This document shows, in pieces, positions 1-40,218 of a DNA stretch of 40,218 nt. The notes beneath the pieces were generated by a model. The model did not search any database, had not been told where the DNA came from, and saw only the letters and a list, made by a program, of their open reading frames with translations. The position numbers and the translations under genes are program-made. This DNA is from Selenomonadaceae bacterium (lineage in GTDB: Bacteria; Bacillota; Negativicutes; Selenomonadales; Selenomonadaceae). Each line of letters starts with the position of its first letter. Position 1 is the stretch's first letter. The DNA lies in NCBI GenBank assembly GCA_017470715.1, contig JAFUYE010000086.1:1-40218 (forward strand). The letters are read 5' to 3'.

Positions 1-86
1 CGCACGCAGTTGACCGCAGGCAGCGTTCACGTCCGCGCCCATTTCTTTGCGAATCGTCGTGCCGATACAGTGCGTGTTCACTTTCA
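1..86 (-). pseudogene. Partial second copy of the rlmN 3' end
   Basis: On the minus strand this stretch encodes a near copy of the RlmN C-terminus, including the motif GADVNAACGQLRA with the catalytic Cys of the AACGQL box. It lies directly downstream of the rlmN stop codon and is cut by the window edge. The copy at 1-84 matches 112-195 with an offset of 111 bases. Differences are a mixture: three silent (CAT/CAC, ATT/ATC, GGG/GGT) and three coding (L/V, G/C, A/T). No start codon with a ribosome binding site precedes it, so it is probably not translated on its own. Because the copies differ, a simple assembly stutter is unlikely. Confidence 0.75.
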
Positions 87-93
87 AAAAATT

Positions 94-1128
94 TTATCGC
101 CCGTCAAATTTCGCACGCAGTTGCCCGCAGGCAGCGTTCACGTCCGCGCCCATTTCTTTGCGAATCGTCGCGCCAATACCATGCGTGTTCAGGAAGTGGA
201 AAAATTTTTGCACGGCAGTTTTCGTCGGCGGGCGGAAACTTCTTTCGTCGACGGGATTGAACGGAATCAAATTGACGTTGGCAAGTTGTCCGCTCAAAAT
301 TTTCGCAAGGCGTCGCGCATGTTCTTCCGTGTCGTTGACGCCGCCGAGCAAAATATATTCGTAAGTGACGCGTCGCCCCGTCGATTGAGCGTAATCGTCG
401 CCCGCCGCAAGCAAAGTTTTCATATTGAACGCGGAATTTATCGGCATAATTTCCGAACGTAAATTTTCGTCCGGCGCGTGCAACGAAATCGACAGCGTGA
501 CGGGAATTTTTTCGTCGCGTAATTTTTTTATCGCGGGCACGACGCCGCACGTCGAAATTGTGATTTTGCGATAGCTCATGCCCAAACAATAATCTTCGTG
601 GAGCAGGCGCAACATTTTAATCAGCGCGTCGAAATTCATCAGCGGTTCGCCCGTGCCCATGATGACAACAGAATCGAGTTTTTGATTTTCGCCGCGCAGA
701 AACATTTCGACGAAAAAAATTTCCGCAAGCATTTCCGCCGCCGTCAAATTTCGTTCGAGACCTTTGAGCGTCGACGCGCAAAATTTGCAACCCATTTGGC
801 AACCGACTTGGCTTGAAATGCAAACGCTGTTTCCGTAATCGTGGCGCATCAAAACGACTTCGACAGCCGCACCGTCAAAGCCCAATAAAAATTTCGTCGT
901 CAAGCCGTCGCGTGAATCCAGCCGCGTCAACAGTTCGGCGATTTTTATTTCGTAACGTGTCGACAGTTCCGCCCGCAAATTTTTCGGCAAGTCGGTCATC
1001 TCGTCGAAATTTTTTACACCGTGTTTGTAAATTTTTTGGGCGATTTGTTTTGCCCGAAATTTCGGTAACGGCGCAAGTTCTGCCGTAAGTTCGTCGAGTG
1101 TAAGCCCGAATAGATTTTTTTTGTTCAA
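94..1128 (-). CDS. rlmN: 23S rRNA (adenine2503-C2)-methyltransferase RlmN
   Basis: Radical-SAM methyltransferase that methylates C2 of A2503 in 23S rRNA (and A37 of some tRNAs in characterised homologues). The radical-SAM motif GCQMGCKFC supplies three cluster cysteines, about residues 110, 114 and 117 from the chosen start. The C-terminal AACGQL box holds the methyl-carrying Cys. Start: the frame is open further upstream to 1290, but that extension is Pro/Arg-rich and unlike the family. The TTG at 1126-1128 (reverse strand) is preceded by an AAGGTGG ribosome binding site with 7-base spacing and gives 344 residues, the usual family length. It is transcribed divergently from the HAD phosphatase gene. 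The 3' end is partially duplicated downstream. Confidence 0.93.
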   Translation of the reverse strand: MNKKNLFGLTLDELTAELAPLPKFRAKQIAQKIYKHGVKNFDEMTDLPKNLRAELSTRYEIKIAELLTRLDSRDGLTTKFLLGFDGAAVEVVLMRHDYGNSVCISSQVGCQMGCKFCASTLKGLERNLTAAEMLAEIFFVEMFLRGENQKLDSVVIMGTGEPLMNFDALIKMLRLLHEDYCLGMSYRKITISTCGVVPAIKKLRDEKIPVTLSISLHAPDENLRSEIMPINSAFNMKTLLAAGDDYAQSTGRRVTYEYILLGGVNDTEEHARRLAKILSGQLANVNLIPFNPVDERSFRPPTKTAVQKFFHFLNTHGIGATIRKEMGADVNAACGQLRAKFDGR

Positions 1129-1312
1129 AGTATCAACCACCTTCACCCCGGAGGGGGGAGCCGCCGGGGGTTTCTTTAACCGCCGCCCGCCACGGCGTAT
1201 ATTCAGTTTTTTGCGGAAAAATTCCTGCTTGCTTTTCATAAAAAATTTTGTAGCGGCAAATAACTTCAGCGCAGATTTTAAAATCTTCACGTTGAAAACT
1301 CAACGAATTTTT

Positions 1313-1341
1313 TTGTCACGGAAAGTTTTACGTGTTATAAT
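1313..1341 (+). promoter_or_regulatory. Sigma-A-type promoter for the HAD/isp operon
   Basis: TTGTCA (1313-1318) and TATAAT (1336-1341) are separated by 17 bases. A GGAGGG ribosome binding site follows at about 1357-1362, upstream of the ATG at 1369. The -10 box is a perfect consensus. Confidence 0.8.
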
Positions 1342-1368
1342 CGCAAATATTTATTTGGAGGGCTTGCG

Positions 1369-2172
1369 ATGATTAAAATTATTTTTTCCGACATGGACGG
1401 CACGCTTTTGACGAGCGAAAACAAATTGCCCGACGGTTTCGACGAAATGATTGCCGAGTTGAAACGTCGCGGCGTTATTTTTGCGCCTGCAAGCGGTCGA
1501 CAATACGCGGCACTTTTGAAGTCGTTCCCGAAATATCACGACGAATTTTTGTTCGTTGCCGAGGGCGGCACCTTGGTTAAATATCGCGGCAAAGAAATTT
1601 TCAGCCACACAATGGACGTTGCAACCGTCAAAAAAATTTTGGCTGTCGGCGCAACTCTCGATAACATCATGTGCGTTTGGTGCGGCAAAAACGATTCGTA
1701 CATTTTGCGCGAATTCGACAAGCCCGAATACACCGACGACATGGAAAAATATTACACGCACAGAACCGCCGTCGAAAGTTGGGACGACGTTGACGACACG
1801 CCGATTAAAGTTGCCCTTTTCGACAAAACCGGTCACGCCGACAAAAATGTTTACGACAAACTTGCAGCGTTTCATGACAGTTTGCAGGTCGTTCAAACAA
1901 TCGATTGGTGGGTTGACGTGTCGGGCAAGGGCGCGAACAAAGGCGAAGCGATTGAAAATGTTTGTCGCGTCATGAACGTCAAGCCCGAAGAATGCGCGGC
2001 GTTCGGCGATTATCTCAACGATTGCGAAATGTTGCAGGCGGTCGGCTACGGTTTCGCCGTCGCAAATGCTCATCCCGACGTTAAAAAGATTGCCAAATTT
2101 CAAACCGACAGCAACGACGACGCCGGAGTTTTGAAAGCAATTCGGAAATTTATCGACGACGGTTTGATTTAA
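1369..2172 (+). CDS. HAD-superfamily (Cof/YidA-type) phosphatase
   Basis: Cof-type haloacid dehalogenase-like hydrolase of 267 residues; members dephosphorylate sugar phosphates or flavin/PLP-type phosphates, and the substrate here is unknown. Motif I is DMDGTLL, with nucleophile Asp8 and acid/base Asp10. Motif IV is FGDYLND near residue 206, and a C2-type cap lies between them (residues about 85-185). The conserved 'ASGRQYAAL' region holds motif II. It is the first gene after a strong promoter, with ispD 21 bases downstream, so it leads the isoprenoid/cysteine operon. Start is ATG with GGAGGG in front. Confidence 0.88.
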   Translation: MIKIIFSDMDGTLLTSENKLPDGFDEMIAELKRRGVIFAPASGRQYAALLKSFPKYHDEFLFVAEGGTLVKYRGKEIFSHTMDVATVKKILAVGATLDNIMCVWCGKNDSYILREFDKPEYTDDMEKYYTHRTAVESWDDVDDTPIKVALFDKTGHADKNVYDKLAAFHDSLQVVQTIDWWVDVSGKGANKGEAIENVCRVMNVKPEECAAFGDYLNDCEMLQAVGYGFAVANAHPDVKKIAKFQTDSNDDAGVLKAIRKFIDDGLI

Positions 2173-2193
2173 TAAACTTTTGGAGGTCAGCAA

Positions 2194-2886
2194 ATGACTA
2201 CAGCAGTTTTCCCCGCCGCCGGAGCCTCAACGCGCATGAACAATTTCGGCGGCACGAATAAAAATCTTTTGAAACTTGCGGGCGAAATGGTTTTGTTGCG
2301 CAGTGTGAAAACTTTTTCGCAGGTCGAACGTGTGAATTTTTTAATCGTCGTGGTCGGTGCCGATGAAGTCGACGCGGTCAAAAAACTTTTGAGCGAACAA
2401 AAAAATTTAAAACCTTGGGTCGTGACGGTCGGCGGCAGTGAACGCCAATATTCAATCGCCAACGGTTTGAAACTCGTCCCCGACGACGCCGATACAATTT
2501 TGGTTCACGACGCGGCACGCCCGTTAATCACCGTCAAAACGATTGAAGCGGTTATCGACGCGGCTGAACAATTCGGCGGAGCCATTGCCGCAGTTCCCGC
2601 CAAAGACACGATTAAAATTGTCGGTGCAGATGGTTTTGTTCGCCATACGCCGCCGCGCAGAGAACTTGTCGCAGTGCAGACGCCGCAAGGTTTCAAACGC
2701 GATATTTTGTTGCGCGCATACGAAAAAGCACAGGAAGATAATTTTTTAGGCACGGACGATTCAAGTTTGGTTGAGCGGCTCGGCGTGCGAATCAAAGTCG
2801 TGTCCGGCGAATACAGCAACTTGAAAATCACAACGCCCGAAGATATTTTTGTTGCGGAAACTTTTTTGAGAGGCGAAAAATCATGA
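2194..2886 (+). CDS. ispD: 2-C-methyl-D-erythritol 4-phosphate cytidylyltransferase
   Basis: Third step of the MEP isoprenoid pathway: transfers CMP from CTP to MEP. The 230-residue length is typical. Visible family motifs are the N-terminal nucleotide-binding loop AAGASTRM, the HDAARPL motif around residue 110, and GTDDSSLVE near residue 190. A GGAGG ribosome binding site precedes the ATG. The stop overlaps the ispF start (ATGA), implying translational coupling with the next-but-one pathway enzyme, an arrangement common in bacteria. Confidence 0.96.
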
Positions 2887-3353
2887 CGCGTTTCGGTATC
2901 GGCTACGACGTTCACAAATTGGCGGCGGGCAGAAAATTAATTTTGGGCGGCGTCGAAATCCCGCATGAACTCGGTTTGGAAGCGCATTCCGACGGCGATG
3001 TTTTGATTCACGCAATCATTGATGCACTTTTGGGCGCGGCGGCTTTGAACGACATAGGTACGCATTTCCCAATGACGCCCGAATTCAAAGACATTTCCAG
3101 CGTCGAACTTTTAAAACGAACTCATAAACTTATCGCGGAAAAAAATTATTCAATCGTCAACATTGATTCAATCGTCGTCGCACAACGCCCGAAACTCGCG
3201 CCTTACGTCATGAAAATTCGCGAACGTCTTGCGGAAATTTTGAACGTCGACATTGATTCGGTCAGCGTCAAAGCCAAAACCGAAGAAGGACTCGGCTTCA
3301 CGGGCACCGAACAAGGTATTTCGTCCTACGCGGTCGCAAGTCTCGAAAAATAA
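2883..3353 (+). CDS. ispF: 2-C-methyl-D-erythritol 2,4-cyclodiphosphate synthase
   Basis: Converts CDP-ME 2-phosphate to the cyclodiphosphate in the MEP pathway; a trimer with Zn/Mg sites at subunit interfaces. The 156 residues contain GYDVH near the N-terminus (metal ligands Asp9 and His11), [18 protein letters not shown] with the third metal His, DIGTHFP, and the C-terminal [10 protein letters not shown] nucleotide-binding stretch. It overlaps ispD by four bases and is followed 15 bases later by cysE. Confidence 0.96.
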
Positions 3354-3368
3354 TTCACCGGAGCTGTC

Positions 3369-4220
3369 ATGAAATTTTTTGAACGAATCAAAAAAGATAT
3401 TCGCGTCATTTTTGAACGTGACCCCGCCGCAAAATCCGTCCTCGAAGTCGTCCTGTGTTATTCGGGACTGCACGCCATTTGGTTGCACAGAATTTCGCAC
3501 GCGCTTTTCACACGCGGCTGGATTGTTTCGGCGCGTCTCGTCTCGAACTTTTGCAGATTTTTGACGGGCATTGAGATTCACCCCGGCGCGACAATCGGCG
3601 ACGGGCTTTTTATTGACCACGGCACGGGAATTGTTATCGGCGAAACGGCGGAACTCGGCAAAAACGTCACGTTATATCAAGGCGTCACGCTCGGCGGCAC
3701 CGGCAAAGAAAAAGGCAAACGCCATCCGACAATAGGCAACAATGTCGTCGTGGCGACCGGCGCAAAAGTGCTCGGTTCGTTCAAAGTCGGAGATCATGCA
3801 AAAATCGGCGCGGGTTCCGTTGTGCTCAAAGAAGTTCCGCCACATGCTACGGTTGTAGGGATTCCCGGACGCGTTGTCGTCCTGCACGGGCATCGAATTC
3901 GCAACGAAGAAGATTACCGAAAAGCGTTGCTCGACATTTGCAACGAACGTGGTTATGACTCGAACAATCCAAAAATCTGCGCGGAAATTATGGAAGAACT
4001 TGACGTTGACTTGAATCATGACATGTTGCCCGACCCCGAACGCGAAATGATGGAAATTGCTCTGCGACAAATTCAGCGGCTCGAACAGCGCGTCAACGAA
4101 CTCGAAACGCAACTTGCCGAAGCCCGCGCAGAAATTTCCGCAGAAGCAATGAGAACGTCGTCTTTGGAAGTTGCATTGACGGAGAGCAAAGTTGACTTAT
4201 CAAAGGACGTGACGAAATGA
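3369..4220 (+). CDS. cysE: Serine O-acetyltransferase
   Basis: Acetylates L-serine from acetyl-CoA, the first committed step of cysteine synthesis. The left-handed beta-helix hexapeptide region runs from about residue 68 to 175, with signature stretches [35 protein letters not shown] and [11 protein letters not shown]. The 283 residues exceed the 200-230 typical of short bacterial CysE. The surplus is a charged C-terminal tail (about residues 215-283) predicted from sequence to be helical or coiled ([20 protein letters not shown]). ATG start with a GGAG site. The stop overlaps the next start by four bases. A position before cysS links serine/cysteine supply with Cys-tRNA charging. Confidence 0.93.
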
Positions 4221-4633
4221 ATTTGATTCTGGACATTCACACGCACACGATAGCCGGCGGGCACGCCTACGGCACGATTCGCGAAATGGCGCAGGCGGCC
4301 TCCGAACGCGGCTTGAAACTTTTGGGCTTCGCCGAACACGGACCGAAAATCCCCGGTACGATTGACCCGTTTTACTTCCGAAATCTGATTGTCATTCCGC
4401 GCAACCTTTACGGCGTCGAAATCCTTCACGGTTGCGAAATCAACGTCCTCAACGACGGCACGCTCGACTTGGAACAGGAACTTATCGACAAGCTCGACTT
4501 CGGCATTGCAGGCATTCATGTTCAATGTTACGAAAACGTCGGGCGCGAAAAGAATACCGATAACCTTCTGTCGTGCATGGCTAATGACAAAGTTTTTTCG
4601 TGTCGCATCCCGACGACGACCATACACCGCTGA
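4217..4633 (+). pseudogene. PHP-domain phosphoesterase, N-terminal part (frameshifted)
   Basis: N-terminal part of a YcdX-like PHP hydrolase with a metal-binding HTHT motif (residues about 8-11), an EHGP loop and CEINVLNDG. The frame then runs off into an unrelated tail (SCRIPTTTIHR) just after VQCYENVGREKNTDNLL. The rest of the family fold continues in another frame from 4600. The break lies at a T6 run (4593-4598): one additional T would restore a continuous protein of about 235 residues reading KVFFVSHPDDDH. It may be a real inactivating deletion, a sequencing error, or slippage. It is coupled to cysE by a four-base overlap. Confidence 0.75.
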
Positions 4634-4923
4634 ATTACGAACGCCTGGTTGACGGAGCGAAGAATTTTCACGTCGCCTTGGAAGTCAACAACAGCTCGTT
4701 CGTCAAGGAGGACAAGCGACTTAATTGTCGCGAAAATTACAGGACGATGCTCGCGTTGTGCGAAAAATTTTCCGTGCCGATAATCGTCAGCTCCGACGCA
4801 CACGATCCTTCGGGCGTAGGCGAATTTACTTTGGCGGAAAAATTTTTGCGGGAAATAAACTTCGACGAGACTTTGATTCTGAACACCGCCGTCGACAAGC
4901 TGAAAAATTTCATTCATTTTTGA
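4600..4923 (+). pseudogene. PHP-domain phosphoesterase, C-terminal part (frameshifted)
   Basis: Continuation of the PHP hydrolase in the shifted frame. It carries the metal ligands expected from the second half of the fold: SHPDDDH, the EVNNSSF strand and the SDAHDP motif near the end. The first ATG of this frame has no convincing ribosome binding site, so separate translation is unlikely and the piece makes sense only joined to 4217-4598. It is followed 14 bases later by the antitoxin-like gene. Confidence 0.75.
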
Positions 4924-4937
4924 GGAGTGATAAACAC

Positions 4938-5207
4938 ATGAACGCTAAACTTAAAACCGTCCGAAAAGAAATGACCGCCGGCGATTTGAAAGGCATAATT
5001 GACTTGCCGAATTACGACGACAATCAACGCGTGAAAATCACCGTCACGCCCGCCGAACCTGTTGCGGAGAAAAAAATTTTGAGCGACGAAGAAATCAACG
5101 CGCTGTTGGACGACCTTACGGGTTGCCTGAAAGACGCTGACAAATCGAAGACGCTCGAAGATTGGCGCACGGAAAGATTGGAGGAACGTTATGGACTTGC
5201 TTATTGA
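4938..5207 (+). CDS. Antitoxin-like partner of the PIN toxin
   Basis: Small acidic protein of 89 residues directly upstream of, and overlapping by 17 bases, a PIN-domain gene. The N-terminus (LKTVRKEMTAGDLKGIIDLP) looks like a short DNA-binding/dimerisation segment as in prevent-host-death or AbrB-like antitoxins, but I do not recognise the family. The C-terminal half is highly charged (DEEINALLDDL, DWRTERLEERYG), as expected for the toxin-binding tail. ATG start at 4938 with GAGGAG in front; longer in-frame starts lie inside the PHP gene. Role inferred from context. Confidence 0.72.
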   Translation: MNAKLKTVRKEMTAGDLKGIIDLPNYDDNQRVKITVTPAEPVAEKKILSDEEINALLDDLTGCLKDADKSKTLEDWRTERLEERYGLAY

Positions 5208-5622
5208 TACCAACGTCGTCTTGGATATGTTCTTGGAGCGCGAACCGTTCGTTGATATGAGCAGGCAGGTAATTGCGCTTTCGATACGCTGTAGCAATGT
5301 TCACAGCTTTATTTCGGCGTCGGCTGTCACGGACATTTACTACATCAGCTACAAAAATCTGAAGGATCATCAAATCGTGCGCGAAAAATTCAAAAAGCTT
5401 TTCAAATTCGTTGGAGTCGTCGCCGTGACGCCCGAAAATATTCATGACGCCTTTGCTTTGAATTGGAAAGACTTCGAGGATTCCGTTCAATATTCCGTTG
5501 CCAAATCGAATAATTTCGACGGGATTGTCACGCGCAACATGCAGGGCTTTACCGACGACGAAGTTAAAATTTTTACTCCCGAAGAAATCTGCGCGCACAT
5601 CAAAAACATTTTTAAGGAGTGA
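5191..5622 (+). CDS. PIN-domain toxin, VapC-like RNase
   Basis: PIN-fold endoribonuclease of 143 residues. The N-terminal DTNVVLDM supplies the first catalytic Asp. SASAVTDIYYI and the later FEDSVQYSVAKSNNFDGIVTRN supply the remaining acidic residues of the PIN active site. Characterised VapC toxins cut tRNA or rRNA; the target here is unknown. It overlaps the preceding small acidic gene, the usual toxin-antitoxin layout. The pair sits between the PHP gene and cysS, inside a housekeeping operon. ATG start with GGAGG just upstream. Confidence 0.85.
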   Translation: MDLLIDTNVVLDMFLEREPFVDMSRQVIALSIRCSNVHSFISASAVTDIYYISYKNLKDHQIVREKFKKLFKFVGVVAVTPENIHDAFALNWKDFEDSVQYSVAKSNNFDGIVTRNMQGFTDDEVKIFTPEEICAHIKNIFKE

Positions 5623-5628
5623 TTTACC

Positions 5629-7158
5629 GTGATTAAAGTTTTCAACACAATGAGCAAGTCGAAAGAAATTTTCAAGCCGCTCAAGAAAGGTGAAGTCAGT
5701 ATCTATTGCTGTGGGGTGACGCCTTACAATCCGCCGCACATCGGCAACGCCCGCCCGTTCGTCACGTGGGACGTTATCCGAAGATTTTTCGCCAAAAGCG
5801 GTTACAAAGTTCATTACGTGCAAAATTTTACCGACGTTGACGACAAAATCATCAACACCGCAAACAAACTTGGCGTCACGTGGAAAGACGTTGCCGAAAA
5901 AAATATCGCCGCGTATTTCAAGGCAATGGACGCTTTGAACGTTCGCCGCGCAGATATTTACCCGAAAGTTTCCGAAACAATGGACGACATTATTAAACTT
6001 GTCGAAACGCTCGTTAAAAAAGATTTTGCTTACGTGACGGACAGCGGTGACGTTTTTTACAGCGTCGAAAAACTTCCGACTTACGGCAAATTGAGCGGAC
6101 GAAAACTTTCCGACATGATGGCGGGCGCACGCGTCGAAGTCAACGAATCGAAACGTCACCCGATGGATTTTGCGCTGTGGAAATCTGCAAAGCCCGGCGA
6201 ACCTTCGTGGGACAGCCCGTGGGGTAAAGGTCGCCCCGGTTGGCATATCGAATGTTCCGCAATGTCGCTGAAATTTTTGGGCGAGAAGTTTGACTTTCAC
6301 GGCGGCGGATCCGATTTGATTTTTCCGCACCACGAAAACGAAATTGCTCAAAGTCAAGCGGCTATCGGCGACAAAAATTCTTTCGCGCAATATTGGTTGC
6401 ACAACGGCTTTATCACGGTCGGCAACAAAAAACAAAGCAAGTCCGACGCTCAGCAGGCAAAGCAATACAAGGGTTTTTTCACCGTCGAAGAAGTTCTGGC
6501 GAAATTTTCCGGCGAAGTCGTGCGCTTGTGCCTGTTGCAAGCTCATTATCGCAACCCGCTTGAATTCAACGAAAGTCGCGTTGCCGAAACTCAAGAATTT
6601 TATTTGAAACTCGCCAAAGCTTATTGGCAACTTGAAACGTTGGCGGCAAAAATTCACGCGGGCGAATTCGTCAAAGACACTTCCGAAAAAAATTTCGCGA
6701 TAACCGTCAGTCGTGCGGGCGGGCTTTGCGAAGAAGCCGAACGTTTGCTTGCGAATTTTTATGCGGCAATGGGCGACGACTTCAACACCGCGTTGGCGAT
6801 TAGCGAAATGTTTGAACTGTCCAAAGAAATCGGCGCATATTACAAAGACTTAACCGCCGGAGAAATTTTGCCCGTGACGATTGACGGCGGAATTATTTTG
6901 CGCGTGCGTGAAATTTTTGCGGAGATGGCTGAAATTCTCGGTTTGTTTGAACAGCCCGTGCCCAAAGTTGCCGACGAAAAAAAATCCGACGATAATCCCG
7001 AACTCGTCAACGCGTTGATGAAAATTATTTTGTCGCTCAGACAGGACGCCCGTGCCTCGAAAAATTGGGCAACCGCCGACAAAATTCGCGACGAACTCAA
7101 AGCGGTCGGAATTGTTGTCGAAGACACACCCGACGGTGCGACTTGGCATCGTCAATGA
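5629..7158 (+). CDS. cysS: Cysteinyl-tRNA synthetase
   Basis: Charges tRNA-Cys with cysteine. Class I signature PPHIGNARP near residue 36 (HIGN). Zinc ligands are visible in CCGVTPYNPP, WHIECSAM and HHENEIAQ. The second class I signature is unusual: at residues 267-272 it reads KKQSKS rather than KMSKS, followed by an insertion (DAQQAKQYKG) of about seven residues before FFTV. Both lysines and serines of the motif core remain. The protein is 509 residues, longer than the usual 460-480. GTG start at 5629 with AAGGAG in front, six bases after the PIN gene; the stop overlaps the mrnC start (ATGA). Confidence 0.95.
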   Translation: MIKVFNTMSKSKEIFKPLKKGEVSIYCCGVTPYNPPHIGNARPFVTWDVIRRFFAKSGYKVHYVQNFTDVDDKIINTANKLGVTWKDVAEKNIAAYFKAMDALNVRRADIYPKVSETMDDIIKLVETLVKKDFAYVTDSGDVFYSVEKLPTYGKLSGRKLSDMMAGARVEVNESKRHPMDFALWKSAKPGEPSWDSPWGKGRPGWHIECSAMSLKFLGEKFDFHGGGSDLIFPHHENEIAQSQAAIGDKNSFAQYWLHNGFITVGNKKQSKSDAQQAKQYKGFFTVEEVLAKFSGEVVRLCLLQAHYRNPLEFNESRVAETQEFYLKLAKAYWQLETLAAKIHAGEFVKDTSEKNFAITVSRAGGLCEEAERLLANFYAAMGDDFNTALAISEMFELSKEIGAYYKDLTAGEILPVTIDGGIILRVREIFAEMAEILGLFEQPVPKVADEKKSDDNPELVNALMKIILSLRQDARASKNWATADKIRDELKAVGIVVEDTPDGATWHRQ

Positions 7159-7553
7159 ATTTTCCCGTCGACGAAATAAAAACTTTATCGCCGCTGATTT
7201 TGGCGCACGTCGGCGACGCGTATTTTCATCTGTTCGTTCGGACGCGCCTGTTGCAAGTCACGCATAATATAACGAAACTCCACGACTTGAGCGCGCAAAT
7301 AGTTTCGGCGACCGCGCAGGCAAAAATTTATCGCGAACTGGAAACTTTCTTGACGGACGACGAACGAGACATTTTTCGACGGGGACGCAACGCCAAATCT
7401 CACGCACCGCGAAAAGCCACCGTCGCCGAATATCACGCAAGCACGGGTTTTGAAGCACTGCTGGGCGAATTGTTTTTGCGACAAAATTTTTCACGCCTCG
7501 ACGAAATTTGCGAACGGGCATTTGATTTTGCATTGAAGGAGTTACCGTCATGA
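7155..7553 (+). CDS. mrnC: Mini-ribonuclease III
   Basis: RNase III catalytic domain without a dsRNA-binding domain; in Bacillus it matures 23S rRNA. It is 132 residues from the ATG at 7155. The motif LAHVGDAYFHLFVR carries the catalytic Asp, ITKLHDLSAQIVSA follows, and EALLGELFL supplies the second catalytic acid. An open frame continues upstream into cysS, but the ATG overlapping the cysS stop fits the family start (MNFPVDEIKTLSPLILAHVG). cysS-mrnC-rlmB order is characteristic of Firmicutes. Confidence 0.94.
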   Translation: MNFPVDEIKTLSPLILAHVGDAYFHLFVRTRLLQVTHNITKLHDLSAQIVSATAQAKIYRELETFLTDDERDIFRRGRNAKSHAPRKATVAEYHASTGFEALLGELFLRQNFSRLDEICERAFDFALKELPS

Positions 7554-8260
7554 AAAAATTTTTTATCGCCGTGATGATTTTGATGATGACCGCTGCTTGT
7601 GCGTTCGCCGAAGAAATTCCCGAAGACGAAGGCGGCGCGGCAAATGCTCCCGCCGAAATTAATCACGTCGATTCAAATTACTTCGTGCAGACAAATTTTT
7701 ACGAGTTGACTTCCGCCAAAGGTCGAATCGTCTTGACGCACTATCCGCCGGCATTGCAGACGACCGAATACAGTTGCGGACCCGTCGCCGCGCTCACGGT
7801 TCTCCGTTGGTTCGGCAACAACGATTTCGACGAAGCAACTTTGATTCGCAAAATGAAAACTCAGCCGAATATCGGCACGAGCTTGAGCAGCATGGTAAAA
7901 TTTTTCCGCAGTATCGATTGGGAAGTTCACAGCCGTTTGGACACGCCGCAGATTACGGACGAGGAATTTAAAGATTTCGTCATGAAAAATCTTTCCGAGG
8001 GCACGCCGATTCTGGTTGAGAACGTCGAATACGGCGGACATTGGCGCGTTATCGTCGGCTACGACACGATGGGCACGGAAAATACTTACGACGACATTTT
8101 GATTTTCGCAGACCCCTACGACACGAGCGACCACCACAGTGACGGCTTTGCAGTCGGCAACGCGGACAGATTTTTTTCGATGTGGTTTGATCATTCAATG
8201 TTGCCGGAAAATGAACGCGAACAACCGTGGCTGACCGCCAAACCGAAAGGCAATTCGTAA
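7550..8260 (+). CDS. Secreted C39-like papain-fold cysteine peptidase
   Basis: Protein of 236 residues with a signal peptide (MKKFFIAVMILMMTAACAFAEE; AFA-E cleavage site likely after residue 20). The mature domain resembles peptidase C39-like/BtlE-type papain folds: TEYSCGPVAALTVL with presumed nucleophile Cys76, GGHWRVIVGYD with His164, and ADPYD with the Asp. Such enzymes cleave peptides outside the membrane; no substrate is evident. It overlaps mrnC by four bases, yet is unrelated to RNA processing, so it looks like an insertion into the cysS-mrnC-rlmB block. AAGGAG eight bases before the ATG. Confidence 0.82.
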   Translation: MKKFFIAVMILMMTAACAFAEEIPEDEGGAANAPAEINHVDSNYFVQTNFYELTSAKGRIVLTHYPPALQTTEYSCGPVAALTVLRWFGNNDFDEATLIRKMKTQPNIGTSLSSMVKFFRSIDWEVHSRLDTPQITDEEFKDFVMKNLSEGTPILVENVEYGGHWRVIVGYDTMGTENTYDDILIFADPYDTSDHHSDGFAVGNADRFFSMWFDHSMLPENEREQPWLTAKPKGNS

Positions 8261-8348
8261 TGCGAAATTCGTAATGCGTAATTGATTTGGCGGCTACCCT
8301 TAAAGCTCAAAGCTTAAAGCTTAAAGCTCAACAACGGAGGCTTGAATT
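8261..8348. repeat. Short spacer with AAGCTTAAAGC-type tandem repeats
   Basis: The gap between the C39-like gene and rlmB holds GCGAAATTCGTAATGCGTAA followed by several overlapping copies of AAAGCT(T/C)A (about 8300-8330). It ends in the GGAGG site of rlmB (8336-8340). Similar AGCT-rich repeats lie at 39825-39868. Confidence 0.55.
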
Positions 8349-9080
8349 TTGGACGACAATTTAATTTTCGGGCGCAATGCCGTAACCGAACTTTTGAAAT
8401 CCGGACACAGCGTCAACAAAATTTTTTTCGCCGAAGGAAAACTCGACGGCTCCGCACAAAAAATTTTTGCGCTTGCAAGGACTGCGGGCATTGTTGTAGA
8501 ATTCTTGAGCCGTGAAAAACTCGACAAACTTTGCGGCGGACGACATCAAGGCGTTGCGGCACTTGCGGCGTCGGCGGATTATTCAACCGTCGAAGAAATT
8601 TTGTCGCTTGCCGAAAGCCGAAACGAACCGCCATTTGTGATTCTGCTTGACGAACTGGAAGACCCGCAAAATTTCGGCGCAATCCTTCGCACGGCGGAGG
8701 CTGTCGGAGTTCACGGCGTCATAATCCCGAAACGTCGCAGCGTCAAACTCAACGCGACAGTTTTCAAAACTTCGGCGGGCGCGGCGGAATACGTCAAAGT
8801 TGCTCCCGTCACGAACGTCGCACAAACTTTGAAGCAACTGCGCGAACTCGGCTTGAAAATCGTTGGCGCAGACATGAACGCGACAATCGATTTCACGCAA
8901 GCCGATTTATCCGGCGCAACGGTTTTGGTTGTCGGCAACGAAGGCAAGGGAATGCGTCGACTCACGCGGGAAAATTGCGACTTGCTCGTCAAAATTCCGA
9001 TGGTCGGCAAAATTAATTCGCTCAATGCCTCCGTCGCGGCGGCGGTGCTCATGTACGAAATTTTTCGTCGAAGAATTTAA
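8349..9080 (+). CDS. rlmB: 23S rRNA (guanosine2251-2'-O)-methyltransferase RlmB
   Basis: SPOUT/TrmH-family methyltransferase of 243 residues. N-terminal substrate-binding domain (about residues 1-75, starting with FGRNAVTELL), then the SPOUT fold with motif 1 ELEDPQNFGAILRTAEAVG, motif 2 VVGNEGKGMRRL and motif 3 IPMVGKINSLNASVAAAV, which form the trefoil knot and SAM site. TTG start at 8349 with GGAGG eight bases upstream; no better ATG exists. Its C-terminal codons EIFRRRI-stop are echoed at the end of the yacP-like relic that follows. Confidence 0.94.
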   Translation: MDDNLIFGRNAVTELLKSGHSVNKIFFAEGKLDGSAQKIFALARTAGIVVEFLSREKLDKLCGGRHQGVAALAASADYSTVEEILSLAESRNEPPFVILLDELEDPQNFGAILRTAEAVGVHGVIIPKRRSVKLNATVFKTSAGAAEYVKVAPVTNVAQTLKQLRELGLKIVGADMNATIDFTQADLSGATVLVVGNEGKGMRRLTRENCDLLVKIPMVGKINSLNASVAAAVLMYEIFRRRI

Positions 9081-9083
9081 CTG

Positions 9084-9213
9084 CGATAAACCGGCGACCT
9101 GTTGACTGTTGCAATTTTATTCACGGTCTGTAAAAATACGGCGCGTATAAAAATTTTTTCGATGCCGCACGCACCGAAGTTCACAGCGAAATTTTTCGTC
9201 GGAGAGTTTAGTT
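9084..9213 (+). pseudogene. Decayed partial copy of the yacP 5' half
   Basis: In one frame this spacer reads IHGL-stop-KYGAYKNF, then FDAARTEVHSEIFRRRV-stop. The real gene at 9318-9430 reads IRSLQEYGAYENF...FDAARSEDEERTEVYSEIFR. Relative to yacP the relic has two small in-frame gaps, a stop codon (CTG TAA AAA for CTG CAG GAG) and several substitutions. The clearest block is 9172-9200, one mismatch from 9400-9428. It has no start and cannot make the protein. Homology begins no later than 9124 and may extend to about 9095. Confidence 0.7.
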
Positions 9214-9735
9214 ATGGCAAAACAGCGACCGCACTGGCTGGTTGACGGCTACAATCTGATTCACGTTTGGCAGGAAATCAACGTTGACGATTTGGCAACG
9301 GCACGAGAATTTTTGATTCGCAGTCTGCAGGAGTACGGCGCGTATGAAAATTTCGAGATAACGCTTGTCTTCGACGCCGCACGCAGCGAAGACGAGGAGC
9401 GCACCGAAGTTTACAGCGAAATTTTTCGCGTGATTTACAGCGCGTTCAACGAAAGTGCCGACAACGTAATCGAGCGGCTTTCGTTTGAGCTTGTGCAAAA
9501 AAAGCGCGAAGTTCACGTTGTCAGTTCGGACGCGACAATCGAAACCGTAATTCTCGGCGCGGGCGCGTATCGTCATCCGTCGCGGGAATTTTATCGGGCT
9601 GTCAAACGAGCCAAGCAACATTTGCGTAAAAAATATCTCGGCAACGTGACTTTGCCCGTCAAACGCAACGAAGTCGGTGACAGAATCGGCGCAGACGTTT
9701 ATGCCAAACTTGAACAGCTTCGTCGACAAAAATAA
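9214..9735 (+). CDS. yacP: NYN-domain (YacP/Rae1-type) ribonuclease
   Basis: NYN/PIN-like nuclease of 173 residues. In Bacillus the homologue (YacP, renamed Rae1) is a ribosome-associated mRNA endonuclease. The fold is visible in HWLVDGYNLIHVW (first Asp), LVFDAARSEDE, VIERLSFELV and VVSSDATIETVILGAGAYR. It follows rlmB as in other Firmicutes, although separated here by a decayed partial copy of itself. ATG start with GGAGAG about 12 bases upstream. Confidence 0.9.
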   Translation: MAKQRPHWLVDGYNLIHVWQEINVDDLATAREFLIRSLQEYGAYENFEITLVFDAARSEDEERTEVYSEIFRVIYSAFNESADNVIERLSFELVQKKREVHVVSSDATIETVILGAGAYRHPSREFYRAVKRAKQHLRKKYLGNVTLPVKRNEVGDRIGADVYAKLEQLRRQK

Positions 9736-9754
9736 TTTTTAAGGAGTGATTTAC

Positions 9755-11068
9755 ATGGCAAAAGCAAAGCGGATTTACGAAATCGCAAAAGAGTTCGCCC
9801 ACGACGACAAGGAAATCATGGAATTTTTGGCAGCGCAGGGCATTCGTGTCGCCAATCGTCTCAGCGCGGTGAATGAAGACACTTACAACTTGATCAAGGC
9901 GAAATTCACCGAACAGCCGAAAGTCGAAGAGCCGGAGCCGCCCAAAGTCGAAGAACCGAAACCTGCGGCGGAAACTCAACCTGCGGAAGAAGTTGCCCAA
10001 CCGTCCAAAAAGAAAAAGAAAAACAAAAATCCTCAGGCTCAACAACAGCCGCAACAAGTTCAACAAGCTCAACCCGGTAACAACAAGACGCAACTCGCAG
10101 ACGATATTGACTTCGACAAACTCAACGTGGCGACGCAGGGCGTTTACAAAGAGGCAATTCGTGCCGGCAACGAATTTATCACCCATTATTCCGCGTCGGG
10201 CACAAAGAAACATCCGCCGTTCGGTGCAGTCATTGGCGCACATTTAAATCCGTGGGGACTTATGCACTCTTCCAAAGTTGTCGAACCCGGCGATTCTCCC
10301 GCAACCTATTGGCGGGCAGTCAACAAACTCACGACCGCTGCGTACAAAAAAATTCAAATTTTTGGGCTTGCCAATCGTGAAGCTATTGCCGAGATGCGCG
10401 ACGCTACAAAAGAAATCGGTTCCGATTATGTTCCGCGCGAAATTTTCACCGACGAAGAAAACGAACGTTTTGCCAAACAGCAACGTTTCCTGTTTATGAC
10501 TTTCGGACACGGGCAAGGCGCGATTAACGACGAACTTTTGGCGTTGAAAATTTACTGCGAACGCATGAGCGTTAAATTCGAGCAGATGAATTTCGTCGAT
10601 TATCTCACTAATCCCGACAACGAACTCAACGTCAAGCCGCGTGTGCCCTTCGAGGTCATGGCGGAAGTCATCACACACAGCGTAAAGGCTTTCCCGCGCA
10701 GATTTTTCTTCTTCCAAAAACACAAGGAAACAATTCTTTTGGTGCTGAAAAATTTCTTCGAGTGGATTGACGGCTATCAGAAACTCAAAGAAGCCGGCGC
10801 GCCCGAAGCGAAATTGCAACGCTACCTTGAGCTTGAAGAAAAATTCATCTACATGACGGAATTCATGTCGTTCGATAATTTGTTGCGCGTCCCGAAAAAA
10901 GATGTCATTCCCTACGTGAACGCCATCGAAGTTTTGAACGCTTACCGCGACGATTTGGACAACCCCGAAGCTTTGGCGAAGTTCCAATACGACCTGCGCG
11001 GCAAAGTCATGTACTTCCTCGTTAAGCCGAAAGAATTCGTCTTCTTGTGGCAACTCGGCGAATTTTAA
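9755..11068 (+). CDS. IF2 N-terminal-domain protein of unknown function
   Basis: 437 residues. Residues about 1-52 (KRIYEIAKEFAHDDKEIMEFL ... GIRVANRLSAVNEDTYNLI) match the small IF2_N domain otherwise found at the front of translation initiation factor IF-2. A Pro/Glu/Lys linker follows (about 55-85), then a poly-Lys and poly-Gln stretch (KKKKKNKN, QQQPQQVQQAQ), then about 330 residues of mixed helical sequence that I do not recognise. No GTPase motifs are present, so this is not infB. ATG at 9755 with AAGGAG eight bases before it; a start nine bases earlier is less likely. A terminator follows. Association with ribosomes or RNA is only a guess from the N-terminal domain. Confidence 0.85.
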   Translation: MAKAKRIYEIAKEFAHDDKEIMEFLAAQGIRVANRLSAVNEDTYNLIKAKFTEQPKVEEPEPPKVEEPKPAAETQPAEEVAQPSKKKKKNKNPQAQQQPQQVQQAQPGNNKTQLADDIDFDKLNVATQGVYKEAIRAGNEFITHYSASGTKKHPPFGAVIGAHLNPWGLMHSSKVVEPGDSPATYWRAVNKLTTAAYKKIQIFGLANREAIAEMRDATKEIGSDYVPREIFTDEENERFAKQQRFLFMTFGHGQGAINDELLALKIYCERMSVKFEQMNFVDYLTNPDNELNVKPRVPFEVMAEVITHSVKAFPRRFFFFQKHKETILLVLKNFFEWIDGYQKLKEAGAPEAKLQRYLELEEKFIYMTEFMSFDNLLRVPKKDVIPYVNAIEVLNAYRDDLDNPEALAKFQYDLRGKVMYFLVKPKEFVFLWQLGEF

Positions 11069-11086
11069 TTCGTCAATCGAAAACAC

Positions 11087-11124
11087 CGGCGCGACCGTTC
11101 CCCGCGAACGTGCCGCGTTTTTTT
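11087..11124 (+). terminator. Rho-independent terminator of the cysS-yacP operon
   Basis: CGGC (11087-11090) pairs with GCCG (11112-11115). An inner CGTTC/GAACG stem with loop CCCGC lies within, and T7 follows at 11118-11124. Confidence 0.65.
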
Positions 11125-11196
11125 GTAGGGCTGTCGGTAAACCGGCGAAGTTTGTCGTTTCGATTCGGCTGATTCGTGATTTTTAGTTTTTGTTAT

Positions 11197-11227
11197 CAAC
11201 TTTTCTTTTGGCGCAAAAGAAAAGTTG
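11197..11227. repeat. Perfect 13-bp inverted repeat, loop GGCGC
   Basis: CAACTTTTCTTTT (11197-11209), loop GGCGC, then AAAAGAAAAGTTG (11215-11227). It is A/T-pure and has no T-run, so it is not an ordinary terminator; its role is unknown. Confidence 0.8.
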
Positions 11228-11378
11228 CAAAAGAAAACATGTCCGCTAATTTCGCATCACGCGAAATGCGCGGACGGCGGCCGTCATCCGTGACGACCTG
11301 ATTTTACGTTGTGCGTGTCGGCCTGATTTACGAATTTTGCATTGCGAATCACGCATTAATCCGGCTCCAAAGTTTTTG

Positions 11379-11406
11379 TTGCATGGGGAATATTTTTTGA
11401 TATAAT
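11379..11406 (+). promoter_or_regulatory. Promoter of the lipoprotein cluster
   Basis: TTGCAT (11379-11384), 16-base spacer, TATAAT (11401-11406). The AAGGAGG ribosome binding site at 11421-11427 precedes the ATG at 11438. Confidence 0.78.
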
Positions 11407-11437
11407 GCGGGCGAAAACGAAAGGAGGACATTTTTTG

Positions 11438-12118
11438 ATGTTCAAAAGAATTTTTGCTTGCACGCTGATTTTGGCGGCAATGTTTTGTATGACCGGTTGC
11501 GGCGGCGATGAAAAACCTGCGGCAACAAACAATACTGACCCGACGCCCGATAAAGCCGTGCTTGCTTATGCCGAAATGTTGACTCACGGAAAAACCGACA
11601 ACGCGGCGGCGGCAGGCTTCACCGACAAGGAAAAAACCGAACTCGGCAACGCGGTTGTCGCCGGCTTTGTTACAAGTCTTGCCGAAGTTGCCCCGCTCAA
11701 CGATAAAAGCGTGCAGGCAATCACGAAAGTTTATCACGAAAAATTTTCCAAAGATATGAAGTTCACCGCCACGGTTAAAAAAGATGACGCAAAAAATCCC
11801 GTCGTTGAAATCAAAACCACGCCCATGGACAGCGATGCCGCAATTCAGGCCGCCGGCAAAAACGACGAATGGATTGCACTTGTCGGCATGGTCGGGCAAC
11901 TCAAAGCTGACGGCGCAACCAACGATCAACTTAAAGCAAACAACGACGTTCAGACCGCCGCAGTCAACGCGCTGACGAAACATATCAACGCAATTCCTTT
12001 GCAGAGCGAAAAAACTTTGGACGTTACGTGCAGTCAAGTTAAAGGCTCGGATGGCAAAATGTACTGGGCACCCGAAAATCCCGAAGCCTTGACGAAATTT
12101 ATCACGGGACAAAAATAA
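11438..12118 (+). CDS. Tandem paralogous lipoprotein 1
   Basis: Lipoprotein of 226 residues with signal peptide MFKRIFACTLILAAMFCMTGC (lipobox MTGC, lipidated Cys at 21). I do not recognise a named domain. The mature part shares the cluster's blocks: DKAVLAYAEML, AAGFTDKEK, a basic-acidic stretch KKDDAKNPVVEI, and a C-terminal TCSQVKGSDGKMYWAPENPEAL...KFITGQ. Members of this cluster are one family diverged to about a third identity by eye. First gene after a consensus-like promoter; AAGGAGG ten bases before the ATG. Confidence 0.85.
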   Translation: MFKRIFACTLILAAMFCMTGCGGDEKPAATNNTDPTPDKAVLAYAEMLTHGKTDNAAAAGFTDKEKTELGNAVVAGFVTSLAEVAPLNDKSVQAITKVYHEKFSKDMKFTATVKKDDAKNPVVEIKTTPMDSDAAIQAAGKNDEWIALVGMVGQLKADGATNDQLKANNDVQTAAVNALTKHINAIPLQSEKTLDVTCSQVKGSDGKMYWAPENPEALTKFITGQK

Positions 12119-12139
12119 TTTTATCGGACGGAAAATCTC

Positions 12140-12802
12140 ATGTTGAAGAAAAATTTTTTTGCGGCGGTGCTGTCGATTGCAATTCTTTTGACGGGTTGCG
12201 GTGAAGAAAAATCTTCGCAAGTTGAAATGACGCCCGAATTCGGCGCGGACAAGGCAATTATCGCCTACGCTCAACTTTACGCGTGCGCTGCGCCCGACGA
12301 CCCGAAAGCCGCAGGTTTCACGGATGAATTCGTCGACAAACAAAAACAAGCCATGTTCGCTTCGTTCGGCAAATATCCGTTCAGCGAACAGACTTTGCAG
12401 GCAATCGCCAAAAATTTTTCGACGACGCTCAAATCTCGCATGAATTTCAAGGCGACACTTAAATCGAACGACGCCGCACATCCCGTAATTGAGTTAACCG
12501 CAAATCCCGCAGATTTTTCCGCCGCATTTAAGGACGCCGACAAAGATGCCGACTTGCTGATTTTGCGCAGAGAATGGGGCGAATTGCAAGCTTACGGCTT
12601 GAGCGACGACGCGATAAAAAAAGATGCCGCGTTCCAAAAACTTGCCGTCGATTCGATGAGCAAATATCTCGGCAAAATTCCGTTGAAGCCCGAATCAACG
12701 CTTGAAGTCACTTGCAAGGTTGCAGTCGGTGCAGACGGAAAATTTTACTGGTCGCCCGAAAAACCCGAAGCCGTTTCAAAGTTCGTTTCGGGACAAAAAT
12801 AA
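12140..12802 (+). CDS. Tandem paralogous lipoprotein 2
   Basis: 220 residues; signal peptide MLKKNFFAAVLSIAILLTGC (lipobox LTGC). It shares DKAIIAYAQLYA, KAAGFTDEF, the NDAAHPVIEL strand and the C-terminal TCKVAVGADGKFYWSPEKPEAVSKFVSGQ-type block with its neighbours. Compared with copies 1 and 3 the linker after the lipid Cys is short. It starts 21 bases after copy 1. Function unknown; the family presumably lies on the outer face of the inner membrane or the inner face of the outer membrane. Confidence 0.85.
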   Translation: MLKKNFFAAVLSIAILLTGCGEEKSSQVEMTPEFGADKAIIAYAQLYACAAPDDPKAAGFTDEFVDKQKQAMFASFGKYPFSEQTLQAIAKNFSTTLKSRMNFKATLKSNDAAHPVIELTANPADFSAAFKDADKDADLLILRREWGELQAYGLSDDAIKKDAAFQKLAVDSMSKYLGKIPLKPESTLEVTCKVAVGADGKFYWSPEKPEAVSKFVSGQK

Positions 12803-12829
12803 TTTTTTACATGAAAGGATGATTGATTC

Positions 12830-13555
12830 ATGTTCAAAAAACTTTCTCTCGGCGCGTTGACGTTGTTGCTCGCGCTGACACTTGTCGGTTGCGGCGGCAA
12901 GAAAGAAGAACCCAAACCGGCGGCAGATTCGCAACCTGCAGCTCAAACCGAAACCGCAAAACCCGAAGTCGCAAAACCTGAAGGTAGCGCGGACAAAGCC
13001 GTTCTTGCCTACGCGCAACTTTTCGCTTACGGCTTGCCCGAAGACCCGTCGGCTGCCGGCATGACCGACGCCGACACCAAACCTATGGAAGAAAAAACCA
13101 TCGGTGCAATGCTCCAAGCTTTCAGCGCGTTCCCGCTTTCGGATGAAAACGTCCAAAATGCAACCGCGTCTTACATTGAGAAATTGCACAAAGCCATGGA
13201 AATTAAAACCGTGCTCAAAAAGGACGACGCCGAACATCCCGTTGTTGAAGTCAGCGCGGAACCGCTCGACGCGGCGGGTGCTGCTCAAGTCGGTCAAACC
13301 CATCAAGACGTTCAGGAGCTCGCGGCGGCGTTGCAAGAACTTCACAACCAAGGCATCACCGACGAACAGTTGAAAGAAAATCCCGAATTCCAACAGGCAG
13401 TTCTCGAAGTTATCGACAACTTCACCAACGAATATCCGCTTAAACCCAGAGTTTCCAAAGAATTCACCTGCAAAATCGTTCAGGGCTCCGACGGCAAAAA
13501 TTATTGGGCACCCGAAGATCCGGCTGAGCTTGCGAAATTTGTTATGGGACAATAA
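12830..13555 (+). CDS. Tandem paralogous lipoprotein 3
   Basis: 241 residues; signal peptide MFKKLSLGALTLLLALTLVGC (lipobox LVGC). It has the longest linker of the family (about residues 23-55, rich in Lys/Pro/Ala/Glu with repeated KPEVAKPEG-like units), followed by the shared DKAVLAYAQLFAYG block, KKDDAEHPVVEVSA, GITDEQLKENPEFQ and the C-terminal GSDGKNYWAPEDPAEL. AAAGGATGATTG precedes the ATG as a weak ribosome binding site. Its place within the cluster suggests joint regulation with copies 1, 2 and 4. Confidence 0.85.
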   Translation: MFKKLSLGALTLLLALTLVGCGGKKEEPKPAADSQPAAQTETAKPEVAKPEGSADKAVLAYAQLFAYGLPEDPSAAGMTDADTKPMEEKTIGAMLQAFSAFPLSDENVQNATASYIEKLHKAMEIKTVLKKDDAEHPVVEVSAEPLDAAGAAQVGQTHQDVQELAAALQELHNQGITDEQLKENPEFQQAVLEVIDNFTNEYPLKPRVSKEFTCKIVQGSDGKNYWAPEDPAELAKFVMGQ

Positions 13556-13576
13556 GCTTTCGACGGGACGACTTCC

Positions 13577-14242
13577 ATGTTGAGAAAAATTTTTTCGACG
13601 GTTTTGCTTGCAACCGCAATTTTGTTGACGGCTTGCGGGAATAAACTGCCCGAATCAAGCGCGGACAAAGCGGTTGCGGCTTACGCACAACTTTATTCTT
13701 GCGGCGAAATTTCCGACGAATTTCGTCCCGCGATAAGCTTGACTGACGCGGAATTTGCCGAAGCTCGCGGAAAAGTCACGGAACCGTTGTTGCGTGCGTT
13801 GGAACAATATCCGTTGTCCGAAGAAACTTTGCAGGGCATTACGAAAAAATTTCTCGACAGAATGAAAAACATCATGGATATCACCGCGACACTCGAAAAA
13901 GGCGGCGACAAAAATCATCCCGTCGTTGAGCTGGTTACGACAAACATCAACCCCGACACCGTGGAACTTTTCGTTGACGAAGACGACGGCTTGAACGCGC
14001 TTAAAGCAAAAATTGCCGAACTCAAAGCTCAAGGCATAACGGACGACGAACTTAAAAGCAATCCCGAAATTCAAAAGCTCGCACTTGAGACAATCGGAAA
14101 TTTCGTCGGCGAATTCGTTTTGAACGCGGAAGCGACAATACTTGTGCCGTGCGTCGCCGTCACGGGTGCAGACGGAAAACTTTATTGGCAACCCGAAAAC
14201 GTCGAGGCAATCGAACGGTACATTACGACGGGGCAACATTAA
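13577..14242 (+). CDS. Tandem paralogous lipoprotein 4
   Basis: 221 residues; signal peptide MLRKIFSTVLLATAILLTAC (lipobox LTAC). It is the most divergent copy: the SADKAVAAYAQLYSCG block, KGGDKNHPVVELV, GITDDELKSNPEIQ and a C-terminal GADGKLYWQPENVEAIERYI remain. No linker separates the lipid Cys from the domain. It lies 21 bases after copy 3 and is followed by a terminator, which ends the four-copy array. Confidence 0.85.
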   Translation: MLRKIFSTVLLATAILLTACGNKLPESSADKAVAAYAQLYSCGEISDEFRPAISLTDAEFAEARGKVTEPLLRALEQYPLSEETLQGITKKFLDRMKNIMDITATLEKGGDKNHPVVELVTTNINPDTVELFVDEDDGLNALKAKIAELKAQGITDDELKSNPEIQKLALETIGNFVGEFVLNAEATILVPCVAVTGADGKLYWQPENVEAIERYITTGQH

Positions 14243-14258
14243 ACAAAATTGAATTCAA

Positions 14259-14297
14259 GCCGCAGGACGCGAAAATTTGTCTTGCGGCAAATTTTTT
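14259..14297 (+). terminator. Terminator after the lipoprotein array
   Basis: GCCGCAGGAC (14259-14268) pairs fully, with one G-U, to GTCTTGCGGC (14279-14288); the loop has ten bases and T6 follows. The clostripain-like gene begins 19 bases further on, so this may act as a partial terminator or attenuator. Confidence 0.8.
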
Positions 14298-14315
14298 AAG
14301 CAAGGAGATGACGAC

Positions 14316-16418
14316 ATGCAAAAGTTTCGACAGGCGTTCCAAAAAATTTTTCTGCTGACGGCGTTTCTGTTGGTTGCGTTCACAACGGCGGCTTGCGGTG
14401 ACGACGAACCGAAATCCGCAAACACCGACGGAACCGTCACGAAATCCCCGACGGCAAGTTTCGAGGACACCTACGCTTCGGGCGACACGTGGGTTATTCA
14501 ATGGTACCTGTGCGGCTCGGACTTGGAGACGAATTACGGCTCGGCAACAACCGACATTCAAGAAGTTTTGGCAACCAAACTTCCGCCAAACATCAAATTT
14601 GTTATCGAGACGGGCGGCGCGCAACAGTGGCAAAATGACACCGTCAACAGCAACGCGATTGAACGTTTCCTTTACGACAGTAACGGACTTCAGCGACTGG
14701 AAACTTTGCCCGATGCGGACATGGGCGACGTGAATACTTTGACGGATTTCATTCGCTACGGCAAAGAAAATTTTCAAGCTGACCACAGAATTTTTATCTT
14801 TTGGGATCACGGCGGCGGATCCGTCGGCGGTATTTGTATCGACGAACGCGCACGTCACGCTTTGAGCTTGAACGACTTGACTGCGGCTTTCGGCTCGGTT
14901 TACGGTGCCGATACAAACAATCCGCCGTTTGAAATTATCGGCTTCGACGCGTGCTTGATGGCAACTTACGACACGATTAATTCGCTTGACGGTTTCGCCC
15001 GCTATGTCGTCGCTTCCGAAGAGACTGAACCTGCGCTCGGCTGGAGTTATACGGCGTGGCTTACCGCGTTGTCGAATAATCCCGCAATGGGCGGCGCGAA
15101 AATCGGCAAGGAAATTTGCGACAGTTACTTTGCTGCCTGCGCGGAATATGACGTTGAAGACAAGGCGACACTTTCGGTTATCGATATGTCGAAACTGCCC
15201 GAACTTCGCGACGCTTACGAAACTTACGGTCTTGAGGCTTTAGTTGAGTCGTACAAAAATCCGACATCATTTTTCTCGAAATTCGGTCGCGGTGCCACAA
15301 GTGCGGAAAATTACGGCGGCAACAACAAGAGCGACGGTTACACGAACATGGTTGACCTTGCCGACCTGGCACGCAACAACAAAAGTTTGGTGCCCAATAC
15401 TTCCGACAGATTGATTGCCGCCATTGACAACGCGGTTATCTACAACGTTCACGGCGATTATCGCGACAAAGGCAACGGACTTTCGGGCTTCCACCTGTAC
15501 AACGCCAAAACGCAGGAAGGCGAAATGTATTTGAACGGCTTCGTTAATTTGGAGAGCGCGCCCGAACCGCAAAAACTTTTGTATTACCATCTGAAATACG
15601 GTGAACTTCCCGACGAAGTCAAACCGACGTTGCAAGAGTTGGCGAACGATCCGAATGCTTTCACGACGCCGGAACCTGTACCGGCACCCGCGCCCGTTGA
15701 AACTGCACCGGTTACCGCTCCGCCCGCACAAACGCAAAATCTTTTCGACGTGAATTCGCTTGAAGATATGCCGGTCGACGTTGACAGCGACGGAAATTCT
15801 TTCGTCACGCTCACCAAAGAGCAAATGGATTTGATTTCGTCCGTGCACTGTCAGCTGGCATACCTCAGCACGCAAGACGACGTTATACTTGTTTTGGGCA
15901 GCGACGCCGACATTAATGCCGACTGGGAAAAAGGTATCTTCAAAGACAATTTCCGCGGCGTGTGGCCGATGCTTGACGGGCACCCCGTTTACGTCGAGAT
16001 TGTTGCGGAAAATGACGGTTACAATCTTTACTCAATCCCGATTAAACTTAACGGCGTCGAATGCAACTTGCAAGTCGCTTACGTTTATTCCGCCGAACAA
16101 TATTACATTCTCGGCGCGAAGAAGGGACTTGACAACAACGGTATGGCGTCCCGCGAACTTATCAAGTTGCGTCCGGGCGACGAAATTACCACGCTCCATT
16201 ACGCAATGACGATTTCCGGCGACGATACCGAAATGACGCAGGTCGAAGTTGACACGTTCACAATCGGCGAACACCCGACCGTTAAAGATGAACAACTCGG
16301 CGACGGCACTTACGTTTACGGCTTTGAATTCGTTGCGCCGACCGAAGAATCTTCGCTGTCGAATCTCGTCACGTTCACGATTGCGAACGGCGAAATTACA
16401 ACAAGCGTCAACAACTGA
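14316..16418 (+). CDS. Clostripain-family (C11) cysteine protease lipoprotein
   Basis: 700 residues. The signal peptide ends in a lipobox-like TTAAC (Cys27), so the enzyme is probably lipid-anchored. The peptidase C11 domain occupies about residues 60-430: WVIQWYLCGSDLET, FIFWDHGGG with catalytic His165, and IGFDACLMATYD with catalytic Cys213. A Pro/Ala/Thr-rich linker (about 445-475) leads to a C-terminal beta-rich region without an assignment. Known relatives cleave after Arg or Lys. It sits just behind the lipoprotein array and before a DUF4337 gene. ATG at 14316 with AAGGAG; longer upstream frames cross the terminator. Confidence 0.9.
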   Translation: MQKFRQAFQKIFLLTAFLLVAFTTAACGDDEPKSANTDGTVTKSPTASFEDTYASGDTWVIQWYLCGSDLETNYGSATTDIQEVLATKLPPNIKFVIETGGAQQWQNDTVNSNAIERFLYDSNGLQRLETLPDADMGDVNTLTDFIRYGKENFQADHRIFIFWDHGGGSVGGICIDERARHALSLNDLTAAFGSVYGADTNNPPFEIIGFDACLMATYDTINSLDGFARYVVASEETEPALGWSYTAWLTALSNNPAMGGAKIGKEICDSYFAACAEYDVEDKATLSVIDMSKLPELRDAYETYGLEALVESYKNPTSFFSKFGRGATSAENYGGNNKSDGYTNMVDLADLARNNKSLVPNTSDRLIAAIDNAVIYNVHGDYRDKGNGLSGFHLYNAKTQEGEMYLNGFVNLESAPEPQKLLYYHLKYGELPDEVKPTLQELANDPNAFTTPEPVPAPAPVETAPVTAPPAQTQNLFDVNSLEDMPVDVDSDGNSFVTLTKEQMDLISSVHCQLAYLSTQDDVILVLGSDADINADWEKGIFKDNFRGVWPMLDGHPVYVEIVAENDGYNLYSIPIKLNGVECNLQVAYVYSAEQYYILGAKKGLDNNGMASRELIKLRPGDEITTLHYAMTISGDDTEMTQVEVDTFTIGEHPTVKDEQLGDGTYVYGFEFVAPTEESSLSNLVTFTIANGEITTSVNN

Positions 16419-16440
16419 TAAAAATTTTGTGAGGTTTTAA

Positions 16441-16980
16441 ATGGCGGACGACAAAACGAAAATCGACGAAGACAAACAACAAGATTTCCCAAAGCGAACG
16501 AATCAGTTAATCGCGTTGACGGCTTTGATTTTGGCAATCTGCGCGACGTTCTCTTCGTTGTACGCGGGCGCAAACGCGAGCAAAGGAATTCTTTCGCAAA
16601 ACAAAGCGTCGGACTCGTGGGCTTACTATCAGGCAAAAAGCATGAAAGAAACCATGTACCGAATTCAGCTGGACGCTTTGGAAATTGACCCGCCCGCAAA
16701 TACAAACGTTGCCGAATTGAAGGCGAAATACAAATCGGAAATTGAACGCTACGACGCCGAAGAAGAAGAAATCAAAGCTACCGCAATCGGTCACGAAGCC
16801 GACCGCGATAAATTTCTTGCACTCAATCGCGGTTTTGCGGGCGCGCTGACGTATTTGCAAATCGCAATCCTGCTGACTTCGTTGGCGGGCTTGATGAAAC
16901 AAATCGGCTTTTGGTACGCGGGAATTGCATTGGGCGCGTTCGGTGTCTTCAATTTCCTGACAACCATGTCGACAATGTAA
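16441..16980 (+). CDS. DUF4337 membrane protein
   Basis: 179 residues with an N-terminal charged segment, one membrane span at about 22-42 (IALTALILAICATFSSLYAG), a long charged helical stretch (about 45-130) and two further spans near the C-terminus (about 134-175). The sequence matches the DUF4337 family of proteobacterial and Firmicute inner-membrane proteins, whose function is unknown. It lies 22 bases behind the clostripain-like gene and is followed by a strong terminator, so it closes the unit. GTGAGG acts as ribosome binding site. Confidence 0.82.
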   Translation: MADDKTKIDEDKQQDFPKRTNQLIALTALILAICATFSSLYAGANASKGILSQNKASDSWAYYQAKSMKETMYRIQLDALEIDPPANTNVAELKAKYKSEIERYDAEEEEIKATAIGHEADRDKFLALNRGFAGALTYLQIAILLTSLAGLMKQIGFWYAGIALGAFGVFNFLTTMSTM

Positions 16981-17000
16981 AAATTTTTCACGACGAATTT

Positions 17001-17039
17001 TCAATCGCTCAAAATTTTTCGGGCGGTTGATTTTTTTTT
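17001..17039 (+). terminator. Strong rho-independent terminator
   Basis: TCAATCGCTC (17001-17010) pairs over all ten bases (two G-U) with GGGCGGTTGA (17021-17030). The loop is AAAATTTTTC and T9 follows. Confidence 0.88.
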
Positions 17040-17088
17040 GCGTGTAAGATAAACTTGCCTGCGGAAAAATTTTCAAGGAGTGAACGCA

Positions 17089-17937
17089 ATGAGTTTGACA
17101 CGGACGGAATTCGACATATTGACGGGCGACACAAAAAAATATTCCCGCGAGCTTGTCGACGGTCAACAAAAAATTCTTTGGGAACGCGGACTTTTGCGCG
17201 GCGAAACTTTGACAGCTGAAGGTTTGAAAATTTTGGAGCCGTACAGAGTTCGTCGGGCGATTTTTATTGTCGCGGGCATCGGCGAACGACTTTTGCCAAT
17301 CACACTCAACACGCCCAAACCGCTCGTAAAAGTTCACGGCGTGCGAATTATCGACAGGTTGCTTGACGCGTGTATCGCCGCCGAAATCGAAGAAATTTAC
17401 GTCGTGCGCGGTTATTTGTCGGAGCAATTTGACTTGTTGCTGAAAAAATATCCGACGCTGAAATTTATCGACAATCCGCTGTACAACGAGGCAAATAACA
17501 TTTCGTCAGCAAAACTCGCGGCGCATTTGATGAGCCGCGCTTACGTGCTTGAAGGTGATTTGCTTTTACACAATCCCGCGCTGATTCGCAAATACGAGTT
17601 CACGTCAAACTTTTTGGGCATCGAAATGGCGCGTTCGGACGATTGGTGTTTCGACGTTCGCGACGGAATTATCGTCAAGCAAAAAATCGGCGGGCTCAAC
17701 TGTTGGCAGGAAGTCGGCATTTCGTTTTGGGACGAAAATTCTGCCGCGCACCTTGCGAAAGATTTACCTGCGGCGTTCGAGTTGCCCGGCGGTCGTGAAC
17801 TTTATTGGGACGAAGTTCCGCTGAAAATTTTTGCCGAAAATTATCGCGTTGCAATTCGCCCGTGTTTGAAGTCGGACGTTGTCGAAATTGACACGTTCGG
17901 CGAACTCAAAGCGATTGACAAAGCTTATGACGTTTGA
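17089..17937 (+). CDS. LicC-like nucleotidyltransferase with N-terminal helix-turn-helix
   Basis: 282 residues. Residues about 1-55 (LTRTEFDILTGDTKKYSRELVDGQ...LTAEGLKILEPY) look like a small winged-helix domain. The rest is an NTP-transferase fold with FIVAGIGERLLPIT...PKPLVKVHG, the EGDLLL metal site and a C-terminal VEIDTFGEL. It resembles LicC/PntC-type cytidylyltransferases, which activate phosphocholine or 2-aminoethylphosphonate; the substrate here cannot be read from sequence. ATG at 17089 with AAGGAG (17075-17080) is preferred over an in-frame GTG at 17080 that lies inside the ribosome binding site. Directly upstream of the ABC importer. Confidence 0.82.
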   Translation: MSLTRTEFDILTGDTKKYSRELVDGQQKILWERGLLRGETLTAEGLKILEPYRVRRAIFIVAGIGERLLPITLNTPKPLVKVHGVRIIDRLLDACIAAEIEEIYVVRGYLSEQFDLLLKKYPTLKFIDNPLYNEANNISSAKLAAHLMSRAYVLEGDLLLHNPALIRKYEFTSNFLGIEMARSDDWCFDVRDGIIVKQKIGGLNCWQEVGISFWDENSAAHLAKDLPAAFELPGGRELYWDEVPLKIFAENYRVAIRPCLKSDVVEIDTFGELKAIDKAYDV

Positions 17938-17950
17938 CGGAGGAAAATTT

Positions 17951-18940
17951 ATGCGCGTAAAAAAATTTTTCGTCGCGGCGATATGTCTGCTTGCGATTTT
18001 GTTGACGGGTTGCGGCGGCGGTGAAAAATCGTCAAGCAAAACCGTCAAAATTTGGACGAGCGGCGAAGATTATCGCAACGAATATTATCTGACCGAGTGC
18101 CGAAAAAAATTTCCCGATTACGAAATTACGCTTGAGTACATGAACAGCAGTTCAATTCCCGCGAAAATCATCGAGGAGGGCGACAAAGCCGATTGCGATA
18201 TAATTTTGTCCGAGGAATATTGTTACCTGCAAAAAATCGCGCCGCAACTTGCCACGCTCAATGATTTTGACTTCGCGCCGTTTTTGGATGACATTGTCAC
18301 GCCCGACAAAAAATTTTCGCCCGAATACAAGAACAGCGGTTGCATAATCATCAATCGTGACGTGCTGGCGAAAAATAATTTGCCCGCGCCGAAAAGTTAT
18401 CAAGATTTGCTTGACCCGCGTTACAAAAATTTAATTTCGATGCCCAATCCCGCGTCGAGCGGCACGGGTTACATGTTCCTGCGTCAACTTGTCAACGAGA
18501 TGGGCGAAGATGCCGCGTTTGATTATTTCGCCAAGCTGTCGGAAAATATTTTGCAGTACACGTCGAGCGGATCCGGTCCGGTCAACGCGCTTGTTCAAGG
18601 TGAAGTCGCAATCGGTTTCGGCATGACCGGGCAGGCAGTTTTTGAAATAAATCAAGGCGTCCCGCTGGAAATTGTTTATTTCGCGGAAGGTTCGCCCTTT
18701 AACATGTACGGCAACGCGATTTTGGCGAAAAGTTACGACCGCAAAGAGGTTCGCGACGTGTTTAACTATCTGGCAACCGACCTGTGCAAGGGCAACAACG
18801 AAAAATTTTTCCCAGACCAAATTTTTAAAGACTTCGCGCCGTCGATTAAAAATTATCCGACAAATATTCGTTACGGCAACATGAATGACGACACTTTAGC
18901 CGAAAAGGAGCGGCTCCTCAAGAAATGGACGTTCAGTTAA
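17951..18940 (+). CDS. ABC importer substrate-binding lipoprotein
   Basis: Extracellular solute-binding protein of the iron/thiamine/polyamine/2-aminoethylphosphonate group, 329 residues. Signal peptide with lipobox LTGC (MRVKKFFVAAICLLAILLTGC). Ligand-binding fold visible in VKIWTSGEDYRNEYYL, ADCDIILSEEYCYL, GCIIINRDVLAKNNLPAPKSYQDLLDP and SSGTGYMFLRQLV. ATG at 17951 with GGAGG seven bases upstream gives a proper signal peptide, unlike an in-frame start at 17879. It overlaps the ATPase gene by 16 bases. With the LicC-like neighbour, an aminoethylphosphonate-type substrate is possible but unproven. Confidence 0.88.
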   Translation: MRVKKFFVAAICLLAILLTGCGGGEKSSSKTVKIWTSGEDYRNEYYLTECRKKFPDYEITLEYMNSSSIPAKIIEEGDKADCDIILSEEYCYLQKIAPQLATLNDFDFAPFLDDIVTPDKKFSPEYKNSGCIIINRDVLAKNNLPAPKSYQDLLDPRYKNLISMPNPASSGTGYMFLRQLVNEMGEDAAFDYFAKLSENILQYTSSGSGPVNALVQGEVAIGFGMTGQAVFEINQGVPLEIVYFAEGSPFNMYGNAILAKSYDRKEVRDVFNYLATDLCKGNNEKFFPDQIFKDFAPSIKNYPTNIRYGNMNDDTLAEKERLLKKWTFS

Positions 18941-19710
18941 AGCTTGCAGCCGAAAAAATTTCCAAAGCCTACGATAAAAATTCTGTTCTCCGTCAAGTCA
19001 GCTTTGACGTTCGCGACGGGGAATTTTTTTCTATACTCGGCTCGTCCGGTTGCGGCAAGACGACTTTGTTGCAAATTTTAATCGGCTTGCTTGACGCGGA
19101 CGACGGAAAAATTTTCAAGGACGGCACCGACATTACGAATTTGGAACCTGCGCGGCGCGGCATGGGAATTGTCTTCCAAAATTACGCGCTGTTCGACAAC
19201 ATGACGGTTTTTAAAAATGTTTCTTACGCGTTGAAGTTTCACGGCGTCGACGATGATTCTGCACAAAAAAAATCAGCTCGCATGTTGGATATTGTCGGCT
19301 TGAAAAATTTTTCGTCGAAAATGCCTGCGGAACTTTCGGGCGGACAACAACAACGCGTTGCGATTGCCCGTGCACTTGCACTTGAGCCGGATATAATTTT
19401 GTTTGACGAACCGTTGAGCGCACTTGACGCCTCGACACGTTTGGATATTCGCCGCGAACTGAAAAATATTCAACGAACGCTCGGAACGACGATGATTTAC
19501 GTCACGCACGACCAAGAGGAAGCTTTTGCGCTGTCGGATAGGGTGATGATTTTAAATCGCGGCGTCGTCAGCCAAATCGGCTCGCCCGAAGAAATTATTT
19601 CGTCTCCCGCAAATGATTACGTTCAATCGTTCGTCGTCGACAATCTTCAAACAAAAATTGATTCGTTGCGCAGGTTTGAAAAGCAATGTGGAATGAGGAA
19701 TTTGAAATGA
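18925..19710 (+). CDS. ABC importer ATP-binding protein
   Basis: 261 residues with all ABC motifs: Walker A GSSGCGKTT, Q-loop FQNYALF, signature LSGGQQQRVAIARAL, Walker B IILFDEPLSALD, and H-loop VTHDQEEA. It belongs to the PotA/FbpC/PhnT-like group that pairs with fused or two-subunit permeases. It lacks the long C-terminal regulatory domain of PotA. The last codons (CGMRNLK) are read from a small AT-rich repeat inserted at the junction with the permease gene, so the natural C-terminus may be slightly shorter. Confidence 0.93.
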   Translation: MDVQLKLAAEKISKAYDKNSVLRQVSFDVRDGEFFSILGSSGCGKTTLLQILIGLLDADDGKIFKDGTDITNLEPARRGMGIVFQNYALFDNMTVFKNVSYALKFHGVDDDSAQKKSARMLDIVGLKNFSSKMPAELSGGQQQRVAIARALALEPDIILFDEPLSALDASTRLDIRRELKNIQRTLGTTMIYVTHDQEEAFALSDRVMILNRGVVSQIGSPEEIISSPANDYVQSFVVDNLQTKIDSLRRFEKQCGMRNLK

Positions 19711-19762
19711 GGAATGATAATCGCGTAACAATTCCTAATTCCAAATTCCTAATTCCTAATTG
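19687..19762. repeat. AT-rich dispersed repeat (ATTCCTAATT family), copy 1
   Basis: GAATGAGGAATTTGAAATGAG on the left and several ATTCCTAATT units on the right form an imperfect inverted repeat. The same set of words occurs at 36345-36424. Here it lies across the ATPase stop and permease start and contributes residues to both proteins. Confidence 0.7.
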
Positions 19763-21305
19763 TTTTCTTGTCACGGTGACGATAATTTTTTGCGTCGGAG
19801 TATTTTTGCCGCTCGGCTCGCTGTTCATGCGGATAACGCCCGAAAGTTTCTCGCAAGTCGTCAACTCCCCGCAATTTTCGGCGGCTGTGTGGAATTCGGT
19901 ATCGACTGCCTTTGTCGCCACGATAATTTCAATGATTCTCGGACTTGCGGCGGCTTTGAGTTTGGAGCGAACAAATCTGCGCGGGAAAAATTTTTTCGCG
20001 GTGATTTTCGGCGCGCCGATGTTAATCCCGTCGATTTCGCATTCGTTCGGACTTGTCGCGTTGTTTGGAGCGAACGGCTGGTTGACGAACATTTTCCGCC
20101 TCGACATAAATATTTACGGCACAATCGGGATAATCGCGGGCTCGGTGATGTATGCGTTCCCCGTCGCGTTTTTTATTTTCCTGAGCGTGTTGCGTTGCGA
20201 AGACGGCTCGCCATATCTTGCGGCTGAAGTTCTCGGCGTCCCGAAAATCCGTCGCTTTATCGATTTAACGTTGCCATACCTGCGGCGGACGATTATTTCG
20301 ACGTTCTTCGCGATTTTTTCGATGATTGTCACGGATTACGGCGTCCCGTTGATGATTGGCGGCAAAACGATAACGCTGTCGGTTTTGATGTACAACAAGG
20401 CGGTTTCGATGATGGATTACGCGTCGGGAAGTGTTTTGGGCGTGATTTTAATCGTGCCCGCGCTGATTGCGTTCGTTGCCGACATTTTGAACCCGCCGCC
20501 GAAACAAAATGTCTTTGCAAAAAATATTTCACTCGTCGAAAAAAATTCAAGCCATGTCGTTAAAATTTTTTGCGTAATGTTGAGCTTGTTAATCGTTGCA
20601 CCGCTGATAACTTTTTGCGTGATGACTTTTGCGACAAAATATCCCGTCGACATGAATTTTACGCTGTATCACGTCACGCGAACGATTCACCGGGGCGCAC
20701 TCGACAACTGGTTAAATTCGCTGATAATCGCGGTGGTATCGGCGATAATCGGAACAATTTTTTCGTTCGCGCTTGCATATTTTTCGACGCGGGTCAACGG
20801 TCTTGCGGCAAAAGTCGTTCACCTGCTGTCGATTTTGCCGATGACGATACCCGGTATCGCGTTGGGGCTCGGCTACGTAATTTTTTTCCACGACGCGCCG
20901 ATTTACGGGACATTGATAATTTTGACGGCGGTCAACGTCATGCATTTTTTTTCGTCGCCGTATTTGATGATGCGCAACACGTTGGAAAAAATTTCCGCGA
21001 ACGTTGAGGCAGTCGGCAAAGTTTTGGGCGTCCCGCGCAGATTCATAATCCGCGACGTGATTTTGCCGAAAGTTCGATTCACGCTGTGCGAAATGTTCGC
21101 GTATTTTTTCGTCAACGCAATGATGACGATTTCGGCGGTGAGTTATTTGGCTCCGCCCGCGCCGAAGCCGCTCGCGTTGATGATTACGCAATTTGAGGCG
21201 CAACGTTTGATGGAATCCGCCGCCGCAGTTTCAATCGTGATTTTGCTGACGAATTTGGCGTTGAAAATTTTGCTGACACGCCTTGAAAAGAAATTCGCCC
21301 GATAA
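19707..21305 (+). CDS. ABC importer permease, fused double-domain
   Basis: 532-residue inner-membrane protein with about 12 predicted spans. It contains two consecutive binding-protein-dependent permease domains, each with an EAA-type loop contacting the ATPase: AEVLGVPKIRRFIDLTLP (first half) and EAVGKVLGVPRRFIIRDVILP (second half). The architecture is that of ThiP/FbpB/PhnUV-like fused permeases. The first 20 residues (RNDNRVTIPNSKFLIPN) come from an inserted AT-rich repeat. ATG at 19707 overlaps the ATPase stop and has GAGG in front. The last 15 codons plus stop recur at 22552-22600 beyond a foreign cassette. Confidence 0.9.
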   Translation: MRNDNRVTIPNSKFLIPNCFLVTVTIIFCVGVFLPLGSLFMRITPESFSQVVNSPQFSAAVWNSVSTAFVATIISMILGLAAALSLERTNLRGKNFFAVIFGAPMLIPSISHSFGLVALFGANGWLTNIFRLDINIYGTIGIIAGSVMYAFPVAFFIFLSVLRCEDGSPYLAAEVLGVPKIRRFIDLTLPYLRRTIISTFFAIFSMIVTDYGVPLMIGGKTITLSVLMYNKAVSMMDYASGSVLGVILIVPALIAFVADILNPPPKQNVFAKNISLVEKNSSHVVKIFCVMLSLLIVAPLITFCVMTFATKYPVDMNFTLYHVTRTIHRGALDNWLNSLIIAVVSAIIGTIFSFALAYFSTRVNGLAAKVVHLLSILPMTIPGIALGLGYVIFFHDAPIYGTLIILTAVNVMHFFSSPYLMMRNTLEKISANVEAVGKVLGVPRRFIIRDVILPKVRFTLCEMFAYFFVNAMMTISAVSYLAPPAPKPLALMITQFEAQRLMESAAAVSIVILLTNLALKILLTRLEKKFAR

Positions 21306-21332
21306 TTTGAAATGTTGCGTCGTGAAAAATTT

Positions 21333-21785
21333 TTACCACTTGTACTCGAAAAAATCGTCGCGCTCAAGTGCCGGAATGAAAATTGCAATCCAACATAATT
21401 TTTTCGTATCCTCATCGTACTCAACCCAATAACCGTTAGTTGAGGTATAAATTTCATCCCAATCATCAAAAATAAGATTCGGGTCAATTTTCTGTGCGTC
21501 ATCAATCGTAGTGTCGAGATTTATTCCGTTGGGTAAGTTTCCGCTGAAAATTCCCTTCAAAACAATCTTAAAGAGCCTGTTTTTAGCAAAGAACAATTCC
21601 ATGACGTTATCGATTTCGACTATAATCCACGGAGGATCTTTAGGATTGTACCGATTTACATTTATTTCCTCGTTGTAAAGAACACCATACTCTTTGAGCA
21701 GTGTTTTAATTTCATCGGGCGAAGAATCGAGTTTGAATATCCCTGTGCCAACGTATGGCATAATTGACGTTGCTAAATCAATCAT
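21333..21785 (-). CDS. Putative immunity protein of the cassette
   Basis: 150 residues, acidic, without signal peptide or membrane span. No family is recognised. The sequence opens with MIDLATSIMPYVGTGIFKLD and ends DDFFEYKW, with aromatic and acidic clusters (DDWDEIYTSTNGYWVEYDEDTKK) of the kind seen in SMI1/KNR4-like and other polymorphic-toxin immunity proteins. It overlaps the upstream toxin-like gene by four bases (ATGA), which supports a toxin-immunity pairing. It is convergent with the permease gene, ending 27 bases from it. Function inferred from context only. Confidence 0.7.
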   Translation of the reverse strand: MIDLATSIMPYVGTGIFKLDSSPDEIKTLLKEYGVLYNEEINVNRYNPKDPPWIIVEIDNVMELFFAKNRLFKIVLKGIFSGNLPNGINLDTTIDDAQKIDPNLIFDDWDEIYTSTNGYWVEYDEDTKKLCWIAIFIPALERDDFFEYKW

Positions 21786-22216
21786 TCGCTATCCCTCTTG
21801 AAAATTAGACGCGCTTTTTCGGTTCCGTCTGTCCTGTATTGTTCGCGTGTGCCGTCGATAACCTTAATCAAGCCTTCATTCGACGTGCTGAGCTTTACAT
21901 AGGGCACATTGCCGTGATGTTTGCTTCCGTCGGGCGAAATTTGCACTTGGTCAATGTTGCGTTCTTTAGATGGATTGGTTATCTCGATTATCATAGCCGT
22001 TGAACCTTTATTTTGACGATTTGACGGACAAATACGTATTTCGTATCCGTTTTCCTTGAGCAGGTCGGCAATTTGTTCGACGGATTTGTTCATGAATTCT
22101 TCGCGGTGCGCGGCAATTCCTTCATAAGTCACGTGTCCGTTGTTGAAGAGCGGGGGAGCTGAGCCACCACCTTTGCCGTTTGTGCCGTGAAAATGTCCGC
22201 TGCCGGGCTTGCTCAT
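21782..22216 (-). CDS. Orphan polymorphic-toxin-like C-terminal module
   Basis: 144 residues. The N-terminus PGSGHFHGTNGKGGGSAPP is a Gly/Ser-rich linker of the SGHFHGT type that I know from the front of C-terminal toxin domains in Clostridia-type polymorphic toxins. The remainder (YEGIAAHREEFMNKSVEQIADLL, then IRICPSNRQNKGSTAMIIEI, QISPDGSKHHGN, REQYRTDGTEKARLIFKR) is a small alpha/beta domain of unknown activity. No delivery domain or signal is attached, so it resembles a toxin tip without its carrier. It overlaps the DUF4417-like remnant upstream and the putative immunity gene downstream, four bases each. Confidence 0.65.
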   Translation of the reverse strand: MSKPGSGHFHGTNGKGGGSAPPLFNNGHVTYEGIAAHREEFMNKSVEQIADLLKENGYEIRICPSNRQNKGSTAMIIEITNPSKERNIDQVQISPDGSKHHGNVPYVKLSTSNEGLIKVIDGTREQYRTDGTEKARLIFKRDSE

Positions 22217-22545
22217 GACGAAGCCTCCGCGAAAGCAAGGGCGCGTTCGCTTTGAAATTTGACAATCTTGACTTTTTGCCGTATGCTGTCAAAGCAAGGA
22301 AGATTGTCCGAGCCGTAAACTATGATTGTATGCGGTTGCAACACTTCAAGAAGTTTTGCAAAGCCGCTCTCGAACAATTCACGGTTTTCAGGTTTGCGCA
22401 ACCCGCTCGCGACCGTCCCGATTGAAACGATACTTTTCTGCGGTATGCCGTCAAAACAATATTGAAAAGTTTCTTCGGTGCCCCAACGAACGTTGTTAAT
22501 CACTTCGCCGCCGAATGTTCCGTACCAATAGCCGAAAGCTCTCAT
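22213..22545 (-). pseudogene. DUF4417-like protein, 5'-truncated
   Basis: 110 residues matching the C-terminal half of DUF4417 proteins found in phage and integrative-element regions. Conserved pieces are RAFGYW, INNVRWGTEETFQYCFDGIP, SIVSIGTVASG and HTIIVYGS. Family members are usually over 200 residues; here the N-terminal half is missing. Upstream of the ATG two more codons (YR) continue the family pattern, and then the sequence switches abruptly to the permease 3'-end repeat at about 22552. The truncation point therefore coincides with the cassette boundary. Confidence 0.7.
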
Positions 22546-22636
22546 TCGATAGGCGTTGAAAATTTTCCTGACGCGTCTTGAAAAGAAATTCGCACGCTGA
22601 ACAACTTGGATGCAACGTTACATTGCAAAAAATATT

Positions 22637-22664
22637 CCCTGTTCGATTGAGCGGGGATTTTTTT
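22637..22664 (+). terminator. Native terminator of the ABC importer operon
   Basis: CCCTGTTC (22637-22644), loop GATT, GAGCGGGG (22649-22656): eight pairs, two G-U, followed by ATTTTTTT. It lies 37 bases after the second permease stop (22600), as expected if copy 2 was the original gene end. Confidence 0.8.
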
Positions 22665-22685
22665 GCAGGAAATTTTATTCACTCG

Positions 22686-22714
22686 TTGAAAATTGCTTGC
22701 GTCGAAAGTATTTT
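22686..22714 (+). promoter_or_regulatory. Possible promoter of the secreted orphan gene
   Basis: TTGAAA (22686-22691), 17-base spacer, TATTTT (22709-22714). Moderate match; the gene's AAAGGAG site follows at 22751-22757. Confidence 0.42.
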
Positions 22715-22767
22715 ACGGAAAGTGAGGCTCGTAATTGCGATTTTTCGGCAGAAAGGAGTAACTTACC

Positions 22768-23319
22768 ATGAAAAATTTTGTTAGAGTGGCTTTGATGGCG
22801 ATTTTTGTCGTCGCATGCGTACTTTTCAGCGGCAATGAAAACGTTTGCAGTGCCATAGTCTTAACTGACGAATCTTCTACTCCAAAGGGGCGTCTTTATT
22901 CTGCTGGCGTTTTGGATATTTTCTTTCAATCAAACAAAACTATCGGTATCTCTATAAGCAAAGTCAATTCTATACTTAACGATTACCCGTCAGAGGATTA
23001 TTATTTTTACGGGATAGAAATTTGGCAACGAACAGATCAAAACCCGTCAAACATAAAATCTATCGTGATAATGTCAGAAATTGACAGTGTTGAAATTTCT
23101 ATAAACGATTCAGACCTAATAAACCGAAAAAAAGGATTAGATTTCGTTATCGACAGAATAATTTATCTCGACACGGGTAAAGTGAACCGCGTTATAAAAA
23201 GCGTTATGTCCAAGATGTTAATCCGAATAACGACGACAGGCGGCGTTGTTTATGACTTTTATCCTTCTGAAGAATACATTTCTGACGCGAAAAAGGTTGC
23301 GGACTGGGCGTCACGTTAA
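22768..23319 (+). CDS. Secreted protein of unknown function
   Basis: 183 residues with a signal peptide (MKNFVRVALMAIFVVACVLFSGNENVCSA; cleavage likely near residue 28). No domain is recognised. The mature part is beta-rich with repeated Ile/Ser/Asp patterns (TIGISISKVNSIL, IKSIVIMSEIDSVEISIND). It is more A/T-rich than its neighbours and uses ATA and AGA codons more freely, which suggests recent acquisition. It is flanked by terminators on both sides, so it is a single-gene unit. AAAGGAG 11 bases before the ATG. Confidence 0.78.
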   Translation: MKNFVRVALMAIFVVACVLFSGNENVCSAIVLTDESSTPKGRLYSAGVLDIFFQSNKTIGISISKVNSILNDYPSEDYYFYGIEIWQRTDQNPSNIKSIVIMSEIDSVEISINDSDLINRKKGLDFVIDRIIYLDTGKVNRVIKSVMSKMLIRITTTGGVVYDFYPSEEYISDAKKVADWASR

Positions 23320-23342
23320 AAAATCACTCATGAAACGAAAAA

Positions 23343-23375
23343 ACCGACGGGATTTTGTCTTGTCGGGGATTTTTT
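23343..23375 (+). terminator. Terminator of the secreted orphan gene
   Basis: CCGAC (23343-23347) pairs with GTCGG (23361-23365), followed by GGATTTTTTT. Short stem with a 13-base loop. Confidence 0.6.
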
Positions 23376-23590
23376 TATGATTTAGAGTCTCTGAGCTGAA
23401 AAATTTTGCCCAAAACAATTTCGTAACGATTTTTTTGATTCTGAACGTAAAATTTCTGTCGAAAATCAGTTCAAAGCGATTTTGAACGTTGAAACCCGAA
23501 AATTTTTGGCTATCGAGTAAAATCGAACCTTAAGGTTTGATGTAGCGAACCTCAAAAACCGTTCGAGTAATCGGGCGGTTATTTTTTTGC
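23376..23590 (+). other. Gene-free leader ending in a terminator hairpin
   Basis: No gene seen. The distal part contains AACCTTAAGGTT (23526-23537), a competing GGTT...AACC pairing (23534-23553 region) and the terminator AACCGTTCG-AGTAAT-CGGGCGGTT with T7 (23557-23588). These overlapping arms could form alternative structures. The region could equally be an unregulated spacer; no known riboswitch class is recognised. Confidence 0.4.
23557..23588 (+). terminator. Terminator hairpin upstream of the WbaP-like gene
   Basis: AACCGTTCG (23557-23565), loop AGTAAT, CGGGCGGTT (23572-23580): nine pairs with two G-U, then ATTTTTTT. Confidence 0.8.
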
Positions 23591-23615
23591 GCGAACTTCG
23601 GGCTTATGTTACAAT
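23587..23615 (+). promoter_or_regulatory. Promoter of the WbaP-like gene
   Basis: TTGCGC (23587-23592), 17-base spacer, TACAAT (23610-23615), partly overlapping the preceding T-run. The GAGG site at about 23633 precedes the ATG at 23645. Confidence 0.6.
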
Positions 23616-23644
23616 GTCCACAAAAATTTCACGAGGAACGAAAC

Positions 23645-25078
23645 ATGTCTGCAAAAAAAAATTCGACGACTTTCAGCGCGTTTGTGCCGCCGATTTTATT
23701 TTTACTGTTCGATTATGTCGGTGTCGTGCTGAGCGAACATTTGGCTTTTTGGTTGCGCGACCGAATGGATTTTTGGAACCGCGTCACGTACATTTATGAC
23801 GACGCGTACATTTACGGTTGGGTGCCGTTTTTGTTTTTGATTTTTTTGGGGCATTCGCGTTCGTATCGGCAGATGAAACCCGTCGTCGACACAATGCGCG
23901 ATATTTTTTTGTCGGTCTTTTACGGCTGGATTGCGTCAATAATTTTGATTTACTTCCTGAAAGCGTCGGGGCAAGCATCGCGACTTTTTATTTTGCTGCT
24001 GGGAATTTTCGTGCTGATTAACGTCTGTGTGATTCGTTATGCCGTGCTCAAATTTCTCAAGCGGAAAAATATTTTCTACGAACCGATAATTTTAATCGGC
24101 GCGGGACTCACGGCGGAAAAAGTCATCAAATTTTGGCGCGAAGATTTAGGTTATCGATATAAAGTCGTCGGATTGATTGACGATCACCCTGTTTCGGAAA
24201 CTTTGCCGAAAGAATTCCCGATACTCGGCGGCTTGAAAAATGCGCGAAGTTTGATTCGTGCCGCGAACGTTAAAACCGTCGTAATTGCCGCGCCCGGTCT
24301 CGACAAAGAAAAATTGCAGGAACTTATCGGCAAGATTCAACCGCACGTCAAAAAAATTTCGTTCGTGCCGGATTTAATCGGGACGCCGATGTCAAGCGTC
24401 GAACTGTCGTTGCTGTTCAGCGAAAAAATTTTGATGCTCAACCTGCGCAACAATCTGGCGAGCCGCTCAAACCGAATCATTAAGCGGACGTTCGATTTAA
24501 TCTGTACGATTTTCGGCGGGCTGATGATTTCGCCGATTTTGGTTATACTTGCCGTTGCCGTGGCGATTGACAATCGCGGACGTGTAATTTTCGCTCACAG
24601 ACGCGTCGGACGTGCCGGCAAAAAATTTCCGTGCTACAAATTTCAAACAATGCAACCGTGGTCGGACGAAAAGTTTAAGCAGTATCTTGCCGAAAATCCC
24701 GAAGCCAAACGCGAATGGGACGAAAGTTTTAAGTTGACGCATGACCCGCGTGTCACTAAGCTGGGAAATTTTTTGCGACGAACGAGTTTGGACGAGTTGC
24801 CGCAACTTTTGAACGTCCTGCGCGGCGAAATGAGTTTGGTCGGTCCGCGTCCGATTGTTCAGGCTGAAGTTTCCCGCTACGGCAAAAATATTCGCGAATA
24901 TTACATGGTTTTGCCGGGCATAACGGGCATGTGGCAAGTTTCCGGTCGAAGCGATACAACTTATCCTGAACGCGTGGCAATGGATACGTGGTACGTGCGC
25001 AACTGGTCGGTGTGGATTGATTTAATGTATCTGTTCAAAACCGTCAAAGCCGTCCTGCAGTCGAAAGGCGCGTATTGA
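23645..25078 (+). CDS. WbaP-like polyprenyl glycosylphosphotransferase
   Basis: 477 residues. Transfers a sugar-1-phosphate (typically galactose or glucose) from a UDP-sugar to undecaprenyl phosphate, starting O-antigen or exopolysaccharide synthesis at the inner membrane. Four to five N-terminal spans (about residues 10-130), a Rossmann-like CoA-binding-type domain (about 145-260; ILIGAGLTAEKVI), one further span, then the bacterial sugar-transferase domain (about 285-477): KRTFDLI, RRVGRAGKKFPCYKFQTM, RRTSLDELPQLLNVLRGEMSLVG and PGITGMWQVSGRS. ATG at 23645 is chosen because the in-frame ATG at 23606 lies within the promoter. It is monocistronic. Confidence 0.9.
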   Translation: MSAKKNSTTFSAFVPPILFLLFDYVGVVLSEHLAFWLRDRMDFWNRVTYIYDDAYIYGWVPFLFLIFLGHSRSYRQMKPVVDTMRDIFLSVFYGWIASIILIYFLKASGQASRLFILLLGIFVLINVCVIRYAVLKFLKRKNIFYEPIILIGAGLTAEKVIKFWREDLGYRYKVVGLIDDHPVSETLPKEFPILGGLKNARSLIRAANVKTVVIAAPGLDKEKLQELIGKIQPHVKKISFVPDLIGTPMSSVELSLLFSEKILMLNLRNNLASRSNRIIKRTFDLICTIFGGLMISPILVILAVAVAIDNRGRVIFAHRRVGRAGKKFPCYKFQTMQPWSDEKFKQYLAENPEAKREWDESFKLTHDPRVTKLGNFLRRTSLDELPQLLNVLRGEMSLVGPRPIVQAEVSRYGKNIREYYMVLPGITGMWQVSGRSDTTYPERVAMDTWYVRNWSVWIDLMYLFKTVKAVLQSKGAY

Positions 25079-25227
25079 CGCAAAGATTTAAAATATATTC
25101 TTTGTCAACGTCTGCGCGTTGTCTGCATTGGGATTTTGTACGCAAACTTTTGGCAAAAATATCTGCTGTGTCCTCCCGTAATTTTTGCGTGTCGTGCGTG
25201 TAAAGAGCGTCGACGGCAAAAAAATAA

Positions 25228-25247
25228 GGCAGTCCGCGTGAACTGCC
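25228..25247 (-). terminator. Terminator of the accessory minus-strand operon
   Basis: GGCAGT (25228-25233) and ACTGCC (25242-25247) form a six-pair stem with an eight-base loop. A/T runs on both sides would allow use from either direction. It lies 24 bases beyond the Sel1 stop. Confidence 0.65.
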
Positions 25248-25270
25248 GAAAAATTTTTGTGCCCGAAATT

Positions 25271-25840
25271 TTAGCTGAAATGTTTTGCAAGTTGATTGTG
25301 TGCGCCGACGTGTCCGAGATTTGCCGCTTTGACGTACAGTTGACGGGCAATTTCTTTGTCGACGGCACGACCGTTCCAGCCGTAAAAATATTCGTTGCCG
25401 CGTTGATACAAATCCTGCGCGTCTTTGCTGTCGTAACTGCTCCCGCCGAGTTTGGCAAGTTTCAATTCTGAACCGCTGTGACCGTTCGCCGCAGCTGTCG
25501 CGTACCATTTTTTTGCAGAATTTAAATCCTGTTGCACACCGTCGCCGTTTTCGTAACAGCAAGCCAAACGATATTGCGCAATGACATTGCCGTTGGTCGC
25601 CGCTTCCCGATAAAGTTGCACGGCACGATTTTTATCTTTCGTGTAACCGTTCCAACCGTAAAGATAATTTTCGGCTTCTTCGTAAGCTTGTTGAGCCTGC
25701 GCGGGCGTCAAAACTTTGGAAGAAATTTCTTCGCGGAAAGTTTGCGATTGTTCGGTTACAGATGATATTCGCCGTTCCAATTTTTTTTTATGCCTTCGTC
25801 GCCCGTCTGCCGCAAAAGGTAATCGATTTTGCCGAGCCAC
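25271..25840 (-). CDS. Sel1-repeat protein, likely frameshift extension of the 4Fe-4S protein
   Basis: The convincing part runs from about residue 47 onward: three Sel1-type repeats (AYEEAENYLYGWNG...AVQLYREAATNGN; AQYRLACCYENGDGV...AKKWYATAAANGH; LYQRGNEYFYGWNG...ARQLYVKAANLGH). Sel1 repeats form alpha-solenoids that bind proteins. The first 25 residues read out of frame through the end of the neighbouring gene and are Arg-rich, with no good ribosome binding site. The frame joins the 4Fe-4S gene at an A9 tract (25781-25789): one extra A, or a -1 slip, gives a continuous protein of about 500 residues. Confidence 0.75.
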   Translation of the reverse strand: MARQNRLPFAADGRRRHKKKLERRISSVTEQSQTFREEISSKVLTPAQAQQAYEEAENYLYGWNGYTKDKNRAVQLYREAATNGNVIAQYRLACCYENGDGVQQDLNSAKKWYATAAANGHSGSELKLAKLGGSSYDSKDAQDLYQRGNEYFYGWNGRAVDKEIARQLYVKAANLGHVGAHNQLAKHFS

Positions 25841-26793
25841 TCTTGCTCAATCGCCTTGTGAAACGCATCAAGTTCGCGTTCGCAAAATTGTTTGGTGTAC
25901 TTGCCGGCTTTCCACGTCGCCCGTGCCACGTGCCGATAAAAACGTCCGACACTTTCGGGATTGATGTAATAGGCGTAAGAATATTTTTTCTCGCGTGTAT
26001 CGTCGCCGAACCAATGGCTGACCGTGACATATTCGTAAGTCTTTTCGGTCTTGACGCAGGAATAAAATTCGCTCGCCGATTCGAGATGATTTCTGATACT
26101 GTCCGCCAACCAATCGTTGGATTTTTCTTGCATACGGTTAATGTATTCGGTGTCACGCGTGCGGAACTTGAAGAAATCCGACGGCAACGAAAATTTTCGT
26201 CCCGTGCAACTTTCAAGTTCGTTGACGAAGGCGCGCAGATTTTTAATCAGCCGTTGATGAACGCCGTATTTGTAATTGCCCGAAGTTTCGGCGTAACGGG
26301 CGACGCGATTCATCTTGCGCTGTTCGTACATGACGATAACTTGTTGCGCCAAAGCTTCCGCCTGCGAATAAATTTCGTCGCGAAAAGCAGATTTGCCCGC
26401 AGATTCCGCCGCGCTGTAAGAACTGTAATCGTATTCGTGTTCGCCTGAAACTCCGCAAAATGAACCGGTTATTTCCGCCGCGTATTTGTCTTTGTCTTCA
26501 AGACTGAATTCGTATTGCTCAACGGGTGGCGGCGTGAACTTCAGCGGAGTTTTCATCTTCGATTTCAATTCGGCAAGTTTCGCGCTCATGTCGACGAATT
26601 CTTCAGACAAACTCAAAGCATTTTCGGGACAAAGTTCGACGATATTCCTGACCTTGGCGACTTGAGAATCAGCGATAATTCCTTCGCCGACAACTTCGAC
26701 TTTGCCGGAATAATCTTCCTGCAGAGCGTTACAATCCAGCGCGCACATGCCGCAAGCGTTACAGGCGGCACGGTTGACTTTCAACTTGTACAT
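25756..26793 (-). CDS. 4Fe-4S ferredoxin-domain protein of unknown function
   Basis: 345 residues. Residues about 1-60 hold a ferredoxin-like cluster site (CNACGMCALDC, then ELCPENAL), so at least one 4Fe-4S cluster is likely. The rest (about 85-340) is a charged, mainly helical domain that I do not recognise, with conserved-looking CTGRKFSLPSDFF, SHWFGDD and RATWKAGKYTKQFCERELDAF. The frame ends 13 codons after an A9 tract; the Sel1 frame overlaps there. GAGGTG lies seven bases before the ATG, and the gene follows the 270-residue gene by nine bases. Confidence 0.82.
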   Translation of the reverse strand: MYKLKVNRAACNACGMCALDCNALQEDYSGKVEVVGEGIIADSQVAKVRNIVELCPENALSLSEEFVDMSAKLAELKSKMKTPLKFTPPPVEQYEFSLEDKDKYAAEITGSFCGVSGEHEYDYSSYSAAESAGKSAFRDEIYSQAEALAQQVIVMYEQRKMNRVARYAETSGNYKYGVHQRLIKNLRAFVNELESCTGRKFSLPSDFFKFRTRDTEYINRMQEKSNDWLADSIRNHLESASEFYSCVKTEKTYEYVTVSHWFGDDTREKKYSYAYYINPESVGRFYRHVARATWKAGKYTKQFCERELDAFHKAIEQEWLGKIDYLLRQTGDEGIKKNWNGEYHL

Positions 26794-26802
26794 AAAATCA
26801 CC

Positions 26803-27615
26803 TCATCTGACGGCTTGAATTTTTTTGATGTATTCGTTGCCCGTGGTTAAAGTTTCGTCGATTTGTCGGCTGAGTTTGCCGTTCGAATCGAACAGCGGAG
26901 CTTTCAAAACGTCGGAAAGTGCTTTTGCGAAGTTCATGCAATTCATCAAAGCTTTTTTGTCGTCGACGCCGTAATTTCGTTTGTTCGACCCGCGTTGATC
27001 AATAATTTCGCTCGTGTATTGAAGACTTTTCAAAAACAGCGCATTCATCATCGTCAACAACTTCAAAACGGATTCGGCTTTGTCGGTAATGCCTTCGACC
27101 GCAAGCCGCGCCGTGTCGGTTTGGTGAGCGATAACTTCCGCCTCGTCGCTGCGAGTGTAGGCAACATCCAAATTAATTCGTGCTTCTTTTTTAATCGCGC
27201 CGCCGATACCGCCGTACTCCCACGAAAACAAAAACGTTCCCAAAGTTTGTTCGGTTGACATTTGCACGCCCGAAACGGAAATCATTTGATTTATCGCGGA
27301 CAAATTTTCGTCACGCAACGCCAAACTTTTTTCGGCGTCAACCGAATGCATTTCGTCAAAATCAATCCGCTTGATTCGCTCGTAAACGTTTACGAACTTC
27401 GTCAGAGAACCGCTGATAATTCCGCGTTTGCGATTGGCAAGTTTCGTCAACGTTTCGTCAAGTTTTTCGCGCTGAGATTGAAATTTTCGCGACGCCGATT
27501 CGACCATGCTGAACGCCTCGTAATTGACGTGACGCGCTTCGCGATTGTACTCGTCCGCTTTCCAAACGTCGCTGACAAGTCTGACTGTGCCGACACCGAT
27601 AAGCAACGGAACCAT
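26803..27615 (-). CDS. Helical protein of unknown function
   Basis: 270 residues, no known domain recognised. The N-terminus (MVPLLIGVGTVRLVSDVW) is hydrophobic enough to touch the membrane; the remainder is almost wholly predicted helix or coiled coil (ESASRKFQSQREKLDETLTKLANRKR; DKAESVLKLLTMMNALFLKSLQYTSEIID). A Gly-rich patch FSWEYGGIGGAIKK lies near residue 135. The ending DETLTTGNEYIKKIQAVR is typical of cytosolic helical bundles. It lies between the glycine-zipper gene (nine-base gap) and the 4Fe-4S gene, with GAGGTG before the ATG, so the three are surely cotranscribed. Confidence 0.78.
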   Translation of the reverse strand: MVPLLIGVGTVRLVSDVWKADEYNREARHVNYEAFSMVESASRKFQSQREKLDETLTKLANRKRGIISGSLTKFVNVYERIKRIDFDEMHSVDAEKSLALRDENLSAINQMISVSGVQMSTEQTLGTFLFSWEYGGIGGAIKKEARINLDVAYTRSDEAEVIAHQTDTARLAVEGITDKAESVLKLLTMMNALFLKSLQYTSEIIDQRGSNKRNYGVDDKKALMNCMNFAKALSDVLKAPLFDSNGKLSRQIDETLTTGNEYIKKIQAVR

Positions 27616-27624
27616 AAAATCACC

Positions 27625-28914
27625 TCACAACTTGAAGACAGTTTCATCATCCATAAAAAAATCGTCGAATTCTTTGTAACTCGAAAACGCAACTTTACTG
27701 CCGAAGTTCTGCAAAATTTTATCCAAGCCTTGCGCGATAACTTCAACGTCATTTGAATAAGTGCCCGACGCAATCAGTTCAAAGCCGGCTTGAACGTTTT
27801 TGTCAAACTGTAATTTTTCATCGGCGAAATATTTTTGCATGACGCCGCGTTGACGATTCATTTCGGCAAGAGCGTCCGTTTTGATTTTGGAAATAATTTT
27901 TCGTCTGTCCGCCGCCGCATTGACTTTTGAGGCGTCATAAAGTCTCGACGCAGCGTCAACCGCAGCAATTACCCCGTTGCAAGCGACCATCGTGACCGCA
28001 GAGCCGATAACCGCACCGACGACCGGAATCGGAATCAGCGTCTGCCCGATAACTGCGCCGTAAGTTGTGCCGATTTCCGCTCCGACGAAAGCACCGACAG
28101 AATCAACCGCCAACATCAAACCTTTTTTGCCGACTTCGCGAACAAATTGCTCATCGGAAATTTTGCCGTCAACCCAATCGACGACGTTATCTTTAATCAT
28201 GGTGCCGAAAGTCAAAACTTTGCCCGCGATATTTGAATTCAAGCCCGCCTTGAGCAAAAGATTTTTCGCCGCGTTGTCAAGCATTTTGCCGCCGATACGT
28301 TGTGCCTCGGCAACGGCAACTTGCTTGCCTTTTTCGATGACGACATTTTTAACGACAACTTTTGTCTGCACGGCTATTGCCTGACTTGCCTCGTCGAAAT
28401 TTTTTTCGCCTGTAGCGAAATCAAAAATCGTCTTCGTGCTTGACGAAATAATTTCAACCGCCGCCGCGTCCAAATTGTTGTGATTCGTCTGTTTGATTTT
28501 GTCGACAGAAATTCTGAGTTCGCGGGTAAGTTCGCGAGAAATTTTCGGCGGCAAAGCAACTTCGGCAAGCTCGTAAGTGACTTTGTAAGCCGATTCATTT
28601 GCCGCGTCGCTGAGTTTGGCAAGTTCGCCCGTGACGTGCGGAGCGAGTTTGTCCGTGACTTTGTCGGCGATTTTGTCGCGAGTCTTGTCGCGTGCAAAAG
28701 TCTTTGTCTCGTCGAGAGTTTTTGTACCTGTCGCCACGTCAAAGGCAGCTTTCGTGCCGTCGGAAATAAATTCGCGCACGTCGGCTTCATTTGCCGCGTC
28801 GCTGAATTTGGCAAGTTCGCCTGTGACGTGCGGAGCGAGTTTGTCCGTGACTTTATCGGCAATTTTATCGCGTGCCGTGTCGCGCAACTTGTCGCCGTAA
28901 TTTTCGTAAGCCAT
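27625..28914 (-). CDS. Repeat-built glycine-zipper protein
   Basis: 429 residues. Residues 14-43 and 78-107 are near-identical (DKIADKVTDKLAPHVTGELAK), an internal duplication with a 64-residue period. A related TK..FD.ATG block occurs at about 54-64 and 160-170. Residues about 267-320 form a glycine zipper (VGAFVGAEIGTTYGAVIGQ, then PVVGAVIGSAV) able to pack helices in or through a membrane. The tail (about 330-429) is charged and helical. No family is recognised. The sequence suggests an amphipathic membrane-active or pore-like protein; this is inference from composition. Confidence 0.8.
   Translation of the reverse strand: MAYENYGDKLRDTARDKIADKVTDKLAPHVTGELAKFSDAANEADVREFISDGTKAAFDVATGTKTLDETKTFARDKTRDKIADKVTDKLAPHVTGELAKLSDAANESAYKVTYELAEVALPPKISRELTRELRISVDKIKQTNHNNLDAAAVEIISSSTKTIFDFATGEKNFDEASQAIAVQTKVVVKNVVIEKGKQVAVAEAQRIGGKMLDNAAKNLLLKAGLNSNIAGKVLTFGTMIKDNVVDWVDGKISDEQFVREVGKKGLMLAVDSVGAFVGAEIGTTYGAVIGQTLIPIPVVGAVIGSAVTMVACNGVIAAVDAASRLYDASKVNAAADRRKIISKIKTDALAEMNRQRGVMQKYFADEKLQFDKNVQAGFELIASGTYSNDVEVIAQGLDKILQNFGSKVAFSSYKEFDDFFMDDETVFKL
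28594..28873 (-). repeat. 192-bp-period internal direct repeat
   Basis: 28594-28681 and 28786-28873 match closely (about nine in ten bases by eye) at an offset of 192 bases, exactly 64 codons, inside the glycine-zipper gene. Confidence 0.8.
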
Positions 28915-28920
28915 TGTGTT

Positions 28921-29103
28921 TCAACCTTTGCTGACTTTGATTTTGTTTTGACCGTGTTCGACGGTGTAACGCTTGCCGCAACCGGGACAGGTGCCGTGTG
29001 TGCGCTGAGTGCTTGCCGTGTCGACGGTGTAGGAATTGAGTTTGCGCCCGCAATGCGGACAATTCACGCTTTTGGAAACTGCCAAATGAATCACTCCAAT
29101 CAC
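28921..29103 (-). CDS. Small zinc-ribbon protein
   Basis: 60 residues with two Cys pairs, CPHCG (about 19-23) and CPGCG (about 44-48), which form a zinc ribbon. The C-terminus is basic (GQNKIKVSKG). Such small ribbons often bind nucleic acid or act as protein-interaction adaptors. It overlaps the XRE regulator stop by four bases and precedes the glycine-zipper gene by six, placing it firmly in the operon. Confidence 0.78.
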   Translation of the reverse strand: MIGVIHLAVSKSVNCPHCGRKLNSYTVDTASTQRTHGTCPGCGKRYTVEHGQNKIKVSKG

Positions 29104-29486
29104 TTTTTGACGGAACTGTTTCCGCTACTCGAAAAAATTTTATCTGCGCGCTCGAATTGATCAATCATCTTGTCCATGTCGTCATTGAGCTGTTTAATGC
29201 CTTCGAAAGTTTCTTTCATGTCGCTCCAGAAATTTTTCAAGTCGGATTTATACACGCCGTCAATGTCAGTCAAAAGTGCAAGTTCCACATCCAAAGCGCG
29301 AGAAATTTTTATCAACATTGGCAACGAAACTGTTTTGTTTCCCGACGCGTTTTCTATCTGCGACAGATAATTTTTGTTGATGTCGAGTTTGTCGGCAAGT
29401 TCTGCCTGCGTCATATTGCGTAATTTGCGAAAACCGACAATGCGTGCGCCGATACAACGCAACTCTGCGCTAAAATCTTCTTTCAT
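29100..29486 (-). CDS. XRE-family transcriptional regulator
   Basis: 128 residues from the internal ATG at 29484-29486, which has a GGAGG ribosome binding site seven bases upstream. Residues about 11-70 form a Cro/C1-type helix-turn-helix (RIVGFRKLRNMTQAELADKLDINKNYLSQIENA...SLPMLIKISRALDVEL). The C-terminal half is acidic and probably a coiled coil (FWSDMKETFEGIKQLNDDMDKMIDQFERADKIF). It overlaps the zinc-ribbon gene and leads the operon down to the Sel1 gene, so it likely controls it. Confidence 0.85.
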   Translation of the reverse strand: MKEDFSAELRCIGARIVGFRKLRNMTQAELADKLDINKNYLSQIENASGNKTVSLPMLIKISRALDVELALLTDIDGVYKSDLKNFWSDMKETFEGIKQLNDDMDKMIDQFERADKIFSSSGNSSVKK

Positions 29487-30026
29487 GTGTTGACCTCCCG
29501 AACGTTTTTTTGTCAGCAATTCTATCGGATAATGCCGCCGCTGTCGATTAACCAACAGCGTGATTATTACAGGTGCGACCGAATAGAGCCACAATCTTTG
29601 CAAGCGCAGTGTACGATAAATTTTTCTTGCCAATATCTCCGCCAGCAGATTCTTGTAGAATGTCTTGCTACGTTTGGTTAATGAAAAATTTTCTTCTGTG
29701 CGCGATGCCGACGTTTTTGCAGGCGACTTCGAGACAAAGTCTGTGTAAGTGCTTCCGCCGTCTGTGAAATTGTAACCGTTCGGGTATTTGGTGCCGCGTG
29801 AAAGAATGAAATGTTTTTCCCAGTAGTCAAGTTCTTGTTGATTCGCACACTCTTTCAAGATGGCGATAACAAAATTTTCCGCGCCGTGAGCACGAATTGA
29901 TTTGCCGATATACGACGTGCCGTGCAAATGTTCATTGAAACGCACTTTGACCGAACGCCTCGTCTGCCCGACGTATTCTTCGTCGTTCGTGCCGTCGATT
30001 AGCAGATAGATGACACCGAATGCCAT
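29100..30026 (-). CDS. Continuous GIY-YIG / XRE reading frame (308 codons)
   Basis: The frame opens with a GIY-YIG nuclease domain (about residues 3-95): GVIYLLIDG, YVGQT, the conserved Arg in VRFNEH, and a Glu in QQELDYWEKHF. A Ser/Thr/Lys tail follows. From about residue 130 to 179 the translation is low-quality and then enters the XRE gene without a stop. In another frame, just after KNLLAE, the DNA reads IGKKNLSYTALAKIV, the small helix-turn-helix tail expected in this nuclease family. So the tail was broken by an extra AT near 29632-29636 and the fusion with XRE is probably accidental. AAGGAG precedes the ATG. Confidence 0.65.
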   Translation of the reverse strand: MAFGVIYLLIDGTNDEEYVGQTRRSVKVRFNEHLHGTSYIGKSIRAHGAENFVIAILKECANQQELDYWEKHFILSRGTKYPNGYNFTDGGSTYTDFVSKSPAKTSASRTEENFSLTKRSKTFYKNLLAEILARKIYRTLRLQRLWLYSVAPVIITLLVNRQRRHYPIELLTKKRSGGQHMKEDFSAELRCIGARIVGFRKLRNMTQAELADKLDINKNYLSQIENASGNKTVSLPMLIKISRALDVELALLTDIDGVYKSDLKNFWSDMKETFEGIKQLNDDMDKMIDQFERADKIFSSSGNSSVKK

Positions 30027-30049
30027 AATCGCTTCTCCTTTCGTTGACA

Positions 30050-30104
30050 GCGCGGCACGAGCGTGTTAGAATCAAAAATGCGAAATAGCTCTGCCGTGCT
30101 GTGT
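30050..30104. promoter_or_regulatory. Long-armed dyad upstream of the GIY-YIG gene
   Basis: CAGCGCGGCA (30050 region) and TGCCGTGCTG (to 30104) are inverted with one mismatch and enclose about 35 bases. It lies 25-80 bases before the start and could be an operator or leader hairpin. No clear -35/-10 pair is seen. Confidence 0.4.
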
Positions 30105-30167
30105 ATTTGTTTTAAGCGACTTAATCTTAGCACGCGGGGCTTTTTCCGTCAATAAATGCAAAACAAA

Positions 30168-30195
30168 AACCGCCGAGCGTTTCTGCCCGACGGTT
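30168..30195 (-). terminator. Terminator of the efflux operon
   Basis: On the minus strand AACCGTCGGGC pairs over 11 bases (two G-U) with GCTCGGCGGTT, with a six-base loop and a T-rich tail. It lies 24 bases past the RND stop. Confidence 0.85.
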
Positions 30196-30218
30196 AATTT
30201 TTTTGCTGTCAAAATATT

Positions 30219-33200
30219 TTACATGTAGTCTACTGAGCTGCGCTGTCTGTCTTGCTTCATAAAGCCGAGTTTCTTTGCGAGCCATTCGGTTATGACGAAC
30301 AAGACCGGTATGACAAAAACGCCCAACATTGTCGCGAACAACATACCGCCGACAACCGCAACGCCCATGCCGTTTCTTGCCGCCGAACCTGCGCCGGTCG
30401 CCATTGCCAACGGAACGCAACCGATTATGAACGCGAACGAAGTCATCAAAATCGGGCGAAGACGCAAGCCCGCCGCTTCCAGAGCTGCTTTAATCGGGGG
30501 CATTCCTCTGTCGACGCGAACTTTTGCGAACTCGACAATCAGAATCGCATTTTTCGCGGCAAGTCCGATTATCATGATTATGCCAATCTGCATATAGACG
30601 GAATCTTGCAAACCGGAATTTGCTTGCCCGTTATTCATCATCGCCGAAATATATCGCAAGAAATATTCCGAGACAACCGCGCCGAAAAGTCCCGTGGGCA
30701 CGCTGAGCAAAACCGCGAACGGCACCGACCAACTTTCGTACAGCGCGGCGAGCATCAAAAATACGAACACCAACGCCAACGCCAAAACTTGACCGGTGGA
30801 GCTGGCAGCTTTCTTTTCTTCGCGAGACTGACCCGACCACTCGATATTGAATCCGACGCCGGCTTCTTCGTTGACGATTTCTTCAATCGCCGCCATTGCC
30901 TGACCGGATGAATAACCTGCGCCCGCGTTGCCTTGAATCGTCACGGCACGAGCCGCGTTGAATCTTGAAATTTGCGTGGGACCCGTGGAATATTTCGGCT
31001 TAACCAAAGTGTCAAGCGGAATTCGTTGCCCGTCCGCGCCCTTGACAAAAACGAATCTGGCACATTCCGCCTCACTGCGATAAAGTACGTCCGATTGCAA
31101 CATGACTTTATAGGTGCGTCCGAATTTGTTAAAGTCGTTGACCTGCATACCGCCGAAATTGACTTGCAAAGCGTCGAACACGTCGGAAAGTTGCACGCCG
31201 AGGAGTTTGACTTTTTCGCGGTCGATTTCGTATTCAACCGTCGGGGTCGCGATATTAAACGTCGTGCGCACGCCTTGCATTTCGGGACGCTGATTCGCTT
31301 TGGCGACAATCCGTTTCGTAATTTCGTCAAGTTCAACGTCCGTGTGCCCCGCCATATCTTGAAGTTGCAGAGACCAACCGCCGACGTTACCGAGACCCGG
31401 TAAAGCGGGCGGGTTGAACGCAATAACCTGCGCTTCGGGAACAGTCATTGCGCCGAGCCGGAACATCGTCCCGATACACGCGTTGACCGAGGCATTTTCG
31501 CCGCGTTTAGTCCAATCTTGTAAACCGCAGACGATAATTCCCGCGTTCGGTTTTGAGCCGAAAGACAGAATATCAAAGCCCGTAATCATCATGCAGTTCC
31601 TTAAGCCGGGCATTTCGCTCATAACTTTTTTGCCGAGTTTGTCAATCGTTTCGACAGTGTGATTCATCGACGTTCCTTCGGGCAAGCTTATCGACGTGAA
31701 GAAATAACCTTGATCTTCTTCGGGCACGAAAGTTGACGGGAGCCGCTGATAAACCGTCCACGTGACGCCGCCGACAATCAGCAGGAAAATAATCGCGAGT
31801 TTAGAGTTTTTGATAAAACCCGCAACCATTCCGACATAAGAATTTTTCGTGCGGTCAAACCAATTGTTGAAGCCGTCAAAAAATTTGTCGAAGATACTTT
31901 TCTTGGCTTCGGGGTCTTTCGGTTTCAAAATCATTGCGCAAAGTGCGGGCGTCAAAGTCAACGCGACGAACGCCGACAGAGCCATCGAAATTGCGATTGT
32001 CAACGCGAATTGCCGATACAACACACCCATCATGCCGCCGAGAAATGCAACGGGCACGAACACCGCCGCCAACACGAACGCTATCGCGACAACGGGACCT
32101 TGAACTTCGTCCATTGCGCGTTCCGTCGCGTCGACGGGTGAAAGTCCTTCCTCCATGTGGTGTTCGACGTTTTCGATAACGACAATCGCGTCGTCGACGA
32201 CAAGACCGATTGCCAAAACCATTGCGAACAATGTCAGCGTGTTAATCGAAAAGCCCAAAATTATAAACGCCGCGAACGTTCCGATAAGCGACACGGGCAC
32301 TGCAAGCAACGGAATTATCGTCGCACGCCAACTTTGCAGGAAGACGAAAATAACGAACACGACGAGTAAAAGTGCTTCAACGAACGTGTGAGCAACTTCC
32401 TCGATTGAAGCGCGAATAAAGTCCGTGCTGTCGAAAATTTCATCAATGTAAAGTCCGGGCGGCAAGTTCGGGCGTTGACGTTCGATAATCGCCTGCACGC
32501 CTTTAACCGTCGTCATTGCGTTCGCGTCCGAAGTCAGCTGAATACCGAAACCGACGGAAGGATTGCCGTTGAACTTCGCGATAATGTTGTTCGCCTTTTG
32601 TCCCGATTCGATTCGCGCAACGTCTTTCATGTAAACAAACGTGCCGTCGCCGTTCGCTTTCAAGATGATATTGCCGAACTCTTCAATTTCAGACAGACGA
32701 CCTTGAACTTTGCCGGTGTACTGTTTTTCCTGCCCTTGAGCAAGCGGCATTGAACCGATTGTACCGGCGGCAGCCTGCAAGTTTTGTTCGTTAATCGCGG
32801 CGGAAACGTCGGCAACCGTCAAGTCCAATTCGGCAAGTTTGTCGGGGTTTAACCAAATGCGCATCGAATAATCGGAGCCGAAAATTTGAACGTCACCGAC
32901 ACCGTCAACGCGCTTGATTTCGTCCATCAAATAAATGTCCGCGTAGTTTTTCATAAATGCGCGGTCGTAACTTCCGTCGGGCGAATACATTGACAGAAAC
33001 AAAGCCATTTCGTTCGACGCCTTGCGAGTGGTGACGCCCTGCCGTTGAACGTCCGTGGGCAAACTTGAATTTGCAATGGCAACGTTGTTTTGAACTTTAA
33101 CCGAGTCCATGTCGCCATCAGTGCCGACGTTGAAAACGACGCTCAAGCTGTAACGACCCGTATCGTCGCTGTTGGAACTCATGTAGTCCATGCCGTCCGT

Positions 33201-33413
33201 GCCGTTGACTTGTTGCTCGATAACCTGTGCGATAGTTTCATTGACGACGCCGGCATTTGCGCCCGTGTAAGTTGTGCTGACGGAAATTGTCGGCGGAGAA
33301 ATTTTCGGGTACTGTGCAATCGGCAGTTGAAACGCCGCCAAAATTCCGACAAGAGTAATTATCAGCGCGATAACTATTGCGAAAATCGGGCGGTGAATAA
33401 AAAACTTTGCCAT
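30219..33413 (-). CDS. RND multidrug efflux transporter (HAE1/AcrB type)
   Basis: 1064 residues, usual for HAE1 pumps. Proton-driven inner-membrane trimer that expels drugs through an outer-membrane channel. It starts MAKFFIHRPIFAIVIAL...LPIAQYP, the family N-terminus. The proton-relay region GLVVDDAIVVIENVEHHMEEG (TM4) is present, plus the porter-domain signature YSTGPTQISRFNAARAVTIQG and TM10-12 near the C-terminus (IGLAAKNAILIVEFAK). ATG at 33413 with AGGAG is chosen; the frame runs upstream to 33512 but that part overlaps the symporter gene. It is the third gene after the adaptor and a symporter; no TolC-type gene is present here. Confidence 0.95.
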   Translation of the reverse strand: MAKFFIHRPIFAIVIALIITLVGILAAFQLPIAQYPKISPPTISVSTTYTGANAGVVNETIAQVIEQQVNGTDGMDYMSSNSDDTGRYSLSVVFNVGTDGDMDSVKVQNNVAIANSSLPTDVQRQGVTTRKASNEMALFLSMYSPDGSYDRAFMKNYADIYLMDEIKRVDGVGDVQIFGSDYSMRIWLNPDKLAELDLTVADVSAAINEQNLQAAAGTIGSMPLAQGQEKQYTGKVQGRLSEIEEFGNIILKANGDGTFVYMKDVARIESGQKANNIIAKFNGNPSVGFGIQLTSDANAMTTVKGVQAIIERQRPNLPPGLYIDEIFDSTDFIRASIEEVAHTFVEALLLVVFVIFVFLQSWRATIIPLLAVPVSLIGTFAAFIILGFSINTLTLFAMVLAIGLVVDDAIVVIENVEHHMEEGLSPVDATERAMDEVQGPVVAIAFVLAAVFVPVAFLGGMMGVLYRQFALTIAISMALSAFVALTLTPALCAMILKPKDPEAKKSIFDKFFDGFNNWFDRTKNSYVGMVAGFIKNSKLAIIFLLIVGGVTWTVYQRLPSTFVPEEDQGYFFTSISLPEGTSMNHTVETIDKLGKKVMSEMPGLRNCMMITGFDILSFGSKPNAGIIVCGLQDWTKRGENASVNACIGTMFRLGAMTVPEAQVIAFNPPALPGLGNVGGWSLQLQDMAGHTDVELDEITKRIVAKANQRPEMQGVRTTFNIATPTVEYEIDREKVKLLGVQLSDVFDALQVNFGGMQVNDFNKFGRTYKVMLQSDVLYRSEAECARFVFVKGADGQRIPLDTLVKPKYSTGPTQISRFNAARAVTIQGNAGAGYSSGQAMAAIEEIVNEEAGVGFNIEWSGQSREEKKAASSTGQVLALALVFVFLMLAALYESWSVPFAVLLSVPTGLFGAVVSEYFLRYISAMMNNGQANSGLQDSVYMQIGIIMIIGLAAKNAILIVEFAKVRVDRGMPPIKAALEAAGLRLRPILMTSFAFIIGCVPLAMATGAGSAARNGMGVAVVGGMLFATMLGVFVIPVLFVITEWLAKKLGFMKQDRQRSSVDYM

Positions 33414-33424
33414 AAGCAACGCTC

Positions 33425-35038
33425 CTATGTAAAATAAATTTTTTCGTCGGTTGAATTTTCCAGGCGCGCCAATATCAGAGCCGCCGCCACATCGCCCGTC
33501 ACGTTGAAGCAAGTAACGATTCTATCGCAAACGGTTGCGATACAAAACAACAGCCCGGCAATGTCATTCGGCACGCCGAAAGTCGACGTGATTGTCAAAA
33601 TGCCAATGACGGACGCATTGGGCACGGCGGGACCGGCTACCGACAGCGATAAAGTCATCGTCAAAATTAATATAATCGCGTTGTGGTCGATTTCGACGTT
33701 GTACATCCTCAGGAACATAATCACCACAATCGGCAAGTAAAAACAACCGCCGTTCATGTTTACCGTTGTTCCGATCGGGATTGAAAACGACGAAATTTTT
33801 TCCGAGACGCCCATCTTTTTCATACAAAAGTTCATAGTAAACGGCATTGTTACCGCGCTCGAACTCGTCGCAAAAGGCACTGCCCACAGCGACGGAATTT
33901 TTTTCAGGAACGGCAACGGTGAGATTTTCCCGACAAACTGAATCAAAATCGCATACACAACCAGCATTGCGCCGCAACAAATTAAGACCCCCAAAAACAG
34001 CTTGCCCATAATAAAAAGCATCGCCAAATTCGTATCACTTGCCAGTTCCATCATTGCGAAAAAGGCAATCGCCGGCACGAATAAAACTATCATGCCGATC
34101 AACTTCATGAAAAATTCGTTACATGCGTTTGCCAAGTCTTGAAGCAGTTTGACTTTGTTGCCAAGCGCGTTCAACGCAAGCCCGAAGAAGACGGCGATAA
34201 AAATCACCTGCAACAGGTTTCTGTCGGCGATGGGGCTGACCATGTTGGGCGGGATTATGTCGACGATAAATTTCGTCATCGAAAATTCATACGTGTCGGA
34301 GCTTTGCACGGCGGCGATTGTCCCGACTTGCGGCACGTCACTGCTGAAAAAGATTTTCGCGTCCAAAAGCCCGACAAGCGCGGCAATCACGCTGGTTAAA
34401 GCGTACAGCCCCATCAGTTTGGAGCCGGCACGCCCGACGCCCGTGCCCTCGCCCATGTTGGTCACGCCGCAAAGCACACTGAAAAAAATCAAGGGCGCGA
34501 TAACCAGTCCGAGCGCGTTAAGAAACATCGTGTTTATCGGCGTAATAAAATCGTTGTCGAACAGCTTGATGATTTCGGGCGACAGAATTTCTTTCATGAA
34601 GAGGCCGCACACCAGCCCGCCGAAAATGCCGCCCAAAGTCAACTTGAGCTGAAGATTCGTTTCGCTTTGGACGTTGATTGTGATGAGGTTTTGATTCTTC
34701 GAGTGAAGCCAGCTCATTCTTTGACGATTGGCTTTAAGAATCAGCGTGCGGTAATATTCGTCGTCGTCCTCGTCGAAATCGAAAACGTCAAGCAACGGAT
34801 TGTACGGCGCACCTTCGGCCGACATTTGAACTTGAATTTTGCCGAAAAAATTTTTTGTGACTTTAACGTTGACTTGCGCGTCGTTTGCGTGGTTGACCAT
34901 GCGCCAAAAAATTTCTTCGACCAAAAGTTCCGCCCGCAAAATATCTTTGTGTTCAATTTTCAACTGCGACAGTTGCGGTTCAAGGTATCCGTGCATTTCG
35001 GAAAAATTTTCCGCGTTCAAACAAAAACCGTTCTGCAT
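33425..35038 (-). CDS. DAACS cation symporter with N-terminal ATPase-like domain
   Basis: 537 residues. Residues about 20-120 resemble a GHKL/HATPase_c or anti-sigma kinase domain: an N-box-like AELLVEEIFWRMVNHAND and a G-box-like SAEGAPYNPLLD. From about residue 128 the protein is a complete dicarboxylate/amino-acid:cation symporter (SLC1 fold) with about eight spans and re-entrant loops: ATSSSAVTMPF, PIGTTVNMNGG, and DRIVTCFNVTGD near the C-terminus. Substrates of the family are glutamate, aspartate, serine or C4-dicarboxylates. The ATPase-like front may sense or regulate. It lies 11 bases after the adaptor and 11 before the pump gene. Confidence 0.85.
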   Translation of the reverse strand: MQNGFCLNAENFSEMHGYLEPQLSQLKIEHKDILRAELLVEEIFWRMVNHANDAQVNVKVTKNFFGKIQVQMSAEGAPYNPLLDVFDFDEDDDEYYRTLILKANRQRMSWLHSKNQNLITINVQSETNLQLKLTLGGIFGGLVCGLFMKEILSPEIIKLFDNDFITPINTMFLNALGLVIAPLIFFSVLCGVTNMGEGTGVGRAGSKLMGLYALTSVIAALVGLLDAKIFFSSDVPQVGTIAAVQSSDTYEFSMTKFIVDIIPPNMVSPIADRNLLQVIFIAVFFGLALNALGNKVKLLQDLANACNEFFMKLIGMIVLFVPAIAFFAMMELASDTNLAMLFIMGKLFLGVLICCGAMLVVYAILIQFVGKISPLPFLKKIPSLWAVPFATSSSAVTMPFTMNFCMKKMGVSEKISSFSIPIGTTVNMNGGCFYLPIVVIMFLRMYNVEIDHNAIILILTMTLSLSVAGPAVPNASVIGILTITSTFGVPNDIAGLLFCIATVCDRIVTCFNVTGDVAAALILARLENSTDEKIYFT

Positions 35039-35049
35039 GGCATGATTCC

Positions 35050-36327
35050 TTATCGTCCGCGCAAATTGTCGGGCGCGTTCGGATTCGTATTCGGAGCAGT
35101 CAAACCCGCGTCCGCGTTGTAAGTGCTGGTGACGTTGGCAAGAGTGAAGCCCATTTCGCCGGGCGTGACGGTTTTAACGTCAAGTTCGACGCCTTCGCGC
35201 AAATTCGTTAAACCTTCGACGATAACCGTATCGCTTGTGTTTATGCCGCTTGTGACGACGAAATAACTGCCGACTTGGTCGCCGAGTTCAACCGTGCGCG
35301 CTTCGGATTTATTTTCGTTGCCGACAACCATAACGAAAGATTTGCCCAAAAGTTGTTGAACGGAACGTTGCGGAACCAAAATTGCATTGGGAATGACTTC
35401 GCCGCTCAATTTGATTCGTGCGAACATCCCCGGCATCAACAGTCCGCTGGGATTCGGGAAAAGTGCTTTCATAATTAATGAACCGGTGGAGTTGCCCAGT
35501 TCGCGGTCGACTTCGACGATTTGTCCCTCGAACGGATATTCTTTACCGTCGGCAAGCGTTATCGTCACGTCAATCGGGTTGTGTTCGGATTGCATACCTT
35601 GAACCGTCATGAAATGCAAATAATCCGATTCGCTGATTGAAAACTGCGCGAAAATCGGATTGGGCGTGCCGAGCGTCACAAGTGTTGTTTGTCCCGCCGA
35701 AACGAACGTGCCGATTGCCACGTCGTCAACGCCGAGTTTTCCGGACATCGGTGCGTAAATTTCCGTGTCGGCAAGATCTTGTTGCGCTGTTTTCAACGCG
35801 GCTTCGCAGGCATAAATCGCAGCTTCGTTCGCCGCACAAGTCGCCTCGTCCGCACGAACTTTCGCCGCCTGATTCGTCACGACCTGTTCAGCTATTGCCG
35901 CTTCTTCAAGCAATTTTTCATCGCGCCGCAAGTCAAGCAAAGAATTGTTGTAAGTCGCAACCGACTGCTCCAAAACTGCTTTGGCTTGAGCAAGTTGAGC
36001 TTGTGCGCGCAAAACCGCCGATTCGTATTGCCGCGAATCAATTCGATACAAAAGTTGTCCCGCCTCGACGAATTGACCGCCTACGACCAATTTTTCGACG
36101 ACGTTGCCCGAAACTTTCGACTGAACTTTGACTTCTTCCGTGCCGACCAAATGCCCCGCGTATTCGCTGGCAAGCGGCGTGTCGCGTTGAATGACTTTCA
36201 TCGCTTTGACTTGAGCTTTCGGAGCTTGAGTTTGTTTCTGTTCGTCTTGACCGCAACCGCCGAAAAATATCGAAGACGCGGCGAAAAATGCAATCACTGT
36301 CGTCATTTTGGCTCTCGATAAAATCAC
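35050..36327 (-). CDS. RND efflux periplasmic adaptor (membrane fusion lipoprotein)
   Basis: About 425 residues from the GTG at 36325-36327, which has AGGGGGG five bases upstream. The signal peptide ends in a lipobox (SIFFGGC). Adaptor domains appear in order: barrel-sandwich start (VKVQSKVSGNVVEKLVVGGQFVEAGQLLYRID), a long alpha-hairpin (about residues 110-190, rich in Ala/Gln/Glu), lipoyl return strand (IYAPMSGKLGVDDVAIGTFVSAGQTTLVTL), beta-barrel and membrane-proximal domain (LVPQRSVQQLLG). It connects the RND pump to an outer-membrane channel. The frame is open to 36384, but that part lies in a dispersed repeat. Confidence 0.9.
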   Translation of the reverse strand: MILSRAKMTTVIAFFAASSIFFGGCGQDEQKQTQAPKAQVKAMKVIQRDTPLASEYAGHLVGTEEVKVQSKVSGNVVEKLVVGGQFVEAGQLLYRIDSRQYESAVLRAQAQLAQAKAVLEQSVATYNNSLLDLRRDEKLLEEAAIAEQVVTNQAAKVRADEATCAANEAAIYACEAALKTAQQDLADTEIYAPMSGKLGVDDVAIGTFVSAGQTTLVTLGTPNPIFAQFSISESDYLHFMTVQGMQSEHNPIDVTITLADGKEYPFEGQIVEVDRELGNSTGSLIMKALFPNPSGLLMPGMFARIKLSGEVIPNAILVPQRSVQQLLGKSFVMVVGNENKSEARTVELGDQVGSYFVVTSGINTSDTVIVEGLTNLREGVELDVKTVTPGEMGFTLANVTSTYNADAGLTAPNTNPNAPDNLRGR

Positions 36328-36344
36328 GTCAACCCCCCCTAAGG

Positions 36345-36424
36345 CAATTAGAAATGTGAAATTAGGAATGAGGAATGGGAACAAAAATTTTCATATCAAT
36401 TCCTAATTCCTAATTCCAAATTAC
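36345..36424. repeat. AT-rich dispersed repeat (ATTCCTAATT family), copy 2
   Basis: AATTAGGAATGAGGAATGGG on the left and ATTCCTAATTCCTAATTCCAA on the right can fold back on each other. It uses the same words as 19687-19762. It lies in the transcribed leader of the efflux operon, between promoter and start codon. Confidence 0.72.
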
Positions 36425-36431
36425 ACATTGA

Positions 36432-36460
36432 ATTTTAAGGTTTAGCCTGTGAAATGTCAA
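36432..36460 (-). promoter_or_regulatory. Promoter of the efflux operon
   Basis: On the minus strand TTGACA (36455-36460), 17-base spacer, TAAAAT (36432-36437): a perfect -35 and near-perfect -10. The transcript would include the AT-rich repeat as leader. Confidence 0.8.
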
Positions 36461-36461
36461 T

Positions 36462-36490
36462 TTGAACTTGCGGCGGCAATGCGCTATAAT
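36462..36490 (+). promoter_or_regulatory. Promoter of the folate operon
   Basis: TTGAAC (36462-36467), 17-base spacer, TATAAT (36485-36490). Its -35 box starts two bases from the divergent efflux -35 box. GGAG at about 36522 precedes the folP ATG. Confidence 0.8.
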
Positions 36491-36533
36491 GCGTGTGTGA
36501 ATTGAAATTTTTCAAGTTACGGAGCTTTGATTT

Positions 36534-37358
36534 ATGCAGAAAATTTTTACACTGCGCGGCGGTAAAAAAATTTCGTTCGGCGGAAAAACTTTGGTCATGG
36601 GAATTGTGAACGTCACGCCCGATTCGTTCTCGGATGGCGGGAAATTTTTTTCGCCCGAAAACGCCATTGCTCACGCGAAAAAACTTGTTGACGACGGAGC
36701 GGACATTTTGGACATCGGTGCCGAATCAACGCGCCCCGAAGCCGTACCGATTTCCGTCGACGAAGAACTTTCCCGACTGGAAAAAATTTTGCCCGCGCTG
36801 AAAAATTTCGACGTGCCGATTTCCGTCGACACTTACAAGCCGGAAGTCGCCGCCGAAGCTTTGAAACTCGGTGCAGATATAATTAACGACGTGCACGGTT
36901 TGGAAGATTCGCGCATGATTGACGTTGCGAAAAAATTCGACGCGCCGGTTGTCGCCATGCACTGCGAAAAATGTTGCGACGTTGACATTGTCGAAGACGT
37001 GAAAAAATTTTTACGCAGGACGTTGGCAAATTGTGCGGCTAACAACTTCGACACGACGAAAATTATTTTCGACCCCGGTATCGGTTTCGGCAAGACGCAG
37101 GAAGAAAATTTGACATTGATTCGCCGACTCGACGAACTGAAATTTTCGGACGAACAGGAACTTTCGTTGCTTATCGGCGTCAGTCGAAAAAGTTTTATCG
37201 GTTGGGCGACCGGGCTTGAACTTGACGAACGCGACGCGGCGACGGGCGCGCTGTCTGTTTGGGCGATAACCAAAGGCGTCGACATCGGGCGCGTTCACAA
37301 CGTCGAATTGATTCGCAAAATGTGTTTGATGATTGACAAACTGCGCGGAGATTTTTGA
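36534..37358 (+). CDS. folP: Dihydropteroate synthase
   Basis: Joins pABA to dihydropterin pyrophosphate in folate synthesis; the target of sulfonamides. 274 residues. Signatures: MGIVNVTPDSFSDGG (about 22-36), ADILDIGAESTRP, IISVDTYKPEVAAEAL-type strand (here PISVDTYKPEV), GIGFGKTQEENL, IGVSRKSFIG and the C-terminal GVDIGRVHNV. All substrate-binding positions that I can identify are intact. First gene of the folate unit, with a promoter directly upstream. Confidence 0.96.
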   Translation: MQKIFTLRGGKKISFGGKTLVMGIVNVTPDSFSDGGKFFSPENAIAHAKKLVDDGADILDIGAESTRPEAVPISVDEELSRLEKILPALKNFDVPISVDTYKPEVAAEALKLGADIINDVHGLEDSRMIDVAKKFDAPVVAMHCEKCCDVDIVEDVKKFLRRTLANCAANNFDTTKIIFDPGIGFGKTQEENLTLIRRLDELKFSDEQELSLLIGVSRKSFIGWATGLELDERDAATGALSVWAITKGVDIGRVHNVELIRKMCLMIDKLRGDF

Positions 37359-37452
37359 CACGTTGCAACGGAAATTTTATTCACAAATTCGACAGGTTAC
37401 CAACACGAATATCTTTAACGATTGACAGAATTTCAAAGGAGGCAAATTTTTC

Positions 37453-37824
37453 ATGACCGACAAAATTATTTTGAACGGCATTGAAGTCATGGGGCGACAC
37501 GGTTGCACGGAAGCCGAACAGCAAATCGAGCAACTTTTTACCGTCGACGCCGAACTTTATCTTGACTTGTCGCGGGCGGGCAAAAGCGACGATATTAATG
37601 ACACTATCGATTATACTCAAGTTATCGGCGACATAAAAAAAATCGTCGGCGGAAAATCGCGTGCTCTGATTGAGGCTGTCGCGCAGGAAATTGCCGAAAC
37701 GCTTTTGCGAAAATATTTCCGGCTTAACGGCGTCAAAATTGTCTTGACCAAAGTCAATCCGCCAATCAAAGACAGTTTCAACGGCGCGGCTGTGCAAATC
37801 GTTCGCAGTCGTCTGGATACCTGA
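37453..37824 (+). CDS. folB: Dihydroneopterin aldolase
   Basis: Cleaves dihydroneopterin to 6-hydroxymethyl-dihydropterin and glycolaldehyde. 123 residues, the usual size. ILNGIEVMGRHGCTEAE at the N-terminus holds the substrate-loop motif, INDTIDYTQVIGDIKKIV follows, then LIEAVAQEIAETLL with the pterin-binding Glu, and a final VKIVLTKVNPPI with the catalytic Lys. The ATG is preceded by AAAGGAGG. It lies 94 bases after folP and two bases before folK. The folP-folB gap includes a short dispersed sequence at 37363-37384. Confidence 0.94.
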   Translation: MTDKIILNGIEVMGRHGCTEAEQQIEQLFTVDAELYLDLSRAGKSDDINDTIDYTQVIGDIKKIVGGKSRALIEAVAQEIAETLLRKYFRLNGVKIVLTKVNPPIKDSFNGAAVQIVRSRLDT

Positions 37825-37825
37825 A

Positions 37826-38737
37826 ATGATTTTTTACGTCGGACTCGGCGGCAACCTCGGCGAACGTGAAAAAATTCTTCGTCGGGCAATCGAATGCGTA
37901 AAAAAAATTCCCACCGTGAAACTTCTGCGCGTGTCGTCGTTTTACGAAACGGAGCCTTGGGGCGTCACGAATCAGCCGAAATTCCTCAACGCCGCGATAA
38001 AAATTTCGACGGAATTGGAGCCGCTCAACCTGCTTGACGAACTTCAGCGAATCGAATCGGAGCTTGGCAGAATTCGCCGCGAACATTGGGGAGCACGCAC
38101 GATTGACTTGGACATTTTGCTTGCCGACCACGAAATTTCTTGTGAACGATTGACCGTGCCGCACAAATTTTTGTTCGAGCGCGATTTTGCGTTGGTGCCG
38201 CTGAAAGAAATTTTCCCGTCGCTTGAGTGCAAATTTCACGGCGACGAGATTTTACGTGTCAAAAGTTCGCTCGTCGATTTCGGCTTAAAACTTGTGGCGT
38301 GCGTCGATAAAAATTTCGGTATCGGTTTCAACGGAAAATTGTTGTTCCGCATCCCTGCCGACTTGAAAAATTTCCGTGCGTTGACGTTTGGGAACACGAT
38401 TATTTTCGGGCGAAAAACTTTGGCGACGTTCCCGAATCAACAACCGCTTGACGGGCGCAGAAATATTTTGCTCAGCCACACGCCGCAGAAAATTTCGGGC
38501 GCGGAAGTCGTCGGCAATATCGAAAAACTTTTTGACGTACTGAATGTTGCCGAAAAAAATTTCGTTGTCGGCGGCGCGCAGGTTTTTGACGAATTGATTC
38601 CCTACGCGACGGAAATTTTTTTGACGGTCGTTGACGCGGAAGTTCAAGCGGACAGTTTTTTTCCGAGTGTTGACGAATTTATTTTGCGTGACGTGAAAGC
38701 TTGCAACGGTTTTGAATTCAGGAGATACACGCGATGA
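37826..38737 (+). CDS. folK: Fused HPPK (FolK) and dihydrofolate reductase
   Basis: 303 residues carrying two folate enzymes. Residues about 1-145 are 6-hydroxymethyl-dihydropterin pyrophosphokinase: [61 protein letters not shown] and [16 protein letters not shown]. Residues about 153-303 are dihydrofolate reductase: [43 protein letters not shown] and [22 protein letters not shown]. Together with folP and folB, one unit covers four steps. In the DHFR half the usual Leu-Pro-Trp after GKL is LLF. It overlaps ung by four bases. Confidence 0.92.
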
Positions 38738-39411
38738 AAAAAATTTTTCACAACGATTGGGCGGAACTTTTAAACGACGAATTGAACGAGCCGTATTATC
38801 AGGAATTACGTCAATTTTTAATCGGCGAATATCGCACGCAAAAAATTTTCCCGAACATGTACGACATCTTTAACGCGCTTCACTTCACAAGTTACGCGTC
38901 GACGAAAGTTGTCATTTTGGGGCAAGATCCGTATCACGAACCGGGACAAGCGCACGGGCTGAGTTTTTCGGTTTTGCCGAACGTGCCGCCGCCGCCGTCA
39001 TTGCTGAATATTTTTAAAGAACTGCGCGACGATTTGGGTTGTTTCATGCCGAACAACGGTTGCTTAAAGCCGTGGGCAGATCAGGGCGTCCTGCTGTTGA
39101 ACACGGTTTTGACAGTTCGCGCACACGCGGCAAATTCACATCGCGGACACGGCTGGGAAATTTTCACCGACAAAATAATTCGCTTGCTCAACGAACACGA
39201 ACGCCCGATTGCATTTATTTTGTGGGGACGACCTGCGCGAAATAAAAAATCCATGATAACGAATCCGCGACATTTTATCGTTGAATCGGCACACCCGAGC
39301 CCGCTTTCGGCAAGCGGCGGATTTTTCGGCAGTCGACCGTTTTCACGCGTCAACAAATTTCTCGAATCGGTCGGCGAACAACCGATTGACTGGCAAATTC
39401 CAAACATTTAA
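38734..39411 (+). CDS. ung: Uracil-DNA glycosylase
   Basis: Family 1 UDG that removes uracil from DNA. 225 residues. Catalytic motif GQDPYH (Asp65, His68), uracil pocket Phe and Asn in GLSFSV and LLNTVLTVR, and the DNA-intercalating loop HPSPLSA (His187 onwards) are all present, as is AILWG-type FILWGRPA. It overlaps the folK-DHFR stop (ATGA). Coupling to folate genes is sensible because thymidylate supply governs dUTP incorporation, although this link is inference. Confidence 0.96.
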
Positions 39412-39425
39412 GAAAGGAAGCTCTC

Positions 39426-39812
39426 ATGACGAAAAAACAAATTTCCGGGCTTTTGCTCGTGATAATGCTTTTGGCGAATGTCTATCTGATATTCCGAATC
39501 AGCAACAACTCAACGATAAGTTCAAGCTACGACGCGGGAATTTCGCAACGCTCGAAAGTCGGACAACTGGAAAGTTTTTGGACGAAATACACCGGCGGCG
39601 CGAAAAATTTTGAAATCACCTACGAAAACAAGTTGGATGCCGAAAGCGATACAAACATGTGTTTAATCGTCTTGGGGCTCCTCGACGCGGTTTTAATCGG
39701 CGCGTTGTACAAAATTAACAAAAAACCTGCCGTTGCACCACCGCCGCCGCTCACGGTTGAGGAACGTCGCGAATTGCGTTTTGAACGAAAGCGACGCAAG
39801 TCGACAAGATAA
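39426..39812 (+). CDS. Small two-span membrane protein
   Basis: 128 residues of unknown function. One hydrophobic span near the N-terminus (about 6-24, ISGLLLVIMLLANVYLIF), a polar middle of about 55 residues rich in Ser/Asn/Lys, a second span (about 80-96, MCLIVLGLLDAVLIGALY), and a basic tail with a Pro-rich stretch (PAVAPPPPLTVEE) ending in RKRRKS. AAGGAAG precedes the ATG, 14 bases after ung. Last gene of the folate unit. Confidence 0.78.
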   Translation: MTKKQISGLLLVIMLLANVYLIFRISNNSTISSSYDAGISQRSKVGQLESFWTKYTGGAKNFEITYENKLDAESDTNMCLIVLGLLDAVLIGALYKINKKPAVAPPPPLTVEERRELRFERKRRKSTR

Positions 39813-39820
39813 ATTGCACT

Positions 39821-39870
39821 GATGAGCTTTTAGCTTTTAGCTGTTAGTAGCTAACTACTAGCTACTTTGA
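39821..39870. repeat. AGCT-rich inverted repeat
   Basis: Overlapping palindromes: TAGTAG-CTAA-CTACTA and AGTAGCT/AGCTACT, preceded by AGCTTTTAGCTTTTAGCTG. It separates the folate unit from the convergent SufB-like fragments. Its style is like that of the AAGCTTAAAGC repeats at about 8300-8330. Confidence 0.55.
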
Positions 39871-39889
39871 GAAATTACGCATAAAAAAT

Positions 39890-39927
39890 CCCGCCACTTA
39901 ATCAAGCGACGGGAAATTTTTTTGACG
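39890..39927 (-). terminator. Terminator of the SufB-like gene, copy 1
   Basis: On the minus strand CCCGTCGCTTGATTAAGTGGCGGG folds into a ten-pair stem (two G-U) with a four-base loop, followed by ATTTTTT. On the plus strand two of those pairs are lost, so it works best for leftward transcription. Repeated at 40047-40070 and again from 40204. Confidence 0.8.
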
Positions 39928-39928
39928 T

Positions 39929-40039
39929 TTATAATTGTCCTTCAAGTTCCAAATTAATCAGGTTGTTCATTTCGACGGCGTACTCAAGCGGGCAACGTGA
40001 CGTTGCATCCAATTGGAGCAATCCGCAACGTTTTCGCAT
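39929..40039 (-). pseudogene. SufB-like C-terminal fragment, unit 1
   Basis: Minus-strand frame of 36 codons ending LDATSRCPLEYAVEMNNLIN and LELEGQL-stop. The pattern PLEYAVEMN.LI.L..EG matches the C-terminus of the Fe-S scaffold protein SufB as I know it. An ATG opens the frame, but it comes directly out of the previous unit's terminator T-run and has no ribosome binding site, so independent translation is unlikely. Best read as a duplicated gene 3' end. Confidence 0.6.
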
Positions 40040-40085
40040 AAAAAATCCCGCCACTTAATCAAGCGACGGGAAATTTTTTTGACGT

Positions 40086-40196
40086 TTATAATTGTCCTTC
40101 AAGTTCAAGATTAATCAGGTTGTTCATTTCGACGGCGTACTCAAGCGGGCAACGTGACGTTGCATCCAATTGGAGCAATCCGCAACGTTTTCGCAT
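40086..40196 (-). pseudogene. SufB-like C-terminal fragment, unit 2
   Basis: Same 36-codon frame as unit 1, with an identical protein; one Leu codon differs. Upstream (to the right) comes a further terminator copy, so this is also a fragment; the complete gene, if present, lies beyond the window. Confidence 0.6.
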
Positions 40197-40218
40197 AAAA
40201 AATCCCGCCACTTAATCA

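What the first reader, a model, noticed from the sequence alone, without database searches (positions are those of the whole stretch)
21257..22600. Foreign cassette whose insertion duplicated the 3' end of the host gene and kept it functional
Seen: the final 15 codons plus stop of the ABC permease occur twice (21257-21305 and 22552-22600), and five of six base differences are silent. The operon's terminator lies after copy 2. The inserted 1.2 kb encodes a toxin-like module, a putative immunity protein and a DUF4417 remnant cut exactly at the junction. Inference: the incoming DNA supplied a replacement gene end from a related, functional permease gene, as elements targeting gene 3' ends do, but no integrase or transposase is visible. 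Either a non-autonomous element or homology-facilitated capture during DNA uptake could explain it.
Basis: partly seen in the sequence, partly recalled or inferred. Interest (0 to 1): 0.8.

Follow-up and report, generated by a model that had tools for sequence, protein, structure and literature searches.

The report
Hairpin repeat that duplicates gene ends
The doubled gene end beside this small gene cassette is one case of a pattern seen across a rumen bacterial genus: a short hairpin repeat that often sits between two copies of a neighbouring gene's end, whose differences mostly leave the protein unchanged.

Summary
The repeat is real: 45 nt, 91% identical, with no third comparable copy in the draft genome; five of six differences are silent. 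Permease loci without the cassette exist (G016, G054, G021). That the cassette brought the gene end is not supported: in G078 the order is permease end A, a hairpin repeat (core TTGGATGCAACGTCACGTTGC), permease end B, then the cassette. The window is permuted: permease end, cassette cut inside its DUF4417 gene, permease end, the same hairpin with two changes. The hairpin is dispersed: its 19-nt core is in 38 of 66 same-genus genomes, up to 107 copies, never in the backwards control. In 42 of 106 sites a strong flanking repeat starts exactly at the hairpin's end; 3 of 452 random points have one within 3 nt. Coding copies differ by 44 silent to 10 amino-acid codons, 24% silent expected. A second case lies at 39875-40169. 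Clostridia show it too (8 of 33 sites; control 1 of 156). Reverse transcriptase and RAYT genes do not track it. The enzyme and the origin of the silent divergence are unknown.

The parts
19686..21305 (+). ABC permease (two BPD_transp_1 stretches; nearest NCBIfam model PhnU2, below its cut-off)
   Evidence: DNA matches at 87-95% in 5 of the 65 other same-genus genomes
21257..21305 (+). gene-end copy 1 (the end of the permease frame); copy 1 with its 3' flank and the cassette aligns to copy B, its flank and the cassette of G078
21333..21785 (-).
   Evidence: also in G078
21782..22216 (-).
   Evidence: also in G078
22213..22545 (-). C-terminal half of a DUF4417 gene, cut at the junction; the open frame of G078 continues further
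   Evidence: (PF14386, 91-182 of 183); the G078 extension was not tested against Pfam (one search failed)
22555..22567 (+). junction homology GTTGAAAATTTTC, present in the permease end and, with one change, in the DUF4417 gene of G078 (GTTGTAAATTTTC)
   Evidence: the alignment to G078 ends at 22567
22552..22600 (+). gene-end copy 2, directly joined to the hairpin repeat; copy A of G078 and the G016 end are joined to it through a longer tail
22606..22626 (+). right end of the dispersed hairpin repeat, TTGGATGCAACGTTACATTGC (two changes from the common form)
22768..23319 (+). 183-aa ORF with a signal-peptide-like start (by eye), in a second insert absent from G016 and replaced by other DNA in G078
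23606..25078 (+). WbaP-type sugar transferase, which closely follows the permease in G054, G016 and G021
40032..40148 (-). second doubled gene end in the window, upstream copy (PLEYAVEMNNLINLELEGQL*, then terminator)
39875..39991 (-). same gene end, downstream copy, same protein, 97.4% DNA identity, one Leu codon changed CTT/TTG
40149..40169 (-). hairpin repeat end TTGGATGCAACGTCACGTTGC
39992..40012 (-). hairpin repeat end TTGGATGCAACGTCACGTTGC, between the two gene-end copies

Best explanation
The gene-end repeat is the footprint of a small dispersed element (E): about 64 or about 100 bp in several relatives, with a variable middle and a fixed right end, GGAT plus the hairpin GCAACGTCACGTTGC. 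E goes in next to genes and leaves the order X-E-X', where X' begins exactly at E's right end and repeats 13-157 bp of the sequence to E's left, often the last codons and stop of a gene. Most likely an unidentified enzyme joins E's right end before a C or T inside or near the gene end, with a long target duplication, so the gene keeps a full end (X) and the old end is stranded (X'). Recombination with related strains later exchanges the gene-attached copy, so X and X' differ mainly at silent sites. At this permease E went in before or around the split of G016, G078 and the window strain (permease, A, E, B). In the window strain a tandem rearrangement then joined the DUF4417 gene of the neighbouring cassette to the permease end at GTTGnAAATTTTC, and the first A-E unit was lost, giving permease end, cassette, permease end, E. 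Shown: both copies, E, the G078 order, loci without the cassette, genome-wide recurrence, exact right boundary, silent bias. Inferred: transposition as the cause, the order of events in the window, later exchange of X, and the missing enzyme.
For: G078: permease end A (319-395), E, end B (440-516, 89.6% to A), then a cassette 88% identical to the window's. 19-mer core in 38 of 66 genomes, backwards control 0; own genome 33 exact 13-mer cores, backwards control 1 with one mismatch allowed. X' starts exactly at E's end with a strong repeat in 42 of 106 sites; within 3 nt at 3 of 452 random points. 74 of 158 sites and 21 of 51 sites in G016 and G078 carry the repeat. First base of X' is C in 49, T in 10, A in 1 of 60. 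In 15 of 28 sites with a recognisable left end, X ends within 8 nt of it. Silent bias 44:10 over 20 sites, 0 of 5000 neutral simulations as high. Orthologs without E at the murB-like and other sites.
Against: 84 of 158 sites show no repeat. 13 of 28 have more than 8 nt of unduplicated sequence between X and E, which a clean target duplication does not predict. Where orthologs decide, the gene-attached X is the changed copy more often (12 against 5, 7 undecided), so later exchange must be added. Neither RT nor RAYT tracks E, and the 25 largest groups of recurrent neighbouring proteins show no transposase by eye. The permuted order in the window needs several unseen steps; an assembly error in this draft genome cannot be excluded. 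Sites in one tandem array are not independent.
Confidence: 0.5

Rival explanations
1. Incoming-end model (closest to the first reader): DNA from another strain carrying its own gene end, its own untranslated region and E pairs with the resident gene on the left by homologous recombination, while E's right end is joined to a point inside the resident gene end. X is the donor's end; X' is the resident's.
For: Silent bias 44:10; X is the changed copy 12 to 5; the left part of X is often identical to X' and the part next to E diverged (first 106 of 152 nt identical in L400, first 43 of 74 in G078); 13 of 28 sites carry unduplicated sequence between X and E, some with ribosome-binding-site-like stretches by eye; one gene end is hit in G016, G000 and G078 with two different joining points.
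Against: 15 of 28 sites have X ending within 8 nt of E. At the murB-like site the Lys codon of X is in none of the 28 loci read, out of 61 genomes with a match, so no donor lineage is visible. It does not explain how E first reached dozens of different genes.
Confidence: 0.33
2. The cassette itself is a mobile unit that inserted at the permease end and carried the replacement end.
For: The cassette lies exactly between the two ends in the window; it is absent from the fetched stretch at four of the five other permease loci.
Against: In G078 the ends flank E and the cassette lies outside. The right junction is inside DUF4417, whose frame continues further in G078. None of the three ORFs is a recombinase.
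Confidence: 0.1
3. Ordinary unequal recombination and slippage between chance repeats; the hairpin is only a common terminator in this genus.
For: E ends in a hairpin, and in G016 and Propionigenium it is followed by a T run; tandem arrays are common.
Against: The exact coincidence of the repeat's start with E's right end (42 sites) and the preference for C or T there (59 of 60).
Confidence: 0.07

Closest known systems
REP elements / REPINs mobilised by RAYT (IS200/IS605-type HUH transposase)
   Same: short extragenic hairpins in tens of copies, mostly near gene ends, no coding capacity
   Different: no GTAG tag; RAYT genes not found in the window's genome or four other element-rich genomes; long flanking duplications
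CGTC-tagged palindromic repeats (Di Nocera 2013, PMC3733652; passages read)
   Same: short palindromic families without a dedicated transposase, mainly downstream of genes
   Different: their CGTC tag is terminal; here CGTC lies in the hairpin. The main text has 0 occurrences of 'Firmicutes' and of 'duplication'
MITEs
   Same: non-autonomous, dispersed, near genes
   Different: no terminal inverted repeats seen by eye; duplications of 13-157 bp instead of a short fixed length (MITE definition recalled)
Integrative elements that target gene 3' ends and rebuild them (recalled)
   Same: end result: gene with a new end, old end stranded, both in frame
   Different: no integrase in the insert, no single target gene, element of only about 50-100 bp
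Non-LTR retroelements such as SINEs (recalled)
   Same: fixed 3' end, flanking duplications of variable length
   Different: no RT match in several element-rich genomes

Membership tests
REP/RAYT | partner RAYT (PF01797) in the genome | tested here: not met
   6 of 66 genomes, not the window's own, G010, G054, G061 or G068, which carry 33-107 copies; of the six only G014 carries E (19 copies)
REP/RAYT | GTAG-type tag before the hairpin | tested here: not met
   tag in 30 aligned copies is GGAT, but copies were chosen by the exact 19-mer
CGTC repeats | terminal CGTC outside the stem | tested here: not met
   CGTC lies inside GCAACGTCACGTTGC (definition)
MITE | terminal inverted repeats | tested here: not met
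   left ends GCTAG or CGCGG, right end CACGTTGC, compared by eye only
MITE | short target duplication of fixed length | tested here: not met
   13-157 bp
RT-driven retroelement | reverse transcriptase (PF00078) in element-rich genomes | tested here: not met
   none at E 1e-5 in G010, G054, G061, G068; but the window's own genome has 2 matches and G022 and G043 one each; drafts are incomplete
3'-end-targeting integrative element | site-specific integrase within the element | tested here: not met
   three ORFs, none a recombinase
Integron attC site | core boxes and an integron integrase | not tested
   considered from memory only
Toxin-immunity module | recognisable toxin and immunity domains | tested here: inconclusive
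   no significant family or PDB match; layout only

The most novel reading that the evidence does not exclude
A class of very small bacterial mobile elements, in Selenomonadaceae and Clostridia, defined by a 19-nt terminal hairpin and mobilised by an unidentified enzyme, that inserts at gene ends with long duplications of variable length. Hosts survive because each insertion keeps or supplies a working gene end; over time this leaves strings of stranded, silently recoded gene ends.
Probability: 0.45. Interest if true: 0.8.

Novelty: new variant of a known kind. Interest (0 to 1): 0.62.

Why it matters
If real, it is a dispersed bacterial repeat family that rewrites gene ends with little effect on protein sequence, with a precise boundary signature that can be searched for. 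It would make the mobility of transposase-less palindromic repeats, left open by Di Nocera 2013 (passages), testable, and it warns that cassettes next to doubled gene ends need not be the inserted unit.

Tried and rejected
Reverse transcriptase as driver: PF00078 in 21 of 66 genomes, no relation to copy number by eye. RAYT: 6 of 66. Rfam: two matches in 8 loci, both below the gathering score (E 0.14 and 0.53). Autonomous partner: of the recurrent proteins within 2.5 kb of 329 sites only the 25 largest groups were listed, named by eye; they look like ABC transporters, metabolic genes and antisense frames, except one GIY-YIG-like group at 5 sites in 3 loci (one member and the window protein 29100-30026 confirmed as GIY-YIG plus helix-turn-helix). 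Whether it tracks E could not be tested, the genome searches being spent. Virus-borne element: 33 viral stretches hold the 19-mer but 0 of 37 sites show the repeat (control 2 of 198), and by eye many sit before gene starts on the other strand. Toxin relatives in viral contigs: none. Other or unassigned phyla: 0 of 13 sites show the repeat. An earlier silent/non-silent count gave 35:19 over 27 sites with some wrong frames; one search required a stop inside X and dropped tandem arrays, gene starts and sites without such a frame. In one search, 4 of the 7 undecided positions are from one site (L053) whose query found no orthologs. Site sets are not random: regions for one search were picked partly because they held clusters, and loci come from a capped scan (115 stretches, 80 listed). 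No held paper contains the string CAACGTCACGTTGC. Novelty rests: listings, plus passages of PMC3733652 and PMC9585023. The gene names murB and livF are from recall.

Full report
Check of the observation. The two copies exist at the stated coordinates, 45 nt at 91% identity, and no third place in the 2.9 Mb draft genome comes near (E 1.4e-11 against 0.006 for the next). Five of six differences are silent, the sixth is Leu to Phe. Between them lie three minus-strand ORFs. The one at the junction is the C-terminal half of DUF4417. The other two have no significant family or PDB match, so 'toxin' and 'immunity' stay a guess from layout.

Loci without the cassette. Only 6 of 66 same-genus genomes, the window's included, carry the permease. 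In G054 the stop is followed about 30 nt later by the upstream region of the sugar-transferase gene. In G021 the end runs into another repeat and then the same gene. In G016 it is followed by a 32-nt stretch, 90.6% identical to the one after copy 2 of the window, with GCTGAACAAA-TTGGATGCAACGTCACGTTGC at its core, and then by the sugar-transferase region. So G054 and G021 lack both cassette and hairpin, while G016 has the hairpin but no cassette. G068 has other DNA downstream and no cassette in the 10 kb fetched. Against G016 the window has two inserts: the cassette and, at 22627-23581, a stretch with a 183-aa gene.

G078 changes the picture. It carries the same cassette (88% over 1348 bp) but in another order: permease end A, a tail of 47 nt ending in TTGGATGCAACGTCACGTTGC, permease end B, then the cassette. 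A and B encode the same last 20 residues and stop with five codons changed, all silent. Window copy 1, its flank and the cassette align without a break to B, its flank and the cassette (21238-22567 to L049 440-1780), and window copy 2 sits on the hairpin as A does. The window is therefore a permuted form. Its right cassette junction lies inside DUF4417, where the frame of G078 continues, at GTTGnAAATTTTC shared with the permease end. A tandem duplication at that homology followed by loss of the first A-E unit explains it; this order of events is inferred.

The hairpin is a dispersed repeat. The 13-mer TTGGATGCAACGT occurs 33 times exactly in the window's genome; the backwards control gave 1 match even with one mismatch allowed. 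The 19-mer GGATGCAACGTCACGTTGC is in 38 of 66 genomes, up to 107 copies, and 0 in the backwards control. Titles of related contigs point to Quinella or near relatives in the rumen. Among copies with a CGCGG left end, 112 distinct ones run 62-68 nt; longer ones begin further left with GCTAG. The middle is variable.

Boundary signature. Of 106 distinct sites 53 had a strong flanking repeat (score 40 or more), and in 42 of these the downstream copy began exactly at the end of CACGTTGC; of 452 random points 8 had a strong repeat, 3 of them within 3 nt. In a larger set, 74 of 158 sites qualify at score 34 within 2 nt, 36 single and 38 in tandem arrays, and 84 do not. In G016 and G078, 21 of 51 examined sites qualify, out of 72 copies. 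The first repeated base is C in 49, T in 10 and A in 1 of 60. In 28 sites with a recognisable left end, X ends within 8 nt of it in 15; in 13 there is extra unduplicated sequence. Of 205 sites, 149 lie between two called ORFs, and in 99 of these the left gene points at the element; 55 fell inside a called ORF, which may be spurious, and one was unclassified.

Coding copies. Over 20 sites with a stop codon inside X, 16 of which differ, there are 44 silent and 10 amino-acid-changing codons; random change gives 24% silent, and 0 of 5000 simulations reached the observed 81%. So the two copies diverged mainly as working gene ends. Where orthologs decide, the gene-attached copy is the changed one at 12 positions and the stranded one at 5, with 7 undecided. 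At the murB-like site (name from recall) the stranded copy has the common Gly-Glu-Glu end, while the gene-attached copy ends Gly-Glu-Lys, which none of the 28 loci read shows; one of those 28 is the window strain's own stranded copy, and 61 genomes had a match. This argues against simple decay of the stranded copy. It fits either later exchange of the attached end with other strains or arrival of the end together with the element; I put these at 0.5 and 0.33.

Spread. The 19-mer is also found in Clostridia, Fusobacteriaceae, Verrucomicrobia, Planctomycetes and viral contigs; by my arithmetic about two chance hits are expected in the 257 Gb genome collection. Grouped by record title, the flanking repeat is seen in 13 of 36 Selenomonadales and 8 of 33 Clostridia sites (controls 1 of 190 and 1 of 156), but in 0 of 13 other or unassigned sites and 0 of 37 viral sites (controls 0 of 66 and 2 of 198). 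So the gene-end signature is documented here for Selenomonadales and Clostridia only.

What drives it is unknown. No reverse transcriptase match is found in four element-rich genomes, though the window's own has two; RAYT genes are absent from the window's genome and those four; no Rfam family reaches its cut-off. Among the 25 largest groups of recurrent neighbouring proteins (329 sites) none looks like a transposase; one, at 5 sites in 3 loci, is a GIY-YIG nuclease with a helix-turn-helix. A member of that family also lies in the window at 29100-30026. It is a lead only, untested for correlation. Draft genomes may lack genes.

Verdict. The unit responsible is most likely the small hairpin element, and the cassette is neighbouring DNA caught by a later rearrangement.

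Noticed in passing
window 39875-40169, minus strand: A second doubled gene end (PLEYAVEMNNLINLELEGQL* twice, with terminator) around the same hairpin repeat; the only coding difference is a silent Leu codon.
   Followed up: yes
window 29100-30026, minus strand; L426 2239-3018; L055; L444: GIY-YIG nuclease domain joined to a helix-turn-helix; relatives lie near the hairpin element at 5 sites in 3 loci. A possible driver, not tested.
   Followed up: partly
window 22637-22675 and 23552-23598: Two terminator-like stretches of similar sequence flank the 183-aa gene insert; might be another flanking duplication or just a common terminator type.
   Followed up: no
L040 (G021), permease end: The permease reading frame runs into another hairpin-forming sequence (CGTTACTTTTCTTTGGCGGCAAAGAAAAGTAAC), giving a different protein end.
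   Followed up: no
L050 (own genome): Four element units of 88 bp in tandem with five gene-end copies that vary only at two silent positions, while the element part is unchanged.
   Followed up: partly
L357-L389 (viral contigs): By eye, the reverse complement of the 19-mer lies just upstream of ribosome-binding sites and start codons in many viral contigs, without flanking repeats; perhaps a regulatory palindrome.
   Followed up: partly
L257, L266, L277 (Propionigenium maris): A different AT-rich stretch of about 75 nt, similar among these loci by eye, ends in the same 19-mer followed by a T run.
   Followed up: no
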